NCBI RefSeq assembly: GCF_910592395.1
Contig: NC_088326.1
Span: 1,617,001-1,681,000, forward strand
Source of the DNA: Lineus longissimus
Taxonomy: Eukaryota; Nemertea; Pilidiophora; Heteronemertea; Lineidae
Direction: 5' to 3'
Length of the DNA: 64,000 nt
The position numbers and the translations under genes were made by a program. Within the stretch, counting starts at the first letter, position 1. Each line of letters begins with the position of its first letter. The notes under the pieces are model-generated. The model did no database searches and had not been told where the DNA came from. It was given only the letters and a program-made list of their open reading frames with translations. Positions 1 to 64,000 of the stretch are shown one piece after another.

Positions 1-11
1 GAATGAACACA

Positions 12-146
12 ACCAATTTGGGACGTGAACTAGTTTCCTTGATAGAACAGGTGTCTAATGTCTAATAGGGGGGTGTCCTCAATAGAAAAGTGTCCTTAAT
101 AGAGAGGATGACCAGAATAGAGGGGTGTCCGCTTAGGGAGATTAAT
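12..146 (-). mobile_element. Degenerate MITE copy, CAGTGGAACC family
   Basis: Contains several copies of the phrase GTCC(T)CAATAGA / GTCCTTAATAGAGAGG and ends near GTGTCCGCTTAGGGAG, all shared with the intact element at 6216-6375 in reverse orientation. Its outer ends are eroded. It sits in an SMCHD1 intron and stops about 17 bp before the acceptor at 163. Confidence 0.6.
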
Positions 147-163
147 CCGTATGTTCTTTACAG

Positions 164-2967
164 AAAAAGAATCTCGAGCGTTTAATCGACCACCGGATAA
201 AAGAACGAGACGAGCTCATCAACCGACCACGCCGAGTCTGTACTGTACCCCTGGCACCGAAGGAAAACGAGGTGTTAGGCAAAGTGTGCCATCTCGCCCA
301 GGCTGAGGACGAGGATTCGGCGCGTGTTTTATCTTGGCACATGTCAGCTGATATGGACTGCGTGGTCACGCATACTCTTAAAAAGGTTCGTGAGATTAGT
401 TCAGCTGGTGTTGGGTTAAGCTTGTAGTGGATTTTTTCCACCAGCCTTATTTTGGTTGGAAGATTCAACAAGGCCTCCACCCAACGCAGTGAGCTACTGC
501 GTTTCCCTGTACACAAGATATCCAAGTGAAGATGTGGGGAGAGGGATGTATATGCTATCGTCGAGCAAGTCATACAGGCCTAGGGGGGCTGTGCTATAAG
601 ACTTTACAATTCCGGGGACTGCTGTCTGACCAAATCTGCCCTAGTAGTTCAGAAGGTGGGAGGGCCTGATTTTTGATAAGTGAGGATGTTGTTAAGTAAT
701 GGGAGTGAGTTTTGTGACAAACTGCGCGGTGATCATTCAGCTGAAATATTTTCTCCACATTTGATTTCAGGCGAAAGATATTTACTCAAAATCTGGAGGC
801 AAACAGCAAGTGCTGCCGCTGGAATCTATATACAGAAAAACACTGCCCGATTGGAATAAGTAAGTTGTGAAAATTATTTGTTTCGCTTGACGTCAACATT
901 TTTCGGGACTTGGAGCTACTTGTAGAGTTGATGTGACCGCATAAATGGCCTTGTTGATATGCAGTGTTGATATTGGCTGCTCTACCAAAGGACAGAAGAC
1001 AATCCCTCACACTTGATTGACGGCTGAAACCATTATGTATTTAATAAGGTAGTAGTATAGAGTGAAATTAACTGATTCTGTTTTGATTTCAGACCATTAC
1101 CCCATGTTAGATTTCGCCCCAACTGGAAGCCACAGGGTAACCCAATGTATGCCAGGAATCTGCTGATTTTCCCACACGACCCAGACAACTGTAAATTAGG
1201 TAAGGATGCAGTCGGATGTGAGACTATGGGTATCTCAGTGTGGCAGTTCACCTTGTTTTGTCAGATTCAGGCAGACAAGCCTGAGAGGATTCTAGAGTGA
1301 CTGAGGTTCCAGTACCGTGGTGTTTCCTTGATGGAGAAGGAATGCCCTTTCATGTCTGTTCCTAAAGTATGGATTCTTTTCTTTCAGTATTTGGCATGCT
1401 CCTCGGTGACACCATAATCCTGGACAACTTAGACCACGCCAACGCCTACCGACACGAAATCGTGAGATTCACCCACTGCCCCACAATCCTGACCAGAACC
1501 GGCGACCGCATCCGTAGCAATGGAAAGTTCGGAGGTCTGATGAACAAAGCATTGCCAATTGAACGTCTGCGGGGTATGGTGTTTGGTGCCCCACTGCCAA
1601 TGGCCTACCATGCTGTCTGTACTCAAATAGGTATGTCACGTTTGTTTATGATTTGGTTTGTTAGACGTTCCGTCTTATCTTTTCGCCAGGTGCCTGTTCT
1701 AGATCAGACCAAAAGTGAACATTTGGGAGCCATATTTTAGCAAGTAAAGACAGTCCCAAGGACAACGCTTCCACATGAAAAAACGTTGTTGAGTTATTTT
1801 GCTTTGTGTGCTGTCGTATCCCTGATAAATGTTATCTTGTGTTGTTTGCAGACGTTCTCCAGAGTTACCGAGAGGCGCTCGTGAAGAGAGAGAAGGCAAC
1901 CAATGATCTCCAGGAGCAGCTGAACAACCAGAAGACTGTCGAGATGAAGACCAAGAACCGGGAATATAACGATGCCAAAAGTCAACTCGGCCAGATTGAG
2001 TCAAGACTTGGTAAGAACGCCATACCACTCTATTCATGCATTTTGAATCATCACACTAGTACTGCAGTAGTAGAATTTCACTTGAATCTTTATTTGATTG
2101 ACCTTGTGTTTTGTCGCAAAAATCTGGATTGTGGATGTCTGGGATTATTGGACCATACCAAAGGTGGCTACTGGTAGATGCATGGCCATGCAGAAACTTG
2201 AGTGATTAAGGTCATCAATCTCTTCTATAAGGTTTACTAATGCTGCCCCCGTGCTTTTGAACAAGCTGGCAAAAACACCAAGGCATCAAGTGTGGTGAAC
2301 CAGTTCCATACACTTCCTAAGTCATTTATGTTTCAAACCGATTACAGTAATTAGTCCATTATGCTTTGTGCTCTGAGCTGGGCAACCTAAAAGGCCCTTC
2401 ACTAATAGTTGATAAACATATTATTGTATTGTGTTGAGTTATGCATGTATTGTATTGTATATTGTATTGTACAGTACTGTATATTGTATTGTACAGTACT
2501 GTGTATTGTATTGTACAGTACTGTATATTGTATTGTACAGTACTGTGTATTGTATTGTACAGTACTGTATACTGTATTGTACAGTACTGTATATTGTATT
2601 GTACGGTACTGTATATTGTATTGTACAGTACTGTATATTGTATTGTACAGTACTGTATATTGTATTGTACAGTACTGTATATTGTATTGTACAGTACTGT
2701 GTATTGTATTGTACTGTGTTATATCTGAAATCGTCTGTTTCAGGAATGTGCAAGCAGCCAGAGCAGGACAAACAAGAAAGCATGGACACGAATGAAAATG
2801 AAAACAATGCAAAGGACATTAATAAAAGCAGGGGGCGCCGCTCAGCTGCTGCAGACGACGGGCCGTCTGCTAAGAAAAGTCGCCAGGCATCACCCGCAGT
2901 TAACGGAAGTCCTGCTCAAGGGACAAGGCGGCCGAAACGGAACATTCAGTCACCGAGAAAATTTTAA
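164..2967 (+). CDS. SMCHD1: SMCHD1, C-terminal exons (5' partial)
   Basis: Structural maintenance of chromosomes flexible hinge domain protein 1, a nuclear non-canonical SMC protein acting in chromatin silencing. Six exons fit together in phase: 164-385, 771-859, 1093-1199, 1388-1630, 1852-2010, 2744-2967 (TAA 2965-2967). The family-diagnostic hinge segment is clear: [15 protein letters not shown] in the first exon, [17 protein letters not shown] in the second, then [18 protein letters not shown] and [13 protein letters not shown] in the fourth. These match the vertebrate C terminus closely as I remember it. Exon 5 is a charged coiled-coil-like stretch ([18 protein letters not shown]), as expected for an SMC hinge flank. 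The last exon is a basic, low-complexity tail. The N-terminal GHKL-type ATPase half lies upstream of the window. The final intron is mostly a 22-bp minisatellite. Confidence 0.93.
2446..2721. repeat. 22-bp minisatellite in last SMCHD1 intron
   Basis: About 11 copies of a 22-bp unit built from TGTATTGTATTGTACAGTAC, with few substitutions (for example GTACGGTAC near 2605). The unit contains the perfect palindrome TACAGTACTGTA, so each copy can form a small hairpin. The 22-bp period gives open frames on both strands with a 22-residue periodicity; these are artefacts, not genes. It ends about 20 bp before the acceptor of the last coding exon (2743). Confidence 0.95.
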
Positions 2968-4921
2968 GGAACAGTTCAATTGTAGTTGATAGATCGGTTG
3001 TAGATGAACAGAAGGTTATTCCAATGCATTAGGTCGCTAAGTAGGCCTTTTATCTATGCTGGAGGATGTCGGCGCTCAGACGTACCATAGTACCTATGCT
3101 GTGGGAATATTTGCTCTACGATCTTATGAATGGCACTCAGTATACATAGTATATCCAATATGGTGTATTTTGCCTTCATGTACTTATGAGATTTTGAGGC
3201 CAATTGGTAGACCAGTGTTATATTGAGGAGCCAAGTTCTTGTCTAGCTTGTTTGGAAGTGACAGGCAGACATGTTTCAAACTGCACCGACTGCAACTGAT
3301 ACCATTTTGATGAAAAATTGTTTCACGTGCGTGTGAAGATGTGAAAAACTCTGAATTTGTTTCATGGATGAATAAGTGGGGAGAACATGGGGTGCAGGTG
3401 TCACTCTCATTATAGCTCAGTGCAGCAATAATTGTGGTAGGTTGCATCGATAAATATTGCTGGTTTGTAGGGCGCTGGATAAAAGACATCTGGTCAGAGA
3501 TTTTTGCATGCAAATTTGAATCTTTGGGGATTTCCAGTGAGCTTTTAAAATAATGGTCTTGTATATACATGTACATGTAGTTCTAGTATTTGTAATTCAT
3601 GATGTTGGGGGGAATTTTTGTCTGAATATGAAAATGATAGATCTCATGCATGCATGCATTTGTAAGTGGTCTTCAGTTCGAATGAATTATTAAATACTTT
3701 ATGAAAAGGTCGAAATTATATACCAAAATCTGTGTTCTTTTCAATTTACAATTTGATACAATTTTTTGTATGGTGTCAATAGTTTTCGAATATCGTTACT
3801 TCCTGAAGTACATGTGAACAACTGGGTTCAAATATTGTAAAGCTCCATTTACTCGGTACGTTTTCATGATATTTAGTAGTTTTCGAAAACAATGTTGTGT
3901 AGGTCCCCAAAGATAGGAAGTTTCTCTGAAAAAGCTAAAATTCCTCAAAGTAATGAAGAAATATGTTGTGTATACACGTGACTCTTGTTTTTTTTCTTGT
4001 GGCTTGCGCACTTTCCTTTAAAAGGATTTGGGAGCATTGTGTGGTGTAAACTTGCCTAGAATTGATGTGGTGAAGTGTTTGTAACAGGACAGCCCTGGAA
4101 ATACAGATCCTGACAACTGGTTGGCCCTAAACTCCCCTCAAGATATTTAGGAACTGATGTGCATCAACTTTTTAACTACATACATGTATGACCCCTTCAT
4201 GTAATACAAATCGTATAGTGCTTCCTGAGCACTGTTAATTTTGCAAAAATGTCAAAACGCATCCTCTTCCATTAGTTGTTTCTGCAAAGCTTCTTCTGAT
4301 ATTCTGGAAAGTAAAATGATCTATTGGGCTTTGAAATGTAACAGTGTTGTATCGGACTAAATGCGAGTCAAGTTTTATCGAATACTGTCTGTTTTAGGTC
4401 TAGCAGTGTCGTACGTAGCTTGTCAATTATATTTTTGTCAAAAAATGCGTTATCCATCATCTGTACAATGTTCGATTAACATTTTCATGAGATATAAAAT
4501 TCATTGTTTCCTTGTTTTGTAATCTTTCATCAGGCAGGAAATGCCTTTACGTGCAGGGACGACCTTATCATCCTCTGTCTTTCTTACAAATATGAGATGT
4601 GCTGGGTGAAGGACCAGCTATCAAGAGTGTCTCAAATGAGAGTAGGTTGTTCTCCAACAAGGGACAAGATGCTCCCTTTTCAGGGTGTTCCCCCTGAATC
4701 AGTGCCTGGCTTGCAGGTTGTGACTTTGCCTTCAAAAAACCTGGGGTGAAATGAATTTGGTGTAAGAGATTTGGTTATCTAAAGGTTTGAAGATCAGTTG
4801 CTGCACCTATATTAAGTCGAAGGGTACAAGGAAGGTCTCCTATATCAAGCCTCGGGCAATAGGAATAGTCTAATTATCTTCGAAAGGAATGAAAAGAAAT
4901 CCATTACATTCACCCACTGTC
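2968..4921 (+). other. Probable SMCHD1 3' UTR and downstream sequence
   Basis: AT-rich sequence after the SMCHD1 stop with short simple repeats (TGCATGCATGCAT near 3646). No ORF here has splice context or recognisable protein character, and I see no clear AATAAA signal close to the stop. I see no other gene. Confidence 0.5.
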
Positions 4922-5041
4922 AAATTAGCTTAGGCGACAGTGACGCTGTCTCGCGGTAGAGAATGGAACTGAAATATTCGTCCAAAACTTTCAGTTCTGT
5001 GTTTTACCGCGAGACAGCGCCACTATCGCCAAAGCCAATTT
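4922..5041. repeat. Foldback element, ~53-nt arms
   Basis: The left arm (from AAATTAGCTTAGGCGACAGT) pairs with the right arm (ending CGCCAAAGCCAATTT) around a loop of about 15 nt. The core GCTGTCTCGCGGTA is perfectly inverted (CTACCGCGAGACAGC-type match). Interpreted as a foldback MITE; it could transcribe as a hairpin. Confidence 0.8.
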
Positions 5042-5729
5042 TCAATGAAATTGAGCATCTCGGGGTTGTCCTCTTTTTGGCATGTTTCATAGGCTTATTA
5101 CCAATGTAAATTAGACATTGGGGGTATTTGAAAAGCCCTTTACATATACTTGCATGTACTAGGGACATAAATAACCAATATAGATCTACCATTATCATCA
5201 ATTATCTATCCATCTTGGACAAAAATTTGCTTTTGGAGAGGCACTGTCATTTGGATCGGAGGAAAAAGACCTGGTAACTAGGCCTATCTCTCCGTCAAGA
5301 CCACAAAGCAATGACAGTGAGATCTTGACATCATCAACTGGTACTGGATTTGTTGGTGGAAGACTTGTTTGTGGACCCCTTCCCGAAATCTTGGCGGGGT
5401 GATCAGGGACAACTTGAATTGAACTGTCTTGTTGATTTCCAATTTTGCGACAAGTGGAACAAATATTTGTATGGTATCCCTAACCCAACTGCCAGACCTG
5501 TGGCATAGTATTTCCAATAGTGTAAATGTGTATGCTCACGGTTGGCGCAAGGAGTCACAATACCTTGGAGGTTGTGATTTACTATGCAATGGTTCCTGGC
5601 CGATTTTACAGCAATATCTTGTGTGGTTGCTTGTTGAAGTCTTAATCTGCTCTAGGAGCAGGGACTGAAGGCTTTAATCTATGTCTTTGTGCGGACACTC
5701 ACAACTGATACAACGCATCAGCATCAGGA

Positions 5730-5985
5730 CAGGCGCAATCATAGGTTGTGACTCTGTCCCAGACAAACCACCAGAGCAACGGCAATTCTAGGCTCGAGTA
5801 TAGACAACCATAGTAGTTGGGGTCTCGATGAGGACGCTCAGGACTGGTACTATACAAATAAACTAACCTGCATCAGACTGATGGGTATAATCACAGGTTG
5901 TGACATTGTCCCAAACAAGCCACCAGAACAAGGTAAATTCTGGGCTGGAGTAGAGACCACCATATTACCGGTAGTCTCAACGCCA
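5730..5985. repeat. Two diverged tandem copies, ~150-bp period
   Basis: The segment near 5736-5830 (ATAGGTTGTGACTCTGTCCC, then CACCAGAGCAACGG) recurs near 5888-5980 (CACAGGTTGTGACATTGTCC, then CACCAGAACAAGG). Divergence is substantial. No coding potential was recognised in 5042-6159. Confidence 0.6.
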
Positions 5986-6159
5986 AAAAAACAAACAACA
6001 CAGCCAAACTTTTAAGTAGTTTAATAATATTAAGACAGGCACAACTCAAATTATATTTAGCTTTTCCACAGCACTGACAGGCTTATGATTTTTTCTCTCT
6101 TCTGCAGCTCCAATCCTACAATGTCATGTCAAAGATTAAATCAAACAAAAGGACACTTG

Positions 6160-7341
6160 TTCCATTGTACAATCTTAACTCCAATAACCAGATTTACAAA
6201 TTTTCAAATCACATACAGTGGAACCTCCCTTAGCGGACACCTCTCTATTGAGGACAGTAGTTTCGGCCCCAAATTGGTTATTTCCATTGAATTCGACCTC
6301 TCTAATCAGGACACCTCTCTATTAAGGACACCATATGTCAGTCCCGAGGGTGTCCTTAATAGAGAGGTTCTACTGTACTACAGAGCACAAACTACACAGT
6401 TATAGGCCAAAATGGGCCTGCTCATGGTCAAGTACAATCACAGAAACTATACTCAAATGAGCCATTGAATGCGACATGTTACAAGCAACACTAATTTACA
6501 AAGGATGTGAAGGAGTTAACCGTTTGACGAAATGCCACACAACTATCAGGTAATCGCCCTCTGAACTGGTGACAATCGGACTGGCCTGAAATTCTCATTA
6601 TCGTCCACTCCTCAATAAAATCCAACAAAAATGGGGTCATTTTATACAGTGGTACTGTATTACCCCGATGAGAAGCAAGTACGTCCCCCACTCTCAGCTA
6701 AGATATTTGTGCGTGCACCGGTTTGACTACGGGCTGAAGTTGACGATGTACTCCTGACGGAGCCATTGGGTTCTTCGCCCGCTCATTGACCGAGGCATGG
6801 TGACCTGGAGACAGTGACCGGGTTAGCACTAGCTGGTCGAAGGACATATTCAAGGGCGTTCATTCGCAACTTCTCATCTTTTAGGTACTTCCTATTCACG
6901 TGGACCAAGTCTTACCCAGAACCTCCCCTTACGTAGCGTGGGGTACCAACCCACCGCAGATCCAAGAGATGTGTGCGTGGTAACCAGATATCCTACACCA
7001 CCCCCAGATCTCAGAACTGGTTGTGATGCTGCCCATTCGCAATAGGTTTAACCGCCGTCATGCCCCTTTGATTTTGCCATTCAACGCCACCATCGGGACA
7101 CAGGCCTCAAATTGAGGGATGGGCGGTAATGATTATTTCAGACCGATCAGAATGTCACAAGCCCAGAGCGAAATCACCAGACAGTTATATGGAGTTACAC
7201 CAAAAGGCTGACCCCTCACTTCATTTGTAAATAGGTGTTGGATATTTTTGTCACATTAAATGGACCCAGTCCAACAATCTCTGGAGGGACCTTCAGTGCG
7301 GCAAATCGCATAGGTTTTTAAAAGTAAAAGCAAAAAGGTCA
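6160..7341. repeat. Segmental duplication, copy 1 (MITE-bearing)
   Basis: About 1.02 kb excluding the inserted MITE. It is almost identical to 7879-8897, differing by scattered single substitutions (for example GATATTTGTGCGTGCACC versus GACATTTGTGCGTACACC). Both copies carry the same 66-codon minus-strand ORF (6491-6691 and 8048-8248), but such recent duplicates would be identical whether coding or not. The sequence between 6690 and 7010, read on the minus strand, has stretches with protein-like composition broken by stops, possibly a decayed transposon; I cannot name it. Confidence 0.9.
6216..6375 (+). mobile_element. Intact 160-bp MITE with TA target duplication
   Basis: Starts CAGTGGAACCTCCC and ends GGTTCTACTG, giving inverted termini CAGTGGAACCTC / CAGTAGAACCTC, flanked by TA on both sides (6214-6215 and 6376-6377). 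The duplicate locus has the uninterrupted site CACATACTACAG at 7931-7940, an empty site showing exact insertion with TA duplication. TA targeting and these termini fit Tc1/mariner-pogo (Tigger-like) non-autonomous elements. No transposase is encoded. Confidence 0.92.
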
Positions 7342-7878
7342 CTACACAGTAACTATTAGAATACCAGGTGTGGATATTGGGGCACCCTAATCTGAGAGCC
7401 AAGAGCCGCGATAACCGTAGGTTTTTTACAGCACAGATAGGCAGAGTACCGCTATTCTCATTGCTTGAATTGGCAGATTTCAATTAAGAATTTACAAATT
7501 TGAGCAATATCATGCCTTTTTAAAACAATTTTGATTGCACTATTTGCGCATGGCTACACGATACGGCAGGAATGACAAACATGTGAGTACGCAGTGTGTG
7601 AAGTACAGACTCAATGTACACTGTACCCGCCGTATTGTATAGACGGCATAACAACAGTACGATAAAAAATCTTGGTAGACTGTTAACAATACCACTATCC
7701 AGCCAGCGATGTCTTATGACGTCATAAACGGTTACAAAATAAATTTATTTTTTATCAAGTAGGGTACCTGTAGGCTTAGGATTCCCAAAGATAATAATTA
7801 TATTCATTCAAGCCTATACTTTTTCTTTGGCTCGTGGCTCTCCTGGCGGCACTTAATTGGCTCTTTAACCCGTGGATA

Positions 7879-8897
7879 TTCCATTGTACAATCTTTACTC
7901 CAATAACCAGATTTACAACTTTTCAAATCACATACTACAGAGCACAAACTACACAGTTATAGGCCAAAATGGGCCTGCTCATGGTCAAGTACAATCACAG
8001 AAACTATACTCAAATGAGCCATTGAATGCGACATGTTACAAGCAACACTAATTTACAAAGGATGTGAAGGAGTTAACCGTTTGACGAAATGCCACACAAC
8101 TATCAGGTAATCGCCCTCTGAACTGGTGACAATCGGACTGGCCTGAAATTCTCATTATCGTCCACTCCTCAATAAAATCCAACAAAAATGGGGTCATTTT
8201 ATACAGTGGTACTGTATTACCCCGATGAGAAGCAAGTACGTCCCCCACTCTCAGCTAAGACATTTGTGCGTACACCGGTTTGACTACGGGCTGAAGTTGA
8301 CGATGTACTCCTGACGGAGCCATTGGGTTCTTCGCCCGCTCATTGACCGAGGCATGGTGACCTGGAGACAGTGACCGGGTTAGCACTAGCTGGTCGAAGG
8401 ACATATTCAAGGGCGTTAATTCGCAACTTCTCATCTTTTAGGTACTTCCTATTCACGTGGACCAAGTCTTACCCAGAACCTCCCCTTACGTAGCGTGGGG
8501 TACCAACCCACCGCAGATCCAAGAGATGTGTGCGTGGTAACCAGATATCCTACACCACCCCCAGATCTCAGAACTGGTTGTGATGCTGCCCATTCGCAAT
8601 AGGTTTAACCGCCGTCATGCCCCTTTGATTTTGCCATTCAACGCCACCATCGGGACACAGGCCTCAAATTGAGGGATGGGCGGTAATGATTATTTCAGAC
8701 CGATCAGAATGTCACAAGCCCAGAGCGAAATCACCAGACAGTTATATGGAGTTACACCAAAAGGCTGACCCCTCACTTCATTTGTAAATAGGTGTTGGAT
8801 ATTTTTGTCACATTTAATGGACCCAGTCCAACAATCTCTGGAGGGACCTTCAGTGCGGCAAATCGCATAGGTTTTTAGAAGTAAAAACAAAAGGTCA
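7879..8897. repeat. Segmental duplication, copy 2 (empty MITE site)
   Basis: Near-identical partner of 6160-7341. The TA at 7933-7934 is the unoccupied target of the 160-bp MITE. The intervening 7342-7878 holds no gene I can support. Confidence 0.9.
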
Positions 8898-9075
8898 CTT
8901 CACTAGCTAAGCTACAGTAAGGAGAATACAAGGTGTTGGATATTTTTGTTACATTTAAATGAGCCAGTCCAACAATCTTTTAAGAGATCAATGCAGTTGT
9001 TGATCACGATGGCTTTTTAAAACTGAAAACAAATGGGTCACAAACACTACCTAAGCTACAGTGGTTAGAATCCCA
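8898..9075. repeat. Diverged third partial unit of the duplication end
   Basis: GGTGTTGGATATTTTTGTTA, then CAGTCCAACAATCTTTTAAG and an AGCTACAGTGGTTAGAATCC end repeat the 3' part of the duplicated unit (compare 7230-7380 and 8790-8930). A small tandem array therefore predates the recent large duplication. Confidence 0.6.
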
Positions 9076-9959
9076 GCACATTGCTGTTTTGCCTTTTGGA
9101 AGCCAAGGACCACTGTTGATCTATATCCATGTCTGTGTCCTAGAACATGAAAGCTAACTCAAACTACGAGAAATCTAACTACATTTATTCTCTGCATCCA
9201 GTGACTGTGTATTTGTTGTGCCTTGGAGTCCTTCTCAATATTCTTCATACCCACATTGTTCTCCACATGTGGTAGTGTACCATCTGAGGATCTAACTGGT
9301 GGACCACAGCTGAAACAATGACAAGAACTGATTTTGAGGAAAAGAAAAAGAAATCAAGCTCAATTTTGTTATACATGTACTGACTTTCGATGATCTCATC
9401 CTGCACATTTTTGGATTTTGATGTCTTTCTCTGCCAATTAAGACATAGAGTTTTAGAAACAGCACTAAGAAGTTCTTTGGGCAGATCAGGCGGCAGGGCT
9501 TGCAGCAGACCCGCTTCCTCATTCTGCTGGATCTAGTATTCCACCATATTTGTCACCTTTTTGGGTGTGGGCACTGTTTCGACACAGATTCTGGCCCGAT
9601 CACAGTTAAGGGATCATTTTAAACTCTTACCAGTATCTACAATTCCAGTGAATTTGTCATTAAACGAACTTGCGTACAACACCATGTCCAGGAGGCAGAT
9701 AGGTTGCCCCCCTCCCCTTTGACAGTTTGTCAGTGGATGCCAAAGCAAACTGCTTTGTCTTGCGGATGTAGTGTGGTGACGGGTTTCTCTTGGACAGCGT
9801 TGATGACCTCCATGCCCTGATCTTGAAACAGGCCGAAAAATTATCGGGTGACATCCTAGTTGTGGCTTTGTCCTTAAAAGACAATTTGGGATGTATCAAA
9901 ATCATAACAAAGACATCGTAATATCTGGCCATTCACAAAGTTATCATCATAAGAATGAT

Positions 9960-11140
9960 TTTCAATGAGTTTTCAACACAGCAGGTTAATGCTGGATTCT
10001 TCTCAACCTGTTATTGAAAGAACAGGAAATCGGGGTGGTATTTTTACAGTCCACAAATAAGGACTTTGAGGAAAACTTCAATAGGGGGAAAGGACACTTA
10101 TTCAAACTCATTGATGTTGAATTTTGAAATGTATTTGACCAGTCATGGTCCAGAAGTTTCCTCATGACCAAACCCAACTCTCTGGGTGTAATTCATCGCA
10201 ACTGTGGATCCCCCTCAGGCACAACTTAAGTGTCATGACCCTTTACTCAGTATGTGTCTGTCATTGAAAGCCCATCGTCTAGGAAGGAAGCAGCAAAAGA
10301 TTTCAGGTTTAAATCGTTCAAAAATTTACCTCGAAATGCTCTCAACTGAAGTAGTTCTATCTTGGAAGTGGGTATGGCCGTGAGGTGAAGTGAATCCATA
10401 GGTAAGCACTCGTCATTATGCAAGAAGTCACATCTCTGACAAGGCTGTCTGCAATAAAACAAATCAAAATCTTTATACTGAATATTGAAATGTATCTGAC
10501 CAGTCACGAGTCACATCCAGAAGGAAGAAGGCCAAAGACGGAGTCTCATTACACGTTGAGGAGGAATACTCCCTGGAGAATAACATCTTTGATGCTTAAG
10601 ACAAAGAAAAACATCTAGTAGCTCCTCCATGTCCAGCCCTCAACTCTTTGGGTGCAGTTATTTTCATGATATATTTGTAGGCTTTGAACACAGGTGTGGT
10701 TTTCCTCCTCAGGCAAAACTCTGAAAGGTGTCATGACTCTGAAGTTTGTTTTTGACAGTCCATCCATCCCTGAGGAGCAGCGGTTCAGGTTCAAAAAGTT
10801 AAAAGTTTCACCTTGCTCGAGAACTGGAGTGGTTCTTGCTTTGAAGTGGATGTGGTGGTGAGGTGAACTGAATCCATAGCTCAGCACTTGTCATCTTAAA
10901 AGGAGAAACATCTCCGGCCAGGCTGTCTGCAATAAAACAGGTTTAATTTTTTCATGAAGAATATTGAGATGTTTTTAACTAGCAGTGGTCCTATCCAAAG
11001 GTTCTAGAACCTGAAAGTTTACCTCTATGGGAAAACAAGTCCAGAGCCAGCTGTATGCAACTCCATAATTCTCTATTTCACTAGACTTTTTTTCAAAAAA
11101 AAATGGCAAGTCTGAAAAGTGTCATACCTTGAGCCCTGCG
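9960..11140. repeat. Degenerate tandem repeats, ~480-bp period
   Basis: Landmarks recur at roughly 480-bp spacing: GAATCCATAG with TAAGCACTCG / CTCAGCACTTG (10393, 10874), GGCTGTCTGCAATAAAACA (10441, 10921), GAAATGTATTTGACCAGTCA / GAAATGTATCTGACCAGTCA (10127, 10487), and AAGTGTCATGACC / AGGTGTCATGAC / AAGTGTCATACC (10229, 10725, 11115). Minus-strand ORFs at 10247-10507 and 10615-10887 lie in equivalent parts of two units but in different frames, so I do not call them genes. Adjacent 9076-9959 and 11141-12605 show no supportable gene. Confidence 0.65.
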
Positions 11141-12605
11141 TCATTGGCAGTGATCGATTTGACAATAAATATCATCCCAGGAGCAGTGGCTGCATAAATA
11201 GATGTAGGTGGAATTCTCCCCGCTCTTGGTGCACTGCCATTCAAAGGCAAATAGGGGGCGTGGAAGGGGTTGGCATGGATCAGAACTTTAGATCAGCCAG
11301 AGACAATAACTGGAAATGTGAAAGAAATGTGAAATTTTTTCTTCTGTCCAGTCTGATTTTCATAATAAGCCATGCAGAGAACATTTCCCTAATTTTGTGC
11401 TCAATCTCACCAGAATTGATCTAGTTTTGAGAATAAATTTGCAAACTCTTCACAAAATCACACTGTCGCTCATCAGATTCAGTGAAAAACAATTCCACAA
11501 CCAGCTGATATCATGTGTGAGGCAGATTTAGATGCACTCCCAGCCTACCCCCTGACTAGGCGGGTCTACCTTGGCTGTCTTAGTGGTTTGGGGTAATAAA
11601 GAAGGGGTGACAAAAATTGGAAATAGTGATTCAAGAAAATATTGATAAATATCATAATCATCATGCATGATTTCTAACTTCCAAGGCAAGGGGTATGAAG
11701 AACCTGGCATAAAATCATTTACAATGACCAATTAAGCAATGAACAGGTACATTTTGCTGTATTTACAATTACAGTATAAGACTAAGACAAGGCCAAGTAG
11801 CCTTGAAAAGTAGGCGGGAAAATCGGTGCCCAAAGATGCACAGTGCCAAAGCACATGGTCTACAGGCATGCGCAATGCATGCAACAGTACAGTGTATCCG
11901 TTACCTCGACACCAATGTTTTTTTTATGCACGTTTTTCTTGAGAAAAAACGCTAAAAAACTAATAAAATCTAGATAGTCAGAATAAAAAATACACATAGA
12001 ACACAAATATTTGGTTTAAATTACCTAGACGGGTTGCTAGAACTTCCAATTAACCTTTTTTTTTATAGTTCTGAACCCAATTGCAAGAAATGTCGGCGCC
12101 ATGATGGACACTTTTTTGGCGCACTTCCAACACAAAAATCACGGAATATTGCATCAGTGGTGAAAGAAACGAATTAAAATTAATGCATGGATGAGCAATG
12201 GCAATTCAGCTATCAACTTACCGCCATAAGTTGCCTTTACTCGCGGAAAGAAACGTAAAATCGAGGGTTTTAGCGGAGAAGATTTGATGCTCCCGCTCAG
12301 TGTATATCTTCCACGAGGCAGACGATTTCACGACTCCTGCGCAGGTTTTGAAGTAGACACAAGCGCGTGAAGAAACCAGGCTCATGGAGATCGACCCGGG
12401 GCAATAGATCAGCCTAATACACAGAACCTAAAATCCCATACTTTATGTTCAAGTATTATATATTCTATAGTTTCTTATTTGAAGACTGATCGAGCGCTAA
12501 GATTGATTTGGCGATTCTAATACCGTCAGGCGCCTGTGACAACTCGGAACCCCGTGGATATTGCCCTGTAGATATTTCCTTGTGGATATTGCCCCGTGGA
12601 ATAAA

Positions 12606-13085
12606 AGGTCTCGTCAGGGAGTTTTTCCCGAATGTACGCGATGATGACGTGCCCCATTAACAGGTCGTAACATCTATCTTAAAATGCGTTTCCAAAGTGA
12701 TTGCATGAGGACAACCCATGTGTGTCGTATATCACTGGAAACGCCCGATTCCCCTTATTTTGCAGGATGTTAAATCGGGCATTTTATTTCTTTAAATAAA
12801 TCATAAGCGTCGCATTTGCTTCTTTCTAGCTCTGTTCACCATCCCAAATGGCAATATTGCCAATTGGGTCGAACAATCACGGAAAACCCCAAATATTATA
12901 CATTTTTTTTTGAATAATTTTTACAAGGACCATTCTCCCATGAAAGACAGTTGCTTACGCTACACAAAAATCAAAAAAAAATCGAGGGTCAACCATTGAA
13001 CTTTTGAGATATGTTGAATTTTGCACAATCAGCGAAAAACGCACCAACTGGCACTAGACGGCATTTCAACACGGGGCCGACACGC
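12606..13085 (+). repeat. Dispersed ~475-bp repeat, copy A
   Basis: Shares long blocks with the reverse complement of 60722-61194: AGGTCTCGTCAGGGAGTTTT, AATGGCAATATTGCCAATTG, AAATAAATCATAAGCGTCGC and CGCACCAACTGGCACTAGAC (with substitutions). An internal CCCGATT...AATCGGG pair can fold. It ends about 210 bp upstream of the perilipin-like start codon. No coding capacity; probably a non-autonomous transposable element. Confidence 0.85.
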
Positions 13086-13295
13086 CTCGAGCATAGGCAT
13101 AGTACGTGGTGAATCTAGCTCAGTGATATTGACAAGGGTCTCTTTCTTCACAACCACAAGCACAAATGACCGAGCACCCAATTCAATTTCAAAGTTGGAC
13201 ACCCTTACGTCAGTAGGCCCTGAACCAACATTCCTTACGTAATAGGCCTCGGTAGTTCTTCGAAAGTGTTACCAGTCATTCCCAAACCTTTAGCC

Positions 13296-16200
13296 ATGAC
13301 CGACGTGTACGACAAGTACCCATCTTTCATTCCATCTGCTTCGGTATGTATATATAGCAAAAATAGGTGTGGCCTTAGTTCATTTTGTAGATTCTCCTTA
13401 CTTTATCATCTTTGTCCCAGTTTAGGGATGTTTTTGAGCCAATGAAACATAATATATCAAGTTTTTGCGGCGTGTACGTCATTCGATTCTTCCTGCCCCA
13501 GCCAACCTAGTACAATTACGGTAAAGTCGACTCAGAACCGTCCACCCTGTGAAGTTTTCTGTCGCACGTCCTTACGATTACCCCATGAATGTACCAATGC
13601 AGGAAAATGCAATGGCATGAAGAAATCAACCAAATCGGATAGCAACAATGTGTTATGTAGTTTCAGTTTACCCTTTCTTCACACTGTTTTACCCCCAGTA
13701 CTAATATAAGCCGATGATATTTGCGCACTCCTACTTCAGAAAACGGAGAAAAATGGCTCAAGCCGGCACCACAAGGCTCCCCTGTCGCAGTCTGAGACAA
13801 AGGCCGAAATCAACCGCAAGAAGCTCTATGAAGGAGGCAGCATTTTCCTGGAGGAGCTATGTTCTCTACCGATGACGCAGAGAGCGGCGGAGGCAGTTAT
13901 GGAGATAAAGAAGGGCAACACTTTGTTTGGGTCACTCGGGGCGCTGGCGGCGTCAGCTGGTCTGTTCGTCGCCAACGCCTGCGTCTCTCCAATCAAGGTT
14001 GCGACTTCGGTGGTTGCGAAGACGAGTCCCACAGCTGGTAAGATTTATAGTCCAGGGACCAATTCCAGTTGCTTCAGCTGAGTGCATGGTTAGTTGGCTT
14101 CTAGTTATTGATAAACTAAGGGACAAGTAGAGACTGATCGGTGTTGTAACATCCTCGGCTATGTACAAAGCCCATTGGCCTCCAGTCACTGTTATACTTG
14201 GGAAGGTTGGTTGCATGGATTGTGCACTCAATATTCGAATGATTGCATCGCATCACTTAGACTAAACATCGTTGCACCGGTACACGTTCTAAAGGTTACG
14301 ATATTTGTATCAAAATATCATTCTCTTCTATTTTGAAAAACCTTCAGCTGTGTACGTGGACTCCACTGCCGCTGTTTTGTTAGAGAGCGTCGAGACAGCT
14401 CTACCAGTCATTAGGTCCGATCCAGTCAAGGTGAGAATTCTTTCCACTGACGTTTGCGTTCGCGTTTCGAATCGTAACCTGTCTAGTAACATATAAGAGT
14501 GGTCAAGACCCGTAACGTGGATGCGGACGAAACATGAACGGGAATGAGGCCACTTTTCTTGAAAGACCCTCCCTATTTATTACCTCCATGGTTCTGTACT
14601 TGTAGTGTGCTTTTCAACCTTCCTTTTCCATACACGTTCCATGTTGTTACTCATTATTTTACAGCGATGGCTTTCGGAGGTTTGATACCCTCCGGATGCA
14701 GTAGATCGGCCTCATCGTCCCCATGAAGGAAATACTGTATAGGATCACGAATGGACTGCATCGGTATGGTAGTTCCACGCATCGGCTGGTGGATGGGCGT
14801 CCAAGAATGTCAGTCTAGTGCGTCAACACGAAATGGCGATTTTCTGCATAAGCCCGTCTTTTTCTGCTTCCAGGTGGCTAGACGGTTAAAATACAGGTCC
14901 GTCAAGTTGATGTATGACGGGGCCAGATGCGTGGTGAAGAGCCAGATCGGCCAGTGTGCCCTGAAGACAGTGAATACCCTGGTGGAAGGCGCGGAGGTGA
15001 TGCTGGCATATGTTGCTCCACTAGATTCTTGCGCGGAGACTGCCGAGGAGCCCGGGGACGGTTTGCGCACGGAAGAAGAGTCCGGCGAACACAAGGGCAC
15101 ACAGGTAAGGAGACACGGCGAAGAGAAGGGATAGGAAATAGAGTGCGAGCCGTCCATTAAAATCTTCAGACACTGTGCCAACGCACCCAGGGCTGGCCAA
15201 GTCCGATATACATGTATATCACGATAATCTTCTGGAAATGATGGCGACGGATTACCTACGGGGGAAGACACGAGAAAATACGTTTTTTTCTCTTGGAGAA
15301 GAACATCGTCCGACGGCAACTCAGGCATCACCTTGCGACTTAATCTGCCTGGTCCCCCACCCTCGGTAGGTTCTTGATGCCTGACTATAGCTACGACAGC
15401 GAGAGTGAGGTCAGCAGACTAGACCGGTTTCTAATCCGATAAGTTTCTTACTTTCAGACGCCTGCCTCTCCCAAGCCTGAGACTTCCACCCTTGTCTGTC
15501 GAGTACTTGCGCTGCCTTTTCGAACTGCGGTAAGATGATACCCATTTATACCCAGTCCTGGCACCACTTGTTTTCAATATACGCCGTCTCTCTATAATTC
15601 AAACGTTGTTCATTTGAAAAAAGGAAGCTGATCTATCTTCCTCAAAATCAGTCCATATGACATACCCCAGCTTTCAGCGTGATGGAGAAATCGACTTTTG
15701 ACCCCGCCCAGCCCGGCAGCCCAGACCTGGCGAAAAGGAAGGCCGTTTTCAAGAATTCTAAGAATTCAACACCCGATTGCCAAATTCTTTTCCCTTCCAG
15801 CTAATGGTTACCAAACCCATTCAGCGAACGATGGTTTACTTTGCTAAGAGCCGGCGGTACCGAAAGACTGGGCGGACACCTTGTCTTGAAACCAGGACAG
15901 CGAAGAAGTCCTTGGAAGGGCGACCTAGGGTAGGTACTTGTCATTCAAGGATTCATACATGGACATGGTCCATTCGAACCCGGCTTATGTCATGAACAAG
16001 CTGCGAATATTGTCTGTCGTTGTGCCCGACCACGACGAAAAGGAATATCGGGAAGTGAGAGAATACGGTCGCCAGACTAACGAGGGAGGTCATTGTCTCT
16101 TTTAAGGGAGATACGAGGCCAATCCGCTGCCTCCGGGGCTTGGATGAGATATTCTGTACAACCGGATTTTCCTCCAAATGCTATTAGCTCACAGTGTCTG

Positions 16201-17406
16201 CATAACTCGCATACAAAAGCACTTCCATCTCTTTGCAGGCTTCGCCAAGAAAGCGAGCGAGTAAGCCAGAGAAACCACCATTCTATCGTCGACTCGCCAC
16301 ATCCTTACTGGTCACCCTCAAGATTATGAATCCACCACAACCTGAAGATACCTCAGTCCAACCACCCAACTATGTCTTCGACCCGAATATTGGTAGGTGT
16401 TGTACAAACTCATTTGAGACGGCGACCCTAGATTGATTTCTGTGAATACCAGTGTAACGTTTTCGGTTGATCATCATGATTCAGCGTTTCGTTACTGTAG
16501 ATAGTAGAGAGATCATGACTTGTCATATCCCGACAATCCTGACTTCAGGACGTTTCACTCTGCACTAATGACAGATCGAAACGTGTGCGAGGGGAGTGTA
16601 TATACATGTACGACTAATCTACCCCGATATGAACGTGTCGTCTTCATATTCCATGATCCCCGAACCAGTGTTTTCTTTTTCAGTTCCCTCTCCCAAGCAC
16701 AAATTTGCAAAACGGTCACACGATGACGTTGGAAGTGATGACGGGACTCTCTCAGACATCATGGGTGACCTCGAGGACTACTGTAGTGATGATGATCCCA
16801 ACTATGAGGTAAGCCCCCACCCCGAGAACAGAGAGCGTCGGCAACGACCAGCCCTACTTTTTTGAAGGGCGGAGGTGCAGCTGTCAGCATGAAAGCTGGA
16901 ACGGGGAAAACTAGAGCTCGCATCTCTGGGAATATTTTTAGTGTGCGGTTAAAACATAAAGGGGGAATGAAACTCAATGGCCAGAGAGATCAATCGCACG
17001 GGTCTGCATGGCGTGGTACGCAACACATCTGCATAAACACTTCGCTTGAATGTGGCACGGACACTCAGCTTTCACATTGCTTGTATTTTCAGTGGGATTA
17101 CAGCTGCATGGGAGAAGACTACGACAGTTTCGAGTACATGACTGATTCCTTTAGCGATCTCGAGGAAGAGTTGGATTTCGTTGAGAAGGAGGCGGGGACA
17201 AACATCCTTGGAGGGGTAAGAAGTGCATGACACCTTCTGTCTTACATTATACTTGTAGATATTTTTCATTGACAGTTCTTTTTAATGTCACCACGTCACT
17301 GCATATGTGTCTGCAGAGCGGACGGGTTCAGCACCTCGAAGACCGCGAAGGTGTCAACGGCCTCGAAGTCCTCGATGCCTGTTCGAAGACCTCGAAGGCA
17401 CCGTAG
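13296..17406 (+). CDS. Perilipin-like lipid-droplet protein
   Basis: Ten exons join in phase: 13296-13343, 13740-14037, 14348-14430, 14874-15104, 15458-15529, 15801-15929, 16239-16392, 16684-16808, 17093-17215, 17317-17406 (TAG 17404-17406), about 450 residues, a usual perilipin length. The N-terminal part follows the PAT-domain pattern: CSLPMTQRAAEAVMEIK, later LLESVETALPVIRSDP (compare LDKLEEKLPIL), then SQIGQCALKTVNTLVEGAE (compare GSRLGQMVLSGVDTVL). Perilipins coat lipid droplets and gate lipases. The C-terminal half is basic (KKSLEGRPR), then strongly acidic (SDDGTLSDIMGDLEDY; SDLEEELDFVEKEA) and is not recognisable as the perilipin four-helix bundle. The start is the first ATG of the 5'-most exon, in CCATGA context. 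The 3' end is uncertain because several other exons could be used. Gene existence is near certain; the family name is likely. Confidence 0.75.
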
Positions 17407-17659
17407 TAGCGAAGACTTAGAGGACCTCAAATGCCTCGAAGTTCGTGATGATCTCAATGACCTCGAATACTATGACGGCCATGATGCTCCCAAAGACCTC
17501 GAAGTCCTCGAAGACATCGGAGACTTCGAGGACCTCAAATGCCTCGTTGACCGTAAAGATTTCGAGGACTGTGAAGATCTCAAGGATCTCAAAGGCCTCA
17601 TTGAAGAGATCGTAAATGATATAGGGTTAGGTGGTGGGGGTGGGGGAGGGGGATACTAA
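17317..17659 (+). repeat. Acidic leucine-rich coding-type repeat (GACCTCGAAG)
   Basis: Irregular repeats of GACCTCGAAG / GTCCTCGAAG / GACCTCAAATG. The phase-0 reading from the acceptor at 17316 gives SGRVQHLEDREGVNGLEVLD and stops at 17404. A second frame stays open to TAA at 17657-17659 and reads as Asp-Leu-Glu repeats (EDLEDLKCLEVRDDLNDLEY), which look like the acidic segment of exon 9 but do not join it in phase. It ends with a poly-Gly run from GGTGGGGGTGGGG. Either the longer frame uses another donor or an indel split a longer acidic tail. Confidence 0.6.
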
Positions 17660-17692
17660 TCGTGTTTTGTGTCGCCCTCCCATGTCTTTCAG

Positions 17693-19043
17693 ATGCGAGC
17701 GATTGGGGTTGAACTACAGGATACCGCGCCGCGGGTTTCCTTTGATGGGGATATTGTCTCATACGAAACTTTTGGGATGTAGAGCTCACCGTACGTAGGC
17801 CTTTTTTAGCCCCCTTGCTAAAATAATCTAAAGATATATGTGCTGTTCCGTGGGTTAGGTGGACAGGTTTTTCAGTATTGCGGACGATTTGTCTGTTAGA
17901 GATAATTTCACAGAGTTTCACTGAGTTTCACTGGAGGTGTTGATGGAAGTCCATGATTTAAACTATTATAGTTACAGTGCTTTCTTGACAAAAACGAAAT
18001 CGGTGACGATGGCGGCAAAAACTACACCTCTGACTCAAAGTCGGGTATGGCAGTGTCGAGCAAGGCAAAAGTGACTGAGTCGAACATGACAGAGGTGAAG
18101 GAGTCTAACATGGGAGCGATGACCGAGCCGAACATGGCAGAGGTGACTAAAGGGATGCGTCACATGTCATACAATACAGGTAATTCTCCCAGTATACCGT
18201 CTTGTAACTGGGGCTGTGCACGGTCTCGTGGCGAAAATACGTATTATGGCCAGTGACTTGTCGTTTCCGTCAACTGATTAAAACCAATTCAGCCATGCAC
18301 AAAGTACGTAACACCCTTTCGTCCTGTGCACGCCTCTTTTAAGTTGCACGAAGACGGTATACCCGAGAATTGTCTGTTTAACTTTTGATGTAATTAGCAA
18401 ATGTCGCAATTTGTGCTTGCGGAGGGTTGAGGATGGTTGCGGTCAGTTGCGGTCGTATCCGCCGGTCAAAAAGGCGAGGTGTGCAATCCCAAGGACGGTT
18501 GTGACCGCAAGCAAACGCACCGAATCGCCGGCATATAATCGCAGCATTGTCGCCGAGATGTGGTCACCAAGACGTCTTTGATATTAACACAAAAATTCAA
18601 TCTTCTTTTTGTAGAGAATAAGGGCCGCAAATCGAGATCACAAAGTAACTGCGAGATTAGGCGACACCAAAACCGACAAGAAATGTTCCGAAGCAATCGA
18701 AACGAATACTAATACTCCTGTAACATGTGCTGCGGTTATGAATACGATTACCACGGCCACGAAAACAACTGCCGCTGCCACGAAAACAACTGCCGCTGCC
18801 ACGAAAACAACTGCCGCTGCCACGAAAACAACTGCCGCTGCCACGAAAACGAGTACAACGTCCCCGAAAACATTTGCTGCTGCCACTAAAAGTGCTACGA
18901 TCACGAAAGCGCCAACTACAACTTCCACAACTGGTGTTAAAAAGGATAAAGGTGATCCTTTCACCAACAACAACTTCACTATATTGGCCCCAGAAGACAC
19001 AGCCCCGCTGACAAAAAACGTGGCGCTCCCTCCACTCAAGTAG
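17693..19043 (+). CDS. Possible alternative 3' exons of the perilipin-like gene
   Basis: Three acceptors with open frames follow exon 10. 17693-17782 begins MRAIGVELQDTAPRV and stops at TAG. 17978-18179 starts in phase 0 (CFLDKNEIGDDGGKN) and contains repeats of the type ESNM-EVKESNM-EPNM. 18615-19043 in one frame is a Lys/Thr/Ala-rich tail ending LPPLK-stop, and in another frame stops at 18712. Exon 9 (phase 0) could splice to any of them, and internal GAG|GTGA donors in the middle exon would keep the Thr-rich tail in frame. The true transcript structure cannot be settled from sequence. An AATAAA lies near 19400. Confidence 0.4.
18759..18850 (+). repeat. 21-bp minisatellite encoding TKTTAAA
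   Basis: Four perfect copies and a partial fifth of ACGAAAACAACTGCCGCTGC-C (21 bp, seven codons) inside the open frame that ends at 19043. Because the period is a multiple of three, the length can vary without frameshift. Confidence 0.9.
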
Positions 19044-20952
19044 GATTCCAAAACAAGAGTGGAGGTGACGTCTTAATGGTGAATGTTGTGCTTATGTTTG
19101 GTTTTTTGCATTACGCCATGTTTTGTCTTTACTTGAGATAGGCCTGACGGTGTCTTTGATATTCTGATGTGTATATACTAAGGCAGGTTTCGCAACCCCT
19201 ACGAGGGGACTTGGACTTCGTCGTTCGTGATAGTCGCGAAATCTGCCTACTTTGCTTTTCGCGTTGGGAATGATAAGGAGATTTCCATTGTATTGTTTGA
19301 GTGTCTTCTCTTTTGTATTTGAGCGTTTCAGAGTCGACTTGCTTTCGAAAAGATTCAACACACCTAGCATATACATTTTGTATACCGGTAATTTCATGTA
19401 AATAAACATAGAACGACGAGGAAATGGGCCTTGCCTGGCCCTGGTCGAACAAAACTTTCCGTTCGCAGCTCATCACTATTCATCGTTAAAATCTTTCTGT
19501 AACTGATCATGTGCTGTATCATTTTCATAAGACGCCTTTTGCACGACTTGTTGTTTTGTTGGTTTCTTTCGAAACAGTATCCATCCTTGTACCAAGACAC
19601 CTCCAAAATAAGAGATCCCCTCAAAATAAAATTCATCAGGAAGAATGCAGTCTGGTGTGTCCGGGACGACGTCACACTCGGACAACTGTATGAGAGAACT
19701 GTACGCGGTGTACCCTGTGGTCTTGCGTGCCGAACAAACCCTCAGCTTGCCCACCATACTGCCGTTTGGTCCTGCCGCGGACATTGTCACTACCAGTCCT
19801 GAATTGGACAATTACATAACCAGATTGTTGCTGGGTATTCATGCGTCGCTTGGTCCTGCCCAAGACCATGTCGCCGCCATCAATTGTTATTGGGCACCTT
19901 AGCGTCGCCTGCCGTGGCCAATGTCACAGCCTAATTACTCTTGGGTGCCTGGTCCAGCCGTAGACTCTGATGTGGCCAATGTCACAGCCTGTTTACTGTT
20001 GTTTACTACAGTGGCGCATTGTCCTGCTGTGGATTCTGAGGACGAAGTCACAGCCTGCCTACTGTCTTGGGAACTAGAGTGGCGCCTTGTCTTGCCGAGG
20101 GCAATGTCACAATACATGGTGAGCATGGCAGATTTCGCCAGGTCAATCCCTGATCATTTCGTAAGGTTTGGCACTACTGAACTTATGTTATATGTGCAAG
20201 GGGAGGAGCATGCAAATGGTCGGGTCTCTTCAGTGGTGAGCACCGACAGGAAGTTTGGAATTATAATTGGCGTTTCCACCAAACATGATAAGCTCACAAT
20301 TAATCGAAATTATGGTATCAAATACACCGTTTGATTGGTATATTGACCATGATACATAGTTGTGAGTTCTCAAAATGTTTGCAAAGCTAAAAAGGAACGA
20401 GGGTTAATGCTCATTTCCCAACATCCTGACCAGTGACATTTTGGTACGTTGGTGTCCTGCTCCCAGCCACTTTCTCTTCAGAAAAACCCTAGATTTTTTT
20501 GGTCAAAAGTCACGAATATTAGACGAAATTGGTGTTATGGAATAATTTCATTATGTTAAAATGATAGATCATTATGCAAAGGATTCGTTGAGTCTCTTTT
20601 TAGAAAATAGTATGTATATTCTGACAGTTTATCATGACATTATTCGTAAAATTGTTCAGTACTGCATGCATTGCATGACAACACAAAAAGATGCACTGCA
20701 TACAATTATGAATTACCAGTATGTTACATTGAGTACAGTAAAAGTGCACAGTCTTCACATCTATCGTCATCAAAAATTGATGCCAACGGGGCAATGAATG
20801 TCCGTGTTTAAAGAAATTTCCCATCTTATATTTTGATGGGCGATATTAATTTCAGTGAATCCGACACAATTGATGCACCCTGTTGGCTGTTCATTTAAGT
20901 TTGCAGCGTTCATTTGTTGTCTTTATTTTCAAATTGCAGGTTCAACAACGCG
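19044..20952. other. Intergenic, with degenerate repeats at 19900-20120
   Basis: The only structure seen is an imperfect repeat around GCCAATGTCACAGCC (19918, 19977) and GACGAAGTCACAGCCTG (20041), plus matching TCTTGGGTGCCTGGTCC / TTGGGAACTAGAGTGGCGCC phrases. An ORF at 19921-20334 covers it but has no splice context and repetitive composition, so I do not call a gene. A possible non-coding 5' exon of the next gene may lie here; the acceptor at 20939 implies one. Confidence 0.5.
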
Positions 20953-23900
20953 ATGGAGGGGTATGTCAATTCTAGTGGTGATGCGAAACATGCTGACCCC
21001 AAGGATGAAGCACCTGATTTTGATGCCCACAATACTGAAAAGCAACATATTGACGATAGCCACATAGGAGACATATCTGAAAGCCAAATTACTGCCCCCT
21101 TGGAGGGCATTGGCAAAATGAAACGTGGCTCACCATTACCGACTGATTCCCTGGACAGTGACGACCGGCATGATGAGGACAGTAAAGGCCCCAAGGACAA
21201 TAGTAGCCAACGAGGATTAATCAACCACTCGGATGATGACAGCCAGCAACAACTTGTTGACACCAAGAACAAAAACGAATCAGTACCGACTAAGTCCCAG
21301 GATAATTCTCGCCAACGAGTACTGATTGATCCACAGGAGCACACTTGCCAGCCTGAACCTGCTGACTACCTGGGTAATGGTATCCAGCTAGGAGCTGTTG
21401 ACACCCTGGGTAACGATACCCAGCCAGAACCTGATGACTCCGAAGTCAATAATACCTCACCAGGACCTGATGACCCCCAGGCCAGTGGCAGTGATGCTAA
21501 ACCTCCCCCACCACCATCCAAGCCTAAGCCAATCAAAGGTTGCGTCAAGCTCCCACCTCATTGGAAGATTGCTGTTGACGAGGACGGTGTGGTCTATTAT
21601 TATCACGGCATTACAGGGTAAGCGCGTTGGCCTTGATATTATGATAATTCCATCATGTCTGTAAGAGCTATCACCCATTAGAATACAGCAACTACAATTT
21701 GATCAGACATCATATCTGTATCTCTCAATAGTTGCAAAAGTACCCCACTAACACATTGCATTAGAGTACACCTTCTTGGTCTGGTGCATTAGTACAGTTT
21801 TGACATAGCGGTGGCCTCCTGCTGCAGCTAAGAATATCTATTTCATCATGGCTGATCATCATTGGTTTCTCAGATTGCATTTATCTTCTTTCTCTAACTT
21901 AAATTCCAGACTGACACAGTGGACTCCTCCAAAACTCCCCCCAAAGTCTTCAGCTGTACGTGTTTCAAAACTCATGCCAGGAGCCACAGCAGGCAAGTCG
22001 GATGTAACAGAGTCTTCAAAACCAGCAGCAAACCTGTTGTCCTCTGGTGCAAAGGGTGCAGCTTTCTTTAATACGCTTGGACTTGGGAAGAATGTAAGTT
22101 TGCTACTCCACAAACAACAGCTTTTTTTATCGTTAGCTGGTTGTTGAACTGTTGAGGGCTAAGTATCCTTTGCAAAGATTGTTTTGAACTGCTGCTAAAG
22201 TGAACCGCGAACAAGCGATATTTTTCACTTTCGAAAACAAGCAGGTTCAGGTGGGTTCTACAAAATCAACTTAGAGCTATCTGATTTCAATTTTCACGGA
22301 ACCGAACCTATGCTGTCTCCAAAAATTGTTGTATTCAATTATTGTTAAGTCTGGTCTCTCTCTATTCAGGTGCCGACTGGTACAGACGACGAGGCCCCAG
22401 TGATGAGGACGCGACAGGCGAAACGTAAGGTTCTGAGCCAATCACTTGAGGAGTCTGATAATGAAGATGAGGCAAATGCAAAGTTGTACTCGTCAATGTG
22501 GGAAGACCCAAAGGAGAATGAGTCCGAAATGGTGAAAAGCCCAACAACCCGTCCGCTTCCATATGAATGTGATATATGTTATAAAACATTCTCAAAGAGA
22601 AAAATGCTTATGAATCATATCAAGAAACACAAAAATCAGGAGAGTACTGCCAAGAGGCTACGCCTCAGCATTGCCAAGGACCAACTCAGTTGCGAATATT
22701 GTGAAAGGAAATTTACGTTTGAGAAAAGTTTCAAAAAGCATGTTGCATCTTGCGCAAGTGATAAGAAGCAGTACAAATGTGAGAACTGTGAGGAAATATT
22801 CTTGATTCTTGGGGACTATGAAAAACATGTTGTGACACATAAGGGTGAGCTGGAGTTTAAGTGTGAAAAGTGTCCACAATCCTTCACCTCTAGACATGAT
22901 TTCGAGGGGCATTTGTTGAGTCACATATCAGAGGTTTCAGCTCCTGGTCAAATGATGGACACAGGTACCAGTGACAATGTATTGGGCACTTTATGTACTG
23001 GTACCAATGGCAGTGTATTGGGCCCTACCGTTGCTGGTACCAGTGACAATGTATCGGGCGCTTCAGTAACTGACGTTGATGCTTCTAAAGACGAAAATGC
23101 TGGTATTGCATCTACTGGTACCGGCAGTGCATCTACCTCGCCCGGTAAGGTTAAGAAGGAGTACATTTGTCAATATTGTTTACGGAAATTCAAACTTGGG
23201 GCAAGCTTTCAAAAGCATTTAGTGTCTCACACTGCAGCTGGTCGGACATCATTCAGGTGTGTGAAATGCTTTAAGTACTTCTTGTCGAAGAATGATCATG
23301 ATGTGCATTTTCTGACGCATGAAAACGATTCAAAAACTGAAGACGTTGCGACAAGTTCACATGATAAGGAATACAGATGTGAATACTGTGACTTGACCTT
23401 TAAGCATTCCGAGACGAAGAAATTCGAAAAACATTTAGCGTCTCACACCTTAAGAAGTACTTTCAAGTGTAGGAAATGTAACGTGTCTTTCAAAAAGAAA
23501 GTTGAGTTGGACGCTCATATAGGAACACACCCGGAGGTGAGGTGTTTGAAGAAAGGGCCCAAGCCAGACATCCTGAAGTGTGAAGAGTGTGGTGAAACAT
23601 GCATTGGTCGCGCATCATTTAGAAAACATCAAATTATTCATACTACTCTAATGATATGCAAATTCTGTGACAAAAGATTCAAGGTCAAGGACACATATAT
23701 CCGCCATTTGGAGTTGCACGCCGCGCCGAAACCTCATAAATGCAATCTCTGTAACGAGTCATTTCTGGTGAAGAGACAAATTAAGTTGCATAAGGAGAGG
23801 GTTCATAATATGAAGTCGAGGAAAATGCACAAGTGCTACCATTGTAAAAAACTTTTCAAATATGACCGCGATTTGCGCTACCATCTCAAAATGGTCGAAA

Positions 23901-25093
23901 AACCAGAGAAGTGTAACGAATGCACTGAATCATTCGGATATCCTGCGGAGTTGAAAGAGCACAAGAGCGCTGTCCATTTGAAGATTACTGAGAAAAAGGA
24001 ACAGTGTTTGATATGCCAGGAGAGGTTCGTTCATTTGGACGCGTTGATGGTGCACAAACGTTCCCATGACGACCCTCGGAAGCCGTATCGTTGCGACGAA
24101 GACGACTGCTATAAAAATTTCGCGTCAGAGAAACTTTTAGAAACGCATAAACGCACTCACACTGGTGAAAAGCCATTTAAATGTCCGCATTGCGAAAAAG
24201 CATTTATCGATGCATATCGGTTGAAATCGCACGAAGTTGTCCATCAAATCGAGCGACCAATCAGCTGTGAGCATTGTGAGAAACGATTCCGTACAAAATA
24301 TGAGTTGAAAAGTCACGCAGTCATTCATTCTGGTACGAAAGCATTCACTTGCTCGTTCTGTGGGAAATCCTTCTTCAGGATTGGGAATTTGCGACTTCAT
24401 GAACAAACGCACACGGGCGAGAAAAAGTTCGATTGCAAGTACTGCGGGCGATGTTTCCGTAAGAGTGGGGTACGACGCACGCATGAACTTATTCATACTG
24501 GCGAGAAACCATTTCTTTGTAAATTCTGTGGCAAGGCTTTCCGTCATAAAGGAAACTGGAAGGATCACGAGACAATTCATACCGGCGAAAAAGGATATCA
24601 TTGCGATATCTGCGGTGATAATTTCCGCTACTGGAGCAACTTCTACACTCATAAGAGTACCCACGAGGGTGGGAAAGTCAAGGTCGGTAGGAATCTCAAG
24701 GTTGGTGGGAATTTCAAAGCCGGTGGGAATAGGCGAAAGAAGCCAAGTCATTCGGCGGGTCCTAACACAGAGTTTGTAGGAGAGCCTGAGGGAGGTGGCA
24801 ACGTGTCTTCAAATTCAATGGACGAACATCCTGGGCAGATTCCGCAAGGTGGGGATGTTAACCCCTGGGGTACCAATCGTGATGCAGAATTTGGTCATGG
24901 TGCGCATGGTGGACATGGTATGCCTAATAATGTTGGGGAGGATATTTGGACTCCGGCAATGGCACCGGGGCAGTACCCACCAGACTACTGCCCCCCAGAG
25001 AGTGTTCTGTCAACGATCGCTCCATGGTCAATTGCAATCTTGGATCATAGTGGTCGTCCGAGACAGCAAGTGCAATTCCCGCCTAGGTTTTGA
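20953..25093 (+). CDS. WW domain - multi C2H2 zinc-finger protein
   Basis: Three coding exons in phase: 20953-21617, 21910-22093, 22370-25093 (TGA), about 1190 residues. Residues 1-200 are acidic, polar and disordered, ending in poly-Pro. A WW domain spans the first intron: LPPHWKIAVDEDG, then VYYYHGITG, then LTQWTPPKLP; the first W, the YYY block and the second W-x-P-P are present. It resembles the SETD2 WW domain. The last exon encodes about 21 C2H2 fingers, from YECDICYKTF to YHCDICGDNF, several degenerate (finger 2 ends in Cys; finger 12 lacks a proper second His pair) and the last six joined by TGEK-type linkers. Between fingers 4 and 5 is a short Gly/Thr/Ser repeat. It is probably a nuclear DNA-binding protein with a proline-ligand module. 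The start ATG follows an acceptor, so an upstream 5' UTR or coding exon may exist. No orthologue recognised. Confidence 0.9.
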
Positions 25094-26755
25094 GAAACTG
25101 ACCACTGATTTAGTGTCCAGGATGGCAGTAAAACGTAGTCTGAAGTTGAAAGAATGAAAGCGAACAGTAAAAAAGTGCCAAGCTGCATGAAAAAGTTGTT
25201 GTTGAATTTTACCTTTGAATTAATTATTTGGTGTCTTACTTAAAAAATAACTGTTTATGGTCTATTCATGTCAGAAGTTAATGAAAAGCACTGATAGTTG
25301 TGTTGTTTCTGTGTTGATTCTTCTTCATTAGAAGTTCAAAACAATTGATATGTTGTAATCAGTGTGAAACAAATCATACTAATTAACTAGTTTATGGATG
25401 TGGTCTTAGTCATCAGCTTTGTCAGTACTCGTATAAAGTACATGTATGTCCCATGAAGTATGTTTTACTTCTATGTGCAATATGTGAGTACTTGGACTTA
25501 AAGTACATGTGCATTTACATACTGGAAAATGCTTTTATGAGACTCTTCTAAAGAGATTTCATGATAAGATGTCTTATAGTTTTAAATTAATGTTTTGTTG
25601 TATAATGTATGATGTTGTTCAATTAAATCATTCCTCTCCAAATATTTGAGTTATTCTTATTTGAGTTATTCCTGGCCTTCACCAATGCTTTGGTAAAAAC
25701 ATCAAAGTCTAATTGAGAGGGAATATCGTTTTCGTGATATTTTGAAGAATTACTGCCAAACCAGCATTGATATAAAAATTTCGCTCATAGTCAGTAGGTC
25801 GAGTGTGATTTGCGGTGAGGATCACCATCGACGGCGCCTGGAGAATGAATTTTACTCATTCTCCCAGCGTCGTCAACGGTGTACCATTGCCTCACTCGAC
25901 CTACTGACTGTGAGAATTTCAGCGGGTGCATGTAAATTGGACATTTGGCCCGGCGCCCGGGAGATTGAATTTTACTGACACTGTTTTGACGTTTGACAGG
26001 AAATCCGGAGTTGATACGTTGTGTTGCAAACCAACTTTTGGCTTTTACTCACAATATTTTAGTTCGAAAAATCCATAGTATCTAAATCTGACTAATGATT
26101 GATGACTTTAATTGTTTTTCGTTCGGAAAAATATGTCAGATGTTAGATGCAGAGAATTATCATTTCCCAATTCCCTTACAGCATCATTATTGGCACGAAC
26201 ACATTTAGCGGTCACCAATATCAAGTATATTTTTCTGTAGGACATTTTCCTGCCATTTTCCCAAATATCTCGCTATATCCTTGATTTTTATCGAAACAAA
26301 AGATGTCATCTGGAAGAATTCAAACCGGTGAACATTCATACTGATAAGTTAGACCTACTGGTTTCTGAGAAATACACTCTTTTAGTCTTTGCTCATAATA
26401 ATTTTTTTTAAAGATAATTCAAAGTGGGACAAGGAAGTGACTGAAACTCACACTGAAAGTAACTAAACATTAATAGAATGAAATCATGATGATGGATGAT
26501 ATGGTTATGGTAATGGTAAATGTTGACTGATGAACTGGTCATGATATTCACATTGGTCAATGATAGACCGTAAACAGGCAGGCAAGACATCTCATTCTCA
26601 TATCTGGCAATCATGACACAGTCACATGACTGACATCGTCAACGAATCCATGACCAGCGAATGTCCGCAGTTGAGTTGGATGTGTTGTCAGTGATTGATT
26701 CTTGCAGTCACTGTCACTTACGTTGGTACTGACAGTAGCACTATCTCTGTTTCAG
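25094..26755. other. 3' UTR / intergenic between zinc-finger gene and PTER
   Basis: AT-rich sequence following the TGA at 25093. Apart from the foldback at 25784-25914 no coding feature is supported. The missing first exon of PTER (about six residues plus 5' UTR) is probably in this interval but could not be pinned down. Confidence 0.5.
25784..25914. repeat. Foldback element next to a dispersed repeat
   Basis: CTCATAGTCAGTAGGTCGAG pairs with CTCGACCTACTGACTGTGAG, and GGAGAATGA pairs with TCATTCTCC at the loop. The adjacent GAATTTCAGCGGGTGCATGT (25915 on) recurs inverted at 60158-60185, and GGAGAATG-A recurs near 60470, so the foldback is part of a larger dispersed family. Confidence 0.75.
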
Positions 26756-29700
26756 TCTTGGGAACAATCTCTCCCAAAGATGCGGGAATCACCTTGACCC
26801 ATGAACACGTCTGCATGCAGTTTTATTGTGCCCTCACACCTGCTCCTCCTCACATGAAGGACAAAGCCAGTGGTGATCTTTCGTTCAAGATGGGCAACCT
26901 TGGCTTGATTCGTCAGTACCCGTAAGTCTCTTGCCTTATAATTTCTCGGTCTGTATTGTCTTGTCCTGTCTTCTTATAATGTCTGTATGTGTTGTCTCTG
27001 TTGCTGTGGAGCCTTTATTATGTGACAGCTTCATCATCAGGCATGCACTAACTGTTGTCACACCAGCTATGGCGAGTTTTCCTGAAAGTGCTACAGTCAG
27101 CTTCAGACTTAAAAGCATTGGGGATTGCAGGCTTTTAGGGATGCCAGAATTGTCTGACAGTGGTCATCGAAGTTTGGGATAAGATGGGGAAAATGTTTAA
27201 ACAAGGAAGCGAGAGCCAATCACAAATCATCCTGGTAGTATAATGTATACTCCACCTCTTGATATTTCAAATGAGTGAAAAAATCTGAATCTCAGGATGG
27301 TCACAAATAGGTCTTTGCCTTTGTTTACTTTTCGTTTCGGCTTTGAATGAATCCATGTCACTTTTCCAGATACGCCAACCTGGAAAATCTCAAGTTATTT
27401 GAAGAGAAAGAAGCTGTTCTCAGCGAGATGAAGTATTTCAAGGTACAGTGGAACCTCCCTTTTAGCGGACACCTCCCTATTAAGGACACTGCATTTACTC
27501 CCAACCTTGAAATTTAGATTCACTCGATTTGAAAGCGTTCTAATCCCTATGGATTTCAAGTCTCAGCAAAAGTGGTGGTACCTAATAATTCACTGGTTGT
27601 CTGTTTATATCATAATATCTGTCTTAATTCTAGGAAAATGGTGGCGCCACCATTGTTGAGAATACTACAATCGGTATCGACCGTGACATGAAGTTTATGC
27701 AGGAGCTCTCAAGGAAAACGGGAGTTAATATTGTCTCCGGGACAGGTTAGTTTTTGAATTTGCTCTTGTTTGCTGTGGCAAGTTTTCAGATTTTGGAATC
27801 TTGCTTTCACCTTTGCTTATTTTTGGGTCGAAAGAACAGTCTAATGTGACATGGATGTACCCCTTTTTAGGCCAAGGGATCTAGGAGACTAACGTTTGAT
27901 CCCATCTGACTCATGTGACTGGCCTTCTTCACTTAGTTGAATCAGAGTGGTACTAATGCAAATTGGAGGCTCAAAGTAAATGCGCTACAAATAAATTGTG
28001 TGTCAATGTTTTACGCCATAAGGTGCATTTTACAAAAGGCCTACTTTTACCAGTAGCAGGCCTTTGTATTAACAGATGAACCTCAACTCATAAACATGTC
28101 ATTCTCTTGTACTTGCAGGCTATTACGTTGGAGCTTCACAGCAGGCTAGTGTTGCATCGATGACGATAGAACAGATGAGCGAAGTGATGATGTCTGATCT
28201 GACTCAGGGAGCTGATGGGACAGATATCAAATGTGGTGTCATTGGAGAAATCGGATGCACCTGGCCTCTTGAAGGTAGAGAACGGTGTTCTCCACAAGGA
28301 CATTTCTCAGGACATCCCACCCAACTTTGGCAGCTTACCACCCTACCTTGGAAGCAGCCACCCTACCTTGCTCTAGGATTTTAAAAAAGGGGGTTTCTAT
28401 TGGGCCAGCCAACCTTAACTTGCTGGCCACCCTACCTTTTCTTGCACACTTCCAAAACTTCTTGAATCAAGGTACCACCCTGTGGAGAACTCTGGATGAA
28501 TATCAAATAACAAATCTTAGAGGAGTGTGATGCACACTACATACAACCCCTCAATTTCACCAGTCACAAAAGATCGGACAGGTCTATTGTTAAAAATGTT
28601 TCCGCAATTTGTACAATTGGGTACCATGGTACAGGTCCAGTGGCTCCTCAGCTGATCTCTCCCAGTTACAGATTTTCGTTTCTTTCTAGCCTCGGAGATC
28701 AAATGTCTACAAGGTGCTGCTGCCATCCAGGAAGCGATTGGATGCCCAGTTATCATACATCCTGGCAGAAACCCCAAAGCACCGTTTGAAATTTTGAGAA
28801 TTGTCCAAGAAGCTGGCGGAGATGTGTCCAAGACAGTCATGTCACATCTAGACCGTAAGTGTTGTAATGTCAGTCAAGAGGTTCCCTAGCTCAAGGGTTA
28901 TCCTGCTGGTCTACCACACAGTAGAGCGTGAAATCAAATCTGGGTAGGATTTGCCAGTTTGGGTCTGTGTCTGCAACAGCACTGCCCGTGAGGACGTTCT
29001 GGATAAAGAAGACCATGGGTGATATGAATAAAGACGAGCAAATGCTTTTATCTAAAACTCCATGTACATTTACACTAGGCCTTTCTGTACAAAATTGAAG
29101 TAAAAGCATTTGCTAGTCTTTATTCATATCACCCCATGTTATACTTATCAGTGAACACAACAGCGATGTTGTTTTTTATATATATTCAGTATGAATTCAC
29201 ACAATTGATTCAAATTCAGGGTCAATTTCAAATATATCGAACAGAGTAGGCCTTTTTATTAATGAACAACTCATTTTTCTGATTTTAGGTTCCATCCATG
29301 ACTACGGGGAGTTGGAAGAATTTGCAAAGATGGGAAGTTACTGCGAGTATGACCTGTTTGGATTGGAAGCGTCGCATTACCAGAAAAACTTGGCCATTGA
29401 CATGCCAAGTGATGCAGAGAGAATCAATCGTATCAAGCATCTCATCAAACAGGGGTATGAAGACAAGATTGTGATAGCTCATGATATTCATACCAAACAT
29501 AGGCTGGTAAGTTGGTGTGCCCTTAATAGTTATCAAGCAAGTGCCTCCTCCCCTCCCCCTGCCATCTCCCCCTCCATCCCAATACTGAGTGATAGCTCAT
29601 TCAGACCAAACATAGGCTTGTATGTCAGTGTGCTCTTATAGATTAAGTGGCAACACTCTGGTCGCCTATCTGAAGCTGATACGTGGGAACATCACAGAGT

Positions 29701-29983
29701 TTGGCCGTCCATTATCTTTCATACATGAAACTATTTGTTGAATTAGATAAGCCACCTCCCCTCCGTCTCTAGCAGAGTGATATTTTAAGCTCACTGAAAG
29801 CAGAAACTAAAAATTCATGGCTTTTGTTCCTACATTTTCCAGATGAAATTCGGCGGCCATGGGTATTCGCACATCCTGGAGAGCATAGTTCCAAAGATGC
29901 TCGCTAGGGGGTACACACAGCAACAGGTGGACAAGATACTCATACATAACCCTCGCGAGTGGTTAACGTACAACTGCTCCTAG
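26756..29983 (+). CDS. PTER: Phosphotriesterase-related protein (first exon missing)
   Basis: Amidohydrolase-superfamily metalloenzyme; human PTER has been reported to hydrolyse N-acetyltaurine. Seven exons in phase: 26756-26921, 27370-27442, 27634-27745, 28119-28274, 28690-28854, 29289-29506, 29843-29983 (TAG), about 343 residues against 349 in human. Binuclear metal ligands are all visible: LTHEHVC (HxH), GVIGEIGC (Glu), VIIHPGR (His), VMSHLDR (His) and IAHDIHTK (Asp). The ending [12 protein letters not shown] matches the family. The first exon found begins in phase 2 of a Val codon ([11 protein letters not shown]), so a short upstream exon supplying Met and a few residues is missing. Introns contain a MITE fragment abutting a donor (27446) and a 118-bp MITE (29017). 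Confidence 0.95.
27446..27530 (+). mobile_element. MITE 5' end abutting a PTER splice donor
   Basis: CAGTGGAACCTCCCTTTTAG and CGGACACCTCCCTATTAAGG match the 160-bp element at 6216. The TA at 27444-27445 is the expected target and also supplies bases +2 and +3 of the donor: exon ...TTTCAAG | GTACAGTGG. No 3' terminus is seen, so the copy is truncated; its right limit is approximate. Confidence 0.75.
29017..29134. mobile_element. 118-bp palindromic MITE, copy 1 (PTER intron)
   Basis: Termini GGGTGATATGAATAAAGAC / GTCTTTATTCATATCACCC with arms extending through CAAATGCTTTTA. Flanked by the 3-bp duplication CAT (29014-29016, 29135-29137). Nearly identical to 36689-36806. The 3-bp target duplication and GGG start are compatible with PIF/Harbinger-type MITEs, a tentative assignment. 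Confidence 0.85.
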
Positions 29984-31784
29984 GGAAATCGTGACATGGG
30001 CAAAGTGCATCCAGTTAGCCGTTCTCAAAAGTAGCGCTGCAAGCATTTGAGCGACTCATCCAGCAGGGAATTTTTTAAAAGAGGTCTTCACCAAGCTCTT
30101 AAATACTAATTCTGACCAAATTTTTTATATTCTCCAATACCAATGAAGAGAAACTAAAAGAATTTACAATTAACCAATAATGTTCTATTGTCTTCGTTTT
30201 ACATCTTTTTTATGAAACAGGTGCTGATATGCCTCGAGATTGTTCAAAAGGTGAATTTATGGGACTGCAAGGGCTTGCCCTTGCAGTAGGTGATGGTGCT
30301 TATATTTTTAGACTGTAGGATTGGGGTGTTCTTCATAATTAATTGTATTTTCATCGTTTCTTCATCTTCTTCTCTCTTCATTTAAAAATTAGAAATTGAA
30401 CTTGAATTTGAAAAGAGTTTGGAAACCTCGGGGTAACCGCAGTAGTTTGGGTATTTGTGATAGCACTGTTGTTGATTATAATTAGTCTAGAATCGAAATA
30501 GTTTTAAAGATTTATACATTTATACATTTATTGTATTACATGTATTTTGTGAAATACAATAGTTTTGTATTCTTGGATTCCGAACATTTATTAGAGCAGA
30601 GGACTTTATTCAAATGATTGATTCAAATGCAGCAGTTCTCATAATATTCGATTACTCAGGTTATATTGTTGTGTTGATTATATCCATGTGACGCATAATT
30701 AACTACAAATTTATTATAAAATTATTGTAGAATAAAATTTATAACTTTAAAATTAGCCTTCTCTCATTCACTCTTGGTTATGTCCACAGATTTGACTGGA
30801 CCACTTCTTACCAAACGAGCTCTGCCCGACGCACACCGAGCGATTCATCACCATTTTTCAACAATTTGAATCATGGCAGTTCATTTCAACTAACGGCAAC
30901 TCAACAAAAAGACCTTCTGTATTCCGGAGATCAGTGGCAAAGTCCCAGAGCCATAGTGGTTCGAGTGACAGACTCATAATTAGGAGGTTGTGACTACAAC
31001 TTTTGGAAGGACTAAAGCTGTATCACCTCTGTGTCCTTGAGCAAGACACCAAACCAGACACTAGTTCGTCCTTCAGAAACGCAACACGATTAACACTTTG
31101 TGTCCTATGCCGGGACAAGTGAAAGGGCCCCATTAGCTCAAAATGGACTCCCTGGCAAGACCGAGTCAGTACGCCCATCAACCCAATAGGTGACCAACTG
31201 TAGCGTCACATCCATCACATCCCATAACCAGTTTTAGATCACAAACTGTCATCTCCACGTGGACAATCAATCCAGGTCAAATAATGGCACGTGTCCACTG
31301 GGGAGGAACACTAACCAATGGGATGTTGACATGACCACCAAACATGACTTTGGTCTCGCATTCAACTACACTTTTGATGGTCAACACTTTTGGTATGCTC
31401 CCCCCTACTACACATGAGAGTGCTTAGTGACTTGGGCCACTTGAATTCCTACTAGCTGCCATTATTGAAGAGGGACCTCTACAATAGTCAATAAAACCAA
31501 CACACAATGATTATATATAACCATTATTATAATTGCATTCCAGTAAAATCAACATATACATATTATACTTTACTATATTATACTTAACTATTTTCGAGTC
31601 CTTATACATATGTGTATCACGCAATGTCTCATTGAATGTGTTTGGCACAAACTATTGAGTGGAGGTAGCGAATTTTACAGCTCAACCCTGCATCAAACCT
31701 GTTTATTCCGTTTAATGTGGCAACCTCTATAAACCTGATCAACTATTCTTTTGAGTATTTTGTAATTGTCCGGAGTATTCAGTT
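29984..31784. other. Convergent intergenic region PTER / ADHFE1
   Basis: Contains the PTER 3' UTR (candidate AATAAA at 30731) and the ADHFE1 3' UTR (minus-strand AATAAA, seen as TTTATT at 31702-31707, about 80 nt after the stop). No gene or recognisable element otherwise. Confidence 0.55.
31702..31707 (-). terminator. ADHFE1 polyadenylation signal AATAAA
   Basis: Minus-strand AATAAA (GGAATAAACAGG) about 80 nt downstream of the ADHFE1 stop codon. Position and perfect hexamer support it; cleavage site not determined. Confidence 0.5.
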
Positions 31785-34700
31785 CTAGTAGATCTTCATC
31801 GAGGTCTCGTACAGCATGGCCAAGTCCTCCTCTGACTGTGGCCGCGGTGATAGAGCTGTGATCCTCGTCTGAAAGGACAGAAAACAGTTATGAAACATAG
31901 CAATATTCCATCTCATGACCTTGCTCACATGAGCATTTAGTTTGAGTATTCTTATCCCGACCTCCACCATAAATGTTCTCTGTGGTGCCTCGTGCCTAAA
32001 CAGAGCACAAGACAAGCATGATCCTGATAAAAACACAGGGGCAGATCAAGGTGCTGAAAAAAAGAGGGGGGTCGTGCACAGCATATCTCATCAAAAAGTG
32101 TTCCAAAATTTCATGGTAAATTTCAACGATTTTCAAGAACATGGGCCCCCCTTGGATCCGCGCCTCAAATAAATCTCAGTTTATATGACATACCTGTGGA
32201 AGTGTGCCCTTGACTAGCTGCGGGATATCGGCGGTGGTGAACCCGACCACATTCAAACCATCTTCGACCTTCATCTCCTGCATAATCTCTCTCATTCGTT
32301 CAGACAGCACAAGACCGGCGTCAGCTAACTTCACATTAGTCACATCAACACCTGCAAGATGAGATATGTTTTTCAATAGAATAGCTGCGTAACTGCATCC
32401 AACACCTGCAAGATGAGCCATGTCTTTCAATAGAATAGCTGCGTAACTGCATCCAACACCTGCAAGATGAGACATGTCTTTCAATAGAATAGCTGCGTAA
32501 CTGCATCCAACACCTGCAAGATGAGACATGTCTTTCAATAGAATAGCTGCGTAACTGCATCCAACACCTGCAAGATGAGACATGTTTTTCAATAGAATAG
32601 CTGCGTAACTGCATCAAACACCTGCAAGATGAGACATGTCTTTCAATAGAATAGCTGCGTAACTGCATCCAACACCTGCAAGATGAGACATGTCTTTCAA
32701 TAGAATAGCTGCGTAACTGCATCCAACACCTGCAAGATGAGACATGTCTTTCAATAGAATAGCTGCGTAACTGCATCCAACACCTGCAAGATGAGACATG
32801 TCTTTCAATAGAATAGCTGCGTAACTGCATCCAACACCTGCAAGATGAGACATGTCTTTCAATAGAATAGCTGCGTAACTGCATCCAACACCTGCAAGAT
32901 GAGACATGTCTTTCAATAGAATAGCTGCGTAACTGCATCCAACACCTGCAAGATGAGACATGTCTTTCAATAGAATAGCTGCATAACTGCATCCAACACC
33001 TGCAAGATGAGACATGTCTTTCAATAGAATAGCTGCGTAACTGCATCCAACACCTGCAAGATGAGACATGTCTTTCAATAGAATAGCTGCGTAACTGCGT
33101 CCTTACGTGACTTCCAACACAGACTGCCATTCCACCTACTCCAGGTGCTAAGCAGAACCGGGAGCCATAAAGTTAATGACTTCTGAGAAATCTTGACGTT
33201 AAACTCACCTAAGATTTTGGCAGCTTCAAGATGCCTTTCTGGACAAGAAGGACCGGTGAACTTGAAGACAGACGGAGCGGTCAGGACGACAGACAGACCA
33301 TGAGGCTGGATAAGAGAGAACAAAATAAAGAGACCCAACTTCAAAGAACATGGATATCAAATCATTTTAACCACACGTTTTTTTTGGTTTTACTGATGGA
33401 AGCTAATTGTTCGGTGACACATATCAGCGGAGAATGCTTACAATAATTGGATGATCCTTGGTATAATCATCAGGTTGATAGGTCCGCACACCTCCAGCGA
33501 TGGCATACGACAAACCATGGCTGAAAATGGAGGGAAGTATGTTGAAATTAAAGTAAACAAGCACCACAATGTAATATAATCTGTCCGACGTTTTGGTATA
33601 TTGAACCTTCTACTGGGAATGAACAGCAGGTACCTGTGAATTGCTTTAAGTACGATCATAACAATAGCGCTCAGTTCGCAGTCGCGCTGCGTGGCTTTGT
33701 TTACAAAACATTACTACTGATTGGCTGGAGAAAAGGTTGTGACCAGAAAATGGAGGGAAGGTCAAGGTCATCATGGTGTAAGAGCATGTTGTGTGGTGAC
33801 TGAGAAGTAAATGTGATGTTGTTGCAGTTTGTATATACAATTGAAACTTTACAATGTTTGGTTGGAATACTTTACAGGAAGGGGGACCATTCACCAACAT
33901 TAGATATAGACACTAACCACAGATGACACCCGGCGTTCCCAAACCCTATACCAGCAAATGCAGAAGCAAGATGCATAGCGGACCTAGCCTCCATATCCGA
34001 CTGGTCATATACAGCCCTGAAATTAAACAAAGAGTAGGGCGCTAACAACATAGAGGGCGCTTCTGATATTTCTCTTACCATAAATGTACTCCTGCATTTC
34101 CGAAACCGATTCCGGCAAATGCGCTTGCTAGATGCATCTGTGATCGGGCCTCCATGTCGGATTGATCAAACACGGACCTGAAATCAATGTGGTTAATACA
34201 CAAACAATAATTAACTTTAAAAACAAGACATTGATCATTTCTGTGGATATAAAGACAATTGAAAACACTAGTTTGATTGATTATTACCAACTGCAATGAT
34301 GAATCTCCCCATGTGAAACTACAAGTCAAGGTTGGTGTCACAAATTTGATATGTGATATTTGTGATAATTCTTGAGAAGTGTTCTATTTCTTGGTCATCC
34401 ATCCACACGCTAACCACTCTTAATGTTGCAAGGGGCTGAGTATGTCAGATCGTACCTTTTGAAATACTTTGCAACGACTCTGAGTGCGTGATTGGACCAG
34501 ACATCGCTGATGGGGTTACTTCCTTGGTATGCTGGTCGGAATTTGGGGTTCGTTGGCCGTGGGCTTCTGTCCAGGTATGGAAGAGCGGTGTAGGACTCGA
34601 GGGCATGGCTGCAATGTTGGGGAGATTGATATTTAAGTAATTCAGAGATTAATAACATGTACTGCAAATCCTCATTGACAATATCAAGATTTTTTACACT

Positions 34701-37420
34701 GATAGTGAGAACTTGTCACTTGAGTTTCAATAGGATAGTTCAGGTTTGCAATGAAATGCTTGATATCTAGATCCGCGGTACTGTCAGCTTCATTTCACTA
34801 TAGTTCTCTCGATTTGCTCAGGATTTTTTGAGCAGCTTTTCCAACTGCACTGTTGATATGTAGGGTAATCTTCTTGACAGAATTCTAATGAACTGGGCTC
34901 TGGCGGAGCAAGAGCGTCAACATCTTACCAAAGAACGTCGAAACCGCTGTATGCAGCGACTCGCTCAGGCATGTGCAGGGTGTGGAGAGGGTCAACGATC
35001 CCAAGTGTCGGTCGTATGGCACGGTTAGCAATTCCTGTTTTAGCACCAAGGGGAATGTAGTCAAAGACGGCAACGCCAGTGGTTTCACTACCAGTTCCTG
35101 AGGTTGTTGGCACTGAGAAGTCGTAAAACATATGATTATTTGATAAGGCCAGTTGAGATTGAAAACTTGATTCTCGTCCCAGCCCAGCGCCAATTTTTGC
35201 AACTGCCCTGAGATTTTATGTCACATTTTGCCACTTTATAATATTTTACAAGAGACCACAAATGTGGAGCCCCTGTAGACAGCATTTCCATAATCATGGC
35301 TTAGGGACTTTTTTCATCCTAGTGTGTGTTGTAGTTGGGACATAATGTCCTTAGGTCGTGTACAGATGTTGCTATTTTATGAAACATTACAGGAATACAA
35401 CAGCCTTGCGACATACTCACCAGCAATCAAGGGCTTTAATTCGTGCTCTACAGGGAGACCCTTCCCAATAGGAGCGTTGACAAAGTCTAAGAATTCCGCG
35501 TCAGGTTTTGTTGCATAGAGATTTGCAGCTTTACATGTGTCTATGACAGAACCACCGCCCACCGCCAGATACGCGTCAAAGTTACCAGCACGGGCAAACT
35601 CTATGGCAGACTTGAAACTGAAAATATTGAGATATTTAATGATATTATTCATATTATGTTTCTTACAGACAATCCACTCTTGGTGTTCATAATCGTGAGG
35701 AGCTTCATTTTCACAATTTTAATTTGTCAAATTACTAAATTTCTTTCAGTCTTTCCACGTTCTTAAGTTGACTTTCATCAATTTGAAACTTACCTGACGT
35801 CAGTGGGCTCCACGCGTACTTTATCAAACAGTTGATAGTTGACGCCATTTTGTTCCAGGGACGCAATTGCAACTTTAACAGGTGGGAGATTGACTAGTTT
35901 GGAATCTGTGAAGAGTGCAACCTTCTTTGCCTTCATGTTAATGAAGTCCATGCCGACTTCTTGGGTGACGCCTTCACCATATCTGATATTCGAGCACGCC
36001 ATCTGTAGGACAAAATCAGAGTTATATTGAGACAATCTAAGCCTCAAATATGCAAAGAAACAAACAAGTGTTGGGCTTGTAGACAAACTAGATGTTTTAC
36101 CTCTAGATGATCTTACCTCAAAAGCATATTCTCTGTTGTCACTAGAGCTGCTTTTGACCTTGAGGACTGGAATAGAACCAGAAAAAATCATGTATTTCAA
36201 ACCATACTATTCCGTTTTAATAGCAAAACAATAAGCTTGAAAAAAGTTGTAAGCAATTCAATGAAACAACCAACTGCTATGCGACCACACTTATTTTATG
36301 CCTTGTTAAAATATGCATTATCCAAGGAGGGTTAATAACCTACGTTTTGAACTTTAAACCAAGCAGACAATATCCAATATAAGACAAACAATCTCATAAA
36401 CTGATAAAGATAAGATATGGTGCAGTAGAATTCAAATTTCATGCCCACAATTTTCTGATTCACGGCACTATACACAGACACGGATACAGCATGTCCACAC
36501 AATACGATGATGCCTGACCCCAGAAGATAGTTTTGCTCTTGTAATCTGCAGTTGTTTGTAATTATAAATGCATTAAGCATTTTACCTGGAGTAGCCCGGG
36601 GATCCATCTGAGCATGAGCGGGACATCTGCATCTGGAAGAAAAAAATCCTACTTAACAGAGTCGGAGTCTAATCAAAGTTGTGACAATGGGTGATATGAA
36701 TAAAGACTAGCAAATGCTTTTATCTAAAACTCCATGTACATTTACACTAGGCCTTCCTGTACAAAACCGGAGTAAAAGCATTTGCTAGTCTTTATTCATA
36801 TCACCCAATGACACATAAGTGTGACAATACTCTCTGTCAAATAGGGGTCTCAATAGGGGTCTCTCACATCTCACAGTAGGTCGAAATGATTCACGTTTGT
36901 ATGAGGGATATATTTCGTGCTATGTCTGACATGACCAAGCGCCCATACTGTGTATACAAGTCACTTGAAGATGGCCAAATTAGCCCCTCTTGTCCTCCCT
37001 GTAGTACCCCTTTAAATTGACAAAATTATCCATGCAACACTACCAGCATGGCCATGGGCCTATTATCAAATCACAGCTTATCTTCCATTAGTACGCCTGA
37101 TTACATGGGATTTATACACTACAATTCATACGAAGGCCTACACACTGTGTACTAGGCCTATATCACTATGTACAAATCATTGACATTGTGTCATATTGTG
37201 TACAAAATGTACAGGAGAGATAAGATGTGGACTTCAGACTCATTTTTCATCCGCTGTTTGTGCGCAATGGGCGCGATGACAACCCCCGAACTGACATTTA
37301 ACCTGGAAAGTTTTGCAAGATGATACTTCTGAAATGTTGATTACGTTAGATCACTTACGTTGTAGCAGATATTGCCCGCATAAGTCCCCGAACCGTCTCT
37401 CTTGTGCTGCGAATCGCCAT
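31785..37420 (-). CDS. ADHFE1: Hydroxyacid-oxoacid transhydrogenase, mitochondrial
   Basis: Iron-dependent alcohol dehydrogenase family; oxidises 4-hydroxybutyrate to succinic semialdehyde while reducing 2-oxoglutarate to D-2-hydroxyglutarate. Exons in translation order: 37420-37359, 36632-36586, 36166-36117, 36002-35794, 35617-35421, 35112-34929, 34608-34456, one of 34177-34079 or 34016-33918, 33520-33442, 33305-33209, 32351-32194, 31868-31785 (TAG). All phases agree; about 472 residues against 467 in human. Diagnostic blocks: [78 protein letters not shown], the Fe-ADH signature [14 protein letters not shown], and the C terminus [21 protein letters not shown] split across my reading. The N-terminal exon ([17 protein letters not shown]) is Arg-rich and free of acids near the start, as for a mitochondrial presequence. 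The gene carries duplicated exons and a splice-junction minisatellite. Confidence 0.96.
32350..33100 (-). repeat. 54-bp minisatellite spanning an ADHFE1 splice acceptor
   Basis: Fourteen copies of a 54-bp unit, their ACCTGCAAGATGAG landmarks at 32350 + 54n up to 33052, with very few substitutions. On the minus strand each unit reads ...CATGTCTCATCTTGCAG|GTGTTGG..., a complete 3' splice site plus the first exon bases; the genuine acceptor of exon 32351-32194 is the last copy. In exon phase the unit translates as [18 protein letters not shown] (18 residues). Copies 1-5 are open into the exon. Copy 6 has C to A at 32616, making TGA at 32616-32614. Confidence 0.95.
33918..34016 (-). other. ADHFE1: ADHFE1 duplicated exon, form A
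   Basis: 99-bp exon with acceptor TTTCAG and donor GTTAGTG, starting with one base and ending with two bases of split codons. Encodes [14 protein letters not shown] then [18 protein letters not shown]. It directly precedes the exon carrying the metal-site His. It differs from form B at 4 residues (A/S, Y/F, A/Q, C/V) and at 21 synonymous codons of 32. Confidence 0.85.
34079..34177 (-). other. ADHFE1: ADHFE1 duplicated exon, form B
   Basis: 99-bp exon with acceptor TTTCAG and donor GTAAGAG, same phases as form A and 62 bp upstream of it in transcription order. Encodes [14 protein letters not shown] then [18 protein letters not shown], the version closer to the vertebrate sequence (NAGVHLCHG). 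A 62-bp spacer is probably too short for efficient joining of B to A, so the pair is likely mutually exclusive. Confidence 0.87.
36689..36806. mobile_element. 118-bp palindromic MITE, copy 2 (ADHFE1 intron 1)
   Basis: Same length and sequence as 29017-29134 apart from a few substitutions, flanked by the 3-bp duplication AAT (36686-36688, 36807-36809). Non-autonomous and recently active, judging by the near identity of the two copies. Confidence 0.85.
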
Positions 37421-37766
37421 TTTTTGCTCCACCCCGTGTGAAAATATAGGACGCCAGAAAAAAAATTCGACAATTCCTCTTATCAAATTCACAGAAAAAC
37501 AATTAACTAATATACAATATTTATCTAAATATGAAAATAAAAATTGAATTGACAAGAAGTTTTAAATTTATCAATGCCTTATTGCTAAGATTTTGGATTT
37601 TGAAATTTTCCAAGTGGTCAAAAATATGTTCGTTAGATTTACAAATTTACTTCCGTGTTTACAATTTTTGTGACATTATTTGCTTAAAAAGCATTAAAAC
37701 GTCAATATTGCTGCTTAGATCAGCATAATGAGATCAGATTAATCAAGAAATAACTCTTTAGTTACC
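37421..37766. promoter_or_regulatory. Head-to-head promoter region, ADHFE1 / receptor-like gene
   Basis: Only 346 bp separate the ADHFE1 ATG (37420, minus) from the receptor-like gene ATG (37767, plus), so both 5' UTRs and core promoters must lie here or overlap genes. The interval is AT-rich with no obvious CpG cluster. An X-box-like 14-mer GTTACCATGGAAAC (37761-37774) overlaps the plus-strand start codon. Confidence 0.6.
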
Positions 37767-40700
37767 ATGGAAACAGATAAAGCTGACCTGATCCCTGATG
37801 TTTTAATAAAGGATGGGGATAGTGATGGGGGGAGTTCCAGCGCCATCGCCAGTGGGCTGAATTCAAACTCCTCCCCCATGCGCACTCTTCCCCGGCTGCG
37901 CAATCAATCTCATCAGCCTCTGAGTTCTACAGCATCCACGTCAATCAAGGCGGGATCAAGCAGCCCGCTGATGAGTACCCCTCGACGTAGTCCCGCACCT
38001 GGGGCATGTGAACATCACCAACAGTATGGTGGATTGGCCGGGGCCTTGGGTTACAATAGCAGCAATATGAACATGGCATCTTTTCCACCAGGAAGTATTG
38101 CAGCAGGAGCCGTCCAGTGCCTCGGATGTGCATCAGCGGCTGCTGTGAATGTGCCAACGTCGACTTTGGATTCCATAATGTCAAAAGGAACGATTGGGCA
38201 AGTATAGAATATAGTGAGGCTATAGGTGGTATTGTCAAAGGGTAAAAAGAACACCTGGCTTGGCCTGAAACAGTACCACTTTCATTGTGTCAAACAACTA
38301 AGAAGATGAATAGTTTAGCCAAGTTGTTAAATGGAGGCAAAGCTAGGCCTAGTCAATTTTGACTTGTATATGGCTGTATTTTCAGAAGTTACCAACAGTA
38401 GATTGACAGATTGTCCCATAACCTGTCAAACATCGCCTAATGCAAGATAAGAAAAAGAAAGAAAAACCTCTCTTAAAGCCCTGTGTATCCATTTCAAGGG
38501 AAAACTCATCCTTCGGTACAAATAGGAGGGAGAACTATTGTGGATTCTGACCGCTCTGTTCAACTCTTGCTGTTTTTTAGGTCACGTCCCCGTGCAGATA
38601 GTGACCACTACTATGGCGATGCCAGTTTGAATATAGCTGGCAAGTCACTACCAGGGGAAATGAGAGGATACAGCATCAAACAGTCGAGACCAATTCCGTT
38701 CTGTTTGTGGTTCCCGCTGGCAAAATCACTCGGGATAAAACTCCACGAAAATGACAAACCATGGTTTGGGACAATCATTTATGTTCTGACGCTAACATTC
38801 GCGCTGACCTTTGCTGCAGCGAACATCTGGTTTCTTGTGTATGACATCATTAGCATCACAACTCGACAGACAGTTCTCACAGGCACTGTGGAAATGCTAA
38901 TTGTCATTGGCTGGAGTTCTTTGGGTGTGTACGCTAACGGACTAGCATACAACTTGTTCACAAACAAACCTATGCTGCAGAGCGTCCGGATGCATTCAAA
39001 GACGATCTTCAAAATCAATTCGGCAGGTCTCATGGCAATTCTTGGTGTCATTTTCATCACACTGAACAATTATTCAAACTTTGAGGAGTTTTACGAGCAC
39101 AGCTGTACAAAGTTAGGTGTAAATCCCTGGGTTTGTCACCTAAAGTATGCAGCCAGAATGGGACATTCCATATTGAGCTTGGTATGGAACCTGTTAGTTG
39201 GGATCGTGGTTCTGTCGGTGTGTAGGACACACACTATAGGTAGGTAGTCTGCTCTTAGGCCATACCAATTTAATTGTCAGGTTAACAGATCTTTAAACCT
39301 AAAGAGAAGGGTTATTTGAAAAAATTCAATTACAGTGGAACCCCGGTAACACGACCACTCATGGGACCGTGGTCGGAGTGGTCGTGTTACCGGGGTGGTC
39401 GTGTTAGCGAGGTTGGGAATCCCCAGACGAAATACATGATTATTTTTCCCGCCAAAATTGCCGACTGCATGGCGTGTGTACGCTGTACTACCATAGCAAC
39501 GCTGCCTGATTGAGATGATGCACGCTCCAAAGTTTTGTTATCATGCCTCGCAAGAACAGTTCGTCGATAAAATTACATGTTACATTCTCAGAATGAGTTA
39601 GAAAAGGTAATTTTGTAACTCATTTTATCCACAAAGTTTCATTATCTGCCCGACGTGACGCATTTGCGGGCAATTTGGTGAATCATCCTCCATGTACCCG
39701 ACTGTTTGTGACGATTGAAGTAAACTTATCTTATGATTTCACCTGAGAAGATGAGTTGAGTAATGCTACAGTTTTAATCAAGTCTATTTTCAGCCAAAAT
39801 ATTTAAAGAAATATAAAATGATACTGTAGTAAATCAACCAAGTTCTCCATATCATAAAACATTCAAACGTCTCGCAAGCTTGTTATTGTCATAAGTGTGG
39901 TCTTCAAACTACCCGCCGTTTATTATCAGTTCATATGCAAATCACGCAAATCACATGATTTTGCTGCTGCTGAGTGCGCATGTCGGGTGCTGAACTGGCT
40001 CAGTAATGAATTGAAAACAAACCATGAAAACGTTAGAAAAGGAAAGTTTATTTATTCATTTACACTTATACAATTGATCATACCTGCAAAATCACATTGT
40101 ATTTTTTGTTTTCATATGTATTCCCATGGCCATTGTCCCCGTCTCAACAAAGCTTGGCAGCGAGGTGCTAATTACTATGCCGCGGTCGCGACCGATTACG
40201 GCAATTAGGCCTGGTGGTCGGGTTAGCGGGGTTGATTTTCAGTTTGGGACCGGCCAAGCCAGTGGTCGCGGTCGGGGTACCGGGGTGGTCGTCTTAGCGG
40301 GGGTCTCTTAATGGTAATTAGAGAGGAAACCATTCGGGACCAGCGAATCGTGGTCGCGTTGGCGGGGTGGTCGCGTTACTGAGGTGGTCGCCAACTGGGG
40401 TTCCACTGTACTTAAACAAAACATTCCTCATGCTGTCCTTTTCGCCCTCTTCCTGCGATGTTGTGACATTACTCAGCTTTCTGACAGAAAACAAGCTCTT
40501 CACTGCAGGGATCAACAAAAGTTGAGAAGGGAGGCTGACACTTGCACAGCATGTGCTCCGTAGTCAACTGGTTATTGACAATTTTTGCCAGTAAAGAGGA
40601 AAGAAAACTATTTGAAAACTAATGAATCTTTTGTGTATCTTCACTTGGCCCTTTCTTCTGTACATATCACCTCCCTATCATTGCTGATTGTGTAAGTTTC

Positions 40701-43700
40701 TCTCTTTATCTTTGCAGGTATTCGTCGGTTCATCAGAGATTTAGAAGAAGATGGTCTGATGTATATCCAGTATACTCGGGATGTCATCCACAATGGTCAC
40801 AGTCGTATTGATGATATAATGCATAACTTCGATACAGATGGTGAGATTTCAATTAATACACTTTTTCCTCATTTAAAAAGTGTTAACAGTTTGGATTTCG
40901 CAAAAGGCAGTCAACATAGAGTCCATCTCAACCAGCAAAGCGTCATGCGACAAGTGCCTTGTTTTGCTATGACAGGTCACACATAAAAGTGAAAGGTTTG
41001 GGTTCATCGTGAAATGTTACAGTAGAACTCAGATGAGCTCCTCAATCAGCAATACCAGATTAGCAGTTCCGGTTGGTAACCAGTTATATATCAGCGTGGA
41101 TTAAGGCATGCGAGGCAAAGAGACCCTGTCTAGAGTCTCGAGTAGACAGTGATGATCAAACCAAGGACTTCATGACCACTAGAAACTGACGGCATTATCA
41201 GCTCCTCAACATCAGTCTGGATGGCCAGCTTTCCCCTATGGCTTTGCGTCTGTTATTTCACTGATTATTCGGTTGTTTCCAGTAGTTAACTTCGGCAACA
41301 GTGCAGAATGGATAGAGATGAACTCTTTTATAAGAGGTTGTATTTTTCATGAATTTTTTTCCAAAGGGTTACGTTTCCTTGTGATTGGTAGTTGCTGCTT
41401 TAAATAGCGCTTTATGCGGACCTGGGTCTGGTTAAAGTGCTTTGAAAGTTATCACATACCTTGGCTGTTGGCCTGCATATTCCGGTTCAAGCTGAAAGCC
41501 CTGGAGAGTATGGCAGTCTGGTCTTGACTCAAGCTCCACATTACTTTCTCTGTCAGCGAGTTTCATTACCCACTTACTGCTTGGTGAAGGGAAGAAAGTA
41601 GGGTTTAGTGTTAAATCGGTCTTCAAAAAACATTTCGAAAAGAGAAATGTATTATATCAAGTGTATCTTTAGATCTATAGCCATCATTCCTCTTCATTGG
41701 GTCGCACCAAGTAATGCCCTCATATTGGATAGCTAGCTCTCCTCCTTCCTGATAATTCATTGACTGGTCTTTTTTTTTTCCAGTAGCTTTCCCTGACGAT
41801 AGCGAAGACTGGGAAGAGATGAGCACGATGGAAAATGACATTCAACGCTCCGTCTATGTGGGTTCCGATCACAGCTCCTCTCGACGAAACAGTGTCTCTC
41901 CTCGACGACAGTCTGAAACTCCCAAACCTCGAACACGCAATGTGACAGTCTCGGACAATCCGCCAGTCATCAAAGTTCTAGACAAGACGGCCCGTTCTAT
42001 TAGTAGTCCCGGCGACACGCCGACGGCTTGTGGAAGTGTCGATACCAACCCTTCCATGGTCAATCTTGTTATTCCTGACCCACCGTCGCAGATTTCCCAG
42101 GTGTCTAAGGGATCATCCAACCAGGAGTCTGCAATCGCATCTACGAGGGTTGAGCTTGGTAGTCCGCGGCAGGTGAGTGAAATTTGCTTATTGGCTCTGT
42201 TAGTTCTGCATTTGGTCATCTTGAATAACAATGGAGTCTTCCTTAGCATCAGTAAAAAGACAGAGCTTATCTTGGTGAGGGGAAAGTGGAGTGGATAATA
42301 ATTCATTGTGAACAGATTATGTGTTGAGCCCTAAATATTGAGCATAAGTCAAGAAAATCGAAAATCAGAATTTTTCGTTGTGTGTATTTTCAGATGCCAA
42401 GCCCGGACAGTACAGACCTCAACATGTCCATCGAACAAGACCAATTTGCCGTGATGCCAAACTGTTTTACAGCGGAAGATATTTTACTCAGCTACTGGAA
42501 GATTTCAGTAAGTTTAGTTACACCTTATCTGTAGGTGATCAAATTCTGTAAGTGTCTTATGAGGACAACTGATGCTTAAAGTGTGGCACAAAATTGAATT
42601 TCCTCTAGATATATTCTTGGACTGTTTTCACAATCTTTCAACCTTTTTGACTGTGACTATTCAACCATATTGTCATATTCGTGTAATATTCTTCAGTGTC
42701 GACTCCGGACCACATCGCGCATCATGCAGCGATGGCTGGCCAGCTGGATAACCTTCATCATCTTTTACGACCTGACCTACATCATCTATTGGCTGAACCA
42801 TGCTGCCACGTTTATTGGAATCGCAGAGTTCATCATCCCGTTACTACTACTCCCTTTGGTTTGTTCTGCGTATGCCGAGGTGAACTTTGAGGGGCAGAGG
42901 ATGTTGAGGGTAAGAAATAGATACCGACCCTATTGGCCTAGTGGTTGAGGTATCTGCCTGTTGAATGGAAGGTTAGAGTCCAGCATGCTCTGATGATGGA
43001 TGGTTGGCCTCCAGCTAAATGTAGTGTAGAAGCTGCCTTCTCATCAGGCACCAGACATTAGGATATGAGTTTGGAATCTCTCTGCAATCAAAATATGTTT
43101 TCTTTTCAAGTGTATCTGCCCGACGGAGAACCGTATTAAGATGTTGTACTACATGAACCTGCAACCCCTCAGGATGACAGTGAGTATTACCCATTACCAT
43201 GGCAACACAAAATCGATACTTAAGGTCGGGTTAACATTTGGGTCACGTTATCTCATTTCACCAGTCACTTGTCATACCTGAACTGGATAAACCAGTCTTG
43301 GTCTACATAGTGACTTTTCGAGAAAAATATTTTCTTTCATGCAAGGGATAGCTTTTAGTTGAACGCTACATGTGTTGGTACAGACCATTATATCTTTAGC
43401 ATACAATCCCAACAAAGTTAAAGGGATAAGAGCTCTAAAATGATAACTTAACCTCTCATAATTTTTTTCAGGTATTTGGCTTCTCAGTGAATTATTCCGC
43501 CTTACTGAAGGTTTTCTCTGCTATACTGTTGGCATTCGCCTCGCGTCTGATTCTGGATGAGATTAGAACGTAGCATAAACACTTCATTGGTCATGAGGAA
43601 AAGTCCCTGAGATATACTCTGCACCATCAAATATTCACGCCTCTTCATTTTTTCGTGGTGCGAAAATTTCTGAAAAATTTTTTTTGCTGTTCTTATTTTG

Positions 43701-44784
43701 GCAGATCACAAAATTTCTTTGGATTTTCCAATGAAAAAAAATTTTTTTGGCAATTTTTTTCGTGAAGCTAGATTTTATCAGGAAAGTTATCCTCTTAAAG
43801 CACAATTATGTTGTTTTACGTAATCCATTTTAACCCTTTTGCTACCCTAGACCTGCGGAGAAGTCACGGTGTATAAAATGACACCCCTGCTTGACGTAAA
43901 GTGTGCCTGACATGTGGCAGGCAACAAGTTCTTTCAGGTATCTTTGTGACCATAATGGATGGTAGTGAAAGGGTTAACCTCTATCTTCTGTCTCACCCAG
44001 CATGTTTTCATTTCCCTCTAGGTGGCGTCAACGGTGTTTGTTGCATGGACTTCACATTTCATTTCATCTTTTCAATCATTCAGTAAATTGTCTGCGTTTG
44101 TTTTCATCTGTGCCGCATGTTTGTACTACACCAATCTGTCCCCTGTTTTTTCAGTTGTATGGCTTTGCCGTCTCTTATCAAGTTATCCTGTCAGTCGTTG
44201 GGGCTGTGGGCGTTGCATTTGCCACCAAGGTTGTTTTGGATGAGGTAAATATTCGCTGAGAAAAACAAGAAGATGGAAATTTGCGACTCGGAATTTTGCA
44301 AAAACCCACACCTAAGGCAGAAGTTGTTGTGTAACATGAATGTAGATACAGTATTTTTTTATACCATTGCTTGTATGTGATCTGTAATTATAACATTATA
44401 ACGAGGTGCTATGCAGATATGACTTTGTGTTCAAAGTGAATCGTATTTAATGAGATTTTTGCAAAAGATGTAGACGTCTGAAAAGGTTTTGATTCGTCCT
44501 TCTGCAGGATTCAGAGATTTATGATTTACATGTATACATTTTTCAAAGCTAGAAATTCATGTGGCTTGTATTTATGATATTTCACTTGACAATATATTTG
44601 ATATTTTTCAGCTCAATTTTAAACTCTAAACAGGGTGGTTTTTATTCTTCTCCTTTCCTACCCCTTGCAGCTTGTAACATTGACGATGTTGTACAAAATT
44701 GATGAGGTTTTCTTGAAGAAAATGCTAAACTTCTGTTGTGACACCCAGTGCAAATTTTACTTTCATCTTACGGGCTGTCTGTAG
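37767..44784 (+). CDS. Gustatory-receptor-like seven-helix membrane protein
   Basis: Exons: 37767 to about 38190 (donor unresolved), 38581-39239, 40718-40840, 41784-42172, 42394-42507, 42697-42909, 43111-43179, then alternative terminal exons 43472-43573 or 44155-44259 / 44671-44784. The N terminus is long, Ser/Pro-rich and cytoplasm-like. The second exon has four hydrophobic helices (FGTIIYVLTLTFALTFAAA; MLIVIGWSSLGVYANGLA; AGLMAILGVIFITL; ILSLVWNLLVGIVVLSV). A long charged, Ser-rich loop follows, then three more helices (WITFIIFYDLTYIIYWL; IAEFIIPLLLLPLVC; YSALLKVFSAILLAFA). Long N terminus, large loop between helices 4 and 5, and the ending LQPLRMTVFGFSVNYSALL resemble the gustatory-receptor (GR/GRL) superfamily; the insect TYxxxxxQF motif is absent. 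Orthology by name was not recognised. The ATG lies in ACCATGG context. Confidence 0.7.
39333..40408 (+). mobile_element. 1076-bp non-autonomous element in receptor gene intron
   Basis: Starts CAGTGGAACCCCGGTAACAC and ends AACTGGGGTTCCACTG, flanked by TA on both sides (39331-39332, 40409-40410). Its subterminal parts are tandem variants of GTGGTCGTGTTACCGGGG / GGTGGTCGCGTTACTGAGG. No transposase frame is seen. Related at the termini to the 160-bp MITE family (CAGTGGAACC). Confidence 0.85.
43472..43573 (+). other. Terminal exon variant a of the receptor-like gene
   Basis: Acceptor TTTTTTTCAG; phase 0; encodes VFGFSVNYSALLKVFSAI then LLAFASRLILDEIRT and a TAG stop. Homologous to variant b (about 13 of 31 residues identical). 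Confidence 0.7.
44155..44784 (+). other. Terminal exon variant b, plus possible final exon
   Basis: Acceptor GTTTTTTCAG at 44154; phase 0; encodes LYGFAVSYQVILSVVGAV then GVAFATKVVLDEVNIR and TGA at 44257-44259. A donor GAG|GTAAAT inside it (after 44244) would instead join 44671-44784, phase 0, LVTLTMLYKIDEVFLKKML then NFCCDTQCKFYFHLTGCL and TAG, a Cys-rich tail. Confidence 0.6.
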
Positions 44785-45300
44785 ATGGAAGGTGACGATA
44801 TGACATGAGTGAAGGGAAATTCAGGGCCCCTCGAAACACTTTCTAGTTCTTTCTCTACCCTCGTTCAGTTATGCATGCGAATGCACATTGATAATTTATT
44901 CATGCGCATGCGTCACTGTGAACTTTTAGTCCACTGCGGTGCTTATTCAGAGTTCTGAAAGGAAAATAGCTGGCCCCTAACGTCCTCCCATAGCTCAGTG
45001 ATATAGATTTTAACTGTGATTAACTTAGCTTTGCGTAAATATTTGCTGCATTTCCTATGAATCAAAATGTCTGCTTTTATGTTTATTTCACTGTGGAGAA
45101 ATGTACTGTCAGACTAGACTGCAGAACAGGACAATTTCACCGATATTTTTTATCCCTTTGACCAAAAATTTTGGTAAGACTTGACAGCTTTCCTCAAATG
45201 TTCCAGCCAACATTGAGGGCTTTTTAAACGTTCACGTTTGTGACTAATAGGCTTCTGACACTTAGGCATGTAGTACTGTCACAGCTCTGCCAATAACACT

Positions 45301-45454
45301 CAGTCGAACCTCCTAAACTAAAGACACTTCTCAGAAATTAGACCCTAGATTCAATCAAAGTTCTTATTTTCTACTGAATTCAATTCCGATAACCAGGACG
45401 ACTGTCCTTACGAATGTTAACCCAAGGATGTCCAGGGTTGGGAGGTTCGATTTT
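45301..45454 (+). mobile_element. Diverged ~154-bp MITE copy
   Basis: Ends CAGTCGAACCTCC and GGGAGGTTCGATT are inverted repeats resembling the CAGTGGAACCTCC termini of the element at 6216; the interior keeps GTCCTTACGAATG and GATAACCAGGACGAC phrases. It lies in the presumed 3' UTR/downstream region of the receptor gene. Two polyadenylation-type AATAAA motifs follow (45725; near 46070). Confidence 0.5.
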
Positions 45455-46399
45455 TGGAAGAATCCGGCATCACCAGGCACATTTCTCCTGACAAACTACC
45501 TCAGCTTCTGGTGACGGTTTCATGCACTTTCTATGCCAGCCTGGAGGTGCCTCCGATTCTTGTGTTCATGTCATTAAAGGCTTAATCCGTTCATGTTCAT
45601 CGTATTTTCAAGTGCCACAAGAAAATAAACGAACATTGCCGATGTACAGTAACCAGATATGTCAATGCGATGAAAATTGACCATAATGGTACATGTATTG
45701 TATATATCTATCAATTTTCACATGAATAAACTTTACTTGGCACTCACTGAGTAGAATTTGGTAATGAATAATGATTGGTCTTCATCTTGGAAGAGTATTT
45801 TAGGTTGTATAGAAATGAATGGAATGAATGTTTGAATTAGGACCAGTAGCATTCAAACAGATGATGCGATTTGATGATCATGGATTGTGCAATACGTGTT
45901 GAGATTTTGAGATTGTGATGTGATGTTAGAGACGTAGCAGAATGTTACCGAGGGCAAAAATCGATCCGTTCACATCAAGAGTACTGTTCATGTATTTTAC
46001 TGAATCGTTCCTATTTAGGCGGTCCAGAATAATTTATCAAAGTTTCAGTGAGGCTGAATTGTGAAATGAAATAAAGGAATATTGTGATACAGATTCGATC
46101 TCTGTTGTTCCTTATAGTTTTGGTCTCGCATTACACGCAATATTCTCCCGAGGATGACATGAAATAATCTCAACTCTCATCGACATGCAGAGGAAGACCA
46201 TTCAGGATATTGAGGGACTGAAGAGAAAAAGTATTTGAAAGCCGAGAGGCACAATTTTTCATATGGGGTCAACAATTTGTCTTCACATCTACCAGCGTGA
46301 AGTCCAAGTTGCCCCAATTAGTCTTTCAAGGGGGGGTGTGCAGAGACATTAAATCCTTTTGGGCTTCACCTTCAAGTTTGATAGACAGATCCCGCAGAC

Positions 46400-46525
46400 C
46401 TGCCAGCGACCGAGGACATTATCATGCATATTATTGCCAATATTCAGTTGTGAAGATGTCCGGACATGAAATGGCAATAATATGCACATCTCCCCAGCCT
46501 GCCTGGAGTCCTCGGAGGTGTCATG
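46400..46525. repeat. Foldback of ~45-nt arms
   Basis: CCGAGGAC...GCATATTATTGCCA pairs with TGGCAATAATATGC...GTCCTCGG with some mismatches in between, around a loop near 46440-46468. The rest of 46100-46960 holds no supportable gene. Confidence 0.65.
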
Positions 46526-46961
46526 GCAAGTGAATGTGTCCACGTGGAGACCTACATTTCGGTCAAGGAGCTAAAGGATGGGGGATGTCCTTCACGGGTT
46601 ATCCATCCAATGGAGGAACCGTGTTCCAAGATAGGACGAACTTTCAGGATTACTGAACCCACTGGAAATTGGCATCCCAATGAAAGAGGAATTCACTGAC
46701 AGATTGGGCAAGGTTGCAGAGGCAACAGAAAAATTATTTTAGTCGGGATTAAAGTGCTTCTTCTCGTTTGAGCTGGGGAGTTCTAAAGCCAGACCGTCTC
46801 CAATACCTTCATCAATGTCTGGAGAAATGGCAAATGCCCAACCTTGAAATTACAAGAGTAAGAGCTATCACTCCGAACTTGTGTCTGGAGCATGGTCTTC
46901 TTTCCAACCATTTCAAAACACACTAACAGAACAATCAACTTTTTCATGTACAAGTATTTAA

Positions 46962-46978
46962 TTTATTATTTTTTTATT
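46962..46978 (-). terminator. RPL7 polyadenylation signal(s)
   Basis: Two overlapping minus-strand AATAAA hexamers (TTTATT at 46962-46967 and 46973-46978) lie 10-26 nt past the RPL7 stop, giving the very short 3' UTR usual for ribosomal-protein mRNAs. Confidence 0.65.
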
Positions 46979-46987
46979 TTACACGAC

Positions 46988-49484
46988 TTAGATCATTCGT
47001 CGCAACAGCGTGTTCATGTGTTCCTCCCGGTTGCCATAGTCACCACCGTCAACAAAGTGGTTGGCCTTCTTTCTCCATCCACCGTTCGGCGTGTTTAGCT
47101 TGAAGGGCCAGAGGAAGTTGGATGCATGTTTGAAGTTTGGTCCGACTGTGAAGATCTCGTGGATGAGATCCTCCATACAGATGATGCCGAACTTGCCTGG
47201 AATGAAGACAGGTGGATGAAACTTGACATTACGACAATACATTGACAAGTTGGTCACGGTAGCTTGTTTTGTTGAGAATAGCCAATAATCTCAAGATTAA
47301 AATCATAACTTGCATCAGCTTGATAATGCTATTCATCTCGTGTCGAAACACATTCATAAGAGGTGAAATAATATCTCATCATTTGCAAGTTGTTACGACC
47401 GAGGAAATTTTGAACATCAGCCACATATTTTTATGCTGGGATAGGGCCTTCTTCTTGACCATACATACCTAATTTCTGCTCAATTATGGCGTTGTCAGTG
47501 AGAGCAGTCCTTCGTCCCTCGATCTTGCCATATCCTCGCTTGTAGATCAGTTCACGGACACTTTTCAAGTTAGGGTATCTGCAGAGATGAAACACATGTT
47601 AAATCACAAATTTGTAATACAAGCATGCCATAGGCCATGGGAAAGTCACGAAGGTAAAGCTTTATCACTTGCATCAGGTCTGCTTCGTAAGCAAATTATA
47701 TTCATCGTGACTGAGCACTCCCATAAGAGGTGTCAAAATTGGATCATCATTTGCAAGTGGAGAACAATACAGCATACTTATCTGAATTTCCTGATCATTT
47801 TGATATGTGTAATGACGACTCAGAATTTAATTTTTTTCTGAATTTGGCCAAAATGATGCCATAATGAATCTACTTACCCCCAGGAAATGAAAGGTTCAGC
47901 GATCCTAAGCATGTGAAGTGTGGCTTTGTTGAGCTTGACGAAGACACCATTGTTGATCTGTCGCAACCTGAAGAGCTGCATGACCTTCCTTGGTTTGGGA
48001 TGTACGCCGTTGATACTGAGAACAATATTGAAACCTGGTTATGCGACGACAGGGAAATCATAACTAGCACATGGGTAGAAAGCAAAATTATGAGGCCAAG
48101 GATAACGAAAATGTCTTTAGAGACAAATGCCTTACAAAACATGAATTGCAACTCTGTTAAGCCTTGGCAGTACGAGGTGAAGTTCACTTGCATCAGGTCT
48201 GCTTCGTAAGCAAATTATATTCATTGTGACTGAGCACTCCCATAAGAGGTGTCAAAATTGGATCATCATTTGCAAGTAGAGAACAATCTATGTTTGTGAA
48301 GACTGATGTAAAAGACATTTGGCCTTAGAAATGCCTCACCCAAACCTTGGGTTTGACACTGTCAGGACATTTATTCTTGTTACTTATCACACGTACCCAC
48401 GGATCCTGGTTACGAATGCAAGCTTGGGCTGTTCAGGCACGAAGAAGTTACCATGCTTCTTGGCTTCTCTTGAGAGGCGGATCTCATCCTTTTCCTTATT
48501 GCGGTACTCCTTGACGTACTTCTCGGCACGCTTGAAGATGACGGTCCGCTTGGCGCGCTGTGCCTGTGAAAAGAGAGTCTCACATTGTAGCCAAGTAACA
48601 CCAAGAATACTGATGATGAAGTATTACTTTCCGCCTCAACCTCTGTATTCAATTGATGGCCGACTGACCACACTCACCTTCTTGTCAAGAATGGCAGCCT
48701 TTGCCTTCTTTGCCCGGGATTCGGCGTTCTGCTTACGTTTTTTCAGCAGGGATTCAGGCACCTGCGGGAGCCTCTTTTTATCACTGAAAGAAGATATTTG
48801 TGGCAAATTTTCAGTTACCAGAAATTGCTGAATGTACACGATTGACATGGAGACAGTACAGTGGCAGTTCATTACAATCATTGTTGTTTAGCAAAATACA
48901 TTTACTGAGTTGCTAATGATGTGGCAACGGTATAGGCACAAGTTGAGGGCAGGCCTACTGCATAAGACACACCATGTATTGACAGAGTCAAAATCAGCAA
49001 CTCTGCCAACACAGACACATGCAAGAGAAGATGTCGGAGTCGCCGACAAAACAGAGTGTGGTGCACTGCTCTGCAGCCTTCACTTTATGGATTCTATCTA
49101 TCAGATACATTGGCTACAAGAACACTCGTGCACCGTCATGATATGAATACGGAAGGGACAATCTCCACAAGAGACTAAGACTTGCGAGATAATACCGGGC
49201 ATGAATGAATGAGGATTCATGGCGTTCTCCCACTGTACACGGCTCTGTACAAAATGCACACAAAGAATACACATGCACTAAAGACGAATATTATGGTTTG
49301 TCGACAATATTGGACAGGCATTTAAACCTCCTAGTGAACACAATATCAAGAAAATATATCACAGGTAACATAGACAACATGTAAATCAATATTTCTATTA
49401 GCTGATATTGAGATTTCACTCAATGATATTTGAGATGTTGGCAGATTCATAAAGTATATCTTTCGGGCCGTACCTGGGCGCCAT
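46988..49484 (-). CDS. RPL7: 60S ribosomal protein L7 (uL30)
   Basis: Exons in translation order: 49484-49474 (ATGGCGCCCAG), 48783-48678, 48563-48397, 48015-47878, 47578-47469, 47196-46988 (TAA). All phases agree and give 246 residues (human 248). Blocks: [109 protein letters not shown] and [15 protein letters not shown]. The protein sits in the large ribosomal subunit near 5S rRNA and L11. The tiny first exon and intron-hosted snoRNA candidates are usual ribosomal-protein gene features. Confidence 0.97.
47309..47389 (-). ncRNA. Box C/D snoRNA candidate 3 (RPL7 intron 5)
   Basis: On the minus strand: terminal stem CTTGCA/TGCAAG, C box ATGATGA (47382-47376), C' box AGATGAA (47338-47332), D box CTGA (47318-47315), 81 nt. 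It shares CACCTCTTATG with the other two copies ahead of the presumed D' region, so at least one guide may be common. No convincing D' box seen. Confidence 0.72.
47668..47757 (-). ncRNA. Box C/D snoRNA candidate 2 (RPL7 intron 4)
   Basis: Minus strand, 90 nt: stem CTTGCA/TGCAAG, C box ATGATGA (47750-47744), C'-like CGATGAA, D box CTGA (47677-47674). Possible guides are GACACCTCTTATGGG upstream of the D' region and CTTACGAAGCAGAC immediately before the D box. Almost identical to 48187-48276. Confidence 0.8.
48187..48276 (-). ncRNA. Box C/D snoRNA candidate 1 (RPL7 intron 3)
   Basis: Minus strand, 90 nt, differing from the copy at 47668 at a single base inside the element (C'-like CAATGAA instead of CGATGAA). 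Same terminal stem, C and D boxes. The target rRNA position is not assigned. Confidence 0.8.
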
Positions 49485-50352
49485 GTTGACAAAGTTGAAG
49501 AGGAATTACCATAGTCCTAACATGTACAGAATAAATATTTCTTCTTCAAAATTGGAGTCAATGTATATAGTTTAAATCTGTATTTCGAAAATAAATTGGG
49601 AAAAATAAGTATTTGAAGTACATATGGACAATTTGAGACATGGATTTAAGATATGTATATGAATTTAGAGCATACTGTTCAGACCGAGGTAAATGTAAGG
49701 AATCCCTAAAAATGACGTGTAAAAGGCTATCCCAGAAATCTACGATGGCTCGTTGGAGGCAATTGTGTATTGATTTCCAAAAATCTACGGTGGCTCATGA
49801 AAGTAGTTCATGGCATATAAACATCCTGGCTAAATATCACTCGAGCTCTTATAAGACGTGTTTTTTACCTTTTCTTCAATCATATTCATTGTTCCATTGT
49901 TCCACTCAACTATGTTTCAGAAGCATTTTCAAACAAATGTGATTCTACTTTGATGAAAAAATAATTTAGTCCAGTTCGATTTTTTACAACGGTAGATGGC
50001 AGACTAAACATCGACGTCTCCTCGAAGTTATTTCTAGCAGTCGGAACCTTTCCAAATTGACATTCTAACAATAGCATGCCGACTGATCGATGGTGAATAT
50101 CAGTCCTAAAGTCTCCTGCTGCACAATAAAGTTTCATAAAAACTTAATCCAGCTCTTTGTTTTTCGTGCTTATCTATTTTTGGGAGAACGGATAAAAATG
50201 GAAAATAAAACTTTTTTCTTCCGTAACTGGTGTTTTATTCTTTAAATTTCTTAACATGAGAACACTGCATCAGTTACTACTCGATTATATAAGCCCATGC
50301 ATTCATACACTGCATACAGCTAGAGTGCATTCAATATCAAATGTCACACTTG

Positions 50353-50416
50353 GTCACCATGGGAACCTTATGTATCCATGGCAACATAACATAACCATGG
50401 TAACCATTCCATGGTA
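50353..50416. repeat. 19-bp tandem repeat with CCATGG core (X-box-like)
   Basis: GTCACCATGGGAAC, GTATCCATGGCAAC and ATAACCATGGTAAC start at 50353, 50372 and 50391, exactly 19 bp apart, with a fourth partial CCATGG at 50409. Each is close to the RFX X-box consensus GTNRCC-AT-RGYAAC. Confidence 0.6.
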
Positions 50417-52376
50417 TCATGTCAAAGAATGACCTCGGAGAACATCTCAGTAAAGGGGGAGTCCGTTGAGAAAATTCCAAATTCTGGCTGCTTTCCCAAA
50501 GGGGCAACATCTCTCGGATGCAAATTTTACCAAAAATGGCTAGTCAGTAGTATGATTTTGTCAGCCATGGTTTAGTGTGACTTTTCATATTGAATACATC
50601 AGACATGGAGTTTAATACAAGCCCACGATAAATAACTAGAAACATATGAAATAGAAGGAAAACATTTCAGGACTATTTACAACTCGACCCTTTCAAAAAA
50701 ACAACGGCCGTTTGGGAAAATTTCAGAAGAATGGGATATTCACCAAAATATCAAAACACCAAACAATCACCTGACCACGAAGGCCTCCACATAAGCAATT
50801 CAAGAAGCGTATCACACACAATTGGTTGCATGCAACGGGCCATAAAATAAGGCCCCGTACGTGAAATGTGTATGCAAAGTGAAACACTTATGTCGATATA
50901 GGCCTTACCAGAATTCAGGTATTTAGATTAACTCCTTGTAAAAAGAGAGTTAAATCCAATACCTTATTGCCATACACTTTTAGCTGAAGTTACGCTCTGA
51001 GAAACTTTTCTGGGTGCCATATGAACAACTCCACAATACCAATTTTCTGGTTTTAAATTGATAATAGCACTGTTGTGGTGCCTCAGTGAAGACCAGCAGT
51101 ATTGTGACAGTTGTTGTCGAGCACTTTATGACAGATGAAAGTGAGTATAAATCACTTTAAAAACTCATTGAGTCATTTCGAGTTCTGATATTTTGAAGTT
51201 TCAGTTCTTCTGAAACCTGCCCAAAATCTTGGTTTACCAAAGTGATAAGTCCTGAAAGGGCTTCACAATAAGGGATCGTACGTAATTCCATGCTACAATA
51301 TACTGGAGAGCTTATATAACTATATATGCAAGCAATAAATCTACAGGGAACAGGGGATAGGCTTGAATGTTTAGTGGGTTCAAGACCTCCGGGTTGTGAT
51401 ATTACCATGGCAGTACCTTTCACAAGAAATGTAGTGACAAAACTCACCACACAAGATGTTTTCAGCCCAATGGAGAATGCAGGTGTAGCAACATTATATA
51501 CACATTTCGCATGTTTCTGCGTACAGAAACAACAGGTAGAGATATGGTGATGTGGAGATATCTCACTATTTTCATGACATAACACTTAATTATGGTTCTT
51601 GTCATTTGAAATGCATTCACTCCAAATGGAAGTGAAACACAATGTATTTGCCACAGCATGAAAGTCAAGAGTTAACAGTCGGCCATAACTGACCGTAACT
51701 ATGGTAACAGGACAACGCCACCTATCCCCATGTTCCTCCACAGAGAATTCTCTGCACACAAAATAAAATGATTTAACATGAAGACAACGATAACAGATGT
51801 AGCCTTAAGAGCCACCTGGTGGACACCTTTGAAACAAAAACTTTCAATTAACAACTTCAGCACACGTGATATTAAATAATGAAGCATTATCATGTTCTTT
51901 AAGGCTTTCTACTGCATCTTCAACAGAGCGCCAATTATGAGAAAGTTTCAAGTGAAAATTTGTCGTCATTCGCCGAAGGAAACAGCTGTCCACCAGATGG
52001 CGATGTATGTTGTTAACTCCGCCCTTGAGGCATGCAGGCCTTTATATAGGTCATATATAGGTCTAAAAATGAAAAACCTAAATGCTGTCCAAATCTGAAT
52101 ATGTGTATGCCGTAAACAGCATGTGCCAGTGCATCACTATTCTACTCAAAAACAAACTTGAAAACATTGCAAATCTGTTTAAACCTATGCCAAAATGGTT
52201 CAACCCAATACCGCATAACCTTTGCATTGAAGTGGGTTCAACCATTTTGAATATTAGGGGCATGATATAAACATAAGATGCTCATCCACATACCAAAATT
52301 GGACAATCCAATGGATTTTCAAACAATGAAGTTTTGCTTATTTTCAGTTCAAGTATAGATGATATCTTGAATGTCA

Positions 52377-52504
52377 GGGCCGACCGAATTGAAACTCCGA
52401 TAGTGCTGACAGGACCTAACAGAGTATAGTGTAATGGTTAAATGCTTTACACTATTCTCTGTTAGGCCCTGTTAGCGCTATCGGTGTTTCGATTCGGTCG
52501 GCCC
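52377..52504. repeat. 128-bp foldback with ~58-nt arms
   Basis: GGGCCGACCGAATTGAAACT pairs with the complement of GTTTCGATTCGGTCGGCCC, and CCTAACAGAGTATAGTGTAA with TTTACACTATTCTCTGTTAGG, around a loop of about 10 nt. Probably a palindromic MITE; it would form a long stable RNA hairpin if transcribed. Confidence 0.85.
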
Positions 52505-53428
52505 AGGAGTTTTAAATAATGCACAATATGAACAGCCTGTATGCAGCGGGGCAATTGAACAACAATACAAGTTAATTAATGAATCAATTAATGACATACA
52601 CAAACAGTCCAGCATAAGAACACATTGATCCATGAATTTCAGACATTTTTTGCAACAATTCGATTACTCAATTTGTACAAAAGTGATTAATTTCAGATAA
52701 TTGCATACTCTGCAATCGACAGGATAGTCAACCTTTCAAGCACAGAGACAACAGAAAAACACATGTTTCATGGTTTCACTTATTGCCCTCTATACTGAAA
52801 TTTTGACATGACTTTAGCAAACGCATATGCACCGTTGCCAACTAAAATGTCTGGAGTTCAAGAACGCGTCAATTCAACGATAAAACCATAATGCTGGCCA
52901 CTAGAATAGCAATGCAATACCTCGAGAAAAGTTTATGTAAATTATGCAAATAGGCTAATGATTATAAAGCCATCCCCAAAAGACAGTACACTATCTTTAA
53001 TGTTTAAGCAATTATGTAAAATTCAACTTCAAAACCAACGAATTCCTAAATTGAATATCTAATTTTTGGAAAACTATGTTTTGAGTATATCTTTCAACTA
53101 GTTGAAGTGTCTGGAGGTAATGTACTGGTACGGTCGTAACTCTCACCAACACCAAAAAAAGATCATCTGCTCGTAATCACTTAATAAGCTTGTTAACTTT
53201 CTATCAATTAGTCTGTTTATAGTTTATATGTTGAACATGTTATAATGCTGGTCGTATCCTACCATTAACTGTAGATGAGATCGACCTGTCAAAAAAATCT
53301 GAAGATTTTTCAGTCAGAAAAAAAAAAATCGATTTTTTTTCGCTGAAAAATGCACAACTATGGAGGTTTCTCCCTCTACGTGATAAGGTTGTCTTCATAT
53401 ACACTCATTGATGGCGTCACGTGTCTGA

Positions 53429-56400
53429 TTATTTGCCAACCAGGCCTTTTTTGTCGTTTGCCTTGTCGCCTTTCTTCTGGTGAGGCCTGAAATGAGAGGA
53501 CCAATTGATTAATTTTGACATGATAACAAGAGGGTTGATGCAAACCTAATGATGAAGACAACTCAAGTGGAAAAATTCCTCGTTATACCTTGTACGTATG
53601 AATGGATATCTAATGCCAAAGTTGTCACCTTTTGAATGACACTATTCCTTATAATCACCTAAATTGTATAGCAACTTGTAGAGACCTATATACCACATAT
53701 AAAGTTATGACCTGAAATTTAAAGCTTAGATTCAAAAAAATAAAAACACTTCAAGAAAAAAAAAGATTCTACCCATCCCATAATACCCTAACAAAGCAAT
53801 TAAGAGGAATAAAATAACAAAAGCTGTTTTGGCCGCGGCAGTACATTATGCCAAGCGAAATAGCTCAAATCTATCTATCTAAATTCACCCAACGTTGCAA
53901 ATGATTTTAAGCAACATATCAATTCGGAAAACAAGTAAAAAATGTGTTCTAACAAGTGATGAAATACTTTGGTACAGATAAAGGCAAGATGAAGGGGTTT
54001 GGAAATAAAGATCAGCAATTGCCCAAAGCTAACGAATTGAAAGCCATAACCCAGATTGAATTCTATACCACTTAATCGTCCGCATGTACGTCTGCTTTTT
54101 CATCCCACCAGAAACTGATGACGAGACAAAAAATCACAAATCACAACAAAGACAAACTATTTATGAAAATCAAAATCTTGAAATCTCTCGTTAAAAGGTG
54201 TTTGCTTGAGCCTGGAATTCTAAACCTCCAGTTCACAGGCCTTGGTGTCTTTATATGCCCAACAATTTACAATCATGCATTGCTTAGAACAAACTAATTA
54301 GCCTCTTTCCAGTTGAGAGCCTCTTGTGGTAGATTTACCCAACTACACCGAGTTTTAGGGTCAGCCTCTGTTGATTTTGACATAACAGATAATGTAATGT
54401 CAGAAAGACCAAGCCTGACCCTTTACATGCTTCCTGAAATTGGTGGCTTGCATTGGAACTAACTTTTTTCCCCTTGTCCGTCATTAAAGGCATTCAAGTG
54501 TGTTGGTCAACCATGACTATCTCCTTTGTCCCTCCACCATAAGGCCTAGTTTCCCCTTATGACATCACTATTTTGGACACTCAGCGCCCCATTTCTGGAA
54601 AGGTGTATAACTCGGCCATTTTGTTTCCCCACAGCAGAACTCCACCACAAGGGCGGGACATCTGGAAGTAACAAAATCAATCAATTGGTGGCGCCATACA
54701 TTGTACTTACGCATCACCAGCCGCGAGATCCTTCTTCATGCACTTCACATCCGTCACGCTGTCGATTCCCATCTCCGCAAGTGATCGTAACGCCGTCAGC
54801 GCTGCAGCATCATGGGATGCCTCGATTGTGACGCCCGCACCGTGACTGACTTGAGGCGGGTTGGTCGAGAGGGAGACCAGAGAGAGGAACTCATTTTTGT
54901 TGTTACCCTGGAAAGGATAAGGATACAGTCTTAATGCTAGGTGCCTGTACCCAAGATAATTAGCTGACAGCTTGCTAAAGGCTGCATCGGAGTATTACAC
55001 ATGGGCCTCGAACCTTCGACCTCCTGTTTTTTTCAATGTGGCCCCGAAAATCCGCATGGAGAGGGAAATGGAAAGTAAAGCCTCTCCAGAGTCCCATCAT
55101 TTATACTCTTCATAAGAGTCAGACGCTCACTCTCACCTTTGGAAAATCAGTAAACTGGACCTGGAATCCGAGGACCTCAGCTAAGTAATGCAGCTGCATA
55201 CTTGGTTCCACGACATGTTGTGCTGGTGGGCGAGCACCGGCCTTTCTCATCGCTTCGGCAGTTGGAGAGGCACCTACCATGAAATAGAATATATATTTGA
55301 AATAAACTGAAGAAACATTGTTCATACAGTTGATATGATCACCTTTTCTTCAAATATTTTCCAACCAACTTCTTAGTTTTTGATGAAAATTGGTGAGTGG
55401 ATATCGTCTGCTCAATTCTGATCTTATCTCTGTGAATACAGAAGATGTATATTTGGTTTGACCATGTGTTGAGTTGGTGAACCAGCACTAGGTTTTCTCC
55501 ACACTTGGGAAGTCACCTGAAGTAGCTTACAATGAGGTTTATTGGCATGATAGCTCAATCTTTGGACAGAGGAAGAGGCCACTGCTTGCCGCACATATTT
55601 CTCATTAGGTCTTTTGCTTACTATGGCATCTGCACCAGGTACAAGGATGCTGGTTTAATGTCCGATTCGAAGGACAAACTTTTCAATCAACTTTCATGTT
55701 TTCTTTAATTCAATCGCACGAAGTTCCTTTTTCTTATATGTTTACCTTTGTCTAGTAGTTCTTTAGCTATGACCGCTGTTGTCCTTGGCGAGACTGTGCT
55801 GTCACCCATTTGCATGGGGCCTCCTGGGACACGGTGCAATCCCATATCTGAGCCTGGCATCAGGATGACTCCCGGCACCAGCTGACGTCCGACAGTATGG
55901 TCCTGGTCGACAAATGTCACCTTCTTGTTCAGTTCATTTGGCTGGTTAAGAAGAGATATATAATTAAAATGGAGTAAATTTCATTCATAAGTCGCAAAGT
56001 TAAAATGGTGAACATTTCAATTTTTTTCAGAAATATACGAAAATTGGGAAAAATAAAGCAGTGTGATTATTAATTGGTTTACAGAAGCACAGCTGTGACT
56101 GAGAGATCAAACTGTCTGTATTGAAACTGTGTCACGACTTACAGAAGTGATGCCCCCGTTGACTCCCGTCTTCAGAGCCGGTTTATCAGGCTGTGGTGAC
56201 GGCTTACTGTATCCAAGCAGCTGTAACATGGCCTCGGCAGCTGCACGCTTGGCAAACCTCTTATTTGGACCAACTCCTTCTGCAATGCTCGACCCGACTT
56301 GAACCTGCAGATGAAGAACCATAATTTGTCACGAGTTGAATTAAAATCACATCATTTTTAACTTGACCTTATCCGAGCAGACGATTACAAGTTACCACAT

Positions 56401-59071
56401 TTCTCTCAATACAATGTTGTGGGTGCGGAAATGAGAAGTAAGAATTATCATTTGACCTGTCTGAAAAAAATTTCTTTCATTCTTTCCGAAAATCTTGTGG
56501 GTTTATCAGCTGCCCCCTTCCCCTCCCTCTCCCGAGCTGTGGTAAAATCATTGAGCTCAATAACAACAACTCCACCACTAACCTGCATAACGAACTCCCT
56601 TCTCCTCGGCTGCCCTCGCTCTTCAGCCAGCGTATAAATCGGATCCTTCTCCTTCTTCGCTTGCTGGATCTGTATCAGTCGACTAATCGGATTAATCCCG
56701 AGACCGTAATCTGGACACGCCTTTTGCATCTTGATCAAATTACGGTTCTTCTTCTTGTTGACTGGATTCTTCGGTTTGACCTTGACACTTGTGGCAACCA
56801 TGCTGGGTAATGGTGCTAATTTGCGTAATTCGTCCAACATGGCTTTTGCAGCGCGTTTCTTTGAGATTTTCTTGCCGTTGCCTTCACCCTTCGTCTCGGC
56901 GATGTCCCCAACCGTGCAACGGGTGACGTAGGAACGCATGTGCGGTTGGCCCGACTCACTGATCACCTGTGAAAGAAAGGAAAGAGGAGTTGAAAAGAAG
57001 TGGTCAAAATGTCGGAGACCAATACATGATGTAACACTGTAAACCTGAATGAAAGAAAATTGTAGCAAAACTCGTTCTTATGGACACAAACTACTGTGGC
57101 ACTTACCTCAAAATCGACTGGTACGCCTCTCTTGATTCCTATCTCGTGCACAAGACTGATCTCTGACTTGAGATCGTCAGGATGGTTCTCAGCTTCTCCA
57201 CCATCCGCAACTGAAACAAGCAAGACAATCACATAGAAATACTCAAGAATTCTCTTCCCCACATCATGTGTAACAGAGATTCTCTTATCCTAAGACAGGG
57301 ATTATACAAGTAAAATACAAACACAAAAGTGCTGACTTACCTTCAATGGGCTTAGCTGTATCTTGATTGGGTAGAGGGAGGTTACCGAGAACTTTGAGAG
57401 CTTTCTCGGCAGCACAGTGCCTTGCTGCCTGGCGGCTATGGCCCTCCCCAATGAACTCACGCTGCCCAACTTTCAGGGAGACGTAGAAGATCTTCGGCAC
57501 CCGAGGGTAGTGGTATCTGAAGTTACACAACGATAGAAGCTTTTATTGAAGTGTGTTCAACTGGGCAGCCAGTCCCACTCATCCCACAGGCAAGCTGCCC
57601 AGAACCCAGCGGTCTATCTATGACTATCTGCCATATAGGAATCCAAGACAGGTCGTAGGAGGCAATGGACTTGTCAGCTATAGGTCTCACTCCCGCTTTA
57701 CCTGTGTTTCCCACTAGTGCCAATGAATGCCTACCTCTGATTGTACATGCCCCGGTAGTCATAATTAGCTTGTGGATAGAAATGAGGCCTCTGTGGCTCT
57801 ATAGGTGCGTAAATCGGACGCTCACATCTCTTCATAGCCAGGGCGTTTAGTCGTACTGTTGGTGTGATGTTGTTGTCCATATCTGAGTATGTATCCGCTG
57901 AAAGAAAATTCAATTTAATTCAAATGGATCTTATCCTGGAGTTTCTGTTCAGACGCGTTGGCGGAAGACCTATTTGGGATGGTTTGAAATTGTAAGGAAT
58001 CACCACAGACTCTGTCATGAGTTTTCACCATGACAGGGGTTATAATGCCAGGGAACATTGTCTGCTTTACAGAATGTGATCAGGATACATGCCTCCAAAA
58101 GCCAATTCTCAGTCCAAGAATGTCCTTGACGGAGGAGTTCAGCCTCTACTATATTTATGGGGCACAAATGCCAGCTTTTGAGATCAAAATTATTTCAACC
58201 TGATGGATTGAAGAACTGAGAACTAAAACTTCACACGTACTAACTTCAAACCAACGGATTCGTGCAGTTTCAGTTCTCAGTGCTTCAATTCTAAACATAC
58301 GGTACCTTGTTTGTATTCAGCACTGTCATGTATCATGCTGGCTCCCTCACGTTCTGAGTAAAGATATCTATACCCACCCCCGTGGACCGGCATGATCTTG
58401 CGTGGGCGTGGCGGAGGGTGTTTAAACTGCGTCTTCTCCAATGCGATGCCAGCAGCTGAGTGTTGCGCCTTCTTGATACTTGGACCCTTGGCAGAATATT
58501 CTTCTTCGCCAAGTTTCAATTTGACGAAGAAGATTTTCTTGTGGGCGGGTCCCTGTTCATCGACCAAGGTGTACTGGTGTTGAATCTGTTGGGGAGAAAA
58601 ACAGATTCTTATGACCAATGAATACTATCGAGGCTCTCCACTTTGCCATGCATCACTATCAGTCACATAAAGTTCGCCAGTTTGACCCAAGTTCCTACTT
58701 ATAACCCCCCTTTAACATTCGGTATTTTTGTTATATAGAATATTTACCTTATTATACCTAGCTAGCTCATTTATCAGACACATGGGGGTTTTCTCTTTTG
58801 TGTTTGCCAATAATGACCCATCGCCACTCTCATGGTCAGCAGAGGGGGCTGTCGCATTCCCGTTAAATGATGGCTGGTTGTCAATCTTTCCTGCCATCAT
58901 TCCTGACAAACCGGCAGCGCCACCTGGTTTCAGTACAGGAGACACTGTCGCTGGTGCCATCTGGGGATTGGGATTGTAAACAACGGCTCCGACAACCATG
59001 CCTTTGTTTCCGCCATGTTGTTGTTGTTGTTGTTGGCCTTGGGTCATTCCTCCTCCTCGAATATGGGACAT
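53429..59071 (-). CDS. STAU2: Staufen double-stranded RNA-binding protein
   Basis: RNA-transport protein; binds structured mRNAs and links them to motors and decay factors. Exons in translation order: 59071-58748, 58585-58306, 57897-57735, 57516-57341, 57210-57107, 56966-56583, 56304-56143, 55941-55746, 55273-55137, 54907-54711, 53486-53429 (TAA); about 726 residues, phases consistent. dsRBD1 begins [15 protein letters not shown] and ends [14 protein letters not shown]. dsRBD2 is [14 protein letters not shown]...[18 protein letters not shown]. dsRBD3 is [20 protein letters not shown]...[12 protein letters not shown]. dsRBD4 starts [18 protein letters not shown] and ends [14 protein letters not shown]. 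dsRBD5-like: [20 protein letters not shown]. Phrases such as [14 protein letters not shown] and [10 protein letters not shown] are closest to vertebrate STAU2, but invertebrates usually have one STAU gene. The ATG directly follows an acceptor, so a 5' UTR exon lies upstream. A short poly-Gln is near the N terminus. Confidence 0.95.
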
Positions 59072-59930
59072 CTGGAAGAGAATATTTAAGAACAACTGAC
59101 CAGATGCCATGAGATGATGAAGTGCCAGTTTTGTTTGTGCTGCCTGAGAGACAGTCACTGAACAACAGAAGAACAGGTACAAAAACTGAAAAGGCTTTTA
59201 AAGCCTAAAATTAAAAGGCACCAAAAATAAACATAAACTAGCCTTATTTTAAAAGTATTAATACTAATAGGCCCAATACTTCCCTTCTCTTGACTTTGAT
59301 TACACAGGCAAGCAGAAAGAACTAGCTCTAGTAGCTGTCAAAAAAAATGATACCATAATTCTAGCACTTTGCAACCCATTCTGCTTCAACCTTGCTATGT
59401 CATGCTATGCTACCTACTGTACATACAACATGTCATGTATACACGGACTGTACATCAATGCATTACAAAACTGCGTTCTGAAATGATGACCGGCGAGCTG
59501 TCACTGTTGGTAACGAAATGTAACAAAACTAGACAAACCTTGCAGATTATTTCAGTTTGACTTGGGACTATGTGTTACAAAGAGTATATGGAAGGTGTTC
59601 CGTGTTCAGAAGAGGGTAATTAACAGCAGTAAATTAATTGGCAAACAGTAAAGAAAATGACAGGCTAACATGCGGCCATGTTGGTCTGCACCCGGATGAC
59701 GTCGGAGGCGAAAATGTGGTCTGGAGATTATCCCGCGGGTGCGTGTTTTAAAGCTGAACTGTGCGATTTACCGGCATACCATTAAAGCTGAAGGGTGTAA
59801 ACTTTATAACTGCAGCCAGGGGCCATGTTTTGACATTGCAGGATAAAAAGAATATGTGCCGGAATCCTCTCATCGGGAGTGCCGGTGGGAAGCTGGTTGG
59901 TCTCCAGTGTGGTCGAACAACCTAACCAAC

Positions 59931-59990
59931 ATGGCGTTACATTATGGTGGCCCAAATGGCGTCCCGCATAGGCCAACACCAATAATGAAG
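59931..59990 (+). CDS. Possible small 5' coding exon (uncertain)
   Basis: AACATGGCGTTACATTATGG starts a 20-codon frame (MALHYGGPNGVPHRPTPIMK) ending at a donor AAG|GTAATATT in phase 0. In phase it could join the FBXO16 exon at 61930 as an alternative first exon. It could equally be chance or a 5' exon unrelated to translation. The remainder of 59072-60721 shows only dispersed repeat fragments. Confidence 0.25.
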
Positions 59991-60721
59991 GTAATATTAA
60001 GAAGAAGAATTCTTAATTCTTAATAATACCACCATGCACTGATTTATACCTCAAAAGTTTCCAGTCAAAATAAGATAACTGCAATAGCATTGACATTGTG
60101 AAGTAATTCCTTGTGTGTCAAGATGCTGTCCAATCTCCCGGTCTTCGGTCCGTCTGTCGAATTTTACATGCACCCGCTGAAATTCTGGTGACTGGCGAAT
60201 CAACTTGTATTAGTAGATCCCTCCGCTTGATCGGAGCACCTTGCTCGGGTCGATATCCTGATCCTCTGCAAGTAGTTTTTCGTTTATCTTAATGTCTCGC
60301 GTAGTGTGCAGTTTGTGGCACAGCAAGTTTGAGAGTTTATTGGCACTTATTACGTTTTTGTTTAGCTTTAGCATGATAATATTTCTATTGTTTCTAGTGT
60401 TATTTTCAACTGTGGCAGAGATGGTAGGTCGTGTGAAGCTTCTTGATGACGGTCACCATTCACGACGCTTGGAGAATGGATGCTGTCTCAGGTCTCATTA
60501 GGGAGTTTTTTTTGTTATTCATGCGCGGCCAACCCGTAGTTCCTAAAATCATTGATTTCTCGGTCCTTACAATAGGTCAGCGTTGATTCAGCAGTTGTTT
60601 TGGCAAAGACATGTTTTTTGGAGTTTCTGAAACCTAGAGCGCTACTCAATTGGCGACTAACAAGAAACTACGCATTTATACTGTTGTTGCCGACGTATGT
60701 GTACACTGAACTTGGGATGTG

Positions 60722-61194
60722 CGTCGGCCCCGTGTTGAAATGCCGTCCAGTGCCAGTTGGTGCGTTTTTCGCTGATTTGTGCAAAATTCAACATATCTCA
60801 AAAGTTCAATGGTTGACCCTCGATGTTTTTTTGATTTTTGTGTAGCGTAAGCAACTGTCTTTCATGGGAGAATGGTCTCTGTAAGAATTATTCAGGAAGA
60901 AATGTATAATATTTGGGGGTTTTCGTGATTGTCCGGCCCAATTGGCAATATTGCCATTTGGGGTGGTGAACATAGCTAGGAGCAAATGCGACGCTTATGA
61001 TTTATTTAAAGAAATAAAATGCCCGATTTAACATCCTGCAGAATCAGGGGAATCGGGCGTTTCCAGTGATATACGACACAAATGGGTTGTTCTCATGCAT
61101 TCACTTTGGAAACGCATTTTGAAATAGATGTTACGCCCTGTTAATGGAGCACGTCATCATCGCGTACATTTGGGAAAAACTCCCTAACGAGACC
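60722..61194 (-). repeat. Dispersed ~475-bp repeat, copy B (inverted relative to A)
   Basis: Reverse-complement partner of 12606-13085, with blocks such as CAATTGGCAATATTGCCATT, GCGACGCTTATGATTTATTT and AAACTCCCTAACGAGACCTC. It ends 150 bp before the FBXO16 start codon. Confidence 0.85.
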
Positions 61195-61343
61195 TCACCA
61201 GAGGGAGGAAAATGGACTGCAGTGTACCCAAAATATGTGCTCGATAGATGGCGCTGGTCAGGGCTAGCGACGAAAAGCGTCATCAGTAACCACTTTTCCT
61301 TTACATATTTCTCCAAATAACATCATTCAGAATCGAAGTCGTG

Positions 61344-62844
61344 ATGTCTGCAATGGCAAAAAATAGAATCAAGAGTTCATGGACGCCACTCACCAACGAT
61401 GAACAGAATAACAAGGTAATTTTTGGCGTATTTTTTTCTGAAAAAGTGCTCCAAAAATGTACATCATCAATAATAATGAATAGCCGCTGAATAGGGCCTA
61501 GAATATAGCCTGCTAATGCACTGCAGCACTGCTGTTGACTGTTGTGTACAGTGAAGGCCTCCACTGTTCTTGCTTATAGTCTGTAGATAGCAGTACTGCC
61601 AGTACCATTGTGATTCGGGCAGTGTTATAGGCCCAGCCGCGTCCCTAGCGTCCAGACTGCTCATTGACTTGCAAGTTTTGGCACAATAATATATAGACAA
61701 TGGTGGAATGCTGTTGGCCTTTGGTCCTGAATGTGAGCGAGAGGTCGTAGGTTTGAATCGGTTACAACAGCAGTGATGACTGATCTGAATCTGATCGCAC
61801 ACACCCACGACGTCCCCATGTTCATGCAATACATAACATAGCCCACTGTCACTACAATAGGCCTATTCCAATTGTATTTGTACTGTAGTGCTCTAGTCCA
61901 ACCAATGTTCCATTCTCTTTCATTTCTAGCTTTTTGAAGAAAGAAGAACTTTAATTGGAAAATGGGTAAGAAAACTACTGTAGAACCACCCTAAATTGCG
62001 TACACCTATGCCAGGCAGACACCTCCACACTGTGAACAATAGACATGTCTGTTCAGTCCCAATTAAGACTACCTATATAATTTGTGATTATGGTTTGAAG
62101 TTGTTCGTAATATGAGTATTATAAAGAGGCACTGAATTTTGGGAAAACCTTGTGTGCATTCTTCAATACCGGTAAGTATGACTTGGATGCTGAGTGAAAG
62201 ACCCGAAGAAAGGAACTTAGACAATTTATCTCTCTTCCAGTTCGACAAGTGGAGTGACAACCAGCGTAAACAAATAATCGAGGACCTAATCCTGAGGTGC
62301 AAAGTAAAGCAGCTCGAATTCGCCGCTGAAATCCTGAAGACCAAAGTGCCGGTCCATCGCGATGACTTCACACGAGAATTACCGAGGGTCATCACTTTAT
62401 ACATCCTTTCATTTCTGGATCCACGCAGTTTGTGTCGATGTGCCCAGGTGAGATTTAGAGTCATCTGTATTTTGAACCATGGTTACATTGACCAATTGAT
62501 CCACTTGACCAAGTTCCTTGCACCAAATATCAACCACTCATACACTCGTGTTACTCGATTTTGATTACTAGACTTGTGAATGGTCTACTATTCTTCATTA
62601 TTTACAAAGTATGGTATGGGGCAGAGTCACCAGGATGGTGATGTTTGTGCAATAACTTCTTGATTTAACATTCTTCTAGGTTTGTTGGAACTGGAAGCAC
62701 TTGAGTGAAGCCGACCAGATCTGGATGCCAAAATCGATTCGCCTCGGCTGGTATTTGACCTTTGACCCCAGTCCTCATGAGATTGGCATTTGGAAGAGAA
62801 ATTACATTGAAAATGTCAACCTGTTGAACTTTCTGGCTCCAAAG
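61344..62844 (+). CDS. FBXO16: F-box only protein 16, 5' exons (3' partial)
   Basis: Substrate-recognition subunit of an SCF-type ubiquitin ligase. Exons in phase 0: 61344-61415, 61930-61965, 62241-62447, 62680-62844. Reads MSAMAKNRIKSSWTPLTND, then LFEERRTLIGKW, then FDKWSDNQRKQIIEDLILRC, the F-box LPRVITLYILSFLDPRSL with CRCAQVCWNWKHLSEADQIW, then LGWYLTFDPSPHEIGIWKRN. This matches vertebrate FBXO16 order and exon style (STWTPL, FEERRALLGKW, LPRVLSLYIFSFLDPRSLCR). The C-terminal exons lie beyond or were not recognised in 62845-64000, where a donor GTGAGT at 62845 opens an intron. Confidence 0.93.
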
Positions 62845-63255
62845 GTGAGTTTTGAAACGTTTGAAAGACGTCAAAGTTTTTTTATGGAATAAAGTCATAG
62901 TTCAAGGGTCAAATTACTTTTGTTTTGATAACTGACTGAATGCATGTACCAATTAAGCAATAATCAATGTAACAAGTATGTTTAACTCAAAAGTATTTAT
63001 GGATGCTGTTTTTTTCAGCTGATAAATCCATACTTGGCGCTAATGATAATCTTCCGCTAATTTCTAATCTGCATGTTTTCTCCTAACCCATTCTATTCTC
63101 TAACTGCACACTAGGAGACGCCACGCATGACTGCGCGGAGTTGCACAAGTTTGGACACATATAGATACAGCGAATACGGCGACGTAGGTTAACAAAGGTC
63201 ATCTTAACAACTAACACTGTAAAATAGTCACATAACACTAACAAGTAACATTTGT

Positions 63256-63397
63256 GTTGTATTTGCACAGGTTACAAACGTAATAAGTCCTGAATTTGCC
63301 TTCTAACGTCCGGATCCTTTATTCTATGTTGTATTTGCACAGGTTACAAACGTAATAAGTCCTGAATTTGCCTTCTAACGTCCGGATCCTTTATTCT
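63256..63397. repeat. 71-bp direct duplication
   Basis: TGTTGTATTTGCACAGGTTA...CCTTTATTCTA occurs twice in tandem (63256 and 63327) without visible differences, at the outer edge of the large inverted repeat. Confidence 0.9.
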
Positions 63398-63516
63398 AAC
63401 ACTGCTTCACAAAATTATACACACCAAAGTCATAATTGATAAAATAGTTCGTCGGGATGACGATTCGTGCACGTGATTATAAAATACTCGGGAGACTGGA
63501 ATAACTCTCTATCGCT

Positions 63517-63574
<58 letters not shown>

Positions 63575-64000
63575 GAGAGCGTGCGGACAGCTGTTTTGTA
63601 TTCACGCGCAGCTTTGTCTGCACCAATCAGGGGGCAACGTTGATGCGTCTCCATCCAATGAGGAGCCGCATCAATGCTGACGTAATTGATCACGCTGGGG
63701 AGAATGGAGGATTAAAAGTAGATCGTGGGAATTTTCACAGGTATCTTATCTGATACCCAATTCCAATAATCTCGCACACTTAATTCCAAGAATTACACAT
63801 TACAGTGCTTACGTCAGGAGAGAGAGAGAGAGAGAAGAGAGCGATAGAGAGTTATTCCAGTCTCCCGAGTATTTTATAATCACGTGCACGAATCGTCATC
63901 CCGACGAACTATTTTATCAATTATGACTTTGGTGTGTATAATTTTGTGAAGCAGTGTTAGAATAAAGGATCCGGACGTTAGAAGGCAAATTCAGGACTTA
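63356..64000. repeat. Large inverted repeat, arms >180 bp (cut by window end)
   Basis: The left arm (from TAAGTCCTGAATTTGCC at 63356 to the CT tract near 63540) is the reverse complement of 63818-64000, which ends GCAAATTCAGGACTTA at the last base. The arms include GGGATGACGATTCGTGCACG and each has a dinucleotide tract next to the ~280-bp spacer, (CT)n about 63515-63571 on the left and (AG)n about 63819-63840 on the right. No ORF in the spacer is convincing. Likely a transposon with long inverted termini in an FBXO16 intron. Confidence 0.85.

Follow-up and report, generated by a model that had tools for sequence, protein, structure and literature searches.

The stretch of DNA considered here, referred to throughout as the window, comprises 64,000 nucleotides of the nemertean Lineus longissimus, and it contains a gene that resembles animal ADHFE1, an alcohol dehydrogenase of the iron type. 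Judging from its reading frame and splice signals, the gene occupies 31785..36166 on the minus strand and has 11 exons, two of which are alternatives of one exon; the same reading found neither the start codon nor the 5'-most exon or exons. Its translation exceeds the cut-offs for both the N-terminal and the C-terminal domain of iron-type alcohol dehydrogenases (PF00465, 135.7 bits; PF25137, 101 bits), and it matches 30 distinct sequences of solved structures with E values up to 1e-10, the best of them an NAD-dependent methanol dehydrogenase. None of the 15 NCBIfam models among the matches listed reaches its cut-off. As for the name ADHFE1, which belongs to the animal hydroxyacid-oxoacid transhydrogenase, it is given tentatively, for the resemblance to the human sequence.

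This gene also contains a duplicated exon of 99 nt, on the minus strand, whose copies A (34177-34079) and B (34016-33918) are separated by 62 nt. The two differ at 34 of 99 bases; among the 32 codons compared, the difference is silent in 21 and alters the residue in 4, which suggests that selection has maintained the pair, probably as purifying selection. They share a phase, so that joining both stays in frame, and the 62-nt gap suggests mutual exclusion by steric hindrance. Exons A and B are perhaps a mutually exclusive pair, and if RNA confirms it, of the gene's two candidate forms of alternative splicing this may be the more functional one. For ADHFE1 and mutually exclusive exons together, the open-licence literature lists only a mouse Leydig-cell study.

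Other features of the window can be listed briefly. On the plus strand there are a C2H2 zinc-finger frame of 914 codons recognized by Pfam (22349-25090), Pfam matches to the phosphotriesterase family (29195-29638) and to the F-box (62136-62561), and a 21-bp in-frame repeat (18756-18891) within an open frame (18615-19040) that has no Pfam match at E 0.01. On the minus strand, two frames match the dsRNA-binding motif in Pfam (56451-57077 and 58280-58624); we take them to be Staufen-like.

Anatomy of the array

The array lies in one intron of the ADHFE1-like gene. This intron, of 857 nt, separates an upstream exon (33305-33209), placed by frame and splice signals and ending in AAKIL plus the first base of a G codon, from a downstream exon of 158 nt (32351-32194, donor GTATGT), placed by frame and homology prediction. 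Its 5' part, 33103..33208, begins with the donor GTGAGT and is free of repeats of the array; about 750 of the 857 nt belong to a minisatellite that covers the 3' end of the intron and extends 6 nt into the next exon. Tandem Repeats Finder (TRF) describes this array, on the minus strand at 32346-33102, as 14.0 copies of 54 bp with 98% matches and 0% indels, in agreement with the first-pass annotation to within a few bases.

Copy by copy, the unit consists of the 6 nt of the exon start (GTGTTG) and 48 nt of the intron end, with the consensus GTGTTGGATGCAGTTACGCAGCTATTCTATTGAAAGACATGTCTCATCTTGCAG. If the units are numbered from the exon, unit k closes with acceptor k at window position 32352+54(k-1), and the units, of 54 nt each, extend from unit 1 at 32405-32352 to unit 14 at 33107-33054. 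All 14 end in CTCATCTTGCAG, which is followed by GTGTTG in 13 cases and by GTGTTT in one (unit 6). Thus CAG/GT, with the slash at the junction, stands at every unit end, and the splice signals AG/GT are repeated along the array: the earlier description of 14 near-identical acceptors in a row, in a unit that holds both the acceptor and the first exon bases, is borne out. The repeat is far beyond chance, since a 30-mer taken from the junction finds 13 matches with up to 3 mismatches, versus none in any of 100 shuffles.

Nine of the 14 units are exact copies of the consensus. Unit 1 (32352..32405), the exon-proximal one, reads CTTGCAG/GTGTTG at its end, an acceptor taken as authentic, and has two changes of its own, G36A and G41A; copy 2 has T42G, copy 5 has G6T and G36A, and copy 12 has C17T. 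Unit 14 (33054..33107) forms the 5' border of the array; it opens with bases of the flanking intron (CGTAAGGACGCAG) and has six differences from the consensus. The picture is that of a homogenised interior with diverged border copies (1, 2, and 14), and the interior copies 5 and 12 differ as well.

Could such an array be a product of assembly, with few units in the animal that were multiplied on the way to the published sequence? Precedents come from the lancelet, in which tandem repeats over exon-intron boundaries are called mirages: in PGBD5, two assemblies disagree on the copy number both of a 60-bp unit (2 or 7) and of a 108-bp unit (3 or 6) (PMC3902484), and for one globin mirage the assembly in the draft genome is reported to be aberrant (PMC3087553). 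Here, however, copies 1, 2, 5, 12, and 14 have their own variants at fixed places, so that several distinct copies are likely, and an artefact of this kind appears very improbable.

A search for junction-spanning arrays elsewhere covered, of the 22 TRF rows in the window, the DNA around the ADHFE1-like array and two other regions. One of these holds a 22-bp array of 12 copies (2452-2714). An acceptor-like TTTCAG follows it (2738-2743), with its last base 29 nt beyond the end of the array. The acceptor-like TTGTACAG recurs in many of the units; the array stops before the junction, and the exon beyond it is putative. The other is a perfect duplication of 72 bp (two copies, 63255-63398, plus strand) that contains TTTGCACAG/GTTAC and to which no gene could be tied; a CT run at 63505 lies in the same region.

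Reading frame and predicted products of the acceptors

Which of the 14 acceptors gives the ancestral protein? The product of acceptor 1 shows no gap at the join in five of five printed alignments, all with near-identical chains of lactaldehyde reductase that are hardly independent of each other, and none in three of three printed alignments with two methanol dehydrogenases and a propanediol dehydrogenase. Given this ungapped fit to solved iron-type alcohol dehydrogenases, the exon-proximal acceptor is taken to give the ancestral length. The ADH_Fe_C domain scores 39.6 bits without an insert, 31.4 bits with one unit, and 30.8 bits with two; the last two values are still above the cut-off of 27, so that longer products are conceivable. 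Any such insertion had been imagined between two structured parts of the enzyme; this does not hold, because a single PF25137 match spans the junction, which therefore lies inside the C-terminal domain.

A period of 54 keeps the frame, and the unit is open in the phase of the exon. Consequently, acceptors 2-5 are open into it, and their use would add 18, 36, 54, or 72 residues. Beyond them, an in-frame TGA at 32616-32614 lies in unit 5 (32568..32621), between acceptors 6 and 5, and acceptors 6-14, nine of the 14, all run into it. Transcripts from these nine would hold a premature stop and probably decay, as the textbook rule predicts for a stop that precedes the last exon join by a wide margin. 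The kept frame, the open acceptors 2-5 with their 18 to 72 residues, and the position of the TGA had been given by the first-pass annotation, and the copy table agrees with them. With such a period, RNA products of different acceptors would differ in steps of 54 nt, a ladder from which the choice of acceptor could be deduced.

The emphasis formerly placed on the frame deserves less weight. That the frame is open is real; that it is open is not beyond chance, because in any given frame 42% of random 54-mers drawn from the window (20,000 draws) are open, and the array unit itself is open in two of three frames. Moreover, one unit carries a stop. The copies 1-13 present six differences, of which four change a residue, one makes the stop, and one is silent; among all possible single changes of the unit, 38 of 162 would be silent. 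G36A, found in both copies 1 and 5, counts for two of the six and may be one event. A coding role of the units, considered as a candidate, is unsupported by the share of open 54-mers or by the five non-silent differences out of six, and their reading frame is probably without meaning: the numbers are small, and nothing in them points to selection for coding.

These features bear on a first alternative, namely that the upstream acceptors are substantially used, and that copy number and the position of the unit with TGA set the enzyme output of each allele as a dosage switch would. Nine of 14 acceptors would then lead to a stop, four to longer enzymes, and one to the normal enzyme. The anatomy of frame and stop fits this idea, as does the near equality of the acceptors, and human ABCA7 offers a partial precedent: its intron 18 VNTR, made of 25-bp units, begins at the exon 18 donor, one unit can be retained, and array length goes with lower expression and more skipping of exon 19 (PMC5954066). 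Yet the retention of one unit, 2 ± 1%, is itself unchanged with array length in ABCA7 (PMC5954066), and other mirages are reported to splice regularly: RT-PCR was taken to show this for the globins (PMC3087553), and a second lancelet paper likewise reports that splicing is not disturbed (PMC3902484). The copy differences, only six, also lack a sign of selection on coding. We consider this alternative unlikely. Should the array act as a heritable and highly mutable splice rheostat, in which copy number and the place of the TGA unit set the shares of normal, lengthened (by 18-72 residues), and destroyed transcripts, the dose of the enzyme would differ among alleles, and even among cells; on the present evidence, this is a distinctly unlikely outcome.

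Choice among the acceptors

Fourteen near-identical acceptors in one intron amount to a natural competition experiment on the choice of the 3' splice site. Simple proximity to the donor favours upstream acceptors in general, and here the decoys are nearer the donor and about equally pyrimidine-rich, so that this rule would favour them. The last 12 nt are common to all 14 acceptors. Their pyrimidine content over -20 to -5 is 0.56-0.62 in every case, at the low end of the range of 0.56-0.88 found for the ten other acceptors of the gene.

One difference concerns the distance from the acceptor back to the previous AG: 18 nt in 12 of the copies, but 33 nt in copies 1 and 5. The AG at -18 could weaken the decoys if the branch point were located upstream of it. 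However, the missing AG does not single out copy 1, because copy 5 is without it too and would escape the weakening; furthermore, the best branch-point-like A found by eye, in TTGA, is about 21 nt from the acceptor, so close that the effect may be nil.

Might the RNA hide the decoys? Local folding gives this idea no support. Acceptor 1 has its last 12 nt unpaired with a probability of 0.002, versus 0-0.006 for the others, which is no advantage, and over the last 6 nt its value of 0.013 falls below those of all 13 others (0.019-0.06). Stretches of 1, 2, and 4 units fold slightly more weakly than 100 shuffles of each (z of +0.5 to +0.7).

Another possibility is that a wrong choice is corrected afterward: a first join to an upstream acceptor leaves GTGTTG as a donor, which is then respliced to a later acceptor. 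The array offers the signals for such recursive splicing, because GT directly follows all 14 acceptors and units 1-13 all read GT...AG, whereas unit 14 starts with the flank. But GTGTTG is a weak donor, with 4.2 bits, or 2.6 after the wrong join, against 5.6-12.6 for the ten donors of the gene, all scored with a human matrix, and 9% and 17%, respectively, of all GTs on the strand score as well as these two values. An intron of 54 nt is, in addition, very short. Correction by resplicing is therefore highly improbable.

Splicing would most likely proceed mainly at the exon-proximal acceptor. Our main guess as to the reason is that each decoy is followed by just six bases of exon and lacks the exon body; the AG at -18, which 12 of the 14 copies have and copy 1 lacks, may add to the preference. 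If acceptors 2-5 were used now and then, the result would be in-frame insertions of 18-72 residues inside the C-terminal domain.

Origin and known relatives

How might such an array have arisen? A tandem duplication of 48 intron bases and 6 exon bases, across the 3' splice junction of the ADHFE1-like gene, would be the founding event; by joining the exon GTGTTG to the intron GA(C/T)GCAG, it would account for the unit. Unequal exchange or slippage may then have expanded the array to 14 copies and homogenised it. As the earlier annotation had argued, gain or loss of whole units is by construction silent for the normal exon, which stays unchanged behind an intact acceptor. With its last copy joined to an intact exon at any copy number, the array would persist because it is nearly neutral. 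Overall, it is likely to be a minisatellite of the mirage type that grew by duplication, is close to neutral, and leaves the proximal acceptor mainly in use.

The literature on comparable systems is mostly that of the lancelet. Mirages are described there in Adh3, through citation, and in the globins BflGb6 and BflGb9 (PMC3087553), with troponin C mentioned as a further case (PMC3902484); the unit size for Adh3 is given in these later papers as 10-72 bp (PMC3087553, PMC3902484). The amphioxus Adh locus, which had been offered as the parallel, was the right kind of system, and the kind is wider than Adh3. For amphioxus, the open-licence literature yielded no report on ADHFE1. According to one proposal, repeats of this sort can give rise to new introns (PMC3087553). 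Introns of VCBP3 contain exon copies with splice sites (PMC2632668), and a huntingtin paper mentions tandem repeats in connection with assembly (PMC2206037).

The array looks like a further member of the mirage kind, in another gene, and it adds one more to the genes known to carry junction-spanning repeats. As in the lancelet, its unit spans an exon-intron boundary, the AG/GT signals are repeated, which holds for many of the mirages there, and the interior is homogenised while the edges have diverged; the last trait is described for BflGb6, which has haplotypes of 6 and 3 units (PMC3087553). Unlike those reported for lancelet mirages, its units have only six exon bases each, and they reach 14 copies, compared with 6 and 3 for BflGb6 and up to 7 for PGBD5. 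A further difference is that the period is divisible by three and the units are mostly open.

Two other systems share part of this design. The ABCA7 VNTR is likewise an array at a splice junction, with a unit that begins with the donor GT; however, it lies on the donor side, its 25-bp unit shifts the frame when retained, and it is associated with disease, whereas the ADHFE1-like array is on the acceptor side. Finally, as with NAGNAG tandem acceptors, several acceptors compete at one exon, but those are 3 nt apart, while here there are 14, spaced by 54 nt, and each has its own upstream context.
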